Part shown: positions 1 to 61,782 of the stretch, piece by piece
How positions within the stretch are numbered: the first letter of the stretch is position 1
Layout: the number at the start of each line of letters is the position of its first letter
Assembly (NCBI GenBank): GCA_028689065.1
Contig: JAQTWX010000004.1
Coordinates: 1-61,782 of the forward strand
Direction of reading: 5' to 3'
Source: Candidatus Altimarinota bacterium
Lineage (GTDB): Bacteria; Patescibacteriota; Gracilibacteria; BD1-5; UBA2023
Length of the DNA: 61,782 nucleotides
The notes under the pieces: model-generated
Database searches by the model: none
The model's input: only the letters and a program-made list of their open reading frames with translations
What the model was told of the DNA's origin: nothing
Made by a program: the position numbers and the translations under genes

Positions 1-684
1 ATTACTGGAAGAATATGGAACTTCTCTTCCTCATTTAAAAGGATATATATCTCATTGTAATCTAACAGACATCGTATTTTCTTCTGGATTTTTATCAAAA
101 TATTTTTGAAGAATTTCAAATGAAAAAGCTTTATTTCATTTTTTTTCTGGAACTATACTGTATACAGTTGAGTTATATGCATTTATTTCTGGATGGAAAT
201 ACCCAATTCAGAGAGCATTTTTTTTAAAAGATGGAATAGGGTAGAGTGCTTCTGTAAGAGAAAAACCAAGAATAACATTTCAAGCATTTTTGAGTGATTT
301 TTCCAAGGAAGTGTCTTCTTCAGATTTTTCAGAAAAAAGTACGTCAATTCCTATGATATTTGCACCATCTTTTTTAAGATTATCTATAACTTGAGCATAA
401 TAAGCTCGTTTAAAATTCTGGAATCTTCCAAGTCATCCATTGTCAGAAAGTGTTTTATTATCGATAGCAACGATAGTAATATTTTTGTTGGCAGTATTAT
501 TTTGTCCATATTTGGAAAAAAGGATGTTTTTTATCCCAAGATTAGCTTCCTGAATGAAGACTCCAGTAAAATTTCCTATAATTGGAAATCTCTCAAGACT
601 TAAAATACTTACAAGAAAGAGAATAAGAATAGAAAGAAAACAAGCGACAATCCTTTTGTCATGAGCTATTTTTTTGAGATTCAT
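1..684 (-). CDS. CHASE2-domain sensor protein (3' part outside the window)
   Basis: Reads from an ATG at 684 leftward off the window edge, about 228 residues visible. An N-terminal membrane segment (about residues 13-30) is followed by a CHASE2-type extracellular sensor domain; the pattern ITIVAIDNKTL, then YAQVIDNLKKDGANIIGIDVLFSE is typical of that family. Six in-frame TGA codons are read as Gly. CHASE2 proteins usually continue into further membrane helices and an adenylate cyclase, kinase or other output domain, but that part lies outside the window. It sits 20 bases after the FecR-domain gene, a pairing common for CHASE2 proteins, so the two are probably one operon and one signalling unit. 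The domain call is by pattern only. Confidence 0.75.
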
Positions 685-704
685 AGAATATCTTATTGTT
701 ATTA

Positions 705-2048
705 TTATTGAGCAAGATTTTTAAATCCATCCATAATACCATCTCGAACCTTTATCATCTCATTGTTTAATTTTTCCAGGTTTTCAGGATTTATTCCTTT
801 TTTTGCTTCATCTATAAGATTTTTTTCTCCAAGAGTTTGTATAATAGTTTGTTTTGCATTTTCGAGAGTATTATTCATTTCTCGAATTTTTTTTGATTTT
901 TCTGCATTTTTTAAAGCATTAATAAGTCCTTCATCTGCACCTTGTTTGATATATTCTTCGAGTTTCCTTTGAAGTCATTCTATACTTCCTGTTCCGATTT
1001 TTATAGTATTCCAAGAGTCATAGAGTGTAGATCGTGCAAAGTCATTGATAAACATACTTTTTTGTGACTCGGGCGCTGTTTCTATGATAATATCTCGAAG
1101 TTTTGTTTTGGTATCAAGAATTTCTTTGGTATTTTGAAGTCCGTAAAAAGATTGATAGATATCCATGAGTTTCTTGTTATCTCCTCATTTCTTTACGATA
1201 TTTGTAAGTTGTGTAATAAGTTCAGAATTATCTCCATTTATAAGAGACTCAAGAGAAGTATTCGTTTTTTTGATACCAAGTTTTTGTAAGAATGTATCTA
1301 TATAATTTGTTTTTCCAATATATCCAAGAATCTCTTTATTGAGAGCTTCCATTTTTTCGTTCAGATAAATAACATCAGCATTATTGTTTGCCGCATTCCA
1401 TGCTTCATCGATTTTATCTTGGAGAAGTGCTTTTCGAGTGTCGGTATCAAATATTCATCCTGCTACAACAAAGATACTTCCTGTATGATTTATAGTGTCT
1501 TCAATAGATACGGCGTGATTGATAGTATGTATGTATTTATGATCGAGATTTATCTCAAAAATAGTTCCTCGTACTGCGGCAAGAGAAGTATTATCATTGA
1601 ATCGTTCATGAAAATACGATCCGTCAAACATATATTTAATAACATTTGACCAGCTTTTTCCTTGTTCGAGACTAAAATCTATTTGGATACCTTCGCTAGC
1701 TGTTTTTGCTCGCATCTCATTAATACTGATAGAAGATTTTTCTCCAAGACGCGTAACACTTCCATCTGGCCAGAAAATGGTGGCCGTAGAATTCAGTGTC
1801 TTTATTTTATCACCTACAAATATAGATTCTTTTGCATTTTCTTCTACAGTTATAAGTTTATCTCGGATAATAAGTGTCTTTCATTTGGTTGAAAGTACAT
1901 ATGGATCTATCTTTTCAAATATATGAGTGGAACTTTTCGAAGAATCGGAAAAGAGAAGAAATCATATGATTGCAAAAAGACCCCACATAATAAGAGTTAT
2001 AGCGTGTTTTTGAAAAAATCATTCATGATTTTTTGAAGAATTTTGCAT
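705..2048 (-). CDS. FecR-domain membrane-anchored protein
   Basis: 447 residues with TGA read as Gly. A single membrane helix lies near residues 15-33 (ITLIMWGLFAIIGFLLF), followed by a FecR-type domain whose signature is visible: VGDKIKTLNSTATIFWPDG then SVTRLGEKSSI, and later AAVRGTIFEI. The C-terminal half (roughly 200-447) is Lys/Glu/Asn-rich and predicted mostly helical, with no family I recognise. FecR domains outside iron uptake occur in envelope-stress and signalling proteins and often stand beside CHASE2 cyclases, as here with the downstream gene. The start ATG at 2048 is followed by a short polar segment and then the membrane helix; the stop is TAA at 705. Confidence 0.72.
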
Positions 2049-2135
2049 AAAAAATTATGAAAAAAAATATTTTTGAATATTGTATTCAAAAAAGAAAGAA
2101 AATACAATTTTTCTTGATGCTTCTCAAATTTCTCT

Positions 2136-2549
2136 ATGAAAAAACGATACCAATATATATTATTTATTCTCCTCGTACTTATCGTATACGAGGTGTATCT
2201 TGTTGTACTTTATAAATATAAGGATTTTCAAATTAATTCCTATTTATCATATATAACAATCGAAAACAAAAAGGTAGAAGAATCCATAGAAAAGAAAAAA
2301 GAACATCTTGCTTATGTAAAAACAAATGCGTTTCTTGATAAGGTGGCAAAAACTTCTCAAAATAAAAAGAATCCATGAGAAGAAGTGATAATTCTCGTAA
2401 CCAATGAGGAGGTGGAAGAGTATAAAAGAATTGATACAAACAAGCAGATGATTGTTTGAGCGAAGCAAGAGATTTCCAAAACCTATGGTATGACCAATGG
2501 GGAGAAATGGGTATATTATATATTTCACACTGATCTAAGAAACAATTAA
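2136..2549 (+). CDS. small membrane coiled-coil protein, FtsB/DivIC-like
   Basis: 137 residues. N-terminal membrane helix (about residues 8-26), then a Lys/Glu-rich helical coiled coil (about 45-75), then NPGEEVIILV with the first Gly encoded by TGA. The order short cytoplasmic tail, helix, coiled coil and a PGE-x-hydrophobic segment is that of the divisome proteins FtsB/DivIC, which link FtsL to the cell-wall synthesis machinery. Sequence conservation in this family is weak, so the call rests on architecture. Monocistronic, convergent with ssb and sharing its terminator. Other small bitopic proteins remain possible. Confidence 0.45.
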
Positions 2550-2580
2550 AAAAATCCCCGTTTCAAACGGGGATTTTTAT
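2548..2580. terminator. bidirectional terminator between the FtsB-like gene and ssb
   Basis: Stem ATCCCCGTTT / AAACGGGGAT with A-run on the left and T-run on the right, so it works for both convergent transcripts. It starts at the TAA of the upstream gene and ends two bases before the ssb stop. Confidence 0.85.
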
Positions 2581-2581
2581 A

Positions 2582-3031
2582 CTAAAATGGAATATCTTCT
2601 ATATTGATTTCTTCTTCTGCTTTTGGAGCAGCTTTCTTTGTCTTAACAGGAGTTACTTCTTCTGGTGCTTCTTGTGAGAAAGAATCACTTCCTTCGTCTC
2701 TTTTTCCAGAGAGCATAATAAGATTATCAGCAACTACTTCTGTTTTGTATTTCTTTGCTCCAGTTGGATCATCCCAACTACGAGTCTGAAGACGTCCTTC
2801 AAGATATACTTTTTGTCCTTTTGTGAGATATTGTTCTGCGATACCAGCAAGGGATCCCCAGATAACGATATTATGAAATTCTACTTGTTCCTGTTTCATT
2901 CCAGATGCATCCTTCCATACACGGTTGGTGGCTACTGAGAAATTGGCTACTTTTTGTCCATTTGGTGTTTCTTTTACTTCTGGAGTGGCAGTAAGATTTC
3001 CTATAAGTTGTACCTTGTTGAGTGAATTCAT
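2582..3031 (-). CDS. ssb: single-stranded DNA-binding protein
   Basis: 149 residues, normal length for bacterial SSB. The N-terminal OB fold (residues 1-105) starts MNSLNKVQLIGNLTATPEV and contains the family patterns VANFSVATNR, EFHNIVIWG and KGQKVYLEGRLQTRSW. A short low-complexity linker leads to the acidic tip ending INIEDIPF, the peptide that docks replication and repair partners onto SSB. It coats single-stranded DNA in replication, recombination and repair. No TGA codon is used, in keeping with other well-expressed genes here. Likely its own transcript, since a terminator lies upstream at 3104-3143. Confidence 0.97.
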   Translation of the reverse strand: MNSLNKVQLIGNLTATPEVKETPNGQKVANFSVATNRVWKDASGMKQEQVEFHNIVIWGSLAGIAEQYLTKGQKVYLEGRLQTRSWDDPTGAKKYKTEVVADNLIMLSGKRDEGSDSFSQEAPEEVTPVKTKKAAPKAEEEINIEDIPF

Positions 3032-3103
3032 AAAAAGAATTGGTAAAAATATAAAGATACGAGATAATGATAGTGGAAAAGATTAGAAGTGCAAATGTTT
3101 TAT

Positions 3104-3143
3104 AAAAAATCCCCAGTGGAAGCTTTCCAGAGGGGATTTTTTT
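3104..3143 (-). terminator. terminator after the EF-hand secreted protein gene
   Basis: AAAAAATCCCC / GGGGATTTTTTT inverted repeat separated by about 17 bases. On the minus strand it follows the stop at 3156, separating that gene from ssb. Confidence 0.75.
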
Positions 3144-3155
3144 ATAAAAGTACAA

Positions 3156-3893
3156 TTATTGTGTTACTGTTCCAGTAGAAGTAGTACTTCCAGTAGAAGT
3201 CATTGTACCAGTTCCAGTAAGAGTATCGATTTTTTCTTGGATAACTACTCGGATTTCTTCGAGTTGTGCAAGGAAGTTATCTTTTTTGTTTTGATCAAGA
3301 GGACTTGCTACAACTTTTGCAGCAGCTTTATCGATATTTGCAATAACTCTAGTGAGTTTTTCTATTGGAAGTCTTTTAACTGCAATAGCAAGTTCTGCAT
3401 GAAGTGCATCTGAAAGAACTCGTTTTTTTACTTTTATCTCTTGTTTGATTTCTTTTCGTTCCAGTCTATTTTCTTCGTTCATCTTTTTCATAATGATACC
3501 ATTCTTTTGATTTCGTTCGAAAGCGTTAGGATTATATGATCCGCTTCCATATTGTTGCCACATTTGTCTTTTTATGTTTTCTTTTGCAAGAGAACACTTT
3601 TCTTCAGACTTTCTTTGAACAAAGGCACATTGTTCATATGCATCAACAACACCATCGCTGTTTCGATCAGCATCCATATTTACAGGACTCATTGTAGTGA
3701 CAGGCATTACAGTAGTAGTTGTCTGTGGTTGATTTGCATCATAGAGAGTTGGTACAGGTGCTTGAGATGTAGTACTCTCATCTTTTACAGATGTATCATT
3801 GGTTTCTGTTTCTGCAGAAGCAGAAGATAGTGCTATAGCTCCAGTTATAACAAGTACACTAGAAACACTTATAATCTTTTTTATGTATGTCAT
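3156..3893 (-). CDS. secreted protein with one EF-hand/dockerin-type calcium loop
   Basis: 245 residues. A signal peptide is clear: basic start MTYIKK, hydrophobic core, then the AxA-like SSASAE cleavage region near residue 28. A Thr/Pro/Val-rich spacer (about 30-75) leads to DRNSDGVVDAYE, a canonical 12-residue EF-hand loop with Asp1, Asn3, Asp5, Gly6, Asp9 and Glu12. The remainder (about 95-225) is Lys/Glu-rich and helical, and the protein ends in a Thr/Ser/Gly tail. A lone calcium loop of this kind is used in extracellular adhesion or folding proteins. I do not recognise a named family. No TGA codons. Probably exported and calcium-binding. Confidence 0.6.
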   Translation of the reverse strand: MTYIKKIISVSSVLVITGAIALSSASAETETNDTSVKDESTTSQAPVPTLYDANQPQTTTTVMPVTTMSPVNMDADRNSDGVVDAYEQCAFVQRKSEEKCSLAKENIKRQMWQQYGSGSYNPNAFERNQKNGIIMKKMNEENRLERKEIKQEIKVKKRVLSDALHAELAIAVKRLPIEKLTRVIANIDKAAAKVVASPLDQNKKDNFLAQLEEIRVVIQEKIDTLTGTGTMTSTGSTTSTGTVTQ

Positions 3894-4001
3894 AGTTGAA
3901 AAATTATATAATAAATAAAAATGGTAAGTTACCGTGGGTAGTTTAGGATATTTTTTATATGAGTCAATATAAAATTTGTGAAGAAAACGTGGAGATGATT
4001 T

Positions 4002-5111
4002 TTATATAGAATCGATATCTTCCTTTTTATTTTTTTCTATTATTACTTTATATGTTGAGAGATAGAGCATAGATGTGAGTCCTTCAAATAATAGAAATGA
4101 TAAAAGAACAAAGATACTAGAAAATAACCATCCATTTGGATCTAAAGTTTCGATATCAATATACTTCATTTCTGCTCATAAGAAATTTTTATCTATTCCG
4201 TTATTCATCGGAGTAAAAGTTTTTTCTATCTTGCCAAAAATTAATTTATCTTCTTCATTTCCATTGAAGAATCCTTCAAGAAGTTTATGATCATCTTGTC
4301 CAGATTTTGATTGAATCTCCAGAAGGCTATTATAAACACGATTTTTAGAAAGAAGTTCTTCTCCAGTTTGTGTTATACTTGCGAGAATACCAATAATAAG
4401 AAGAAAAGGAAAAATGAGTGAGATAATTTTCCATACTTTTTTTCGAGTGAGACGAAAACTTTCATCGATATAGAATTTAGACTTCATTACTTCCTCGCTA
4501 TAAAGGAGTATATAGTAAGCGAAAATGAGACGAATTATAAGATATACAAACCAGACAAGGAGGATTATAAAAAGAGTCAAAGATGCGAGAGCAGTTACAA
4601 TAGGAGGGACTGAGAACCCCATCATTGTGATAAGCCAAAAAGAAACAACACAAATAAAACCTACTACTATTGGAGCGAGAGAATAGAGAGATATCCACCC
4701 AAGGATTCCTATGTAAGTACGAAAATGTTTTCCAGAAAAATAAAGATTTTTTGTATAAGCGAGTTTTTCTCCTGTAAGATAGAATTTATAGACATTTTGC
4801 ATGAGAAAATTCCCATAGGTATAGGTACATATAAAAATTGTTAGAATACAAAGAATAACAAAAAGTGTGACAATAACAGTAATCATATTACTTAGTAAAA
4901 ATTCTTCTGCACTTATAGAAATCCCAAGCTTACTATAACTTGTAGTATATTGATATATAAGAATCCCAATAAATGGAAGAGATGCGATAAATCCCACTAT
5001 ATTTGAATATAGAAAGACATATATTTTGGAGATATTCCAATGAAGAAAATTTCGATAAAGAAGAACAATATTTTCGAAAATCTGTTTGAGATGGGTAATA
5101 TATAATTGCAT
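4002..5111 (-). CDS. polytopic membrane protein of unknown function
   Basis: 369 residues if translation starts at the ATG at 5111; an in-frame ATG at 5219 would add 36 polar residues, but it sits inside the promoter of the divergent aspS leader, so the shorter form is preferred. About six to seven hydrophobic segments span residues 35-260 (for example FLYSNIVGFIASLPFIGILIY and MITVIVTLFVILCILTIFIC), and one more lies near the C terminus after a TGA-encoded Gly. The layout resembles the membrane domain next to glycerophosphodiester phosphodiesterases, but no catalytic motif is visible. Stop is TAA at 4002. Confidence 0.5.
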
Positions 5112-5196
5112 AAAATAAAAAGAAAGACAGGAATTAAAATGAATTTCTAGAGCAGAGTAAGTATATTTGTTTCTATCTTTTTGCAAATATTTTCTT

Positions 5197-5224
5197 TTGA
5201 CATTTCCCCGTATTTCCATACTAT
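5197..5224 (+). promoter_or_regulatory. sigma70-type promoter of the aspS leader
   Basis: TTGACA at 5197-5202, a 16-base spacer and TACTAT at 5219-5224. Transcription would begin near 5231, giving an aspS leader of about 190 bases. It lies in the divergent intergenic region. Confidence 0.65.
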
Positions 5225-5230
5225 CCTCCC

Positions 5231-5407
5231 ATCAAAAGCACTTGAGCGGCCAACACCCGCGATGCTGGGGGAAGAAAAGCGAAAGCTGACTAGAACCCCT
5301 CGGGAGTTCCCGTTATAGAATATAAATCAAGCACAGCCTCGGTGGCACCTTTCGAACTATCGAACCGAAGCACATGAAAACATTTGTTTTTGTGTGCTTT
5401 TTATTTT
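5231..5407 (+). promoter_or_regulatory. T-box-type leader with terminator, controlling aspS
   Basis: The leader is far more GC-rich than its surroundings. The antiterminator is visible: TCGG at 5339-5342, the T-box bulge TGGCACC at 5343-5349, a hairpin TTCGA-ACTA-TCGAA at 5351-5364, then CCGA at 5365-5368 closing the outer helix. The variable base C in TGGC would pair with a G discriminator base, as tRNA-Asp has. The overlapping alternative is a 14-bp hairpin at 5368-5399 (loop ATTT) followed by a T-run to 5407, a strong intrinsic terminator 16 bases before the aspS start. Upstream, CTTGA (5241-5245) can pair with TCAAG (5327-5331), enclosing several small hairpins; in one of these a GAC (5288-5290, an Asp codon) lies in an internal loop and is a candidate specifier. 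A canonical Stem I with AGTA is not evident. Confidence 0.7.
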
Positions 5408-5423
5408 TCTACGTTTAACTTTT

Positions 5424-7190
5424 ATGCACCGAACACATACTTGCGGAGAATTGACCGCACAACATATTGGACAAGAAGTTACTCTCTCTGGATGGGTAGC
5501 GAATCGTCGTGACCACGGAGGAATTATATTTATCGATCTTCGTGATCGCTATGGGATTACTCAGATGGTATTTGATCCACAGGACAACGAAGCTGCTTGG
5601 AAAATAGCCGATACATTTCGAAGCGAATACGTCGTGAAGCTTACGGGAAAAGTTCGTCACCGTCCAGAGGGACAGACGAATCCAGCTCTTGTGACCGGAG
5701 AAATCGAGATTATTACATTGAGCGCGGAGATTCTCGCAGAATCCAAGACTCCTCCGTTTGAGATTTCTGACCATACAACTGCCAATGAAGAAATCCGTTT
5801 CCGCCACCGATATCTCGATATCCGTCGGGCAAAGGTACTTGAGAATATAAAATTCCGTGCGGTTATGAACCACTTCACTCGAAATTGGTTTACAGCTCAG
5901 GGATTTACAGAAGTTCAGACTCCGATTTTTACCGTAAGTTCTCCAGAAGGAGCTCGAGATTTTCTGATCCCATCCCGTCTCCATAACGGGAAATTCTACG
6001 CCCTTCCACAGGCACCACAGCAGTACAAGCAACTCCTTATGGTCGGAGGAATCGATAAATATTTCCAGATTGCTCCGTGTTTCCGTGACGAGGATCCTCG
6101 TGCAGATCGACATTCTTGTGAATTTTACCAGATCGATTGTGAGATGAGTTTCGTAGAGCAGGAAGATATTTTCGTGGTGGCGGAATCTTTCGTAAAAGAC
6201 CTTATTGCAGGTGTTTCTCCAGAGAAACATATTCGAGGCAATACAATCTACCGATTTACACATAAACAAGCAAAAGACCTCTACGGAAGCGATAAACCGG
6301 ACATTCGATTCGATCTCCATTTCGAAGATTTCACGGAAAATTTCCGAGATTCTGGATTCTCCGTATTTCAGGGGGCGGTTGCAACTGGAGGTGTAGTAAA
6401 AGCCATGAAACTTGAAAATGTTGCTATGAGCCGAAGTGAAATCGATTCGATTACTGGAGTTGCTCAAGCCAATGGAGCGAAAGGACTGGCGTATATTATC
6501 TACGAAGCAGAAGGACCTCGAAGTCCGATCCTGAAGTTCTTCTCTGAGGCAGAACTAAAAGTTCTTGAAGAGAAACTCCAACCAAAGGCGGGAGACATGA
6601 TATTCTTCGGAGCAGGGGAATATTCACTCGTAACCAAGGTACTCGGAGCGGTTCGTGTTGCTCTTCGAGATAAGTATAATCTTGCAGATAAAAATGAACT
6701 TGCATTTGCTTGGATAACGGACTTTCCGATGTTTGAGCGAAAAGATGACGGAAGTATCGATTTCGAACATAATCCATTCTCTATGCCTCATGGAGGGGCT
6801 TCAGCATTCGATAATCCAGAACCGACAGAAATTCATGGTATGCAGTATGATCTCGCTTGTAATGGGTATGAAATTCTTTCTGGCTCCATCCGAAATCATG
6901 ACTTGAAAGCACTCGTGAAGGCCTTTGAGATGGTCGGAAAAGGAGAAGAAGAAGTGAAAGAAAAATTCGGAGCAATGTACAATGCATTTCAATACGGAGT
7001 ACCTCCGCACGGAGGATTTGCCTTCGGATTCGATCGACTCCTTATGATCCTGAAAGATGAGGATAATATCCGTGAAGTCTATGCCTTCCCGAAATCCGGA
7101 AAAGCCGAGGATGTCATGATGAATGCCCCAAATTATGTTGATGATGCAGAATTAAAGGTATTGGGGATTGAAGTAAGGGATGAGGTATAA
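5424..7190 (+). CDS. aspS: aspartyl-tRNA synthetase
   Basis: 588 residues, the length of bacterial-type AspRS. It charges tRNA-Asp with aspartate. Order: N-terminal anticodon-binding OB fold (about 1-110, GQEVTLSGWVANRRDHGG), class II core with motif 2 FRDEDPRADR and motif 3 GFAFGFDRLLM near residue 530, with the bacterial GAD insertion between them. Start chosen at the ATG at 5424, which gives the usual MHRTHTCGEL beginning; the upstream in-frame ATG at 5394 lies inside the leader terminator. The gene contains no TGA and is richer in GC than its neighbours, using GGA/GGN for all glycines. Expression is probably set by the T-box-like leader sensing uncharged tRNA-Asp. Confidence 0.98.
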   Translation: MHRTHTCGELTAQHIGQEVTLSGWVANRRDHGGIIFIDLRDRYGITQMVFDPQDNEAAWKIADTFRSEYVVKLTGKVRHRPEGQTNPALVTGEIEIITLSAEILAESKTPPFEISDHTTANEEIRFRHRYLDIRRAKVLENIKFRAVMNHFTRNWFTAQGFTEVQTPIFTVSSPEGARDFLIPSRLHNGKFYALPQAPQQYKQLLMVGGIDKYFQIAPCFRDEDPRADRHSCEFYQIDCEMSFVEQEDIFVVAESFVKDLIAGVSPEKHIRGNTIYRFTHKQAKDLYGSDKPDIRFDLHFEDFTENFRDSGFSVFQGAVATGGVVKAMKLENVAMSRSEIDSITGVAQANGAKGLAYIIYEAEGPRSPILKFFSEAELKVLEEKLQPKAGDMIFFGAGEYSLVTKVLGAVRVALRDKYNLADKNELAFAWITDFPMFERKDDGSIDFEHNPFSMPHGGASAFDNPEPTEIHGMQYDLACNGYEILSGSIRNHDLKALVKAFEMVGKGEEEVKEKFGAMYNAFQYGVPPHGGFAFGFDRLLMILKDEDNIREVYAFPKSGKAEDVMMNAPNYVDDAELKVLGIEVRDEV

Positions 7191-7202
7191 TAAAATTAAA
7201 AA

Positions 7203-7242
7203 AATAATCCTTTAGATTTATGAGAAATCTAAAGGATTATTT
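7203..7242. terminator. bidirectional terminator after aspS
   Basis: Near-perfect inverted repeat AATAATCCTTTAGATTT / AAATCTAAAGGATTATT with a 5-base loop, between the convergent aspS and tail-collar-like gene. Confidence 0.85.
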
Positions 7243-7246
7243 AGTA

Positions 7247-7837
7247 TTAGTTCTTACTACAAAATAAGACCATGACATTTTTTGGACGGGTTTCAGTTCA
7301 TCAAGTTGGTGTTATATTTGATTCTCATGAAATTCCTGTATTTGCACCATCAGATGCAATAGGATAACCTGTTGGAGGTTGTGGTGAAGCAGAAGTCTGA
7401 GGTGAATTATCCCAAACTTCAGAAAGAGAATGAGCATGGCTTTTAAGTTCATCTCCTTGTGTACTTCCGACTGTGCATCCTCCTGTTCTTATAGCGCAAT
7501 CTGGGTCGTTTCCAGCTCCGTTGTCGAATCATCTTAGAAATCTTCCTCTTGCGGCAGTATATTCTGTCCATCCTGTTGGACAAGCTGTTAGATTGAATGC
7601 CATAATAGCTCCTGTTGGTACGATTCCGCCATTTGTTTCTGCATTTGAAAGTCGTGTATTAAGATCAGAGAGATTGTCTACTACTTTTCCAAAGAGTGTT
7701 GATGTGAGCGGAGTTCCTCAAATATACTCGCTGGAGTTAATGGTTAAAAATGCAGCATATCCAATGGAAAGCATCATAAGTGTTCCGAAGAATACAAGTG
7801 CCGAATAAATAGATTTTTTGAAATTGTGTAAGTTCAT
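7247..7837 (-). CDS. tail-collar-like surface protein
   Basis: 196 residues with TGA as Gly. An N-terminal hydrophobic segment (about 13-30, SALVFFGTLMMLSIGYAAF) acts as signal or anchor. From about residue 75 the pattern PTGAIMAFNLTACPTGWTEY, then ARGRFLRG, GDELKSHAHS and the ending ETRPKNVMVLFC is that of phage tail-collar or microcystin-dependent-type proteins. In phages such domains sit at fibre or baseplate tips; in bacteria they occur on secreted proteins of unknown job. No phage genes surround it, so a host surface role is more likely than a prophage remnant. Monocistronic. Confidence 0.7.
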
Positions 7838-7982
7838 ATAAAGAAAAATAAGAAATTAAAATTTAACGCTATTATCGTATAATTTTTCCTGATTTCAAGT
7901 TTTATTGATGGAAAGCAAATTACACGTGACAAAACATCTCTTTTGTATATACTTCCTTCCGGACTATTTTCTTTATCCACAT

Positions 7983-9443
7983 ATGTTTCAAAAAACTCTC
8001 TTTATCCCTATATTTCTCTTCCTCCTCACTTCTTGTACTCTCCCGTTTTCCATTCCTAAAACAGAAACAGTAGTAGTACAAAGTTTCACGGGAACTATTG
8101 AAGAATGAGTAGAACATATCCAGACGGGACAGACTCGTGAAGAAAAACTCGGAGAATCTAAACGTCGTATAAATTTTCGATCTATTATCCGAAAAGGGGA
8201 TTATTTTTCGCTTAAAAGTGATCAGGAAACTGCTCTAAAATATTACCTCAATGCATATCTTCGTCTCAAGGAAGACAATGTTATTGAACGAAAAATCGCC
8301 TGAGTATATTTTGATCTCAAAGATTTTGAAAATGCTCATAAGTACTATATAAAAGTTCCGTTTGTTGATCTGGAAGATGATGAAAAAAAGAAAATGCTTT
8401 CGGCGTTGATGTTTGACGAAAGTACTCCAGTAAAGAGTACGGAAATCCAAAAACTCTGATTATCAAAGGATGAAACAGATTATTATTCATATATAGAAAC
8501 CTGTTATACAGGAATACATAATTGTATCATAAATCTGGATTCCTATTCTGGAAGTTATGAATCTATCGGAAAACTCAAAAATATAATAGACACGTATATG
8601 AAAGTGAGTTCCGATTTTCATTATAGAAATATCCTCATAGCAGGAGCTTTCTTTGAATCCAAGGAATATCTTGCTGGAGCGAAAATTGCTGAAGAGATTA
8701 TAGAAAAACGTCCGGATTATAAGATTGCTTATAAGATTGCAGGGTACTGTAATTATGAGCTCGGAAAGTACAAGGAAGCAAATACGTATTTGAGTAAATA
8801 TTATGCATTTGATACAAAAGATATAACCACTATGTATACACTCGGATTGACGAACTATTATTTAGAGGATTATATGACTTCTAATATGTATTTTAATGCA
8901 GCGGTATTGAATGGATATATGCCGAAAACAGAACTCGAACGACGTCTCGTATATAATTATTATATGCTCGATGACAAAAAAGGGATGTTGAAAGTTTTTC
9001 GGTATCTTCTGAAGGAGGAAGATGTAAATGAGAATGATTTTATCATAGCGGTACATATGACTACCGATGCAAATGAATGGTCAAAAGGATTTCTTTGGGC
9101 AAATGAGTGACTTGAAAAATTCAAGGACTCCGATATGCTTTATGCTCTTCGATGAAATCTCTATCTTCTGAATAATAATATGGACATTGCTGCAGATGAT
9201 TTCAGTAAAGCATATACGATAAATCCACGCAATCCAGTAGTAACTCTCGGATTTGCAAAATGGCATTTTGCAAAAAATAATTATACTTCTGCGAAAGAAT
9301 ATATACAATCTACCAAAGAATTGGATCCAAATGGAGTATTTGAAGAACAAGCAGATGAGCTTTTGAAAGAAATAGAAAGTATGGAAGCAAATCAAATGAC
9401 AGGAAGTGGAGTTCTCTATGATGCAAGTGAAAGTGTACAGTAG
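7983..9443 (+). CDS. TPR-repeat lipoprotein
   Basis: 486 residues. The start at 7983 gives a lipoprotein signal: MFQKTLFIPIFLFLLTSC, with Cys as the lipidation site. In-frame TGA codons occur at least five times. From about residue 80 the protein is built of helical tetratricopeptide-like repeats, for example ALKYYLNAYLRLKEDN, AYKIAGYCNYELGKYKEA and the C-terminal AADDFSKAYTINPRNP. TPR lipoproteins act as scaffolds for envelope complexes; no partner can be named from context. The neighbour 24 bases downstream (9468) is probably co-transcribed. Confidence 0.75.
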
Positions 9444-9467
9444 TTTTTATTTCTTAATGATTAATCT

Positions 9468-10052
9468 ATGTCTCACGAACAGAAAAATCCTATTGGAGAG
9501 GTTATGAAAAAACCGATTCCTATTGAGCAACAGGTAGGCATATTGAAAGATAAAGAAAAGAGAGATTTAGAAAATCAGATTGTCGATACTCTGAAGAGTC
9601 TCAATAGTCATATGACCAAGAAGGAGATTCTTGCTCTCATTCACCGTATAGAAGCAGGAAAGGGACTTGAAGGTCTTCGATCAGAACTGAGTAAAGAAAA
9701 GAAACTGGAGGATGCGGAGATTTCTGATGAAGCACTTCAGGATATATTAAAATTGTTTCGAGAAATCGAACAAGTGGCAGGTTCTGAACTCAAAGAACTC
9801 AAACTTGAATTGAGTCGATTAAATGAATCGAAAGAGTATACCATTGATAAAGCAATGTATCTCAGCTCAAAATTTCCTTGGATAAAGAAACTAGAGGATA
9901 GTAAACTTGGAAAAAATATCGTTATAGATATCGCAGGAATTACGGTTGGAGCACTTGATTCAGCACATGCAATAGTCAAATTTCTCCTGACACTTCTGGG
10001 AGATTTGGTAATGTTACCAAAACACATTGCAGATGAAGTACGAAAGAAATAG
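9468..10052 (+). CDS. helical protein of unknown function
   Basis: 194 residues, Lys/Glu/Leu-rich and probably mostly alpha-helical; residues 30-140 have coiled-coil character. Near the C terminus (about 148-188) a weakly hydrophobic stretch containing IVIDIAGITVGALDS could associate with the membrane. I recognise no family. It follows the TPR lipoprotein by 24 bases, is likely in the same transcript, and ends before a terminator. Confidence 0.55.
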   Translation: MSHEQKNPIGEVMKKPIPIEQQVGILKDKEKRDLENQIVDTLKSLNSHMTKKEILALIHRIEAGKGLEGLRSELSKEKKLEDAEISDEALQDILKLFREIEQVAGSELKELKLELSRLNESKEYTIDKAMYLSSKFPWIKKLEDSKLGKNIVIDIAGITVGALDSAHAIVKFLLTLLGDLVMLPKHIADEVRKK

Positions 10053-10063
10053 TTACACAGAAG

Positions 10064-10093
10064 AAAAATGGTTGGATCTCCAACTATTTTTTT
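10064..10093 (+). terminator. terminator after the TPR lipoprotein unit
   Basis: Stem GTTGG-ATCT-CCAAC (10071-10084) followed by a T-run. Confidence 0.75.
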
Positions 10094-10175
10094 ATTGCAA
10101 AATCCTCTTTTTTCTCTATACTCTCGCTCATCTTCTTTTTAGGGGCATTTTACATATACTAATTAGTTATCAATT

Positions 10176-11264
10176 ATGAAAGTTGGAATCGTCGGACTCC
10201 CAAATGTTGGAAAATCTACTCTTTTTAATGCCCTTACTAAATCATATTCTGCTGAGGCAGCAAACTTTCCATTCTGTACTATCGAGCCGAATGTCGGAAT
10301 AGTAAATGTAAATGATTATCGTCTCCAAGAACTCTGCAAGACAGTGAATGGACAGAAAATAGTTCCTGCCACTGTTGAGTTCGTAGATATTGCCGGACTT
10401 GTAGAATGAGCAAGCAAGGGAGAGGGGCTGGGAAATAAATTTCTTTCTCATATCCGACAGGTGGATGCGATTCTTCAGGTTGTTCGAGCTTTTGATGATT
10501 CGAATGTACATCATGTCTCTGGTTCGGTGAATCCGAAACGAGATATAGAGATTATCAATACCGAGCTTATCATTGCTGATCTTGAGACGATTGATCGTCG
10601 AATAGGGGATAATGCGAAAAAAGCACGTTCTGGAGATAAGGAAGCAGTGGCTCGTACTCCGATTTATGAAACTCTTAAAGCACATCTTGAAGCTGGAAAA
10701 TTAGCTATAACTCTGGAGCTTGATGAAGAACAAAAGGCTCTTATTTCCGATCTCTTCCTCCTTACGAACAAGCAGTTTATTTACGCAGTAAATGTTACGG
10801 AGGACAAACTTCTCACAAGCGAAGCGGAACTCCGAGAAATTACTGGTATTTCTGAACCGAATATTCCTGTGCTTCCAGTAAGTGCGAAACTTGAGATGGA
10901 GATGCTTGAATTTAGTGAAGAAGATCGAACTGCGTTTCTCGCAGATTATGGAGTGACAACCAATCCTATGGATACGATAATCTCTACATGTTACCATCTC
11001 CTCGGGCTTCAGTACTACTTTACTGCTGGAGAGATAGAGGTTCATGCTTGGACGATTCATCAAGGATGGAAAGCTCCTCAGGCAGCAGGAGTAATTCATA
11101 CTGATTTTGAGAAGAAATTTATCAAGGCAGATACTGTGAATTGGAAAGATCTTGTTGATTGTGGAGGTTGGGCAAATGCTCGTGAAAAAGGAAAGGTTCG
11201 AATGGAAGGAAAAGAATATATCGTGCAGGATGGAGATGTAATGCTTTTTAAATTTGGAGGATAA
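10176..11264 (+). CDS. ychF: ribosome-associated ATPase/GTPase YchF (OLA1 family)
   Basis: 362 residues, full family length once the TGA at 10407-10409 is read as Gly. That codon falls in the near-universal switch segment [19 protein letters not shown], where the standard code would cut the protein at residue 77. P-loop GLPNVGKST is at residues 7-15, and the C-terminal TGS domain ends with [14 protein letters not shown]. YchF binds ribosomes and prefers ATP. This gene is among the clearest evidence for the altered code in the window. It stands alone between two terminators. Confidence 0.98.
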
Positions 11265-11290
11265 GAGGAAAATAGATATTTTTTAAATAT

Positions 11291-11327
11291 AAAATCGTAT
11301 TTTTCTTTTAAAAATACGATTTTTTTG
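11291..11327 (+). terminator. terminator after ychF
   Basis: AAAATCGTATTTTT / AAAAATACGATTTT hairpin with a 5-base loop and trailing T-run. Confidence 0.8.
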
Positions 11328-11390
11328 CAATAAATGCCCGAATAGTGTAATCTGAAGCTATAAATAATTTTTGTAGAAAACTCTAGTTCT

Positions 11391-12338
11391 ATGCCTACGA
11401 ATCTAAAATCTCAACATATATTCACAGAAGGTGATGTTATTCATGTACTGGAAAATCCTCCCAAAAATACAAACAATGGTGGTGTATCTGATGTATTAGA
11501 TGAAACACGTAGTACTTTTGCGATGATTGATATTGCATCACCTGATTTTCCAGAAGTAAAAGTGCCCTTTACAAAGATTGCTCATAAGTCTTCTAGGTGA
11601 AATCATACTCAAGATTCTAACTCAAATATTAGTAAAGAAATATCAGAGTCTGAAAATGAATCAGAAATACCAGCAAATACTCCTTCTATTGGAATGCCTA
11701 ATGAGGATGATCCATTTGACTTAGATTTTACTCAAAGCAATCCAGAGTTTACTTCAAATGAATGAATAAAAGACAAAGCTGTTCTTGTGCAGGGTCTTGA
11801 AGAATTAAAAGGAACACTGGAATGAATATTGCCAAATTTTCTCCACTCTAAAGAACGAGAAGATATTATGCTAGATATAGCAACACAAGAGGCCAACTGG
11901 GATAAGATGGAATTAAAAGATGTTGTTATCAAAAAAAAGGAAGTGAGTATGTGGAGCGAGATTCTAAATAGTGTTAAAGAGAGTGATTTTATTCCTCAAA
12001 AAACCGTAACAACACTTGAGAGAGGAGAGATACTAGAACTGGTTATCAAGTGATTTGAAAGTTTCCGGATTGTAAAGATACGAACTGTTGATAAGGATGG
12101 ATACTCTATGAGTGTTATACAATTTACAGTAGAAGACCCAAAAAATAAAGACCCAAAAAATAAGAAGTATATTACTGTAAAGGGGAGTTATGTAATGCGA
12201 CTTCCTCTTGTTAAATGAGGTACTATTTCTCTCTTGAATACGAAAATGGACTGTATCGCAAGTCACGAGATAGAAGGTATTTATTTAAATAAGCAACAAG
12301 GTTCACTTCTCAAGGGGTTTTTTAAGCTTTTCTCGTAG
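11391..12338 (+). CDS. protein of unknown function
   Basis: 315 residues with five TGA-encoded glycines (for example at 11598-11600 and 11763-11765). The protein is acidic and soluble in appearance, with no signal peptide or membrane helix. An N-terminal stretch (about 1-70), a Ser/Glu/Asn-rich likely disordered linker (about 75-125), a helical middle (about 125-200) and a C-terminal part with alternating hydrophobic residues that may form beta strands. A short tandem DPKNK occurs twice near residue 250. No family recognised. Stop is TAG at 12336. Confidence 0.5.
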
Positions 12339-12348
12339 TAAATAGAGC

Positions 12349-12403
12349 TTGACTTTTTTATAAAATCAATACACTGTTAGCACACACGTTAAATATGTGC
12401 TAG
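12349..12403 (+). promoter_or_regulatory. promoter with CIRCE-like operator
   Basis: TTGACT at 12349-12354 and TACACT at 12370-12375 form a promoter with a short 15-base spacer. Immediately after, TTAGCACAC (12377-12385), nine bases, ATGTGCTAG (12395-12403) matches the HrcA operator CIRCE (TTAGCACTC-N9-GAGTGCTAA) at 14 of 18 positions with the exact 9-base spacer, overlapping the expected start of transcription. A second small hairpin, GCTTG / CAAGC, follows at 12424-12438. Confidence 0.5.
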
Positions 12404-12511
12404 ATATAAAAAGTACTGTTTCTGCTTGTTTGTCAAGCGAAAAAAGATGAGAAAATTGAATAAATATACAAAAAAGGATAATATACTTATATATATCAAA
12501 CTCATTCATCT

Positions 12512-12853
12512 ATGAACTACTTCATTATAAAAAACATTGTCGAAACTACTCTCCAACACTTTGCATGCAAAGAATGTGGTGCGAAAGCAACAGAACAAAA
12601 TATTCAAATTATCGGAACGGCTGGAAATAGTCTCAATATGGAAGTAATATGTCCAGAATGTCAGACGTCCGGGATTATTAAGGCAGAGATGAATATAATG
12701 GGGGTAAATACTTCACCAGCACAGTTTGCAGAACAACTGAAAAAAACAGTAGGGGATAAACGAAAACAAGAAGCCATAAAAGATGCGGATATTATAAAAG
12801 TTCGTGAAGACCTTCAGAAAACTCATTCAGTAAGCGATCTTTTTAATTCTTAA
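12512..12853 (+). CDS. small zinc-ribbon protein of unknown function
   Basis: 113 residues. Two CxxC pairs, CKEC (about 19-22) and CPEC (about 50-53), separated by about 27 residues form a probable zinc ribbon. The C-terminal half is helical and Lys/Glu-rich. Soluble, no signal peptide. It is the first gene after the promoter with the CIRCE-like element, so it may be heat-inducible, and it probably forms a unit with the membrane coiled-coil gene 11 bases downstream. No family recognised. Confidence 0.55.
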   Translation: MNYFIIKNIVETTLQHFACKECGAKATEQNIQIIGTAGNSLNMEVICPECQTSGIIKAEMNIMGVNTSPAQFAEQLKKTVGDKRKQEAIKDADIIKVREDLQKTHSVSDLFNS

Positions 12854-12864
12854 TTATTTGTTGT

Positions 12865-13299
12865 ATGATAGGTAAAATATTTGCGAGTATTATACTTATA
12901 TCAGTACTCTACATTTTTGGTATTTTCTTTGCGCCGAATCTTACAGATAGCGTTGCAGAAAAGCTCGGAATTACTTCGGTAAATACCATTATTCGTCAAA
13001 TAAAGAATGGAGTAGATTCTACTTCCGAAACTCTTTTGCAGATTAATGATGCTTCATGAGCTGTAAATAGTGTGCGTGACATTGTAGATCAGGCAAATGA
13101 GAAAATAAATCAGACTACCGAGATGATAAATACTATTCGCCAGACAGGAGAACAAACAATACAACAAGTACAAAAAACGGCTGATTCTATTAGAAAAGCA
13201 GGTGAGGCTATCACGGAAGTACAGAACAATATTACGAGTCTTGTTACTCTCTCAGGGACTACTACTGAAAGTGGAACAACCACAGGAACAGGAAAATAA
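12865..13299 (+). CDS. membrane-anchored coiled-coil protein
   Basis: 144 residues with one TGA-Gly at 13057-13059. An N-terminal membrane helix (about 4-22) is followed by a long Gln/Thr/Ile-rich amphipathic helix (about 60-125) containing repeated TxxQxIQQVQKT-like heptads, then a Thr/Gly/Ser tail. The layout resembles small apolipoprotein-like or methyl-accepting-like helical proteins, but no family is clear. Follows the zinc-ribbon gene at 11 bases and precedes a terminator. Confidence 0.5.
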
Positions 13300-13310
13300 A
13301 AATGAGAAAT

Positions 13311-13340
13311 AAAAAAACCGGGTGAAAATCCGGTTTTTTT
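13311..13340 (+). terminator. terminator
   Basis: AAAAAACCGG-GTGAAAAT-CCGGTTTTTT hairpin with T-run. Confidence 0.8.
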
Positions 13341-13436
13341 ATAAGGAGACTCATCTATTCTCGAGAAGAAAAATTTTACTTTTCTTCTATTTTCCGTACT
13401 ATTCCTGTAATCAATTGTATAACTCCTTTCTTTCTC

Positions 13437-13784
13437 ATGAATCTTCTTCAAGCCTTCTTTATCGTATCCGGCTTTATTATCTTTATTATTGCATTTGATA
13501 TAGCGAAGCGACAGAAGTTCAACGCACTTCATTTTCTCGTTTTTATCGGAATCGGAATCGGACTTTTTGTGTTCACGATTTTCCCGAATATCTTGAATAA
13601 GATGGGGCAGATATTTGGACTCCAACGAGGAGCAGATGTACTTGTTTATGTAAGTATCGTCTTTCTTTTTTATTTTGTCCTCCTCCTTCTTAATAAAACA
13701 GAAAAAAATCGTGAAGATGTTACACGACTTGTTCGAGAGATTAGTGTTTTAGAAGATAAGCTCAATCAACATGACCGTAAATAA
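13437..13784 (+). CDS. DUF2304 family membrane protein
   Basis: 115 residues with three hydrophobic segments (about 3-20, 32-50 and 68-85) and a Glu/Lys-rich C-terminal helix. The size, topology and position directly before a family 2 glycosyltransferase match DUF2304 proteins, which are found beside dolichol/polyprenyl-phosphate sugar transferases and are thought to help them at the membrane. Its last 14 bases overlap the start of that glycosyltransferase, which argues for coupled translation. No TGA codons. Confidence 0.7.
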   Translation: MNLLQAFFIVSGFIIFIIAFDIAKRQKFNALHFLVFIGIGIGLFVFTIFPNILNKMGQIFGLQRGADVLVYVSIVFLFYFVLLLLNKTEKNREDVTRLVREISVLEDKLNQHDRK

Positions 13785-14481
13785 GAATGAAATTATATTC
13801 CTTATAAGAGCCTATAATGAAGCACCCCGCATTGCTCCAGTTATAGAGTCGATTTTGAATGCATGATTTTCTCATATTCTCATCGTGGATGATGGTTCAA
13901 AAGACGATACTATGGAAGTATTGTCACGATTCCCAAATCTTCACACTGTTCATCACCCCTTTAATCGTGGAGGTGGAGCCGCACTGGAGACAGGATTTGA
14001 ATATATTCGTCGTAATGGAGAAGAGATGGGAATTAAGTATGTTGTGACTTTTGATGCGGATGGACAGCATCATGTTGAAGATGTACCAGTTTTTATGGAG
14101 GCGTTTCGAAAAGATTCGTCGCTCGATCTTGTACTCGGTTCTCGTTTTGTTGTAAAAACGCAAACAAATGTTCCATTTTTTCGCCGACTTACACTTCTCG
14201 GCGGACAGTTCTTTACTCTCTTTATCAGTGGTATTTGGCTGACCGATGCTCATAATGGATTCCGGATGTTACGACTGGAAACAGTAAAAAAAATCCATCT
14301 TACTATGGACGGTATGGAGTATGGCTCCGAATTTGTCGATGAGATAAAGCGTCAGAAATGTCACTTTATAGAAGTTCCGGTAAATGTGACCTATACCGAT
14401 GATACGCTCGCAAAAGGACAACATCTCGGAGGTATCTGGAGAATCGTCTCAAAGATGATATGGAAGAAATATTTTAATTAG
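13771..14481 (+). CDS. family 2 glycosyltransferase, polyprenyl-phosphate type
   Basis: 236 residues from the ATG at 13771; one TGA-Gly lies at 13864-13866. GT-A fold: IIFLIRAYNEAPRIAPVI, then ILIVDDGSKDDT (UDP/GDP-sugar binding), the metal-binding FDADGQH near residue 95, and ADAHNGFR-like acceptor region TDAHNGFRML. The absence of a membrane domain and the overlap with DUF2304 suggest a dolichol-phosphate-mannose-synthase-like enzyme making a lipid-linked sugar. Part of the plus-strand half of the polysaccharide region. Confidence 0.88.
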
Positions 14482-14496
14482 CATCCAGACAAAAAA

Positions 14497-15357
14497 ATGC
14501 CGAAAGTTTCTATCCTCGTCTGTTCTTATAATGCCGGGAAATACGTCGCTGGCACGATTCGGAGTGTTCTCGATCAAACTTACGTCGATTTCGAGCTCCT
14601 CATCCTTGATAATGCTTCGACCGATGGAACGAGAGAATACATAAAAGAATTCAACGACCCGAGAATCACGCTCTTCGAGGGACAGGAGAATATTGGTCCA
14701 TACGCTGGACTAAATTACTTACTCAAAAGAGCGAAAGGGGAGTATATAGCAATCCAAGACCATGACGATATCTGGCACCCAGAGAAACTTGCACGACAAG
14801 TTGCTTTTTTGGATGAGAATAACGAATATGTTGGATGTGCTTGCACGATGGTCATGTACTATGAGGCGGACAGGAAGTATTTCGAGTATTTCCTCGGTGA
14901 TACGACCGATTATGCCCTCCATCCGAGCATAGTGTACCGAAATAAAGCAAATCTTCGCTATGACGTGAATATACCATATATGACGGATGCCTATTTCCTG
15001 AAACAAACTCTTTGCCAAGGACAGAAACGAATCCATAATCTCCGCGATTCACTTGCGCTCCATATCGTGAAGGGGGCACATGGGAACTATAGTTACCGAT
15101 GGTTCCAGCTCAATATGGCGAATATCCGCCGAATTATCCAAGTTCATGGACATTCGCTTTATAGTCTCGTTGTTCTCGGGTTCGAGATTCAGAGAAAGAT
15201 ACTTTATCCAGTATTAAATAAGATTCGGGCATTTGCTCTCATTGCCCAGATTGAGCGCTTGCCATTCCGTATACTCGGATATAAAGTTCATTCTGCCGAT
15301 GCGGAAATAAAGAATCCGATGATACAAAAACTCTTTTCGTATCTGCTGGTGAAATAA
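14497..15357 (+). CDS. family 2 glycosyltransferase
   Basis: 286 residues, no TGA codons. GT-A core: VSILVCSYNAGKYVAGTI, ELLILDNASTDGT and the metal site IAIQDHDDIWHPEKL near residue 90. The C-terminal third is Arg/Tyr-rich and may bind the acceptor. It follows the preceding glycosyltransferase by 15 bases in one operon, and its codon use is richer in GC than the minus-strand glycosyltransferases. The sugar and acceptor cannot be told from sequence. Confidence 0.88.
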   Translation: MPKVSILVCSYNAGKYVAGTIRSVLDQTYVDFELLILDNASTDGTREYIKEFNDPRITLFEGQENIGPYAGLNYLLKRAKGEYIAIQDHDDIWHPEKLARQVAFLDENNEYVGCACTMVMYYEADRKYFEYFLGDTTDYALHPSIVYRNKANLRYDVNIPYMTDAYFLKQTLCQGQKRIHNLRDSLALHIVKGAHGNYSYRWFQLNMANIRRIIQVHGHSLYSLVVLGFEIQRKILYPVLNKIRAFALIAQIERLPFRILGYKVHSADAEIKNPMIQKLFSYLLVK

Positions 15358-15389
15358 ATCCCTTGTTTGTAAACAAGGGATTTATTTAT
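15356..15389. terminator. terminator between convergent glycosyltransferase operons
   Basis: AAATCCCTTGTTT-GT-AAACAAGGGATTT hairpin with flanking A- and T-runs; it overlaps the stop codons of both convergent genes. Confidence 0.85.
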
Positions 15390-16348
15390 TCTCATCTTTT
15401 GATGATAATCTTAAGCATTTTCTTTATCAAGAATGCAGGCAATAAGTTCATTACCAATATTCATATCTTATAAATCGGATTGGAAAGAGGCGATAGTTTG
15501 AACGACTTGAAGAGAAACAAAAGACTCTCTTTTTTTTCTATCTTTTCCAGATGAGCAACGGATTTGAGCAGATCTATGAAAGACAATTTCAAGTCAAATA
15601 AGCGTTGGTCTATAAATCAGATTTTGAGGTACTCATTTATCTGTATTTCGAGATCGTTAAAGAGTTTTATGTATTGGGATGAAACATTTCCGATATGTCG
15701 TCTATAGAGGGTCATGGAATCATCTATTCCATAGATAGGATATTTGGTTGATATACGGAAGAATAAATCCCAATCCGATACGGAATAGAGTTTGTCATCC
15801 GTTATATTTACTATCTTTTCTGTTTCCAGCACATCTTTTCGTATCATGAGCGTGGAGTATGATCCATAGAAGGTCTCATGTTTGATAAACTGCTCTTTTG
15901 TAAGTTTCTGGTTTTTGAGATAAAATGGCGCCTTTGCGAGGAAATTCCTATGGAATATCTTTCATTCAGCATCTATGAAATCAAGATTATTATATACGAG
16001 AGCGAGTCCCGGATACTGCTCGAATATTTTCAATTTCTTCTCCAGATTTTCGGGTAAATAGATATCATCTCCCTCAAGAAAAGCAACATATTCACTCTCA
16101 GAAGAAACTTGTGAAAGAAGGAAATTCATATTATCGATAATCCCTTTATTCGGAGTATGGTGCCAGGCTTTAATACGAGAATCTTTTTGAGTATATTCTT
16201 GTATAATATCCCAAGTGGCATTATCTGGACTATCATCTCCAATAAGAAGCTCCCAATTACTAAAAGTTTGGGTGAGAATAGAATCTATCGTTTGTGCGAT
16301 AAATTTCTCGTGTCTGTAGGTAGTGGTGATAATGGAGATTTTGGGCAT
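15386..16348 (-). CDS. family 2 glycosyltransferase
   Basis: 320 residues with TGA as Gly. GT-A core: MPKISIITTTYRHEKFIAQT, ELLIGDDSPDNAT and the metal site AFLEGDDIYLPENL near residue 90; YSVSDWDLFFRIS is the usual acceptor-side pattern. The C terminus ends in a hydrophobic and basic stretch (ILVMNLLPAFLIKKMLK) that may attach to the membrane. Last gene of the long minus-strand polysaccharide operon, separated from the upstream gene by about 96 bases. Confidence 0.88.
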
Positions 16349-16444
16349 ATTATTCGTTTGTTTTCAAAGTAAAATCTTATATATTTTCTGGTTCTGGATA
16401 CTTAGTATCATCAATAATATCTTTTTATGGGGAATGAAAAAATT

Positions 16445-17551
16445 TTATACCGAATTTATAAGTAAGAGAAATTTTCTATATTGTTCTTCTAGACTAAAAT
16501 ACAATGCTCTTTCTTTTCATTTTTCACTATAGAAATTTCTTTCAGTCTGGTTATTAACCATTTCTAATATGGTATTTCATAGTGAATCTGGACTTGGATT
16601 ATCCAATAATAATGCTCATTGGCTTTCTCCGACTGTTTCGATGATTCATGAATTCTTTACTGCAATACAAGGTATTCATATATACATAGCTTCTATGAGA
16701 GCAAGACAGAATGACTCAGTTTTTGAAGTGAAAACGAATAATGAACTTTTGCTAAGATATTTATATGGATTGATTTGGAATCAAAGAAAATGTACCTTAT
16801 TTTCGATATTCAATTCCTTTGCTAATAATTGTAATTTATTCAGACTTGGTCCATCTCCTATGAATAGAAGATGTTCTGATATTGTAGTATGAATGCAACT
16901 ATAGGCTTTTATTAAAAGTTCTTGATTCTTTAGGTCACAGAGTGTTCCAACATTGATGATATATCTGTAATTTATATCAATCGGCTCTTGTTTTAGTGTA
17001 TCGATTTTTTCTATATCAATTCCATTATGAATAACATCTATGTTTCATTGAATTTTATAATGTTGTCGCAATGACTCAGCTATTATGTTTGATACGCAAA
17101 CAAATGATTCTGATTCTCTTCTTAATGCAAAAACAATTGCATTAAAAAACCTAATGGAAAGTCATTGAACAAAAGGATGTTGTTGAATAAAATTGAAGGT
17201 GTCTTCGTGATGAGTAAGTATTCTTTTGGTTTTATAAAAATATCGAGTGATGAGGTTTATGAGATTCGAATGGGAACTGAAACTTATGATAACATCAGGT
17301 TTGTATTGTCGTATAATTGAAATGCTCTTGAAGATTTGTAAAAATAAACTAATCCAAGCCCTAAATGGAAATGGACGAGTTCAAACGCAAATATTTCTTA
17401 TTTCTCAGTCTATATTATATTTGTTATTGTTCTCACTGTCTAAGACAATTGTTAAAGTATTGTTCTCTTGAGTGAAGCGGTGTTCTAAATCGCTACAAAC
17501 CTTATTTGATCCTCCATCATAGAGAGAATTTGTTATAAACAGTATTTTCAT
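16445..17551 (-). CDS. GT4-type (GT-B fold) glycosyltransferase
   Basis: 368 residues. The N-terminal Rossmann-like domain starts MKILFITNSLYDGGSNKV; the nucleotide-sugar side shows VIHNGIDIEKI, YIINVGTLCDLKNQELLIKA, LLFIGDGPS, and ESFCLALIEAMYIGIPCIA (the EX7E region), all typical of the WaaG/PimA superfamily. Most glycines in these loops are encoded by TGA, so the standard code shatters the gene. Its ATG overlaps the stop of the FkbM gene as TAATG. Confidence 0.87.
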
Positions 17552-18441
17552 TATATAGATTTTTTACAAAAAATATCGGATTGTCATGTTCATTTACTCA
17601 CAGTTCTAAAATAATCTACATTATTTTCTATCTTTGATAGACTTGAATCAAGTTCAATATTATATAGTTCAAATCATAAATTATTTAATTCATTCAAAAT
17701 ATTTATTGAATAATTTTCATAATTTTCTTCCTTTGATTTATATATAATAGGACTGTATTCAAAAATAATCTTTAAATTGTTTTCCTTTAAAATATTTTTC
17801 ATTCATAGAATAGCATCATATTCAAATCATTCGATATCCATTTTTATAAAGTCTATTCTAGCTCTCTTTAAAAAGTCATCTAGTTTCACTACTTCAATAG
17901 TTTCTTTTAAAGAGTCATTATGATTCCCTCTTTTTATTATTGAAGTCGCTCCAGGATTGGATTCATCATAAAATAATTCAAACTTAGATTTCTCTTTTCA
18001 TACTCAAAACTTATAGATTTGAATATTTTTGAAGTTATTTACTTCTATATTTCTTGAAAGTTTCTGAAAATTGTCTTTATTTGGTTCAAAGGAAATTACT
18101 TTTCAGGTCTCTCAAACAAGTTTTGAAGCAAGAAGAGAATCATATCATATATTTGCACCCAAATCTAAAAAAATATCTCATTCTTTGAGATTATCTTTTA
18201 ATAATTCACTTATATGCTTTTCCCAAACTCACGAGAATTTAATCTGATCATCTATAACCCTTCAGGCAGACAAGAACATCTTGAATCAATAATTTATTTC
18301 TTTTAATATAATCTCATTCTTTGAGATTTTTTTATAAAAAGCATTAATTTGTTTAAAAGGAAAATAATTTCAAATTCCGCTTCAATAAAATGGTTTTATT
18401 ATTTTTGTTAAAATATTATGAATAAGTTTCATTTTTGGCAT
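17551..18441 (-). CDS. FkbM-family methyltransferase
   Basis: 296 residues from the ATG at 18441 (a second ATG lies three codons on). SAM-binding motif I is GDIFLDLGANIGYDSLLASK with two glycines from TGA, followed by VISFEPNKDNF (motif II acid) and DFIKMDIEGFEYDAI, the FkbM hallmark near residue 205. Such enzymes O-methylate sugars in capsules, O-antigens and other glycans. Rich in TGA glycine codons. Coupled by a one-base overlap to the downstream GT4 gene. Confidence 0.88.
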
Positions 18442-18458
18442 TCGATTAATAAGTTAAA

Positions 18459-19325
18459 TTAGTTTATCCGTAAAACATATTTTCTCCAATAATTGGATAA
18501 AAAACTGTAGATTCAAATTTGTTTTATAAAGCAAATTATATATTGATTTAATATTATAAACCAAACATATTTTAAATATAACTTATATTTAAAAAATATT
18601 CATAATTTTAAATTAAATTTTTCTATAATCTCAAATTGCAAATTCAATATTCTGTGATAAATTTTTTTGAATCTATTTGCAGAATTACTACTAGAATGAA
18701 CTCTATATTTTATTAGAATTAAAGAAAGATTCTCTACCTTTATTCACATCAGTATTACTCTTGTAAAAAACTCGTAGTCCTGAATAAAATCATATTTTTT
18801 ATCATATTTTCATGTTTTATTTAGAATTTTTTTTCTAAACATTACAGATGGATTTATAAATGAGCTAGAAAAAGTCTTTAAATTTGAGACCATTTCATAT
18901 ATCTTATTATAGTCACCAATTGGAGTCATTCATCATTGTATAACTCAATTTTCATCAATAATGTCTCACCAACTTCAAATTAAACTAATATCTGGATTCT
19001 TATCCAGATATTTTATTTGTTCTGCAAATCTTTCAGATATAGAAATATCATCACTTTCCATTATGGCAATATACTCTCCCTTGGCAATAGCTAGACAGTC
19101 GTTGAGATTATCAACTATTCATCTATTTTTTGGATTATCCAAGAAAATTACTCTATTATCCTTTTCAGCATAGCTTTTGATAATTTCTTTTGAACCATCA
19201 CTCGAGCCGTCATCAGAAATAATAAACTCAAAATCAGTAAAAGTTTGATTTAATATACTATCAATACATTCTTCCAAGTATTTCGCAGTATTGTATACTG
19301 GCATTATACAGCTTATCCTTGGCAT
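18459..19325 (-). CDS. family 2 glycosyltransferase
   Basis: 288 residues. GT-A core: MPRISCIMPVYNTAKYLEEC, FEFIISDDGSSDGS and IAIMESDDISISERF (metal site near residue 87). The C-terminal 60 residues are rich in Tyr, Ile, Phe and Lys and may lie on the membrane. The ATG overlaps the stop of the preceding isomerase gene as TAATG. Stop is TAA at 18459, inside an AT-rich stretch. Confidence 0.87.
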
Positions 19326-20110
19326 TATCCGTAAATATTAGAAACTAAAATCAAAGCCTTTTCTATATTCTCAATACTTGTTCATTTCATTTCTATGGAA
19401 CAATATCAGTCATATCATTGTAATAATTTAACAACTTTTCTGTGTTCTTTTCTATCGGCTATAACCTCAAGATACGGTTCAGAGATATGAAAATGAGTTA
19501 TATTATTTTTGACTTCATTTATAATAATCAGATCTTCATTATTTGCAATTATTGTTCATAAATCAAGATGGAGTTTTATTCAAGGATTATTTATTCCTTT
19601 TACGAAATCGAGAGTTTCTCTCGTATTGCACATAAAATTTCATCAATATATCTCAGGATTGGGTTCTATACAGATATATACTCATTTTTTATTTGCATAA
19701 TCTCATATTTTTCTGAAGAAATCAGTTGCAATGTCCATAGCTTCTTCTTTTAAAATTCCTTCATAAATGCGATTCTTCGGAGATCAGAAAATAAGCGACT
19801 TTATTCATAAATCGCTTCAAAAATCAATAAGATTGACTAAATAATCAAATAATTGTCCATTTCATTCTTTATCAAACAACTTTAATTCAGGTTTTCAAAA
19901 TAGCAATGATTGCATTGCTATGGGTTTGATATTGTATTTATCCAAATTATCTAGAAAATCCTTTTTTTCTTGTTGATTTGCATTTAGAAAATTATCAAAA
20001 ATTTTAGTAGGAGCTATTTCTAATCAAGTAAATCAGTATTTTTGCATTAATTGATAAACCTGTTCATTATCCTGTTTATCCCAGGCAATATTCGATATAG
20101 CTAATTTCAT
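19325..20110 (-). CDS. sugar phosphate isomerase/epimerase (TIM barrel)
   Basis: 261 residues. Begins MKLAISNIAWDKQDNEQVY, then GFTGLEIAPTKIF and KPIAMQSLLFG; later YICIEPNPEIYGGN, KLHLDLGTI and THFHISEPY, the metal-ligand Glu/Asp/His pattern of the xylose-isomerase-like AP endonuclease 2 superfamily. Sixteen of its twenty glycines are TGA. It sits between an NAD-dependent epimerase and glycosyltransferases, so it probably works on a sugar precursor rather than in DNA repair. Overlaps both neighbours by a few bases. Confidence 0.8.
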
Positions 20111-20883
20111 GATTTTTTATAATTCGAAATAAAATTTCATAATTGTTCTAATACCTGATTCTTAACGTACATATAATGATTTTTTCATCAGAAAACTTCA
20201 TGATATTTTGTTTTATAATCGTATATTACAGGTTTTTCTGTGTCTATTCAAGTAACGGCTCATTGAAAATATTTGTTTATTATTTCAGATGTCTGAATGG
20301 GTTCAGAATTGAAATTTACTTCCTTAAGATTGTGTTTTATAGCAAGTTGTATATCTTTCCAGATATTCCCCAAATAATAATACTGAAAACTGCAATTGGG
20401 AATAATTTTTTCCACTTGATTATTGTTCAATAAATCAAAAATAACATTCTTTTTCAGATTATTTCAAAACAATCCAGGAAGTCTGATTATGTTATGATTC
20501 GCAAAATTATTTTTGATAAAGTTTTCCAAGTATATTCTATTTTTCCCATAGGCATGATGAGTATTCATATCTAATGAATCAAAATCGAAACTCTCATCGA
20601 CGTCTATTGGATTCGGATAAACATCCACCGTTGAAATTAATACGAATTTTTTAGTATTAACTTCTTTTAGATTACTAATGAGATTATTTATTCATTGCAA
20701 ATCTTCCTCTGGATTTTGATTCGCCCACCATTTTACTGCTTTTACTCAGGCACAAACTACTAAATCATAATCCTTTCATTTTATATCTTCAATATTCTGA
20801 GAATTATATAAATCATCAAATTTATGTTGTTCTAATAAGTTACTTCAAACAAATCAGGTGTATCAAATGAGGGCTGTTTTCAT
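20101..20883 (-). CDS. NAD(P)-dependent sugar epimerase/dehydratase-like protein
   Basis: 260 residues. The N terminus MKTALIGYTGFVGSNLLEQ carries the GxxGxxG dinucleotide motif with three glycines from TGA. LVVCAGVKAVKWWANQNPEE, FVLISTVDVYPNP and HAYGKNRIYLENF (a Tyr-x-x-x-variant of the YxxxK pair) place it in the extended SDR family. It overlaps the isomerase start by 10 bases (stop TAG at 20101). Probably acts with the neighbouring FAD enzyme and isomerase on one nucleotide sugar. Confidence 0.78.
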
Positions 20884-20888
20884 ATAAA

Positions 20889-21983
20889 TTAATTGTTATT
20901 TAAAAAGAAATCTTCTATTTCATAGATAGTATTTATTTTTCCAGAAAAAATAGTTATCAGAGAACAGTCATTTTCTAGGTCATATTTTTTTATAAAAGTT
21001 GGTCTCGCATCATCATTTTCTGTACTGGATAAAACTACTTTTGTTGTAAACAATGATTTATCATACTTTATTTCTATATCATCATTTAAAAAATCTTTTG
21101 TTTGTTCTAACATCTTAGGGAAATTTGTCTCAGGAATTCAATATGAATTTTTATTTTTTTGAAAATTAGGCACATCTTTATGACAGTCTTCATGAGGAGT
21201 GTGTTTTACAGATGATAATGAAAATTTTCATCCCAGTCAAAAGGGCATAATCGAGAAAAACTCTCAATCCATGATGGTTAATCAATAATTTCTAATGTTT
21301 TTACTCACATTACACAAAACCATTTCTGCTAATTCATATTTAATATCTATCTTTGGTGCTCAAAAAAGTAGATTTATTTTATTTATTCATTCGTAAGTAG
21401 CATTAATAATATTTTTTGCCTTAAATTTTCTATCGTTGTTTGAACTAGATATTACTATTCAATCACTCTCCTTTTTTATATGATCAACTTCATAGTGATA
21501 AAAAGAATCTATATTGGATCTTCTATTTATTTCCTCCTTCATAAAATCCCTAATTTTTATTGCATCAAAAGCATACTCTAAAGTCTCATAAGCTTTATCT
21601 ATTCATTTCTTAAAAAACATATTTTTATCAATTTCCTTACAGGGAATTCCTAATTTCTCACAAAAAAGTTCAAATTCAATTGAATTTGTTTTACTTCATT
21701 TTTCTGCTATCGCATATATTTTTGTAAAGTTCTGATTTATAGCAAAACCAAAGTCATTGATAAATCTATTAAAATATTCTTTTGTTTTTAAGGCTGTACT
21801 AAAACTTCTCGGATAATGATATCAATTATGAACTCTTGCTTGATTGATATAAGAAGCTTGAGTGAAAGCGTCTCATTCTTTTTCGAGCAAACAAACCTTG
21901 AATCATTTATTTCATAAGAACCGTGCTGCATGCATTCAATAAAATCATGCTCAGATTATTATATAGTCGTAATTATTTTTCAT
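20889..21983 (-). CDS. FAD-dependent oxidoreductase (DAO superfamily)
   Basis: 364 residues. N-terminal FAD-binding loop YDYIIIGAGFYGMHAARFL with TGA glycines, then VCLLEKEGDAFTQASYINQA and RVHNGYHYPRS, a pattern seen in oxidoreductases of polysaccharide loci. INATYEG and SIMPFGLGGKFSLSS are in the substrate and FAD-binding C-terminal half. The substrate is unknown; because it sits between rmlD and a sugar epimerase/isomerase pair, a nucleotide-sugar or polysaccharide precursor is likely. Starts 3 bases after the rmlD stop. Confidence 0.78.
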
Positions 21984-21986
21984 TTT

Positions 21987-22838
21987 TTAAGGTTTACTTA
22001 AATATTCTCTTAACCCCTCTTTCCAATTTCTCATCTGTACGGAACTATTATTATTCATCTTGCTGAACTTCGGTCGTACTGCTTTGGTTTGATATTCTTC
22101 GGTCGTACAGGGAGTAAGATTTATTTTTCTATCTGCCATCTTAAAGATTTCACTTGCAAAGTCAAACCAGGTGATTCCATTATTTGAGGTTTCATTTGAG
22201 AGATGGAGAATTTTCCCTCGGAAAGTATCTATATTACCTATTATATCTCATAAAGCTTGTGATAAATCCATTACATATGTTGGAGATCAGAATTGATCGT
22301 TTATAACACGGAGCTCATTTCTGGTTTCCGAAAGTTTCAGCATGGTATTGACGAAGTTTTTATGTTCATTTCCTCCACCATAGAGCCAACTTGTGCGTAC
22401 TATGATACTTTGTGGATTTACTTCACATGCAAGTTTTTCTCCGAGGTATTTTGCGAGACCGTAGTTATTAATTGGGTTTTGTTCATCATTTTCGTTATAC
22501 CCACCTTCCTTTGTACCATCGAATACATAATCTGTGGACAAAGTGATGAAATCTATATTCTGTCTATTTGCTATCTTTGCAAGGTTGAATACCCCAAGAA
22601 CATTGATATCGAGATTCATTTTCTTTCCAGTATCTTCCGCTCCATCTACATTTGTATATGCTGCACAATTTAAAATAATATCTGCCTGAGATTCTTGTAC
22701 TCTCTGTTCCACTTGTTGTATATCTGTGATATCAAGATAATCCCTATCAAATGGAATGATTTCAAATCTCTCCTTTTGAGATTCCATGAAGTCATGGGCG
22801 AGCATGCCTTTAGCTCCAGTGAGTAGTATTCTTTTCAT
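21987..22838 (-). CDS. rmlD: dTDP-4-dehydrorhamnose reductase
   Basis: 283 residues, normal length. N-terminal NAD(P) motif RILLTGAKGMLAHDF, then DIILNCAAYTNVDGAED, FITLSTDYVFDG, the catalytic NNYGLAKYLGE (YxxxK) and IVRTSWLYGGG, all RmlD signatures. It catalyses the last step of dTDP-L-rhamnose synthesis. A TGA-Gly near residue 185 (QFGSPTYV) would truncate it under the standard code. Fourth gene in the order rmlB, rmlA, rmlC, rmlD. Confidence 0.95.
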
Positions 22839-22842
22839 GATA

Positions 22843-23421
22843 TTAAAAAGGGTTACATGTGTGAAACTCTGCCAGTGTCGGATGTTTTTTGTCTTTTTCT
22901 GAAATGAGAAGTTCTTCTATTTTGATTCCGTATTTCGTACGAATACTTTCCCAATCGATTCCGAGTTCTGAATCCATATAGGATATACCACCGTCGAACT
23001 CAGGACTATAGAAATCATCGCACTTGTAGACGAACTCCGTATCGTCCTCGAGCGTTAGAAAACCGTGAGCGAAACCCTGGGGAACGAGGAGTTGTTTCTT
23101 GTTCTTTCCAGAAAGCTCTACCATAACATATTTTCCGTAAGTGGGAGAATCCTTTCGGATGTCGATAGCGAAATCAAGAACACTTCCAGCTATAACCCGA
23201 ACGAGTTTCGTCTGAGTATTCTGAGTCTGAAAATGAAATCCTCGAAACACTCACTTTTTCGATTTGGAATGATTATCCTGCACGAAATGGATATCTAGTC
23301 CTCTTGCACGAAAATCCTTTTCGCTGTAGGTTTCCATGAAAAATCCCCGTTCGTCACCGAAAACTTGAGGTTCTATAACGAAGCAATCTTTAATGTCGGT
23401 TTCTATAAAGTTGAGAGCCAT
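22843..23421 (-). CDS. rmlC: dTDP-4-dehydrorhamnose 3,5-epimerase
   Basis: 192 residues, usual length. Reads [20 protein letters not shown], then GDERGFFMETYS, VQDNHSKSKKGVFRGFHFQ (TGA-Gly before VFRG), VLDFAIDIRKDSPTYGK and VPQGFAHGF, all RmlC cupin motifs with the catalytic His in RGFHFQ. The correct start at 23421 only appears with TGA as Gly; the standard code leaves a 135-residue fragment. The ATG overlaps the rmlA stop as TAATG. Confidence 0.95.
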
Positions 23422-24281
23422 TATTTGAGGAGATTAAGGAGATATTGTCCATATCCGCTTTTGAGCTGTTTTCGTGCACGAGTTTCGAGTCATTCTCGAG
23501 AAAGAAAGCCTTTCTGAAATGCCGTCTCTTCGATGCATCAAATTTTGAGTCCTTGTCGCTCCTCTATGACTTGTATGAATTGGCTTGCCTGCATCATGGA
23601 ATCGAAAGTTCCGGTGTCGAGCCAGGCGGTTCCCCGGTCCATTATCTGTACTTGGAGTTTTCCGTTTTCGAGATAGTGCTTGTTTACATCGGTTATCTCA
23701 TACTCTCCGCGTGCACTTGGTTTGATGCTTTTGGCTACTTCTATGACCGAGTTATCGAAGAAGTAGATTCCCGGAACCGCGTAGTTGGATTTTGGATGAG
23801 CCGGCTTTTCCTCTATAGAAAGAGCTTTTTTGTTCGCATCGAATTCCACTACTCCGTAACGCTCAGGGTCGTTTACATGGTAGGCGAATACTATTCCTCC
23901 ATTCGGATTTGTACTTGCTTGTAGAATCTCTTCAAGATTCGCTCCATAAAAGATATTGTCTCCGAGTACGAGACAGACCTTGTCGGTTCCGATAAATTTT
24001 TCTCCGATAATGAATGCCTGAGCGAGCCCATTAGCTTCCGCTTGTTCGCAATATTCGAAACGACATCCGAATTCACTTCCATCTCCGAGAAGGTTCTGGA
24101 ATCTTGGAAGGTCATATGGTGTTGAGATAATGAGAATCTCATTAATTCCTGCAGAAATGAGGGTGGAAATTGGATAATAAATCATCGGTTTATCATATAT
24201 GGGCATAAGTTGTTTGCTTATAGCCATTGTGATAGGGTAGAGACGGGTTCCGGAACCTCCGGCAAGAATTATTCCTTTCAT
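23421..24281 (-). CDS. rmlA: glucose-1-phosphate thymidylyltransferase
   Basis: 286 residues. Starts [18 protein letters not shown], the pyrophosphorylase signature, followed by [26 protein letters not shown] and [13 protein letters not shown]. It makes dTDP-glucose, the first step toward dTDP-rhamnose. A TGA-Gly at 23538-23540 carries the protein past GLKI into the family's usual C-terminal helix ending near 23421. Confidence 0.96.
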
Positions 24282-24293
24282 AGTAGTAGTTAA

Positions 24294-25241
24294 TTATTTC
24301 GAAAGATAAAATTTCAAAGTTCTCTGTATTCCTTCTTCAAATCGTACTTTTGGACTCCATGAGAGTTCATTTTTTATCTTTGTTGCATCTATCGCATATC
24401 TTTTATCATGTCCTGGTCTATCGGCTACATAGGAGATAAATGATTCATCTTTTCCCATTTCAGCAAGTATGATTTTAGTAATTTCGAGATTAGTATACTC
24501 ATTATTTCCTCCGACATTGTAGATACTTCTGTCTTTTGCATGATTGAATACTTCCCAGATAGCATCACAATGGTCTTCTACATAGAGCCAATCTCGAATA
24601 TTGGATCCATCACCATAAAGTGGTACCTTTTCATTCTTCTGAATTTTTGAGATAAATAATGGAATGAGTGAGATGAAATTCTGATGTGCTCCGTAATTAT
24701 TTGAACAACGAGTGATGGTATAATTGAGTCCGAAAGTTCGTCCATATGCTTGTGTGAGAATGTCTCCTCCTGCTTTGGAAGCAGAATATGGAGAAGATGG
24801 CTCAATGTGAGTTTCCTCCTTAAAAAATCCTGATTCTGGTATGTCTCCATATACCTCATCGGTCGAGATATAATGAAAGCGTTTCATATTAAATTCTCTA
24901 TGAAGATCGAGAAGATTCTGGGTCCCGAGAACATTGACTTCCGTAAAAAGTCGAGGATTTTTGATACTATTATCTACATGAGACTCTGCAGCAAAATGGA
25001 TAATATCGGTTGGTTGAAATTTTTGATACACCGCACGGAGTGCTTCTATGTCACGGATATCTCTGTGTTCAAAAACATAATTTGGTGCATTTCTCACTTC
25101 CAAAGAAATCTTTTCTATATTACCCGCATAAGTGAGAGCATCAATATTAATAAAAGTTATTTCGGGATGTAATAGTACGTATTTATTCAAAAAGTTGGAA
25201 CCAATAAACCCCGCTCATCCGGTAATGATAATTTTTTGCAT
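24294..25241 (-). CDS. rmlB: dTDP-glucose 4,6-dehydratase
   Basis: 315 residues from the ATG at 25241. The NAD-binding loop MQKIIITGGAGFIGSNFL contains a TGA exactly at a family-invariant glycine; under the standard code the gene would lose its dinucleotide motif and start at residue 18. Other signatures: HFAAESHVDNSI, FHYISTDEVYGD, PYSASKAGGD (YxxxK) and RCSNNYG. First gene of a tightly packed minus-strand operon that runs to about 15386. Confidence 0.97.
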
Positions 25242-25403
25242 AAGGTGTATTTTGAGAGATAAGATGTACTCTATTTCTTTTTATCGCACGAAGTATATGA
25301 AGAATCCTCTCTTTGTAAAAATTTTCTATCAGAAAAAAATGACTTTTTACGAAATCTCCGTACAATCGGCGGGAATTTTATTACTCGTTGATATTTATAA
25401 GCT

Positions 25404-26477
25404 ATGGAAAAATTAAAAATCGCATTTCAGGAATATCTTTCCGAGTACTTTGATAAAACAATTACTGTATTAAATATTCGAGAGATTCCGGGTGGATTTC
25501 TCTCGAAAGCGTATGTACTCTCATGTCTTGATAGTATGCAATCATTCGAACTCTTTTCGAGGACGATAAGTTCAAATCGTTGAGGATATGCCTATCCGAT
25601 AGATCGCTTCCGTGCCTTTAATATAAGTGATCAGATGTATAAGAATGCTAATGGAGATATAATGTCTCATGGAATTATGACTTATAAGGATGGAAAATAT
25701 ACTTCACAGCTTGATTTTTCAAATAATACACAATTTTTCCATATACAAGATTATAAAGTAGGTTCATCATATCAGAGCGAATATTTCTCTCTCGTAAATC
25801 AGGATACTTTGACAGAGGAAAATAAGGAGATTCTCCGTAAAATCGCTTCCAAAATTGCTATATTACATACAAAAGAAGTGCCAGAACAATCAGATGATAT
25901 ATATGCAAAAGAGCTCTATATTCGAGGGTATCGTGAATTGCTCATTAATCCAGAATTGACACTGGATGTATTTTCTCAGTTTGACCCTTCTCATTCATTT
26001 TTCTGACAGGTGCCACACAAACATAATTATCTCGAAAAGATGCACCAAGAGTATGATAGGATGATTTTATCCACTAGAGAACGAAAGCTTTCCTTTTTAC
26101 ATGGGGATTTTTGGTCCTCAAACATCCTTATAGATACGGAGAATAATCCGTTTTTTATCGACTACTCACGAATACCTTACGGAGATGCAGGAATAGATAT
26201 CGGTTGGTTTGTAGGGAACTTTGTACTTGAGTATATCAAGACGAAAAATCGCATATATCTCGATGCAGCAAAAGTGTTTATGGATGAATATATTAAAGAG
26301 ACCGGTGATAAAGATATTCTCCAATACTTAGTACTTCCGCTTTTTTGGCTCGGAATTATCAATATTTTTCCTCCAGTATTTGGGGATCATCATCCAGAGA
26401 TAGCAAAAGAAATACTTAGATATATTGAAAAATGTTTTAAGGAATGAGAGCTCCTCATCGAGGAATTGCATTTTTAA
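25404..26477 (+). CDS. aminoglycoside/choline phosphotransferase-family kinase
   Basis: 357 residues with three TGA-Gly codons. The catalytic loop LSFLHGDFWSSNILIDTE (HxDxxxxN near residue 235) is followed by FFIDYSRIPYGDAGIDIGWF, the Mg-binding Asp region, which together define the APH/choline kinase fold. An N-terminal segment with IPGGFLSKAYVLS could form the nucleotide-binding lobe. Substrate unknown; placed divergently from rmlB and directly before a phosphatase-like gene, it may phosphorylate a sugar or a lipid head group. Confidence 0.75.
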
Positions 26478-26527
26478 CCACTATCGTGTACAATAAAATA
26501 AAGCAAATAATTCATTTTCTATAAACT

Positions 26528-27310
26528 ATGAAAGTTTCATTTATCCGACATGGAGATGCACAGTATGTTAATACGGATCATGCAAAAGACTTTCTTTGTT
26601 TGTATGGTGATCTCAAACCGGATGCGATAGAAAAGCTTCAGTGACAAGCACGAGCATTTGCTGAAAAAATAGAGCCTGATGAGATTATAACAGTCTGGTC
26701 TTCTCCGATTCCACGAACTGTTGAAACGGCTAATATTTTTACTGATGAGTTCGATAAAAAAGAGATTTCGATTCGAAAACGAAAACTTTTTGCTATCTTC
26801 GAAGAAGCTCGAGGATTTCGATGGGAGTATCTTCGTGGTATGGTTACAGGGGGTGATACAAAGATTCATGGACATACGGTAGTACTCGATAAAAATATAA
26901 CAAATCCGAAAGGACTTTCCTTTGGACGTTATTTCCGAGAATCGGCATGGAAACAAATCCCCACTGATTATCTTAATAGTCTTTGAGAAAAGGGCGAAGT
27001 GCTTGCAAATATTGAGACATTCTCTTCACTTACTAAGCGTATCTTTCGAGAATTGGAACGTCTCTCAAGAGTGAATATTTGACACAAAAATCATATACTT
27101 ATATTTACTCATCAGTGCAATACGGATTTTCTTACAGAACTTCTCAATGAATACCAGCAATGAGGAATACTCACAGGGGAGAATGTAACACTTGAAAAGA
27201 ATGATATGGACTTTGATATTGTCGACTTTCCTCAAGAAATCACAAATGAAGGAAGTCATAAAAATATAATAGCTAACACAAAAGAAAAATTTACTGATAT
27301 TCTTGGATAA
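26528..27310 (+). CDS. histidine phosphatase superfamily protein
   Basis: 260 residues. The catalytic RHG motif appears in MKVSFIRHGDAQYVN (His near residue 8), followed by VWSSPIPRTVETANIF, the second Arg patch, and a later ILIFTHQCNTDFL that matches the second catalytic His. Five TGA-Gly codons. The fold removes phosphate from sugars, nucleotides or proteins. It lies 50 bases downstream of the kinase-like gene and ends before a terminator. Confidence 0.75.
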
Positions 27311-27336
27311 TAATTTACTCTTATGGAATTTCATAC

Positions 27337-27371
27337 AATCCTTACTCTTTTCGGGGTGAGGATTTTTTTAT
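27337..27371 (+). terminator. terminator
   Basis: AATCCTTACTC-TTTTCG-GGGTGAGGATT with long T-run. Confidence 0.8.
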
Positions 27372-27447
27372 TTCCCCAGAAGTTTTAATATATTTTTAAT
27401 AATTAATTATATAGTTCATTTCATTATATCCATGAGGTATACTGATT

Positions 27448-30400
27448 ATGAAAAAGGTTTCTGCTTTTCTCATGTTCGGATTTCTATCGTATTTTGCTAC
27501 GTCTTTTTTTGTTTCTGCCAATGAGTCTTCGGACATTGTTTTTACCTTTCAGAATCCCTCATATATCACGGATAAAAATCCGCTTCTCTCTGAATTTACT
27601 TGTGATGTATCCAAATCGGATTGCAAAGTAAATTTTGACCTCTCTTCTTCTTTTACATGAGGGATTTCTACATCGGACTATATTTGTTCGCTCGATTTTG
27701 GTATGGGAAATCCAACGGGAGAAGAAGAAAAATGCAACCCGAATACCGTGATTTTTACAGGAGGAACTGATTATATGGTGCATTTCCAGATTATTCAAAA
27801 AACAGATGGAACTGTATTTTCTGAAAAAACTCTCATTGTCCATTCTGGATATATACCAACCATTCTGGATACTTCTTCAGGAGCATTGAGTGATACAGGA
27901 AGTATCTTGATGGAAACAGGAGTTCTTTCAGAGTCTTGACTGCTTAATAATACAGACACTCTCATAGATTCATGAGCACTGAATCAAACAGGATTTCTTG
28001 TGTCTACAGGAAATATTTCTCTTCTCACCAACACAAGTGCAGTTCTTTCTGGAGTAGTTTTCGATTTCCAAAATCCCAGTTATGTAACAGATAAAACTCC
28101 GAGTCTTTCAGAATTTATATGTGATAGCACACAATCAGATTGTAAGGTGAATTTCGATTTTTCTCCGTCATTTACTGGATGATTTTCCTTATCTGACTAT
28201 ACTTGTTTGATAGATTTTGGTATGGAAAATACCACAGGAGAAGAGTCAAAATGCAATCCCAACACGGTTATATTTACAGGAAGTACTGATTATATAGTTC
28301 ATGTAAAGATTATTCAGAAAACTGATGTAAATATATTTTCAGAAAGGACGTTTATTGTTCACTCAGGAAATAGTACTTTAGATATTTCTTCAGAGGTTTT
28401 TAGTAGTTCAGGAATTTTGGATAATTCTTGATCCAGTGCAGATACGGGAATTATTATTGAAACAAATTCTCTCCTGATAATTGAAGATCCAGAAATAGTT
28501 ATCCAGTCAGGAATCGATTCGAATTTCAAGTGTACGAAATCGGACTGTACGGTAAATCTTGAGTATATACCCAAAGATTCAAATGAAGAATGTAATTGGG
28601 ATTTCTCTGGAGGAACTTTTATTGTCGGTACGGAACAAAAATGTAATCCCGGGTATGTTCACTATCTTTTCGGGTATTTTACTATTACTCTTCGTGTGTA
28701 TGAAAAAGGAAATGTTGAAAATTTTCGGGAAAAAATACTCTCCTTCTCGAATCCGTCTCCAGATACTCCCGTTTTAACTACTACAACCCCAGCATCAAGT
28801 GGTGGTTGAGGTGGCGGATATATTTCTGCGGTTACTTTAAATGACCCGATTATTATAGTACAATCAGGACTCGATGAAAATAATCATTGTATCAAATCCG
28901 ATTGTACGGTGAATTTCGAGTACAAAACTCTCAGTTCTAAAGAAGCATGTCTTTGGGATTTTCCTGGAGGTGTATTTACTACTGGAACGGAACAGAAATG
29001 CAATCCTGGATATGTTCACTATCCATTCGGAGAATTTACAGTAACGCTTCGGGTTTTTGAACAGGAAAATATTCTGAATTATCGGGAGAAAGTACTTCGT
29101 ATTTCCAATGGAACTCTTACAGAGATATTGCAGGCGAAAAATAATCCAGAGAATCATACTCCTGTAGCACAGATAAAGCTCCAGTGAACGATCGGAAAAA
29201 CGAAAATTCAACAGGGGAATAGTGTGCAGTGTATCGGAGTGGACACTTGTAGTATTAATCTCTCGGGAGAGGAGAGTTATGATCTCGATCATGATGCACT
29301 TACTTATTCTTGGAACTTCGGAAATGGAGAGATGAGCGACAAGGAAAATCCAACCTCTGTCACTTTTCAGAAATGAACCTATACAATTTCGCTTCGGGTG
29401 ACTGATTCAAAATGATACTCAAGTGAGGCGATTTTTCGTGTAGAAGTTCTTGGAAGAGATTCAAAAGAAATGTCAGATATAAAACCTCTTGATATGAATG
29501 TATTTTCACTGAAACTCACAGGAGTGAGTCCAAATCCACTCGGAAATGATGGTATTTCTGAGTGGGTGGAGATTACGAATCCTCTCGGAATAAGTATTTC
29601 TCTCGCGGGTTGTAGTCTCGATGATGCTATAGAGAAGGGGAGTAAACCATATATTTTCAATGATACCGCAGTGATTCCAATGAATTCAAATAAACGGTAT
29701 TATAAACTCCAGACATTACTTGCCTTCAATAATACGGGAGATTCAGCAAATCTCTCTTGTGGAGAAAAACTTGTGAGCACACTATCTTGGGATTACTCAG
29801 TTCCAGAGGGATTTATCGTCGCTTGAAATGGGTGACCGTACTCTGGAAAGATTCGTACCAAAGTGCTTCGAGTCGTGGATGGTGATACTATCGTTGTAGA
29901 ACTCTATGGAAAACAAGAAAAAGTCCGACTCATCGGAGTGGATACGCCTGAGACAGTCGATATACGAAAAGATATTCAGTTTTATGGAAAGGAGGCATCA
30001 AATTATGTCCGGAATATACTTGAGGGACAGGAAGTCGAGCTCGAATTTGATTTCAATCCACGAGACAAATACGATCGACTCCTTGCATATGTGTGGCTCA
30101 ATGGTGTAAATTTTGATGCAGAACTTATTCGACTCGGGTACGGTCGTGTCTATCTACGATACCCCTTTCGATATTTTAAAGAGTTTGAGAAAATCGGGAA
30201 AGAAGCTATGAAAAATAAAGTCGGACTCTGGGCGGACACAGAAATAAAGAGACTCCTTGATATTGATATAAGAGAAGATAAACAAGCACTCGAAAAACAA
30301 CTTCAAGAAGAAGATAATGCCGCTATTGATGATCTTCTGAAAGTAGTAGAAGAGGATGCGGATATGAAAAAGATGGAAATAGAACTTTTTGAGAGTCTCT

Positions 30401-30975
30401 TTATCTTCGATGAAGAACAGAAAGAGAATATTCAACAATACACAAAAGCTCAAAAAATTCTTGAAGAGATAAAAATAGAGGATATTCATATCGTACTCCA
30501 ATGAGTACTGTCTAAGAATCGGCATCTTACTGGAAATGCTCTCACTTGCAGAACAGAAACAACATGTAGTGTGAATTTTACTGCTGGGAAAGTTCGAAAG
30601 GATACGGTCTACTTTTGGGATTTTGGAAGCGATAATACTTTTTATGGAGTAAATCCATTATCTCATAAATTTTCCATCGGGAAACATAGAGTAACTCTGA
30701 GAGTTCTCGATATTAAAACAGGAGACTTTCAAGATGAGAACTTTTTAATAGTAGTTGAGAAACTCGTAAGTGTGAAAAAAGCAAAAACTCCGCAAGTGGT
30801 ACCAATAAAAATCGAGAAACCACTCGTGGTACGATGAGGAGATTTTATCGTTCCAGATACAGGAAATAACAAGAAGATTACACCCTTGCAATCCTCTACT
30901 TTTGCAGGAATTCTTCTGTTTATATTCTTTGGGTGAGTGCATGTTATTTTGAAACGAAAAGGAATTATTTTCTAA
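27448..30975 (+). CDS. surface protein with PKD-like repeats, lamin-tail domain and SNase nuclease domain
   Basis: 1175 residues. Signal peptide (about 1-25), then four repeated units of about 100 residues in two pairs, each with a C-x(4)DC-x-VNF core (about 35-590), a PKD domain (about 595-670, LTYSWNFGNGEMSDKENP), a lamin-tail-like domain (about 683-800, GISEWVEITNPLG) and a thermonuclease domain (about 805-925). All SNase residues are present: VVDGDT, VRLIGVDTPE and YDRLLAYVW. A Glu-rich helix, another PKD-like unit and a C-terminal end with VPDTG, a membrane helix and KRKG resemble a sortase sorting signal. Around a dozen TGA-Gly codons. Likely degrades extracellular nucleic acid at the surface. 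Confidence 0.82.
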
Positions 30976-31067
30976 GAATTGAAAAAATACAAGAGAAAAA
31001 CTCTGAATATAAAAATCTTTTGGTGAAATATACTTTTTCTATATACTCTAGTCACTCGTTACAGAAA

Positions 31068-31358
31068 TTAAGAGGACGCATGTGCGCCCTTTCTCTCTAA
31101 AGAAGTTCCCTTACGAGTTGCATCTAAAGGAAATTTCTCCATATATCGTATTATCGCGATATACATCTTCATTCACGTATCTTTCATTGATACCATTTCA
31201 AATTCTTCTCCAGGAAAGTAGGCTTTTCCAGAATAATAAGAGACGTGACTGATGTAATAAGAAAGGAAATATATTCCCTCTTTACCACATTCGAGTCTAT
31301 ATGTCTCTTCGGAAATGCTTTTTCGAGTTCTCTTTATTTGCCTGTTTTTGGCTTTTTT
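31068..31358 (-). pseudogene. possible coding remnant or short gene without a clear start
   Basis: A 97-codon open stretch on the minus strand (TAA at 31068, TAG at 31359) with coding-like composition and one TGA-Gly; it reads through SEETYRLECGKEGIYFLSYY and GKAYFPGEEF. The first ATG is at 31196, leaving only 42 codons, and no good GTG or TTG lies upstream, so it may be a truncated gene or chance. The rest of the 30976-31384 interval shows only a -10-like TATACT near 31042 and no RNA gene I can recognise. Confidence 0.25.
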
Positions 31359-31384
31359 CTAGGACTCTGTAATCTTGCGTATTC

Positions 31385-31416
31385 AAAGAGATTTATATAA
31401 ATCTCTTTATTTTTTA
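31385..31416 (+). terminator. leader hairpin before the DEAD-box gene
   Basis: A perfect 24-base palindrome, AAAGAGATTTAT / ATAAATCTCTTT (31385-31408), followed by ATTTTTTATT, ends 16 bases before the helicase ATG. No plus-strand gene with a stop precedes it within 400 bases, so it may act as a transcription attenuator in the helicase leader rather than as an ordinary terminator. Confidence 0.5.
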
Positions 31417-31431
31417 TTCTATTTTTATACT

Positions 31432-33156
31432 ATGTTATTTTCAGAACTCGGTCTCGATGAAAAAATCCTCGCGGCACTTACAAAAAACGGCTATACGGAG
31501 GCGACTAAAATCCAGGAAGAAGTTATTAAAGCTGCCATGAATGGGAAAAGTATTATCGGACAGTCTCAGACAGGAACTGGTAAGACTGCCGCTTTCGTTA
31601 TCCCAGTACTTCAGAAGCTTAATCCAAATATTCGAAAACCTCAGGTTATCGTTCTTGCTCCGACTCGAGAACTTGCGATGCAGATTCGTGAAGAGTTTTT
31701 CAAACTCTCTTTTGGGATGAATCTCCGATCCGTTGCTGTATATGGAGGATCTAATATTCGTACTCAGCGTGAAGCACTTGCGTCTGGACCTCAGATTGTC
31801 GTTGCGACAACGGGTCGTCTCATTGATCTTATCGAACGACGATTTATTGATCTTTCCAATGTAGAATACCTCGTTCTCGACGAAGTAGATCGAATGCTTG
31901 ATATGGGATTCATCGACGATATCGATATGATTTGGTCCCGTCTCGGAAATGTAAAACAATCTATGACATTCTCTGCAACTATTCCGCAGGAGGTAAATAA
32001 TCTTCTTGCAAAGTACGTTGGAGAAGGATATGAATCTATTAAAGCAACAGAAAATCTCATGGTTTCCAAAATTGACCATGCGTTTATCGAGGTTCCACAC
32101 TTTGAGAAATACGAGATGCTCAAGAAATACGTTCAAGATCATAAGGATGTAAAGATTGTTGTATTCTGTCGAATGAAACATGAAACCGAGGACATTGCTG
32201 ATATGCTTGAAGCGGATGGATTCCGAACTGGATGTCTCCACGGAGATATGCAACAGAGAGATCGTACTCGATCACTCAAACGATTCCAGGATGGGCTTTG
32301 TAATGTGTTTATTACCACCGATGTTGCGGCTCGTGGACTCAATATGAAGGATATTATGCTCGTAGTTAACTACAATGTACCAGAGGATCCAGAAGCATAC
32401 ATTCACCGAATCGGACGTACTGGTCGAGCTGGTGCTGAAGGAAAGGCGATTATGTTCGTAACAAGCGGAGAACGAAATCTTCTTGGAAATATTGAACGGC
32501 GAAATAAAATTACTTTGAAACAGATCGATATTCATGGAAATGAAGTGGTTCGTATCGCTGGTCGATCCGGTGGACACTGAGGACATCATCGTGCCGGAAG
32601 TCGCCGAAGTTTCGGTGGTGGATATGGTCGTTCGAGTGGAGGTGGATACCAAGGTCGTAGTGGAGGTTACCAAGGTGGTCGCTCTTCTGGAGGATTCGGA
32701 GGTGGTGAACGAAGCTCCGGAGGAGGTTATGCTCGTCGTGATGAGGGGACTTCTGACCGACCACGATACGGAAGTAATCGTTCTTCTAGCGGATATCAAG
32801 GAAATCGTTCCGAAGGTCGTCCTTCATACGGAAGTGATCGTCCACGATCTAGTGGAGGTTACCAAGGTGGTGAACGAAGCTCTGGAGGGTATCAAGGAAA
32901 TCGTCCTGACCGACTCCGAAGTGGAGCGGAAACATTCGGTGGGGTATTTGGTGGCGGATCTGCTTCACGAACTTCCGATCGTTCTTCCTACGGAAGCGAC
33001 CGTCCTCAATCGGACCGACCAAAGTTCGATGGAGAACGAAAGGATCGAAGTGGATACCAAGGACGGGAGAATCGTTCCTACGAAGCTCCTCGAAACCGAG
33101 AAAATGCCGGAGGTGAGAGAAAAACTTGGCCAGCTCGAGAAAAAAAGGATATATAA
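31432..33156 (+). CDS. DEAD-box RNA helicase with RGG-rich tail
   Basis: 574 residues. Helicase core (about 1-382) with Q motif TKIQEEV, motif I SQTGTGKTAA, Ia APTRELA, II VLDEVDRML (a DEAD variant, DEVD), III FSATI, V TTDVAARGL and VI HRIGRTGRAG. A TGA-Gly at residue 383 opens a 190-residue low-complexity tail of Gly, Arg, Ser and Tyr repeats (YQGG, RSSGG, RPSYGSDRP). Such tails bind RNA and can drive condensate formation. The start at 31432 gives MLFSELGLDEKIL. Its 5' side carries a strong hairpin. Confidence 0.95.
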
Positions 33157-33160
33157 TTAT

Positions 33161-33201
33161 AAAATCCCCTTACAGAGAATTTCTAGTAAGGGGATTTTTA
33201 T
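33161..33201 (+). terminator. terminator after the DEAD-box gene
   Basis: AAAATCCCCTTAC / GTAAGGGGATTTTT hairpin with a 12-base loop and T-run. Confidence 0.8.
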
Positions 33202-33309
33202 ATACAACATACATTTGCAAAAAAACACTTCGCGATTATACTCTTTATCACTGATTATGAGAAAAGAAAGACATCAAGGATTATACACTAAAAATTAACA
33301 ACCATTTCT

Positions 33310-34146
33310 ATGGCTCTTCAGACAGAAATTAAGGATTTTACGAAAAAAGTACTTCTTCTCGGAATAGTCCTCTCATTTCTTATCAATCTTGTATTTACCT
33401 ACATTTCTTCCTTGAGTGGAGGAGCAAGTGTAAGTGCTCTTGGAAATGATGCGAAATTTCAGCGTGCTAGTGTTCCATATCTTGGAAACACTGGAGTGGC
33501 TATTGCTATGAATATCGGACTTCATGATAAAGAGAAACAGAATACGCCAATTAATCTCTATACAGAAGTAATGCCTATAGCAGAAGTGCTTGCGGATACA
33601 GGTGTTGGACGTAAAAAACTTATATCGAGTAATATGGTAGCGGCAAGCGAATATCTTAATATTCTTAGAACTGATGTAAATAAACTTTTGGATTCTGCAA
33701 TCGATAGACAGGCAATGCTCGAAAGCCTACTTGATCAACTGAGATACCGGTATACTTCTACTAACTCTTATCTCTCTATTCTCTCTGCTCAGGCTACAGA
33801 ACTTCAGGGGACTATTACTACTTCTAATAATTCTATCGAATCGATTAAAAGTGCTTTGACAGTAGCATATGGGAATCTCGATTATGATAAAACAGAAGAA
33901 CTTATTACTGCTTATCTCGCAGAGAAAGAAAAAAATACTTACGCTCAAACCTATCTAGTATTTCTTGGAAAATTCATCTCCACGTATCAGATTTTGAATG
34001 CTTATAATAAAACCCTTCTTGATACGCTTATAAATAATCAGGAAGCACTCATAAAAAATGTAACGGTGGTTATGCCAGATTCTGGTACGAGTCTCATGAA
34101 GCAATTGAATCTCGTGAAGACCGAGGCAGAGTGGAAAGCACGATAA
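33310..34146 (+). CDS. membrane-anchored protein of unknown function
   Basis: 278 residues, no TGA codons. One N-terminal membrane helix (about 13-32, VLLLGIVLSFLINLVFTYI), then a helical extracytoplasmic part with heptad-like patterns (about 100-240) rich in Asn, Ser, Thr and Leu. No catalytic motif or family recognised. Flanked by terminators, so its own transcript. Confidence 0.55.
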   Translation: MALQTEIKDFTKKVLLLGIVLSFLINLVFTYISSLSGGASVSALGNDAKFQRASVPYLGNTGVAIAMNIGLHDKEKQNTPINLYTEVMPIAEVLADTGVGRKKLISSNMVAASEYLNILRTDVNKLLDSAIDRQAMLESLLDQLRYRYTSTNSYLSILSAQATELQGTITTSNNSIESIKSALTVAYGNLDYDKTEELITAYLAEKEKNTYAQTYLVFLGKFISTYQILNAYNKTLLDTLINNQEALIKNVTVVMPDSGTSLMKQLNLVKTEAEWKAR

Positions 34147-34162
34147 TAGGATCATAAATAGT

Positions 34163-34194
34163 AAAAACCTCATTCATATTGAATGAGGTTTTTA
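34163..34194. terminator. bidirectional terminator
   Basis: AAAAACCTCATTCA-TAT-TGAATGAGGTTTTT, near-perfect inverted repeat between convergent genes. Confidence 0.85.
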
Positions 34195-34647
34195 CTATTT
34201 CTGTTCGTTTCCTGTTGTTTCTGTTGAAGCTGGTATAGCTTTTAATATATCTCCTTGCGCTTTTTCTCGGATATTTCCAAGATCAAATTGACGGACTTTA
34301 AGTTGATTTTGTATAAACTGATTGAGGATTGCAGAATCTTTAAAGAAATTGAACGTAAGCCAAGAGAGTAATAGAAATCAGAGTACTGTTCCGATTGCAA
34401 AAAGCATTCCGAGAGAGAGATTATATCCAATGAGTTTCCATTTACTTTTATGTATATTGAGATACTCGTGTTTCTCAAGAACTTTCAAAGTTTTTGTAAG
34501 ATCTTTTATGGTTTTGTTGAGATCTTTGGTGGTCTTGAGAAGTTCTTGTTGAGTCATTGAATTAAGGAGAAGTTCTTTTTCTACAAAAGCTACTTCCTTG
34601 ACCATATTTTTCTCTGTAGTTTTCTTTTCTTGTGCTGTTTTATTCAT
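34195..34647 (-). CDS. small membrane coiled-coil protein
   Basis: 150 residues; a TGA-Gly at 34378-34380 inside the hydrophobic segment is needed to complete it. Residues 1-65 are Lys/Glu/Thr-rich and coiled-coil-like; a membrane helix follows (about 76-98, YNLSLGMLFAIGTVLGFLLL), then a short polar tail. Stop TAG at 34195. No family recognised. It lies downstream of yvcK? No: it is 37 bases after the yvcK stop on the same strand, so co-transcription is possible. Confidence 0.5.
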
Positions 34648-34684
34648 AGAATAAGGAATTAAAAAATACGTTATTTTAGTTTTT

Positions 34685-35656
34685 TTACTTTATCCATCCC
34701 TCAACGAAATCATTTATCGCTTCTGCGAGTTTCCTCGGATCATGACGGATATAGTCAGCCTCATTGACCAAATCTCGCTCTATGATTTTATAGGGGGCAT
34801 TTGCAAATATTTCAATGTCTGTAATCCTGACAGGTTGTTTATTTTCCTCTTCTTTGTATTTGAGTATGAGTTCTTCTCCGATAGGGGCATTATTAACGAG
34901 AACATAATCAATGGTATTTCTTCCAATATATTTTTCTACAATTTCTACAAAATTTTCTACTTGAAAATTATTAGTCTCTCCATGCTTAGTCATTATATTG
35001 CAGATATAGATGATTTTTGCTTTGGATTCTTGAATAGCTTCTCTCATACCAATTGCAAGAAGATTTGGAACTATACTGGTATAGAGATCTCCAGGTCCTA
35101 TGATGATATAATCGGAATTAATAAGAATTTCTCTTGCTCGAGGATTTATCTTTCCTTCACCAACAAGAAAGGCTTCCTGAATTTCGAGATTTCCATCATG
35201 TTTTGGTATATCTATGTTCGTTTCCCCGATAATCTCTGTTCCATCTTCAAGTGTGATTCCAAGTTGTGTATCATCGAGTGTTACAGGAATAACTTTTCCT
35301 CGAACATCGAACATATCAGAAAGTTCTTGAATTCCTTTTTCAAAATCTCCGGTTATATCGGTGAGAGCGGTCAAAAGGAGATTACCGATGGTATGCCCCG
35401 ACATTCTATTTCCTGCCTTGAACCGGTATTCGAAAAGTTTCCTGACGATTCCAGTATCTTCTGAAAGTGCGACAATCGCTCGACGGATATCGCCTGGAGG
35501 AAGTATCCCGAACTGATCTCTTATCTCTCCGGTGCTTCCTCCAGAATCTGAAACTGAGACAATTGCTGCGAGATTGTAGTCTTTGTTTTTTTTGAGTCCA
35601 TAGAGAACATTGAAAGTCCCTGTTCCTCATCCAATTGTGGTGATATTTACTTTCAT
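34685..35656 (-). CDS. yvcK: YvcK/CofD-like protein (gluconeogenesis factor family)
   Basis: 323 residues. The N terminus MKVNITTIGGGTGTFNVLYG contains a TGA at a conserved loop glycine, followed by VSVSDSGGSTGEIRDQFG, PPGDIRRAIVAL and FKAGNRMSGHTIGNLLL, then INSDYIIIGPGDLYTSI. YvcK proteins bind UDP-sugars and influence cell-wall metabolism and cell shape in Firmicutes. The standard code leaves a 239-residue fragment starting at MSGHTIG. Divergent from the SPFH gene. Confidence 0.92.
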
Positions 35657-35723
35657 TTATTTTTTGACTTTAGAGGTAGATTGCATACGATTATACCGTT
35701 TTTATATTTTAATCAATCTTTTT

Positions 35724-36602
35724 ATGGATGCAGGTACGCTCATTATATTACTTATCATCGTTGCGGTGGTAATCCCTATGTTTGTAAAGAAAGTAAACCA
35801 AGGGGAAGTGGGACTCCGAGAATTTCTCGGACGATATACTGATACAGTTGGTCCAGGTATCGTTTTTCTTATTCCTGGTATCCAGACTCTTCGAAAGATT
35901 GATATTCGTGAACAGGTTATCAATGTTCCAGAACAGCAGATTATTACCAAGGATAATGTCGGTGTAGCAGTTGACGGGATTGTGTATATTCAGATTAATG
36001 ATCCTACCAAGGCACAGTATGAGATTTCCAATGTGTTTATGGCAGTTATAAATCTTGCTCAGACGAGTTTACGTTCAGTTCTCGGAACTATGGCACTCGA
36101 TGAGACCCTCTCCAATCGTGAAACGATTAATGCGAAACTTCTTGAATCGCTCGATCGTGAGACTGGGAAATGGGGAGTAAAAGTTATGCGTGTTGAGATC
36201 AAGAAACTTGAACCACCGAAAGATATTCAGGATTCCATGAGTAAACAGATGAAGGCAGAACGAGAGAAACGAGCTCTTATCCTTGAAGCAGAAGGATACA
36301 AACAGTCTCAGATTACCAAGAATGAAGGGGATAAACAGGCAAAAATCCTCCAAGCAGAAGGGGACCGTCAGTCTCAGATCCTCCAGGCAGAAGGACAAGC
36401 ACAGGCAACCGTTGCCATCGCCGAAGCCGATGCAAAAGCCCTCGAACTTCAATCCAATGCTGCTCAAGAGTTCTTCAAAGGACAAGCAGTAACCAAAGAA
36501 CAACTCAAAGTTATCGAGAATGCACTCGGTGGAGGGAATACAAAGTACGTGCTCGATTCAGATATATTGACGAGTATTAGTAAAAGTTTTGGAATTAAAT
36601 AA
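35724..36602 (+). CDS. SPFH/band 7 (stomatin-like) membrane protein
   Basis: 292 residues from ATG 35724. N-terminal membrane helix (about 5-20), then the band 7 domain (GEVGLREFLGRYTDTVGPGI, VPEQQIITKDNVGVAVDGIV, LRSVLGTMALDETLSNRETI) and a coiled coil of Ala/Glu/Gln repeats (about 180-240, including repeated LQAEGDRQSQI). Forms large membrane-associated rings tied to membrane microdomains. Its NfeD partner follows 20 bases downstream, the usual pairing. No TGA codons. Confidence 0.93.
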   Translation: MDAGTLIILLIIVAVVIPMFVKKVNQGEVGLREFLGRYTDTVGPGIVFLIPGIQTLRKIDIREQVINVPEQQIITKDNVGVAVDGIVYIQINDPTKAQYEISNVFMAVINLAQTSLRSVLGTMALDETLSNRETINAKLLESLDRETGKWGVKVMRVEIKKLEPPKDIQDSMSKQMKAEREKRALILEAEGYKQSQITKNEGDKQAKILQAEGDRQSQILQAEGQAQATVAIAEADAKALELQSNAAQEFFKGQAVTKEQLKVIENALGGGNTKYVLDSDILTSISKSFGIK

Positions 36603-36622
36603 TTTTCTTAATCATTTCTCTT

Positions 36623-37051
36623 ATGTCCAATCTTTTTTATATCTACCTCGCTTCCGGAGTTTTCTTTCTCTTGATTGAGATGCTTACAGCGACCTTTTAT
36701 GGACTATCCGTGAGTATTACTTGTTTTGTACTGGCAATCTATATCTTTATAACTGGTGATACGACTCTCACTATTGCACAAGGAATTATACTTGTGGTTA
36801 TTTCTGGAACTTTTGCATATTTGCTGCCAAAATACCTTAAGCCGAATACTCCCGATTTTAAATCCGGTCTTGATGCACATATCGGACAGAAGTTTTATTT
36901 AGAGAAAGTTGGATCCGACTGGAAAGTGAAGATTGACGGAGTAGATTATCTCATCGATGATGATTCTGAAACCTCCGAGTTTGAAGTTGGAAAAAAGGTA
37001 CGACTTGAGAGTCATAGTTCTGGAATTCTGACAGTTTCAGTTGCAAAATAA
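36623..37051 (+). CDS. NfeD-like membrane protein
   Basis: 142 residues: three hydrophobic segments (about 5-75) then a C-terminal OB-fold-like domain (about 85-142) beginning GLDAHIGQKFYLEKVGSDWKV and ending GKKVRLESHSSGILTVSVAK. Short NfeD proteins of this type accompany SPFH proteins, as here, and are thought to act with them in membrane domain upkeep. No TGA codons. Confidence 0.88.
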   Translation: MSNLFYIYLASGVFFLLIEMLTATFYGLSVSITCFVLAIYIFITGDTTLTIAQGIILVVISGTFAYLLPKYLKPNTPDFKSGLDAHIGQKFYLEKVGSDWKVKIDGVDYLIDDDSETSEFEVGKKVRLESHSSGILTVSVAK

Positions 37052-37064
37052 TCAATATATTTCT

Positions 37065-37919
37065 ATGAAAAAAATATTTTTTTCTCTTCTCTTTCTTCTC
37101 GTCTGCTCTCCTGTATATGCTTTCGATATATCGAGTCTTGGAACCATAAACTCCTCGGTTATAGATAGAGTTGGAGTTCTGAAACCAGAACAAAAAAGCA
37201 TACTTGAATCAAAAATAGCAGATTTGAGGACAAAATATACAGTAGAGATACTGACTATTGTAATTCCATCGATGGATGGAGAAGATATATCCTCTACTGC
37301 AACGGAAATAGGACAAAAAATAGGAGTCTGAAAAGCGGATAAAGATAATGGACTTGTATTACTTATTGCCATTAATGATAGAGCTTGGGACATAGCAACT
37401 GGGTACGGATTAGAGGGAGTTTTACCAGATTTACTTGCAAAAAGAATCGGAGAAAAGAACTTTATCCTTTTTAGAAACGGACAGTATTATGAGTGAATAC
37501 TTGGAAGTTTCGATGACTTCGACAAAGCTCTTTCCGGAGATACAAGTATTCTCTCTACTCAGTGAGAAAACAAAGGAACATCTAGTGAGTGATTCTTTAT
37601 ACTTCAATTCATTGTTGCATTACTTATATCGAGTATATTCTTTAGACCTCTGACAAAAATAAAACAATATAAAAAATTATTTCTCTATTTGCTTATTGCT
37701 TATATAATAACTTTGCCACTGGCATATTTCGCGGTACAGAATATCTTTTTTCTTTTGGAAAATATAGGAATCTGGATATTTTGATCTCTCATAGGAATAT
37801 TCGCCAAGCCGGGAAATTGATGAAATTTCTGAAGCTGAGGTTCTTCATCGGGGTGATGAGGTTTTGGAGGTTTCGGATGAGGATGATTTGGATGAGGATG
37901 AAGTTCTGGAAAATGGTAA
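37065..37919 (+). CDS. TPM-domain (YgcG-like) membrane protein with Gly-rich tail
   Basis: 284 residues. Signal peptide (about 1-18), then TPM phosphatase-like domain (VIDRVGVLKPEQKSILESKI, TIVIPSMDGED, DNGLVLLIAI and WDIATGYGLEGVLPD), two membrane helices (about 180-240) and a C-terminal tail rich in Gly, Ser and Phe ending GGGGSSGKW. Ten glycines of the tail are TGA codons between 37819 and 37909, so this end is visible only with the altered code; it matches the usual TPM family ending. LemA follows 30 bases on, the common partner. Confidence 0.9.
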
Positions 37920-37949
37920 ACAACTTTTTATTTTTTATTTTTACTTTTT

Positions 37950-38543
37950 ATGACAAATACTGGAAAAATCGTTTGGGGAGTTATCCTCGGAGTCGTGGTA
38001 CTTATATTTTTTATTTTTTTCTGAAAATACAATAGTATCGTAACTATGGAAGAGTCGGTAAATACCGCTTGGGCTCAAGTAGAAAATCAATACCAGAGAA
38101 GATTTGATCTCATTCCAAATATAGTAAATACAGTGAAATGAGAAGCGAATTTCGAAAAATCAACTCTTGAAGCAGTGGTAAATGCTCGAGCATCTGCTAC
38201 AAAGACTACTATTAATGTGAACGATGCAAAAGAATTGGCACAATTCCAACAGGAACAACAAGGGATTACTCAGGCACTTTCCCGATTACTTATGGTTACG
38301 GAAAATTATCCAAATCTTAAAGCAAATCAATGATTTGCAGATTTGAGAGTTTCTCTTGAAGGAACGGAGAATAGAATTTCTACCGAGAGAATGCGATACA
38401 ATGAAACAGTTCAGAAATTCAATACCTATGTACGACTGTTCCCAAATAATATCGTTTCTTCTTTTCTTTGATTTGAAAAGAAAAACTTATTTGAGAGTGA
38501 CGCTGGTGCTAATGTAGCACCAAAAGTGGATTTTGCCAATTAA
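37950..38543 (+). CDS. lemA: LemA family protein
   Basis: 197 residues with four TGA-Gly codons. N-terminal membrane helix (about 8-24), then the LemA helical domain: [38 protein letters not shown], then [17 protein letters not shown] and [13 protein letters not shown]. The TGA glycines in VKGE and NQGF fall at conserved positions. LemA proteins are often paired with TPM-domain proteins, as here; their function is unclear. Confidence 0.94.
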
Positions 38544-38558
38544 AATATAGTTTATAGA

Positions 38559-39191
38559 ATGTCTCATTTCTCTCTTTTCTCGCAGTACCATATCGAACTT
38601 GAACCTTCCGAAGAAGCGATTTTTCGGAAGTTTTTAAGTTTGTTTATGGAATATAATGCTCATACGAATCTTTCTGCTATCCGTACTCCAGAAGGCATTA
38701 TCGAAAAGCATTTTATCGATTCTTTGATGCTCGGGAATTTTATCGAGCTTCATGGGAAAGTTCTCGACATCGGAAGTGGTGGGGGATTCCCCGGGATTCC
38801 ATTAAAAGTACTCTTTCCTGATGTGGATTTCACTCTGATGGATTCGGTAGGAAAAAAAGTGCGTGCTATGAATTATTTTATAGAAAATCTCGGACTTACT
38901 GGGATTCGAGCTGTTCAAGCTCGTGCTGAGGAAGTTGCAAAGCTTCCAGAGTATAAAAAACAATTTGATTTTATCGTATCACGAGCGACTGCTTATCTTC
39001 CGCAAATTCTTGAATGGGCGGAGCCGTTTCTTGCGAAAAATGGTCAGATTATCCTCTATAAACTTGCAGGTCCTGATGAACTTACTGAGGGGAAACAGAT
39101 TCTCAAACGTCTCTGACTCAAACTCGTGGGAGTAGAAGATTATAAAATTGGACAACAGGAGCGGGTATTTCTCATATTTGAGAGAGTATAA
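38559..39191 (+). CDS. rsmG: 16S rRNA (guanine-527 N7) methyltransferase
   Basis: 210 residues, typical of RsmG/GidB. Patterns: NAHTNLSAIRTPEGIIEKHF, IDSLMLGNF, the SAM site VLDIGSGGGFPGIPL and SRATAYLPQILEWA. A TGA-Gly at 39114-39116 extends the protein to VFLIFERV*. It methylates the 530 loop of 16S rRNA. It follows lemA by 15 bases. Confidence 0.96.
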
Positions 39192-39277
39192 AAGTATTGT
39201 CAACATCCTTTTCTTGCATGAAAAAATTTTATATGGTACACTAAATGTGTTCTATATGGAAACTTGATTAAAGCCTT

Positions 39278-41371
39278 ATGCAAAAACAAAAAATACAAAA
39301 ATTTATCACTCTTGGAATTCTTTCGTTTTTTATCTCTGGAATCCTTACTCCGTCTTTTGTATATGCGGCAGAGTGAGATCAAACAACGGTTGTTGGGCTT
39401 AAAAAATCCCAAACAACCAAGATTCTTGATAATTTTAAAGACCAGGAAAATATTCTTCTTTTTCAGAATGTTCCATTCTCATCCGATGATGAACTCGGAC
39501 TTTTTAATGCGGAACGCAAGATGAATAGTTTGAATGATATTTTGAAGCGAATTAATTCCTCTAAAGAACAATACAAGGAACAAAAACGAGAGGTGACAAG
39601 AGAAAAATTTACCCTCAAGAAAACAATCAGAGACCTTGATTCTAGTATCGCTGAAACAGAGAAATCTATCGCTGATACAGAGGAATTAATCGCGGAAAAA
39701 AATCGTGAAATTGCAAAATATTCCATGCATATCGATGAACTTAATGCAAAAATAGAAGAAAATAAAGCTTCTATTCTTCGTTACCTCACATATATCTATA
39801 CAAAAGGAGACTTGATATATGATGGAACTCAAAATATTGATGTTTTGCGTAGTATTATATTGAATGATGGTAACCTTGGAGAGATATTCAATGATATTCA
39901 TTATAAGTCCGTTTTAGAAATGGCAGGACAAAATTTTATTGAAGTACACAGAAATCTCATAAAAGAATATTTTTACAATAAAGAATCTCTTAAGAAAGAA
40001 AAACTTCTCAGTGTTCGGCTCAAGAGACAATTGATAACAAAAAACAATGATATTTCTGCACAAAAGAAATACAAGGAACAACTTTTAGAAGTAACAAAAT
40101 GACAAGAAGCTCTTTTTAACCAATACATAGCGTCTAAACAACGGGTTGAAGAGAATATGCAAGGACGTCTTGAGGCTATTTCAGAAGAGTATACCAATGT
40201 GTTTGCTCGTCTCGGAGATAAATATCAATGTAATGTTGTGGGTGGAGGGAATGGTAAAACAGTTGTAACATCTGTTACAGGATATACGTTTACTGATTCT
40301 GGAACACTTCTTGATTCTTGTAATGATCTTCAGAAGTTTTATGCAGCAGAAAAACAGCTTATTGATTATCCTATCGATGAAACTGTCACAAATCCTCTTG
40401 TATGGCCAGTGGAGGCTACGCGCATTTCTACTTATTTCCATGATGAAGAGTATTTTAAATCACTCGGAAGTGAGCACGAAGCAATAGATGTTCCTATGCC
40501 ACAAGGATCTGATATTGTGGCACCAGCTGCAGGATATGTATATTTTATTCAACAGCCAACTCCAGGAGGGTATGGATATATAGCACTCAAGCATGCAAAT
40601 GGGTATGTAACGGTATATGGACATATTTCTGAAGTTCTCGTAAATAAATTTGATTTTATTGATACAGGAAGACTTTTCGCAAAAACTGGAGGAACTCCAG
40701 GAACTCCAGGTGCTGGAGTTATGACAAGTGGGGCACATCTTCATTTTGAACTCTATAAGAACCGAGAATCTGCCGATCCGCTTCGATTACTTGATCTTAC
40801 AAGACTGAATTATGATAGTATAGAAGGAAAGTATCGATACAAGTTTGTTGAAGATCTTAAAGCTCGTTATGGAAATAAAACAAATATTTCCAAGTATTCA
40901 AAATTTCTTATTACAGGAGAAAATGAAATAGAACGTCAGGAATATCTCCTTGCCAATTATGCTGATGGAAGATTTGCTAATATTGATGTATGGACGGAAG
41001 AGGCAGTAGGAGGTAAGATAGATCCAAGTTTTCTTATGTGTGTAGGACTTGCGGAAACAGGACTTGGAAATCATCTGAAAACTGCTTACAATATAGGAAA
41101 TATAGGAAATACGGATTCTGGAAGTACGTATGAATTCATGAGTGCACGAGATGGAATTTATTGGATGGTAAAAACATTGAATAATAAATTTCTTGGAAAA
41201 TATACAACTATTGATCAACTTTCCAGATATGGGAATAAAGATGGATCGATATATGCCTCCTCTTCTTCCAACTGGCATAATAATGTAGTTCGATGTCTTT
41301 CTGCTTTAAAGTGACGATTTGTTGAGGATAATTTTCAATTTCGGCTTGCGGAAGATGGAAAAGACGAGTAG
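39278..41371 (+). CDS. bifunctional cell-wall hydrolase: M23 peptidase plus glucosaminidase-like domain
   Basis: 697 residues. Signal peptide (about 1-30, cleavage near VYAAEG), long coiled coil as in EnvC (about 75-300), then an M23/LytM domain (about 375-500) with zinc ligands in EHEAIDVPMPQ and SGAHLHFELY, and a C-terminal glucosaminidase-like domain (about 575-685) with the likely catalytic Glu in CVGLAETGLGNHL and NIGNIGNTDSG. Three TGA-Gly codons, including one after residue 30 and one in the coiled coil. The fusion could cut both peptide and glycan bonds. Next gene also encodes an M23 enzyme. Confidence 0.87.
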
Positions 41372-41408
41372 ACTATCGTTAATCCTTATCTCCTAATATC
41401 AATTTTTT

Positions 41409-42680
41409 ATGTATCCACTTAAAACAACAGTAAAATACGATCCAGATAATCTCTCTCTGAGCTCCAATGTATTTACAACCGTGTATCTTGGAAATTATAT
41501 AACTGGAGATTTTTCAGAAGGTCATGGAAGCCATTTGGGTGTTGATATATTTCCAGCTATTACTCATGATGATGTATTTGCTTGTCTTGATGGGGTAGTT
41601 GAAGTAGCTGAGAATCAGTCTGTTAATGGAAATTATGTAATTATCAGACATGATAATGTACCAGATCCTGCGGATATGACCAAAAAAACAACCTTGTACT
41701 CTTGTTATCTTCATCTTTCTGAGTATGTAGTTGCTGTTGGTCAGCTTGTAAGCGAAGGTGATATAATAGGGAAGAGTGGAAATACAGGAAATGTATCTGG
41801 CTCTACTGGTGAACATCTTCATTTTCAAATAGATCGTGGAGAAGCGCCTTTTCATCCATACTGGCCATTTACCTTTACCGAAGCACAATCGGCAGGATTT
41901 GGTTTTTTTGAAGCAGTCAATAATGGACTTGGAATGGAAAATGCTCGAAAATTTACAATTAATCCTCTTGAGTATCTGGATAAAGTAGCGATGTTTGATA
42001 CAACGAACCCATCTTTAGGAATAGTAACAGTATCGAATCCTGTCGTTTCGTCAACCCTTGTTGCATCTATTGGAGATCCTGTTTCTGAGAAAGTAGAGAT
42101 ACAACCTCGTTCTACGAGTACGGTACCAGTTTCCTCAGTGGAAATTCCTGCTCAGTTTTCGGATGTGCCGTCAAATCATCCGTATGTGACAGCAATTAAT
42201 TTCTTGAAATCGAAAGATATCGTATCTGGGAATAATGGTCAGTTTCTCCCTGATGCAACAATTACTCGAGCAGAGCTCCTCAAGATGGTATTTGGAGCTG
42301 CAGGAACCCCTCTTATATCTGATAATGTGAATTATTTTTCTGATATAAATCCAATTTCTTGGCAGGCTCCGTATGTGAATACTGCAAAAGTAAATAAAAT
42401 AATTGGAGGATATTCTGATGGAACTTTCCGTCCAGATAATTCTATTACGAGAGCTGAAGCATTTAAGATTATTATAAATACTTTCCATACTGAAACACTT
42501 GATAATATGGTTTCATTCCCAGTGTTCGATGATGTTCCTATGGATGTATGGTATGCTCCATATGCACTCTTTGCAAAAACAGAGGGGCTTATAAATTTTT
42601 CTTTTAATTCATTCAAACCAGATATGTTTATTACTCGCGGGGAAGTTGCAAATGCAATTTATACGCTGATGAAGAAATAA
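41409..42680 (+). CDS. M23 peptidase with three SLH domains
   Basis: 423 residues, no TGA codons. Residues 1-195 form an M23 domain with GSHLGVDIFPA and GEHLHFQIDR (zinc and catalytic His). A Ser/Thr/Val linker follows, then three S-layer homology domains (about 255-423), each with FSDVP or FDDVP and a TRAE or TRGE motif. SLH domains bind cell-wall polysaccharide. No standard signal peptide is visible at this start, which is odd for a wall enzyme. Downstream of the first M23 gene by 37 bases, so probably an operon. Confidence 0.9.
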   Translation: MYPLKTTVKYDPDNLSLSSNVFTTVYLGNYITGDFSEGHGSHLGVDIFPAITHDDVFACLDGVVEVAENQSVNGNYVIIRHDNVPDPADMTKKTTLYSCYLHLSEYVVAVGQLVSEGDIIGKSGNTGNVSGSTGEHLHFQIDRGEAPFHPYWPFTFTEAQSAGFGFFEAVNNGLGMENARKFTINPLEYLDKVAMFDTTNPSLGIVTVSNPVVSSTLVASIGDPVSEKVEIQPRSTSTVPVSSVEIPAQFSDVPSNHPYVTAINFLKSKDIVSGNNGQFLPDATITRAELLKMVFGAAGTPLISDNVNYFSDINPISWQAPYVNTAKVNKIIGGYSDGTFRPDNSITRAEAFKIIINTFHTETLDNMVSFPVFDDVPMDVWYAPYALFAKTEGLINFSFNSFKPDMFITRGEVANAIYTLMKK

Positions 42681-42726
42681 AATATCTTACAACAATCTCC
42701 ATTTTAAAATTAGAAGAGTAATGGAA

Positions 42727-42765
42727 TATAAAAACCGTCTTGTAGTACAGACGGTTTTTATATAT
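42727..42765. terminator. bidirectional terminator
   Basis: TATAAAAACCGTC / GACGGTTTTTATA with a 10-base loop, between convergent peptidase and pseudopilin genes. Confidence 0.85.
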
Positions 42766-42777
42766 AAGATATTTCTC

Positions 42778-43623
42778 TTATTTATTGAAGATACTATATT
42801 TAAGTATATCAAAAAGTCTGGAACGATTTTCGTTGAAATCAATATTTTGTTTACTTTTTCCAACAGTACTGGAAGTGCTTATAGAACGTACAGGAAGAGC
42901 AAATCCATTGGAACTTGTTATATGATATTGGATAGGAGTCGAAGAGATATTTGAAAGAATCAAATAATTGTTGTCATAGGTATTGAGGAAATTCTGAATA
43001 CTTTTTGTATTTGCTATCATAATATTTGTATCCATTTGTTTGCTCACTCCCTGTGTTATAACTGCACTGGAAATATTACCGAAACTCTTTGTAGAAGATC
43101 CTATTCCAGATATTCCATAGGTTTTCCCATTTGTATCATTCCCGATAATATTCCAGTTTATATCCCCATTTTGAGTAACAACAAAATCAATAGTTTTTAT
43201 TATGTCAGAAGTATTTTTATTTGGATTTTTTGAGGAGTCTTGAATACGTTCTCCTGCATCGTAGAAGAGCGGTATTATATCAAAGCTCCCTGGTATAATA
43301 CTTCCTGTATAACTTGTATCTGATGCACGAAGCGTACTGGAAATGGTAGTTTTTTTTATTTCAGAGAGAGGATTTTGAAGTAGGCTAGATTCAGCATCTG
43401 AATCGGTAATAGTATCAGAAAATCCTTCACGGTGATTGGAGCTTTTTAGAAGAGTGTATTCAAGAGCTCATTCAGCACTCATATAGGCAGATATACCATC
43501 CGAAAGGAAATGACTCATGCTATTCTCTGTTATAAACAGATTAAGCATTCCTGCTCAGAGAACCGTCAAAAAAGCCGTTATAAGAATAGCAATAATAGTT
43601 GAGAATCCAGATTTATTTTGCAT
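42778..43623 (-). CDS. PilX/GspK-like minor pseudopilin
   Basis: 281 residues with two TGA-Gly codons. The N terminus MQNKSGFSTIIAILITAFLT shows a prepilin-like G|F site and a long hydrophobic helix, without the usual Glu at position 5, as in PilX/GspK. The remainder is Ser/Thr/Asn-rich and probably beta. Last of four pseudopilin genes in the order H-I-J-K (fimT, pilV, pilW, pilX), which together form the tip complex that starts pilus assembly. Confidence 0.72.
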
Positions 43624-43660
43624 AAGATATTTCTTATTAAAGAAAAATATTAAAGAGAAT

Positions 43661-44320
43661 TTATATTTTTTTGTAAACCTTTTCACTAATAGTTGTTTCA
43701 ATGAACATATGAGTATTTTTTACGATATCACTACTCATTCAAGTCTTTTTTTCTATTCCAAGAGAGAGAACTATGGTTGCTTTTCATTCTTCCGAGAGAC
43801 TTGAGATGGATGACCCTGTTTTTCAAGAAAGGAAAAAACGAATATTTTCTATACGAACACGATCATCTGACAGGGCTTTTCTTGTGCCGGTACTATCTTC
43901 TTTCCCTATATAACAATGAATATTTGGATTATTTTTCTCTGATTCGGCACAGAGAACAGGTCCACTCATACTATCCTTCATGAGATAATATTTATTTCCT
44001 CATTGAATAACAAGAATATTATTCCCATTACCACTATAGTTATTTATTCTTTCTGGAGTGGAGCTATCATAGTAATTGAAATCGATTCACTTTTCTCGAA
44101 CATCGTTCGCTATTTGTTCTGTAATATTTCGTATATTTTCCTGAAGTATCATGGTAGCTTCCAATCGCTTATTTATCTGTATGAGATTACTATATACTTC
44201 AAACACAGAAAGCATTATAAAAGAAAGGATAGTTATAGAAACAATCAGTTCTATAAGTGTGAATGCAGTACGAGTTTTTGATAGGGGAGAAAGCATCTTT
44301 CAAAAAGATATTTTTGTCAT
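43661..44320 (-). CDS. PilW/GspJ-like minor pseudopilin
   Basis: 219 residues from the ATG at 44320. Contains TRTAFTLIELIVSITILSF, the type IV prepilin N-methylation signature with Glu5 (the -1 residue is Ala, not Gly, near residue 18), then a mostly polar globular part. Four or more TGA-Gly codons. Third in the pseudopilin operon; 37 bases separate it from the next gene. Confidence 0.78.
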
Positions 44321-44338
44321 AGTAAAAGAAAATGGGAA

Positions 44339-44983
44339 TTATTGAGTTTTCCAATCGGTAATAATAGTGCTCATACTCGTGAGATAATATCATTTATTGA
44401 GACTTGCAAAAAAGACAGTTACTTTATAACTTTTTTCCACAGATATAAGAGTATTTGTAAGAGTATTCTTAGTTACGAGAGGCTCAATCTGTAGAAAAGA
44501 AGCATAATTAGTTTTTTGGTCGGTTTGCGTGCAATTATAGGTATATCGTCCGAGAGTATCAATACAGAGTCGTATGGACGAATTTGTTTTTTGAAACTCA
44601 GATACTATAGCTTCTTTATTGTTGGAAAAGTTGATAAGTTTCTTGAGATATATTTTCTTATTGAGAGAAAAATTATTTCCGATAGTATAAAAGGTATTTG
44701 GCTGCAATACCGTATCTATCTCAGTTAGGGGTTTTGCTAAATCAATAGAATCCCAAGATCGAAACTGTATCCAGTTGGTGTCTCGAAGATTTTTGAGAAG
44801 CTCTATTTGCTCACGCATAATATTGGCAGCAATAATCTCATCTTTTGATCGAATGGCTGTATTGTTTGCACTATTAACAAGAAGATATGCTCCAAGAAAT
44901 CCAAGTGTAAATATAAGTATCCCAACCATGAGTTCTAATACAGTGAATCATTTTTGGTTTATGCGACAGAGGGGAGTTTGCAT
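44339..44983 (-). CDS. PilV/GspI-like minor pseudopilin
   Basis: 214 residues from the ATG at 44983. The prepilin motif is NQKGFTVLELMVGILIF, and the glycine directly before the cleavage site is a TGA codon. The standard code would remove the leader and start at MVGIL. A further TGA-Gly carries the C terminus to 44339. Globular part rich in Asn, Thr and Leu. Confidence 0.8.
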
Positions 44984-45014
44984 ATATTATTGTATATTTA
45001 ACTGTATATAAATA

Positions 45015-45584
45015 TTATTTCTCTATTTTTACGGCCTTATATAATGTTCCTGATGTAACTTGTTTCCATCCTACGCCTATATCAAAATTTGCTCCCGTTT
45101 GAGTAGGACTTATATATATTTCCATATCTCATCTCGGAGCGGTATATTCTATAAGTATTGTATCATATGGAATCGTATTGATATTTACTCCGTTTTCCAA
45201 AGAGACAGTTTTTATAATTTTTGTATTTTCATTTTCTATAAAAGAACGAGTTCCAGGAAGAAGAGCAACAATATTCATAGTGTGTGCTCATTTTTTAATA
45301 AGGAGTCATGTATTTGCATTTTTCGTTGTTCATGGAAAAAGTTGTCCATTTTGAGAAAAAATCTTTGTATTTTCAAGAGTTTGTTGAACTCTATTTATAG
45401 ATACATGTACTTTTGAAAGTCTGCTGTAGTAATCATAAGGAACATAAGATCCAACAAAAAGAATGCTTATAATAGTAATAACTACCATAAGTTCTATAAG
45501 TGTGAACCCAGATTTATCTCTAATAAAAGAAGACATGTCTGAAAATAAAGAATTATTATACCTCGGATTGTATGATTTTTTCAC
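45015..45584 (-). CDS. FimT/GspH-like type IV pseudopilin
   Basis: 189 residues. Long leader, then RDKSGFTLIELMVVITIISI, the canonical prepilin cleavage and N-methylation motif with Glu5 (G|F at about 28/29; an ATG at residue 17 gives a shorter leader). Five TGA-Gly codons in the globular half, including one right after QLFP. First gene of the pseudopilin operon, divergent from rplS. Confidence 0.82.
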
Positions 45585-45731
45585 TTCAAATCAAGTATTT
45601 CTCGATAATGAAAAAACTTTCTTCTGTTTGAAGAATAAAAACAAAACTAAAATTTGCTTTTTCTATTTTTTCTATATACTTTTCCCGTTCGTGATTTTTC
45701 ACTCGTTTTTATTTTGTTATTTATTGTCACT

Positions 45732-46082
45732 ATGGACTTAGCACTTATTCAAACTATCCAACAAGATTCTATAAAGGATGAGAGACCAGAAATTACTACT
45801 GGTATGGAAGTAGAAGTACACCAGATTATTAAAGAAGGGAATAAAGAACGTATTCAAAAGTTCAAAGGACTTGTTATCAAAACTCATGGAAAAACAACTC
45901 TCGATAAGACTATTACAGTTCGTAAGGATGTTGATGGTGTTGGAATTGAGAAAAAATTCCCAATCTATTCTCCAGGTGTTGCGAAAATTGAAATACTTCG
46001 ATCTTTTAAAGTTCGAAGAAAAAACATTACTTTTATTCGAGAATTGAAAGGAAAAGCTGCTCGTCTCAAAGAAGTTCGATAA
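45732..46082 (+). CDS. rplS: 50S ribosomal protein L19
   Basis: 116 residues, usual length. Reads MEVEVHQIIKEGNKERIQKF, KGLVIKTHGK, IEKKFPIYSPGVAKIEI and RSFKVRRKNITFIRELKGKA, all L19 signatures; it sits at the 30S-50S interface. The start at 45732 is chosen over an in-frame ATG 78 bases upstream because it gives the family start. No TGA codons. Monocistronic with a terminator. Confidence 0.97.
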   Translation: MDLALIQTIQQDSIKDERPEITTGMEVEVHQIIKEGNKERIQKFKGLVIKTHGKTTLDKTITVRKDVDGVGIEKKFPIYSPGVAKIEILRSFKVRRKNITFIRELKGKAARLKEVR

Positions 46083-46098
46083 TTTTGGGAAAATGAAT

Positions 46099-46130
46099 AA
46101 AAATCGCATACGAAAGTATGCGATTTTTTA
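46099..46130 (+). terminator. terminator after rplS
   Basis: AAAAATCGCATAC-GAAA-GTATGCGATTTTT with T-run. Confidence 0.88.
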
Positions 46131-46463
46131 TGTCGTAAATTTCCTGTTTTTTCACTTTATTTTTTCAATAAAATTGAGAATAAATATATGTAGTTTTCTG
46201 CATAAAATAGACACTTTATTTTTAACGAATAAATAATGTGTACAACTTTCCGTGTCAAGTGAATTTTATCTTTTGACATTGCGAAGAAAATGAATAAACC
46301 TTATATACTTTTAACGAATAAAAACTTGCTTAGGTAATGAAATATTTGGGATAGTGCTATTGATATTTGTTTAATGTTTTAAGCATATTGTCTATAAGAT
46401 TTAAGCGATAATCTTTATAGGTGAATAGAATATTCTATTTTACGATAAAATTCCCATCAAAAC
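46131..46463. other. AT-rich region upstream of dnaA; candidate origin or dnaA control region
   Basis: 333 bases without a gene. The 14-base sequence TTTTAACGAATAAA occurs twice in direct orientation (46220-46233 and 46309-46322). Around the first copy, ACACTTTATTT and AAATAATGTGT form an imperfect inverted repeat. TTGTACACA on the minus strand near 46238-46246 matches the DnaA box TTATCCACA at 7 of 9 positions; no perfect box is seen. A TTGACA occurs at 46274. Consistent with an origin or promoter but not proof. Confidence 0.4.
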
Positions 46464-47891
46464 ATGCACCAGGAAAATACTGACATAACTCTCCTTCGGG
46501 ACATTATTAAGGAACTTACCACCACTCTCAGAAAACAGGATTTTCTTACTTATTTTAAAAGAATTTCTCTTTTGGATCATACTCCAGAAAAGATTACTTT
46601 CTGAGTGGTTTCAAGTTTTATGCGTGATAATCTCGCTCATAAATTTTTTGATGAGATACTTGCAGCTTCAAAGAAAATTCTCCCAACCGTTACTTCTATT
46701 GATTTTAGCGTAGATAAAAATATCGATAATCCATCAAATGGCAATGTTATGGATTGTGCTGCAGAATACAAAGAAATTACTGCTAAGAAAAAAGGAAAAG
46801 AAGAGACTCCTGGTACGGAAATGGTAGAAGGTATTAATAGTCGTATCATCAATAGTAAATATCGTCTCGAAAATTTTATTGTTGGTCCATCTAATCAACT
46901 TGTTCATGCTGCTGCTGAGGCAGTGGTTCGTCGTCCGGGAAGTGCTTATAATCCTCTTTTTGTGTATGGAGATGTAGGACTCGGGAAAACTCATATTCTT
47001 CAGGCTATCGGTAATGCGATGAAAGAACGATATAAGGACAAAAAAGTTATCTATACAACAGCAGATAGATTTCTCAGTGATTATATTGAAAGTGTAAAAA
47101 AACGAACAGTAGATCGAATGAAAGAAAAATATCAATCCATTGATGTTCTTATTATTGATGATGTACAGTTTCTTGCAGGAAAAGATGCAACTCAGACAGT
47201 ACTTTACAACATTTTTAATACTCTTTTTGAAAATAATAAGCAGATTATTCTTTCAGGAGATCGTCCACCGAAAGAACTTACTGCACTTGAACCACGTTTA
47301 CAGAGTCGTTTTGAATGGGGGATTATTGTAGATGTAGGAATTCCGGATTTTGAAACTCGTCTTGCTATTCTTCAGGAAAAGGCTCGTGCACGAGAGTTTA
47401 TACTTCCACAGGAAGTGGCAGAATTTATCGCCTATAATCTTGGCGCAAATGTTCGAGAGATAGAAGGTGTACTCAATCAGATAATCGCTGAATACGAGCT
47501 TCATAATACCCCTCCCACTATTGATAATGTTGCACGTCGTCTCAATAAACTTTCTATTACAGATTCCCTCATTGGAAACTCTACTAAAAAGATGCAAGCT
47601 TCCATTAAGACCTATGAAGAACTCCTTGACGCAGTTGCCGGACATTTTGGTATAGAGAAACGTCATATTCTCGGAGATGACCGCAAAAAAGAAAATATGA
47701 TTCCACGTCAGGTGGCTATGTATCTTCTCAAGAATCGGATGAACTATACTTATGAGCGTATCGGAAATATTTTCTCTGGACGAAATCATTCTGCAGTTCT
47801 CTATTCTTGTAAAAAACTTGAGACTATTCTCAAGAAGGATCAGAATCTTTTTTACGAGATTAATATTCTTCGAGATAAACTGGGAATTTAA
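46464..47891 (+). CDS. dnaA: chromosomal replication initiator protein DnaA
   Basis: 475 residues from the ATG at 46464; a TGA-Gly at 46602-46604 would cut off the first 47 residues in the standard code. Domain I (about 1-85), short linker, then AAA+ domain III with Walker A GDVGLGKTH, Walker B VLIIDDVQFLAGK and sensor GDRPPKELTALEPRL, and domain IV (about 385-475) with the DnaA signature NHSAVLYSCKKLE. Opens the origin and starts replication. Ends before a hairpin. Confidence 0.98.
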
Positions 47892-47903
47892 CTTATAGTA
47901 TAA

Positions 47904-47932
47904 AGAAACCCCACTATTAGTGGGGTTTCATA
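47904..47932 (+). terminator. hairpin after dnaA
   Basis: GAAACCCCACTATTAGTGGGGTTTC hairpin; the T-run is short, so it may end transcription weakly. Confidence 0.65.
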
Positions 47933-48199
47933 CTGTATAGCACAGTATAGATAATAAGGTAATACCTTATTTGTATTGAGAGCAATGCTCTATTATTTTT
48001 TATCGTCCACCAAACATAGGCATAAAATTAAAAAATATTTGTTTTTGTTTTTGCGGTTTATCCGAAAAACTATATATATAGTAAACTATATTTATAATAA
48101 GTCAAATTAAATTATTAATAATTTCCTAATTTTCTTATTGACTCTTTAGCCACTCTCTATACACTGGCACAATTATTACATTATTATAAGAATATATTC
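47933..48199 (+). promoter_or_regulatory. AT-rich region after dnaA with promoter of the GGDEF-EAL gene
   Basis: No gene seen. Small palindromes AAGGTAATACCTT (about 47956-47968) and AGAGCAATGCTCT, an AT-rich stretch (48030-48130) and TTATCCGAA (7 of 9 to a DnaA box) are present, so it is a second candidate for the origin. A promoter TTGACT (48138-48143), 16 bases, TACACT (48160-48165) lies 34 bases before the next start codon. Confidence 0.45.
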
Positions 48200-51100
48200 A
48201 TGAATTGAATAACATCACTTTCTCAAAAACCACATCATTTAGATTCTTGATGAATGGATATTTCATGAGTATGAGAGATAGTTGATTTGTTCAAGTCTGT
48301 TACAGAAGATGTTTTAAATAAAGAAGGAAAAATAGATTTTAATAATTTAATATCATTTTTTGAAAATGCTTCGGTTTCGGAGATAGATATATTTTTCAAG
48401 GAATCAGAACGCATTACTGATATACTTTTCCCTTTTCTTGATTTTTTGAGGCAGGAATTTTTTTCTCAGAAGAAACCTATTCCAGAAAAGGTTATGCGAA
48501 GTATACAAAATGATCCAGTTGTTTGCTCTTGAATATCTGATTATATTAAAGAAAGAAATCCTGATATAATATCGATTCAAGATGTGGAACAGTATGATAT
48601 TATTGCTTTTCATCTTTCTCTTCTCTGAATGAGTGAGGATTTTAATCTTACAAAAGATATACAATTTGATAATCTTCGTGGAATTAAACAATTCCTCGTA
48701 GGAGTTCTTATGGATGTATCTGAATTTGCTGCTATTCCTATACGAAATTATGCAGACATAGGAGATAATCTTTCAAATGAATTTATTCGTGTTTTGCGAA
48801 TTGGTGAAACAATAAATATTTTAGCACTCATTCATTCATGAAATTTTGAAGAACGTCAAATATCTTTGGAGCTTGATCAGATAATCAGGACAAACATAGA
48901 TGCTCTTTTACAGAAAATGGGTTCTGAATTTACCAAGAAACATATTGTATGAAAGAAGCTGAATAATCTTTGTGGTCAGATGCAGGTAAATTTCTGACAT
49001 GCTATTTCTATAGATGGAAAGACTGTCTTAGAAATAAAGAGACAAGTAAAGCAAGGATTGGAAAAAATTCAGGAATGATTTGAACGTCAGGTAAAATCTG
49101 AGTTTTGATGAAAATTATCAAGAGAGGAAGAATTTACTAAAATTAAAAAAGCTAATGAAGTTCTTTTGAAACTAATAGGTTTTGAAAAAATAAAAGAAAT
49201 AGAAGGAAAACTTTCAGAAGAAGACAGAATAGAAAAAAAAGAAAGTATCGAAAGATTGATCGATATTTACAGTTTTGCAGTTGAGTGAAAATTCTGAACT
49301 ATAGATCAGATATTTGAACATGTTTGTATGAAAGGTATAGAAAATGATTTTCAGATAGAAGCATTGTATTATCTGATTCTTCATACAGATATTGAAGAAA
49401 CAGTTCTTGAGAAACTTCTCATGTTTTTTCTTAGCAACGATAAACAGATTAATAATTATCTCCATACACAATTTGCCATTAAAATTATTGCCCAGATTGT
49501 ACGGAGGTTCCATGTGACGGATGATTTTTCTCGATTTCTTCCAAGTGTCGAAGGAATACGTGTTTTTCTTGAAAAGAAAGATATATCTCCTCATGTTGTT
49601 CTGAGTTACTCAAAAATATATCTCTCACTTGCTCTTTTTTATATAAAAAGTAGTAGTGAAGAGTATTTAGAAAAGGCTCAAACATTTTTTCTTCATTACA
49701 GAAATCTTATCATAAATACAAATAAGAATTCTTATACGGAGGATGAAAAATATTTTTATAGAATTTTATGAGAAAAAAAGGAGCTGGAACAATTTGGAGC
49801 TAATACCCATTCTCTATGAGCTTTGGAGAAAAGTGGAGAGTTTCTTATGAAACAATTCATGAGAAATCATCAACAAACAGCAATTCTTTCTATAGAATGA
49901 GAAATGGGGAAGATTACTGCGTCTATGAATCATGAATCTTTGTGATATTCTCAGGAGCAAGTATATAATCTCCTCGGAAAAGAGATCTCTAAATCCATTT
50001 TTTACAATCTTTGTACCATTGTGGTTATAGGGGATTGTCGGCATTGTGCAAGTAGAAATGAATTATGTGATTCTACAGTGTTTGATGGTAATAATGAGTG
50101 TTTTTTAGTACCAGAAAAACGAGGATTTCAAAAAAAAGAAATGCTAATTGCTCCAGGTGTCTCTATTATTTTTACATATTCTTCTATTTCTGAGAAGATT
50201 TTTGATAAAATTTTTGCAGAATATGAATCTATTATACAGGAGCGTTTCTGAAATCTTCTTGGTATGCATCGGAAAAATACTCTTCTTGAGAAATCCCAAG
50301 AAGAAATCGAAAGAATAGCTTTCTATGATGCGCTTACAGGGCTTCCGAATAATAATAAGCTCAAGCAAGATATAGAGGAAATGGAGAGAGATTGAAAGAG
50401 TCCAACGGTAATTTTTGTTGAAGTACCAGATTATTCTTTGGTTATTAATACAATAGGATGAGAGGGTATATGGAATGATAGAATGAAACAAGCACTTGAT
50501 ATATTACACAGTAGTGCTTTCAATGGAGAAATATACCGGAAAGACGAATCGATATTTGCAATAGTGTCTTATGAACAAGAAAAAGCTGTTCAGATATTTA
50601 TTGACAGCCTTCCGAAATGATCGCTTTCATTTTGCATAGGGATGACAAAAGGGGAGTATAAAAATATTCTTTCAAAAGCGGGTATGGCTCTCTCAAAAGC
50701 ACGAAGAATTCGTATGGAAAAATGAGATCTTTCCATGGGGATTTTCGAAATCCGAGATCAGAATGAGTTGGATGAGGCGAATAAAAATACAGATATCCTC
50801 CGACAGGCGCTCGATGAGAATAATGATAAAGTGCGAATAGTACCATATTATCAACCTATATGTGATGTAAATGGGAATGTATATAAGTATGAATCGCTCG
50901 CTCGTATAGAATTGGAAGGGGATAATGGAGAAATAACAGTTGTGCAACCAGGAAAGTTTATTCCTATAGCAGAAGCAAACGGATGGTCGCCTGATATTAC
51001 ATGAATTATGCTCATACAAAACAAAAAGGATTTAGAAGATAATCCCGATATTTCTTTGTCGAGCAATGTTAATGCTCAGGATTGGGACAATGATAAAATA

Positions 51101-51526
51101 GGACGAATATTTAATGATTTTAATAGTCAGTGATTCTCAAAAAGAATAACTCTTGAAATACTTGAAACAGTTCGTATTGATAGTACAGAAGATCTTATAA
51201 AGATATCAAATCTGAGAGAATCTGGTTTTTTGCTTGCAATTGATGATTATGGTACTGGGGAAAGTAATAGTGTCCGAGTAGCAAAAGTAAAACCGGAGTT
51301 CCTTAAAATCGATAAAGAAATTGTATTGATGCTGACAAATAAAAAAACTCGAGAAGATGGTATAAAACTGATAGAAGAGGCGGTAAGTATTGCACAAAAA
51401 TTTGATTCTAACACAGTGGCAGAGTTTGTTATGAATGAAGAAACATTTGAGATATTAAAACAATGTGGAGTTAATTATTTTCAATGAGAATACTTTGGTA
51501 TGGCCGAACCATTAAAGAGAAATTAA
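48200..51526 (+). CDS. large GGDEF-EAL protein with degenerate GGDEF motif
   Basis: 1108 residues with about 30 TGA-Gly codons, so it is shattered in the standard code. Residues 1-700 are mostly helical and unrecognised. A GGDEF-like domain (about 705-845) keeps the start FYDALTGLPNNNKL, but the active-site motif is RKDES in place of GGDEF, so it is unlikely to make c-di-GMP. The EAL domain (about 880-1105) keeps the main residues: YESLAR (EAL position), SSNVN, LEILET, AIDDYGTGES, LKIDKEI, VAEFV and QGEYFG. It may hydrolyse or bind c-di-GMP. Own promoter and terminator. Confidence 0.82.
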
Positions 51527-51528
51527 AT

Positions 51529-51560
51529 ATAATCCCCTTTAACTCGAAGGGGATTATATT
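51529..51560. terminator. bidirectional terminator
   Basis: TATAATCCCCTT-TAACTC-GAAGGGGATTATA between convergent genes. Confidence 0.82.
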
Positions 51561-53290
51561 TATGTAGTTTTTTCTGATTCTATAGCTACCTGAAGACTCT
51601 TGATATCAAGAACTCCATTTCGGATAATATTTTTTGAAAATAGAACTGATTCAATTGATGTATGAGTGAAGAATGATTTAAATTTTTCTTTACCATCTTG
51701 AGGATTCGCTATATTATTAGCATCTTTGATGCTGAGAACTTTTCCAAAAGAAGAAAGGATTCTTCTTTTTTCATTATCTCCGAATTTTTCACTTTGTATA
51801 TTTACATGAGTAGTATTGTTCGAGGTAGTATTGAGGAGTGTAGAGAGATTATTTTGAGAAAGGTGGCATATAAAGTACCCAAGACCACTTTGTTCAAGAA
51901 ATCGAAGATTTCTTATATATGCATTTGTTTTTGCTACCGTTGGTAGTTTAGTAATATTTTCTGGATCTGTTCCGATTTGAACAATATAGTGTCCATCTTC
52001 TTTTTTTACTGTTGCGATATTTGCATGAGGAGATTTCTTATCAAGAGGATAGGGTTGAGATTCTCCTTCTTTGATTTTTGAAAGTGGTACATATTTATAT
52101 CCTGATGTTTCTTTCAAAAAAGTTTTCTTTTCTTCTTTTTGATGTTGTTTTTGTTCGGATTTTTCCTTCTTTTTTACAAGCTCTTCTTGATTTTGTTTTA
52201 TTCTCTTTGCTACGACATTATGAAATTCTTTTTGAGTTATTTTTCCTGATAAGTAATCGAGCATACTAGAACGAACCTCTGGATTCTCGAGAGCAATATT
52301 CTCTTGCTCAATTACTTCTATGCTTTTCTGTCTATCTGTAAGTTCTATCCCCTTGTTAACCATATCCCATGGTTTTCATCATCTATTCAGTTTATCTTCT
52401 ATTTCAATCTTTCTTTTTTCTTCAAGAATATCTTTTTTATGTGCTTTAAGGAGAGTTTCGATATCTTCAATTTTTTTGATATTAAATTGTTTGAGATACT
52501 TGGCAAGTTCTTGTATATTTATGACATATTTTCCTGTCTTCTCATCAAACTCTTTTTCATTGAAAGTATCTGGAAATTTCGTTTTGAGAATTGTTTTAAT
52601 ATGTTCATTTTTTGGTCCATTGAGATAGTCTTGAAGCTCTTTGGAAAGAAGAGCTCGCATTTTTTCGAGAACTATAGGATTATCATCTTCGAGTTTTTTC
52701 TGCACATTTGTATCTATTGTTCATTTATCTGAATCAAGTCCCCAAAGTATTGCGAGATTCTGAAGTTTCTTTTTCCCTACAGGATAGCCACCAAGAATTG
52801 CGCCAAGTTTTGCTGAAGTGAGACTATTTTTTTCTTGAAGATATATGAGATAATGAGCAAAACCGACGGAGTTGATATCAGTTATATTTTTTGTACTCAG
52901 CTCTTTTTCAAAGTCTTTAACTAAAATAGATTCATTCCCACTTTGTTTGCTAAATTTTTGAATTTTATCATTGGTAGAAGTGGGAATATCTACGGTTGAT
53001 ATAATATCGGTTGTTATATTTATTGTTTTTGATTCAATATAATCAACAAAACCCATTTCTCATTTCAATTCTTTTAATACTTCTTCGCACTCTTTTTGGA
53101 TAATTTTTTCATCATGTTGTTTTTCTTTCAATATTTGAGTAATAGCATTTGTGAGTTTATCGAGTCTGTCACGTGGCATTCCGTCTTTTTCCTGCGATTG
53201 AATAAAAGCAATAGCAATTTTTTCCGCACTGTCTTGTGTTGAGTTTTTATCAGAATCTAAGATTTTTTGCTGCCATTCGAGATTATTCAT
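51560..53290 (-). CDS. large helical protein of unknown function
   Basis: 576 residues when four TGA codons (at 53057, 52721 and a TGA-TGA pair near 52378) are read as Gly; all four pieces share one frame. No signal peptide or membrane helix. Charged Lys/Glu/Gln-rich and likely helical in the middle (about 190-390, including a KKKEKSEQKQHQKEEKK stretch), with a C-terminal part that includes GYKYVPLSKIKEGE and YIVQIGTDPENI. No family recognised. Monocistronic and convergent with the GGDEF-EAL gene. Confidence 0.6.
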
Positions 53291-53417
53291 ATATAGAATA
53301 GTAAATTGTAATTAGTTTTTATACTACCATACTTGTGGTTATTGTGCAAAAAATCGAATCGTGTTGCATTTCCTCTGAAAACCTTATACTTACAGTAGTA
53401 TTCTTCATTCATAACTT

Positions 53418-54158
53418 ATGTCACAAAATTACGCATTTATCGATGCTCAGAACCTCAATTCTTGACTCTCAAAACTCGGTTGGAAGATAGATTGGAAGCG
53501 TTTTCGAGAGTATCTGAGAGAAGAGGCAGATATAGAAGTTGCCTATGTCTTCCTCGGATTTATGCTCGGAAATCAGGATCTGTACCTCATGCTCCAGAAG
53601 TCGGGATTTGTGGTGGTTTTTAAAGAAATTCTCACAATGGAATCATGAGAAGTGAAAGGGAATATTGATGCAGAACTGATTCTTCAGGCGATGATTGATT
53701 ATGATCGATATGATCAAGCACTTATTGTTTCATGAGATGGGGATTTTACCTGTCTTCTTCGATATCTGAAACAAAATGACAAACTTCTTGGGGTTCTTGC
53801 TCCATATGAGAAATGACTATCATCACTTATTCAAAAAGTTGCAGAATGAAAGATTGAATATCTTCGAATTCTCCGAAAAAAAGTAGAATATCGTCCTCTT
53901 TGAGGAAAGAAAAAATCTCACCACCCTCTCCCTCCCATGAGGTCCGATATAGAAGTGTCGGAAGCGAAAAATAATGGGTCACAGAAACCAAAAAACATAC
54001 CCTCCTCAAAGCCCGGAAGGTCTCCAAGAAAGCCAGAAAAATCCACTCTACATACGGAAAGAAGAACGAAACAGGTAGTGTCCCAAAAAACAGAACAGAG
54101 CTCACCAAAAAAAGGTGCCCCAAGAAAGGGGACACTCTATACAGGGGGTATTCAGTAG
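53418..54158 (+). CDS. NYN-domain (LabA/DUF88-like) probable RNase with basic tail
   Basis: 246 residues with seven TGA-Gly codons. PIN-like NYN domain (about 1-165): NYAFIDAQNLNSGL (first Asp), KGNIDAELILQAMIDY (second acid), ALIVSGDGDFTCLLRYL (DGDF acid pair) and GVLAPYEKG. These acids form the metal site of NYN/PIN nucleases. The C-terminal 80 residues are Lys, Arg, Ser and Pro-rich and disordered, with likely RNA binding. Convergent with the PriA-like gene. Confidence 0.82.
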
Positions 54159-54164
54159 GCTTTC

Positions 54165-55127
54165 TTACTTTCTCTCCAGGCTCACTCCACGATTTCGGAA
54201 TATTTCTTTCTCAATCTCCACGAGAAGAGGAGAGAGATTATCTCCTTTGAGAACTATTTTTTGTCCGTATTCATTGTTGCGTTTCGTGAAGAGTTCTTTA
54301 TCAAAGTACAATTCTACTTCGGGGGTTTTTAGTATCTCGAGTTTATTTCTGAGCTTATAGATAATGTCTTTGATCCGCTCCTTGCTTGGGTCACGCACCC
54401 AGATATGGACGAGTTCCTTATAAGGCGGATAGGAAAAGGTCTTTCGCTCGGCGAGAGTATGGATGAGAAAGTCCCGGTAATTCCCTTCGGTGATATTCTT
54501 CACGAGATCCGATTTTGGAGCGAAGGTTTGGATATAAATATCTGACCCTTTTCGAGCGTTGTAAGCGATGTTGGTATAGATTTTTTCTTCTATATCGTAC
54601 TCGGGAACGGCTATTTCGGATTCGAGAAGGAGAAAGGCGACAAGTTCTATTCATTCAATAGACAATGTATTTCCCATTTCTGTCGAGAGAAGAATTTCTG
54701 CTTCGGAAATTTCCTGGAATTGTATTCCATCGGATCGCTTCTTGTCCGAATCTATACGGGCAATACGTGCCTCTGGAAATAGCTTTTTAAGATTTTCTTC
54801 TATCTTCTGAATTCCAAATCCTATACTGTTAAGGTTGGTTCCATGACACTTCGGACAACTATGTGGAATTTCAGACTCTGCACTACAATGATGACAGAGG
54901 AGGCGACGAGTCGGGGACGTATGGACAATCATTGCTAGATCACAACGCTCACAGAGAAATTGATATCCGCAATCTTTACAAATAAGTGTTCGTGCTGATC
55001 ATCGTCGGTTAAAAAAGAGGAGGCATTTCTTTCCGTCCGCTCTGACTTCGGTAATTTTTTGTATGAGCTCGTCGGAGAGAAAGGGGAGGGGGCAACGGGC
55101 GTAGGTGAGATCTATAATGGTAAACAT
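54165..55127 (-). CDS. reduced PriA-like protein lacking the ATPase lobe
   Basis: 320 residues with two TGA-Gly codons. It matches the C-terminal half of primosomal protein N': LLFFNRRGSARTLICKDCGY, the paired zinc sites CKDC, CERC, CHHC and CPKC, SIGFGIQKIEENLKKLFPEARIARIDSDK, then LVAFLLLESE and the C-terminal domain ending LSPLLVEIEKEIF. The DNA-binding and Walker A/B lobe of the usual 700-residue protein is absent, and motif VI (QVAGRAGR in PriA) reads NIAYNARKG, so helicase activity is unlikely. The gap to nrdR is 2 bases. Confidence 0.8.
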
Positions 55128-55129
55128 TT

Positions 55130-55576
55130 TTATTCCAGCTCGCTTTTAATAAAATTCACAAAATCTTGGGCTGTGTCGAAGTTATGGTAAACAGAAGCAA
55201 ATCGGATGTAAGCAACATCATCGATATCTTTGAGACGATGAAGTATATCCTTTCCGATACGTTTGGAAGAAATACCCTTTTTATTAGATGCCCATTCGTT
55301 TTCGAGCTCATTGATCATTTGTTCGATCTGATTATGATCCATACTTCGTCTACTAAATGCCATAAGAATACTTCGTTGCACTTTAGTACGGTCATAGAGC
55401 TCTTTTTCTCCTGTAGATTTTGTGACAAGGAAATTGATGAATTCAAGTCGTTCAAAAGTAGTGAATCGTGCTTCACATTTTTCACATTCACGCCTTCGTC
55501 GGATAGATTGACCATCCTCGGTCATACGAGAGTCTATTACCTTGGTATCGAGATTCTTACATTTGGGACAGCGCAT
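55130..55576 (-). CDS. nrdR: transcriptional repressor NrdR
   Basis: 148 residues, usual length. Zinc ribbon MRCPKCKNLDTKVIDSRMTEDGQSIRRRRECEKCEARF shown in parts as CPKC and CEKC, then an ATP-cone (VTKSTGEKELYDRTKVQRSI onward). NrdR represses ribonucleotide reductase genes when dATP is high. No TGA codons. First gene of a pair with the PriA-like gene; no nrd gene is in the window. Confidence 0.96.
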   Translation of the reverse strand: MRCPKCKNLDTKVIDSRMTEDGQSIRRRRECEKCEARFTTFERLEFINFLVTKSTGEKELYDRTKVQRSILMAFSRRSMDHNQIEQMINELENEWASNKKGISSKRIGKDILHRLKDIDDVAYIRFASVYHNFDTAQDFVNFIKSELE

Positions 55577-55653
55577 AAAAGTAAGGGTTAGAGAACAGGA
55601 ATAAATAGATAAAAAGAGTGTATGTCTTTTTTGTTTTTTGTAAAGTTTTGAAA

Positions 55654-57906
55654 TTAGTACTTTTTCTCTATTTTCACCCCATCAAGATAGTAGGCAATAA
55701 TCTGCTGGTAGGTAAATCACATATCTTCTGCGAGGTAGGTGGCACCGATTCCGCTGATTCCGACCCCATGTCATTTTTGAGTATGTCCGACCCCTCCTGG
55801 ATCTGTAACGCTCTGAAGATATGGAATATCCTGACAGAGATTTTTATTCTTTGCACGAGCTTCACAATACTGTTTTGCAGAAAGTGTTTGTCCATTGGAT
55901 TCACTAAAATACCATGGTTTTATAGGTACACCATTATAGGTGATAATCTGTCCATTGGTAGCATCTACGAGACGAGAAGTAAGCGGGCTTCGTTTCTCAT
56001 ATCCATACCCGAGGTATTTCTGAAATTCATCAGGATTATCGGATCCATCATAATCTTTCCCAGGGAATTTTCGATTCTCTGGCTTGCTGTAAAAGTACGC
56101 ATATGAACGGGCAGCAGTAAGTATGGTTTTTACCTTTTCTTCATTATCACCATTGGAAACTTCCGCTATTCCTCGTAGATAATCCTCGAGTGGAAGCTCA
56201 TTGACGACGACGAGTTTGCCTCATTCATTGAGAAGGGAGATTTTTCCACGAAATACATTATCATTCATTGTACCAGTTGTATCCCATGTCGGTTTACGAT
56301 TCCAACTTGGGATCTCGATGAATTTTGCTGAGAGTTCTACTTTGGGGAAAGGATATCTTTTTCCTCCGAGTACGAGAGCGATTTTATCAGTTCCAAATGC
56401 TTCAAAAGGAAGTTCTAGATTTTTTTTGAGAATTCATGAATTCTCTCCGATAACGAGTCGAGGAAGTGTACTATCTCCAGATTTGAGACGGATAGTGGTA
56501 TGAGGATAAGAGAGTCGAATTCGGATGGTTGGTCATTTTCCGAGTCCGAGAAAAGGAACGAGAGAAGTAAGTTTAATAGAATTATATTTTGGATTAATAA
56601 CAGGATTTCGTCCAATAGAAGTAGCCTCCGTTTTTCGAATATTTTCCACAAAACGAAAGAGATTATTTCCGGGACAATTTGTAAATCCCACTTCTCGATG
56701 TCCTTCGAGATTTGGAGTCGAGAAATCATCAATAAGACAACTGTTTTTTAGACATTCCTTATGTCCTGTGGAGCTTCCATGAATATCAATTCCATATTTT
56801 TTTGAAAGATACTCAATAATATCTTTTATTGCTTCCTCTTGCTCTGTTACGATAGAATCTGTCATAAAATTCCCCATAACACTTACACCAACAGTACTTT
56901 TGTTATTCCAAAGTGCATGAGCTGCAACATTATAATCACCACCAGCTCGCCCTTCATAGATTTCTCCGCGTTGTCCGACCAAATAATTATATCCGATATC
57001 GCCCCATCCGCGGACGATAGTGTGATAGTAATAGATTCCGCGAATAAGAGCAAGATCATCCCTATTCTTCTGATTATCCTCCGCGGTATGATGAATAATA
57101 ATTCGTTCTACTTGTTTTGTTTTTTCTATCGGCCAAACAAGTTCATGTCCATTCTCTTCTTTTATTCTCTCTATTGCTTGATCCTGTTCTGGAAAATCAG
57201 TTGCAAGATGTGTGGCTATTGCGAGGTTTTTTGCTTCGTATGCAAGAGTGGCTTCAGATTTTGGTTTATCTTTCTCAGCTTCAAGTTTTGTAAATATTGT
57301 CTGCCATCGAGAATGATCTCTATAGCGGAGGGTTTCATCTGCTCCCCAGTCCGCTCGTTTTATGATATTTATATTTGAATTTTCTCCTGATGCCTGAGCT
57401 TTTGTTGCTCCAAAAGCCATATGGAGATTACTAGAATTAGTATCGAGTCCTATGATGGAAAGAGATGGAATCTGGATTCATGATTTTGTCTCGATAGTAT
57501 AGGTAATATGATTCGTTTTATCAAAGAAAATAGGTTCGGTATAATAGAATGCTTCATTTCGACCATCACCGTCCATATCTATAGAAAGGGGAAAATTCTT
57601 TCCATCTACTTGAATATTTATCCGAAGATTATTTTCAGTATCCAGAGTGAAAGTTCTTGGGATACGAAGAGTAAACATATTTTGTTTTTGAGAGAAAGTA
57701 ACCTTTCCGCTCGCTTGTTTCCAGAAAACAGTGGATTTATTGTGTTTAATACTGGCAGTGGGTTCTATAATATCTATAAAATGGAGATTTTGAACCTGTT
57801 CTTCGGAAACATAGGTGTACTTTTTCTCCAGATGAAAACTCTCACCAATAGGGGAGAGTAGAGGGAAGAGGAGAGTTATGAGTGTGAGAAATGCAAGTTT
57901 TTTCAT
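55654..57906 (-). CDS. amidase (PGRP) and SpoIID-domain fusion
   Basis: 750 residues as one frame with several TGA-Gly codons. Signal peptide (about 1-22), an N-terminal beta domain (to about 155), an N-acetylmuramoyl-L-alanine amidase/PGRP domain (about 180-420) with zinc ligands in IIIHHTAED, GDIGYNYLV, AHALWNNKSTVGVSVMG, GHRE and CPGN, then a SpoIID/LytB domain (about 460-750) with ELPLEDYLRGIAEVS, RSYAYFYS, WYFSESNGQT and GHGVGISGIG. SpoIID enzymes cut glycans stripped of peptides by an amidase, so both steps occur in one protein. Stop at 55654. Confidence 0.87.
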
Positions 57907-57942
57907 GCCAATGAGTATATGGAAAAATGATTTTTTTCAAAT

Positions 57943-59100
57943 TTACTCTTCCATTTTCTTTCTCTCACAGCGTACTCTCCACCAATTCGATACAGGTATC
58001 TCTATATATGTATAACTGAGCCAAGAGAGTGAAAATCCGCCAATAAATGTTCCGATGGCAAGTAAAATCCAGTCGGGCATAAGAAGGTCGTGTTGTCCAT
58101 TGAAAATGAAACGAGTCATAAGAACCATGACGACCGCATGCCAGAGATAAACAGAATAAGAAAGTCGAGCGATAGTATGAAAAACATGATTATCGAGCCA
58201 CTTATGAATGTATTTTGTACCAGGTGAGAGAAATACAAGAAGAACGATGAGAGTGGTTGCAAAAGGAAACCGGTGTGCTCCATGAAGCCAGGTGTATTCA
58301 AAATCTCCGGCTTCTCGAATACACCAAAGAAATAATACTAGCCCAATAGCTGTAAAAATAAAAAATATATCTTGCCAAAGAGATTCTGAGTGAGCTTTTT
58401 TTTCTCTCCATACGAGAATTCCCGCGATAATTGCCCCCATGAGAAAATGAAGTCCAAATATAAAGGGGTTGAAATACGGGAACCATTCACTCATAATTCC
58501 TTCTATTTTTGGAAATGGAAGAGTTATAAACCAGAGATGGAGTCCTGCAAGGATTCAGGCAGTTGCAAGAATAACCCCCGGGATAAAGATTTTTCGCACG
58601 CGAATAATTATGCTCATCATTCCCATAATGAGAATCGCTCCCATCATATCGAAGGATATATACCAAAGAGGTCCGTTTATATCCACGGGAAAGAAGGTGA
58701 ATGGATGAATCCAGGCAAGAAAACTCGCACCGGACAAGAGTCGTATAAATGCCCCATCCTGGTACCCGTTTAGAAATATCGCGAGGAAAAATGTAAAAAC
58801 GAGAGCAAAATAATAGGCAGGAGCGATTCGAAAAAATCGACTTACAAAGAGTGCTCGGGCTTTTGGTATAGCCATATCTCGGATAATAGCTCGCCAAAAA
58901 GGAAGAGAATTAGTGATGGCGGAAAGGATAAAAAAGAGACTCACATTTACTGGCCAAGTTTCGACGAATTGGTACAAATCCCAGTTCCAGAGTGCGAGAT
59001 CCGTAACAGAACGATGTTGATTTAGATGATATATAATAACACTCAAACAAGCGAGTGCTCGGAGTCCATTAAAACCCGGAAGTGGGCGAGCTTGGGACAT
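57943..59100 (-). CDS. acyltransferase family 3 (OafA-like) membrane protein
   Basis: 385 residues. Starts PLPGFNGLRALACLSVIIYH, the hallmark N terminus with the conserved Arg and His; then RFFRIAPAYYFALVF and LWYISFDM; about ten membrane segments and the ending YTYIEIPVSNWW typical of the family. A TGA-Gly at 58555-58557 joins the two halves. These enzymes move acyl groups, often acetyl, onto sugars or wall polymers. It lies 36 bases upstream of the amidase-SpoIID gene on the same strand. Confidence 0.9.
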
Positions 59101-59218
59101 AAATTTTGATGAGTTTTTAAGATAAATAAAAGGAATACTATACTTGTTGTGAATATATGGAAATAAAAAACAAATACAAGGGGATTTTTAAAGATTTAAT
59201 CAACGTCCCTAAAAAGTT

Positions 59219-59246
59219 TTGACAAAGGCTAGGAAAATAATATAAA
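59219..59246 (+). promoter_or_regulatory. promoter of the aroG leader
   Basis: TTGACA (59219-59224), 16 bases, TATAAA (59241-59246); expected start near 59252, about 22 bases before the leader peptide ATG. Confidence 0.65.
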
Positions 59247-59273
59247 TACCTTGTTAGTCTAATAAAAATTCTT

Positions 59274-59351
59274 ATGAATCTTCATTGCCAAAATTTCTTC
59301 TTTTTCTTCTTTCGAAATGAATCGAAGGGTTTATTTTTGGCGTGAAACTAA
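59274..59351 (+). CDS. phenylalanine-rich leader peptide of aroG
   Basis: 25-residue peptide: after MNLHCQN come six consecutive Phe codons (59295-59312), then RNESKG, LFLA, a TGA-Gly, Asn and stop TAA at 59349. Long runs of the regulated amino acid are the hallmark of attenuator leader peptides. Placement after a promoter and directly before an antiterminator/terminator pair supports this. Too short for typical gene finding. Ribosome stalling at the Phe run when Phe-tRNA is scarce would set the RNA fold. Confidence 0.82.
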
Positions 59352-59400
59352 TTTCAAATCAAAAACAAGTCCTTCGGTCAATCGAAGGATTTTTATTTTT
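59310..59400 (+). promoter_or_regulatory. phenylalanine attenuator of aroG
   Basis: Segment 1 TTCGA (59311-59315) pairs with segment 2 TCGAA (59322-59326). Segment 2 CGAAGG (59323-59328) can instead pair with segment 3 CCTTCG (59371-59376). Segment 3 can also pair with segment 4 CGAAGGA (59383-59389) as TCCTTCG-GTCAAT-CGAAGGA plus T-run, an intrinsic terminator ending at 59400. Segment 1 overlaps the last Phe codon, so a ribosome stalled on the Phe run blocks 1:2, allows 2:3 and prevents termination, whereas with enough Phe the ribosome covers segment 2 and 3:4 forms. Confidence 0.82.
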
Positions 59401-59414
59401 CTATCTTTTCTACT

Positions 59415-60434
59415 ATGTGAGCAACAATCAAAGGAAAACTTATCGAAAGTGATAATCTCAAGAATATCTATCCACTTACTTCGACTATGAAACATGATAT
59501 AATGCTCGCTCGAAAAAATATCGAGGATATTCTCAGGGGTCAAAGTAATCGAAAGATTCTTATAATCGGACCATGTTCTGCTGATTTTGAATCATCTCTC
59601 ATGGAATATGCAGAGTTTCTAAGTGAGATACGCAATCGTGTCCGAGATAAAATAGAGATAGTTATGCGATTTTATACCGGAAAACCTCGAACTATCGGTG
59701 GATGGAAGGGATTACAGAATGCGCAACCATGACAGGATGCAGATATAAATGAAGGACTCAAGGAGAGTCGTCGCCTCGCTCTTCGGCTTCTCGAACTCGG
59801 TATTCCACTTGCTGATGAGATGCTTCATCCACAACTCTCTCAACACTTCGATGATATATTTTCCTATCTTGCGGTCGGAGCTCGAAGTACCGAAAATCAG
59901 TATCATAGGGAAGTTGCTTCTGGACTCGATATCCCTGTGGGAATGAAGAATCCAAGTTCCGGAAGTGTATCTATTATGACAGATTCTATCAAGGCAGCGC
60001 AAACGTCGAGTCACTATTCTATCGGAGATATGCTTTTTGACAGTATTGGAAATGCTTATGCTCACGGAATACTTCGCGGAGGGTCAGATGGCCCAAATTA
60101 TCATGCAAAAAATATTCGAGAATATATAGGAAAGATGAATGGTATAGAAAATCCTGCACTGATCGTAGATTGTAATCATGCAAATTCTGGAAAGGATCCA
60201 TTGAAACAAATCGATGTTATTTGAAAGCTTTACAGAGATATTCTCCCTTCGCTTGATAGACAGTGAATTGATGCTCGAAATCTTATAAAAGGATTTATGG
60301 TGGAGAGTTATCTCTATGATGGACGTCAGGATTGGTCGGAGACTATTCAGAAAGGAAAATCTCTTACTGATGCATGTATAGGAAAAAAATGAACAGAAGA
60401 ACTTATTATGAAATTATATGAGAGTATAAAATAA
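59415..60434 (+). CDS. aroG: 3-deoxy-D-arabino-heptulosonate-7-phosphate synthase (type I)
   Basis: 339 residues; codon 2 is TGA-Gly. Patterns: KILIIGPCSADF, MRFYTGKPRTIGGWKGLQ, LADEMLHPQ, VGARSTENQYHREVASGLD, PVGMKNPSSGS, ILRGGSDGPNYH, DCNHANSGKDPLKQ and GFMVESYLYDGRQ, all of the AroF/G/H type. It joins PEP and erythrose-4-phosphate at the start of the shikimate pathway. No other shikimate gene is nearby in the window. Controlled by the Phe attenuator, consistent with Phe-sensitive DAHP synthase control elsewhere. Confidence 0.96.
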
Positions 60435-60437
60435 TAT

Positions 60438-60468
60438 AAAAACCAGCTTTGTGAGAGCTGATTTTTAT
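60438..60468. terminator. terminator between aroG and the YgjP-like gene
   Basis: AAAAACCAGCT-TTGTGAG-AGCTGATTTTT with T-run; also serves the convergent gene. Confidence 0.75.
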
Positions 60469-60478
60469 ATTGATTTTT

Positions 60479-61150
60479 TTAAAATTTTGGAATCTCATAT
60501 CTCCATCCTTCTTCTCGCAAGTGTGTACGGTGTGCTTTCCAGTCTGGAACAATTGATTCTACAAGTCACCAGAAATGGGATGAGTGATTTTTATGGATAG
60601 TATGAGCAAGTTCGTGCACGACGACGTAGTCGATGACCTCTCTCGGTGCCATAAGGAGTCTCCAGGGGAAGTTGAGATTATTCCGACCACTGCACGATCC
60701 CCATCGAGTCGTGGCACTGGTGATGCGAATTTGTTTAAATGAAAATCCGTGTTTCTCTGAAAAATAAGTAACTCGCTCATTCATATGCTTCTGTGCTTGC
60801 TTCCGGTACCACCCAGTGAGTATTTTTTGTTCCGCGGAAACCTCCTGTACTTTTCCCGAGAAAATGAAGATTCATTCGGATTGCAGAACGGTTTCCTTTT
60901 GGAGGAGATTATATTCGAATGAATATACTTGTCCGAGATAATAGAGAGTAGTACCCTTCTGTTCTTTCCGCTCCGTATGTCGAGCAAGATACTTCTCTAT
61001 CCAGTCAGTTTTTCGCTCGACAAAGGCATGGATGATATCGAGAGGAACCGAAAAAGGAGCTCGAACAACGAGTCCTTTTTTTTGTGAAATTTGAAGCGAG
61101 AGAGATCGACGTGATGCTCGTATGATCTCGAAAGGAGGAATTTTGGACAT
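60479..61150 (-). CDS. YgjP-like (DUF45/M48-related) metallopeptidase
   Basis: 223 residues with two TGA-Gly codons. N-terminal half with RASRRSLSLQISQKKGLVVR and VERKTDWIEKYL, then TRWGSCSGRNNLNFPWRLL and the zinc motif VVVHELAHTIHKNHSSHFW (HExxH plus a third His), the pattern of the YgjP/WLM family. Soluble. Convergent with aroG and divergent from the last gene. Confidence 0.9.
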
Positions 61151-61261
61151 GGTGGTATCGTATGGTTTTTGGACAAGAAATCAAGAAAATATAGGGTATT
61201 TTTGCTCTTTTATCACCTTTATGATATTGTTTAAATAAGTAATATTTTTTTAAAAGGTTTT

Positions 61262-61782
61262 ATGCAGTGATTGCCAAATAAACGAGAAGCTCAATTACTT
61301 CTTTCTGATGAAATAAAAAATGCTCAAAGAGCAGACAAACAGCGTGGTACGAACTGTGAAGGATTTCATCTCTTTTTTCGTCGAGGAGAAAGGGAAGTAA
61401 AATTCTTTGCCAAGAGAGGATTTATTCGAGGAGTTCCTATCGCAGAACTTCAAGAAGAATATGCTTTTTTAAAAAAACATTTTGGAACTATTGTTCCAAA
61501 TCAAGCATTTTTTAATGATCCAGAAGGGAATGTTGTAGCTATTTGTTCTCCTGTTATGATTAAGTCAGATATATTCAATGAACACAATAGAGAATATATT
61601 TTGGAAACTATACGTAAAAACAAGTCATTAAGGGATCAGATACGATTTTTTATACAAAAATATAAACGAATTGCTGATGAGGGAAAGATTCTCGATCTTT
61701 TCGGAGAAGAAAATCTCGTGATTTCCGAAGATAATAAACTTCATTACATTGATAGTTTTATTATCTTTGCAAGACATCCAAT
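61262..61782 (+). CDS. protein of unknown function, possibly kinase-like (cut by window edge)
   Basis: 173 residues visible, starting at ATG 61262 with a TGA-Gly at codon 3. No signal peptide. Basic N terminus, then GFHLFFRRGEREVKFFAKRG, FLKKHFGTIVPNQAFF and near the end GEENLVISEDNKLHYIDSF. The last part vaguely resembles the metal and Asp loop of APH-fold kinases, but the match is weak. The gene runs past the window edge. Confidence 0.45.

Follow-up and report, generated by a model that had tools for sequence, protein, structure and literature searches.

A probable ribosome-mediated phenylalanine attenuator ahead of aroG, and related aromatic leaders, in Gracilibacteria

Introduction

Phenylalanine-sensing leaders of pheA (pheL) and pheST are well known in Gammaproteobacteria. 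Attenuators for phenylalanine and for the pheST operon have been described in the gamma-proteobacteria, alongside trp attenuators in Actinobacteria (PMC1262725), and to the Proteobacteria and Actinobacteria, the only groups with leader-peptide systems of which it was aware, one study added the Firmicutes (PMC2965389). How Patescibacteria regulate their genes has been little explored (PMC11665869). The leader considered here precedes aroG in the window, by which we mean the whole 61,782-nt stretch of DNA that was analysed.

The locus can be compared with four described systems. With the pheL and pheST leaders it shares a Phe-rich leader peptide, competing antiterminator and terminator structures, and the predicted control of Phe biosynthesis or of PheRS; it differs in its target (aroG), its phylum and its uninterrupted run, and nothing points to common descent. 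The actinobacterial trp attenuators likewise have three mutually complementary segments conserved across species (PMC1262725), but the amino acid, the phylum and the sequence of the triple are different. In the Firmicutes hisS/hisZ leaders a codon-run peptide precedes an aminoacyl-tRNA-synthetase paralogue (PMC2965389), as it does before the second pheS genes described below, although with His codons there and Phe codons here. Finally, the Salmonella mgtCBR tandem attenuators are reported to have two leader ORFs per leader region (PMC3641672), and so do three loci in this study (L003, L234, L240); the difference is that every ORF here has aromatic codons and a terminator of its own.

A search of Rfam with positions 58900-60600 gave no family above threshold, and no T-box match at E values up to 10. 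The best match by E-value was RF01859, Phe_leader (26.9 bits, E 0.075), and since the gathering score of that family is 55, the window leader is not filed there, although it would work like a Phe leader. The first-pass annotation knew of no such control in code-25 Patescibacteria; nor did the literature searched, with most subscription journals and all preprints outside its reach, contain an earlier account of leader-peptide attenuation in Gracilibacteria. The mechanism itself is classical. What is new is the phylum, an apparent aromatic attenuator regulon and the tandem attenuators, a complete, conserved and codon-matched set that appears in a reduced lineage with an altered genetic code.

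Results

The aroG leader of the window

The elements of the leader and its gene are as follows.

59219-59224 and 59241-59246, plus strand: promoter, TTGACA and TATAAA separated by a 16-nt spacer, 11 of 12 consensus matches
59274-59351, plus strand: leader peptide ORF of 25 codons, MNLHCQNFFFFFFRNESKGLFLAGN*; the TGA at 59346-59348 is Gly in code 25
59295-59312, plus strand: regulatory run, six Phe codons (TTC TTC TTT TTC TTC TTT)
59308-59315, plus strand: segment 1, overlapping the last two Phe codons and pairing with 59322-59329 in the constrained fold
59322-59340, plus strand: segment 2 (UCGAAGGGUUUAUUUUUGG), whose partner is segment 3 (about 59359-59376)
59359-59376, plus strand: segment 3, containing the 5′ arm of the terminator (59367-59376)
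59383-59392, plus strand: segment 4, the 3′ arm of the terminator
59367-59402, plus strand: intrinsic terminator, a 10-pair hairpin (59367-59392, -12.0 kcal/mol) followed by a U tract
59415-60434, plus strand: aroG, class I (AroFGH-type) DAHP synthase, 339 aa (PF00793, TIGR00034)

The first-pass annotation had placed a promoter and a terminator ahead of a DAHP synthase gene, with a leader of 25 codons between them that includes six Phe codons in a row, and had segment 1 reach into the last Phe codon; all of these are present where it placed them. The promoter's score of 11/12 is attained in about 1% of shuffles; the promoter does not appear in the list from a generic scan because that scan demands a T at the final -10 position. 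The folding of the leader region is more stable than that of 200 out of 200 dinucleotide shuffles (z -3.56), and the gap from the terminator to the start of aroG is 12 nt. In all frames of both strands of the 61.8-kb window, the leader run is the only place with at least five consecutive TTY codons.

The assignment of the downstream gene is clear. Its product matches Pfam PF00793 with an E value of 1.7e-46 (158.8 bits), passes the cut-off of the TIGR00034 aroFGH equivalog (287 bits against 173.2) and aligns with solved DAHP synthases over most of its length.

Competition between the pairings

The effect of a ribosome on the window leader was modelled by constrained folds in which its footprint was blocked codon by codon. 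With the footprint on any of Phe1 to Phe6, the probability of the 2:3 pairing is 0.90-1.00; with the footprint at the stop codon, the probability of 3:4 is 0.86, and with no ribosome at all it is only 0.27. This behaviour depends on the spacer, for when the spacer is shuffled in the stalled state the mean P(3:4) is 0.92 compared with 0.00 for the real sequence, and none of 100 shuffles gave a value as low.

A second comparison concerned 30 leaders, in which the region after each run was paired with the terminator 5′ arm of its own leader or of mismatched leaders, one representative being taken from each of 19 sequence groups for the statistic. The mean segment-2/segment-3 duplex of the 19 distinct leaders is -11.4 kcal/mol for own partners versus -8.2 for mismatched ones, and the own mean was reached in 0 of 20,000 permutations (p = 5e-5). 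The pairing of segments 2 and 3 is thus specific to each leader and is kept across diverged sequences. Three mutually exclusive pairings had been claimed at first, and two of them, 2:3 and 3:4, are borne out by the competing folds and by the cross-leader specificity. The remaining one, 1:2, is the least supported element of the attenuator: its hairpin (59308-59315/59322-59329) does form in the constrained fold of the window, but taken alone it is no better than shuffled sequence (p 0.3), and across relatives p is below 0.05 in 10 of 30 leaders.

The geometry is similar throughout the 30 leaders, with segment 2 starting 4-22 nt past the run and the leader stop codon lying close to or downstream of the segment 2 start in every one. 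Switching goes in the expected direction in 29 of the 30, a count to be read with the reservation that several leaders move only slightly and that the model itself partly imposes that direction. Real spacers, compared with shuffled ones over all leaders, favour antitermination overall (Wilcoxon p 1e-4). Little switching is predicted at equilibrium for the g22 set and for the tyrA leaders of L234 and L240, and these leaders would therefore require kinetic folding or another arrangement. Thermodynamic switching alone was set aside as a general proof, since several leaders barely shift.

aroG leaders in the same order

In the order to which the window genome belongs, aroG is present in 24 of 77 genomes, and 16 of these have an aromatic-run leader ahead of aroG or its operon. 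A recognised leader is missing in seven others, and in the eighth, G037, the contig ends at the locus. The closest relative (77% identity) has kept the promoter, the Phe run (MNLMRQYSFFFFFRA*), the terminator and the antiterminator. Its TAA stop codon lies just upstream of segment 2, where the window has GAA, which is why the window ORF extends to 59351. Loss of the Phe run or of the alternative pairings in close relatives would have refuted the original proposal, but both are retained in this relative, and aromatic-run leaders persist in the wider set of 16.

In one genome (G019, locus L003) two complete attenuators, MLTIIQKQYFFYFFFQTFEGLFCGV and MITLNKKLYFFFYYFYFRTRGKFFYCLC, stand in tandem before aroG, at 1164-1297 and 1313-1460 of the reverse complement; the second of them has more Tyr than the first.

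Several properties are common to the leaders as a group. Within 75 nt upstream, the motif TTGAC precedes 24 of 31 leaders (all genes), compared with about one expected from shuffles, and the spacing in these leaders is mostly that of the window's 16-nt spacer. The commonest triple of segments is GAAGGR / TCCTTC / GARGGA. Codons inside the runs comprise 128 for Phe, 52 for Tyr, 2 for Trp and 3 others; because changes within the runs retain aromatic residues, the leader peptide is probably read by the ribosome.

A separate observation concerns four loci of one genus (L093, L098, L100, L102), whose near-identical leaders are followed by aroG genes of two types. The AroG of L093 is 34% identical to the enzyme of the L005 type, and those of L098, L100 and L102 are 65-68% identical to it, so that the enzyme seems, from these sequences, to have been replaced behind a retained leader.

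Leaders before other genes

A pattern free of any codon requirement, built from segments 2, 3 and 4 only (GAAGGR-N25-55-TCCTTC-N4-20-GARGGA), was searched in 76 genomes and gave 22 matches, versus 7 in the reversed control. It recovered the window leader and that of G017, and in addition leaders not seen previously: a Tyr-run leader (MVNFATKYYYYYLS) before prephenate dehydrogenase (tyrA), a Phe-run leader (MQTIQKQFFFSFFFRKFEGLFLV) before a second pheS, Tyr/Phe-run leaders (MQNLRKQSYYYYFFR and MNISQNSSYFYYFFR) before a class I/II aminotransferase, and a leader (MHMIQNIVHQNYYFWFCFFQRRRIIFDV*) before two genes of no known family. Among relatives of the tyrA locus, tandem Tyr-rich leaders occur in G033 and G030 (L234, L240) and a Phe leader in G049, and two more second-pheS genes have Phe leaders. 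As judged from their sequences, the leader codons fit the amino acid of the downstream gene's pathway, given the Tyr run at tyrA, the Phe run at the second pheS and the Tyr/Phe runs at the aminotransferase.

Around prephenate dehydratase (PDT) and chorismate synthase (38 loci) there is one leader only, before an aroC-PDT operon, which indicates that Phe leaders are not a general property of such AT-rich DNA. At 30 loci of housekeeping pheS, including that of the window genome, no convincing leader was found, three weak matches being of the chance type.

The second PheRS-like protein is encoded at L194, L257, L260, L262 and L264; three genomes have a Phe leader ahead of its gene, and in two more the gene adjoins aroG or sits in an aro cluster. 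In L194 the protein consists of tRNA-synt_2d with FDX-ACB. An ordinary pheS is also present in nearly all genomes.

Leaders beyond the order, and the role of UGA

Seventeen aroG loci of class members with the standard code were examined, and most have no leader. Apparent aromatic leaders do, however, precede aroG in L290, where the sequence MMYNTFFFWFFPYFYTK was identified by eye, and in L292 (MITRNLLFGTFFFSFYYFDR), both from organisms in which UGA is not reassigned, and L291 and L293 hold weaker candidates. On the strength of L290 and L292, attenuation of aroG is probably not confined to code 25. Outside the phylum, the 79 closest AroG loci, mostly from Bacteroidales and Clostridia, gave four weak leader matches only, so the leader probably did not arrive together with the gene from those lineages.

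The leader peptide had also been said to use UGA as Gly. That is correct under code 25, but it is unnecessary for the switch in the window: with the footprint on the UGA the terminator is already favoured (P 0.98), and the reassignment is therefore probably incidental according to the model. The situation may be different in the g22 leaders, where UGA is the codon immediately following the Phe run and lies 17 nt upstream of segment 2. Judging from this spacing, a ribosome halted at the UGA might miss segment 2, so that reading the codon as Gly may matter; the equilibrium model does not discriminate an effect of UGA in these leaders.

Discussion

We propose, with a probability of roughly 0.9, that aroG in the window is under ribosome-mediated transcription attenuation, with charged tRNA-Phe as the signal. 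In this mechanism, a ribosome would translate the 25-codon peptide while RNA polymerase transcribes the leader. When Phe is plentiful, the ribosome would clear the six Phe codons, reach the region of the stop codon and cover segment 2; the 3:4 terminator would then form and transcription would halt before aroG. When Phe is scarce, the ribosome would stall on the Phe run, segment 2 would pair with segment 3, and aroG would be transcribed in the absence of a terminator.

The proposal of the first-pass annotation is thus upheld by the leaders of relatives, by the match of codons to genes and by the specificity of the pairing. These, together with the elements themselves and the computed competition between folds, are direct properties of the sequences, from which we infer ribosome stalling, termination and a response to Phe in cells. 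Counting against an attenuator are the non-significant 1:2 hairpin of the window, the slight switching predicted in several relatives, the aroG genomes that have no recognised leader, and the missing pathway discussed below.

There are three other possible scenarios. The first is that the Phe-run leader is indeed translated, but that control is exerted mainly on translation or mRNA stability, through reinitiation or coupling, with the terminator acting as a constitutive damper. The leader stop codon is just 63 nt from the start of aroG, and short leader ORFs have been proposed to boost downstream translation via reinitiation (PMC4833913). Nevertheless, nearly every leader is separated from its gene by a terminator with a U tract, and segment 2 shows a specific match to the terminator arm, for which a translation-only model has no need. 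We consider this scenario improbable.

Still less credible is a second scenario, in which the pyrimidine run and hairpins form an RNA that binds a protein or metabolite, such as a PyrR-like site or a riboswitch, and the ORF is incidental. Rfam does list PyrR at 26.9 bits, which is far under its cut-off of 54, but there is no match to a riboswitch or T-box family. In addition, almost all substitutions in the runs lead to Tyr or Trp codons, not to other codons rich in pyrimidines, the ORF keeps its ATG and stop, and Tyr runs precede tyrA. The third scenario, a chance AT-rich pyrimidine stretch next to an ordinary terminator, has a negligible probability: runs of five TTY codons are no more frequent in the genome than in the reversed control (17 overlapping matches versus 19), but the aroG site alone combines the run with a leader ORF and a terminator, the gene upstream is on the opposite strand, and promoter, leader and pairings are conserved in divergent relatives.

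If the attenuator reading is correct, transcription and translation in these cells would be coupled tightly enough for attenuation to work, and the leaders would be sensors, readable from sequence, of the amino acids that run short there.

A puzzle is presented by the retention of a Phe-controlled first enzyme when most of the pathway is missing. In the window genome (G000, 96% complete) there is no match to AroB (DHQ synthase), shikimate dehydrogenase or AroC (chorismate synthase), nor to PDT or to the tyrA family found in relatives. AroB and AroC are both missing from 17 of the 23 aroG genomes in which the two were looked for, and from 12 of the 16 with a leader. An individual absence could be due to a very divergent enzyme or a gap in the assembly, but such causes fit the shared pattern less easily. 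Across the order, genomes retain the last steps of Phe synthesis far more often than the middle ones, PDT being present in 45 of 76 genomes versus 8 for chorismate synthase.

One tentative explanation, which we consider rather unlikely as a whole, is that aroG, tyrA, the second PheRS-like gene, the aminotransferase and a LysE-type exporter form an aromatic regulon in which the orphan DAHP synthase either feeds DAHP to a partner cell or draws on that cell's later intermediates. A sensor of starvation would thereby be linked to metabolic exchange, and under the same doubtful reading this would extend to many of these reduced Gracilibacteria, the window genome included. The exporter gene is found in L104, just downstream of aroG, where it is preceded by a second Phe leader (MKPTTKISFFFFFFFINLKNEFLC*) and a terminator (2558-2680 of the reverse complement); induction of an exporter under Phe starvation would be an odd pairing.

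Finally, we note that small genes without a Pfam family follow aromatic leaders in L005 (818-1090), L180 (1596-1997) and L094 (1106-1441), and that the products of those in L005 and L180 have, by eye, a similar Gly-rich C-terminal stretch.
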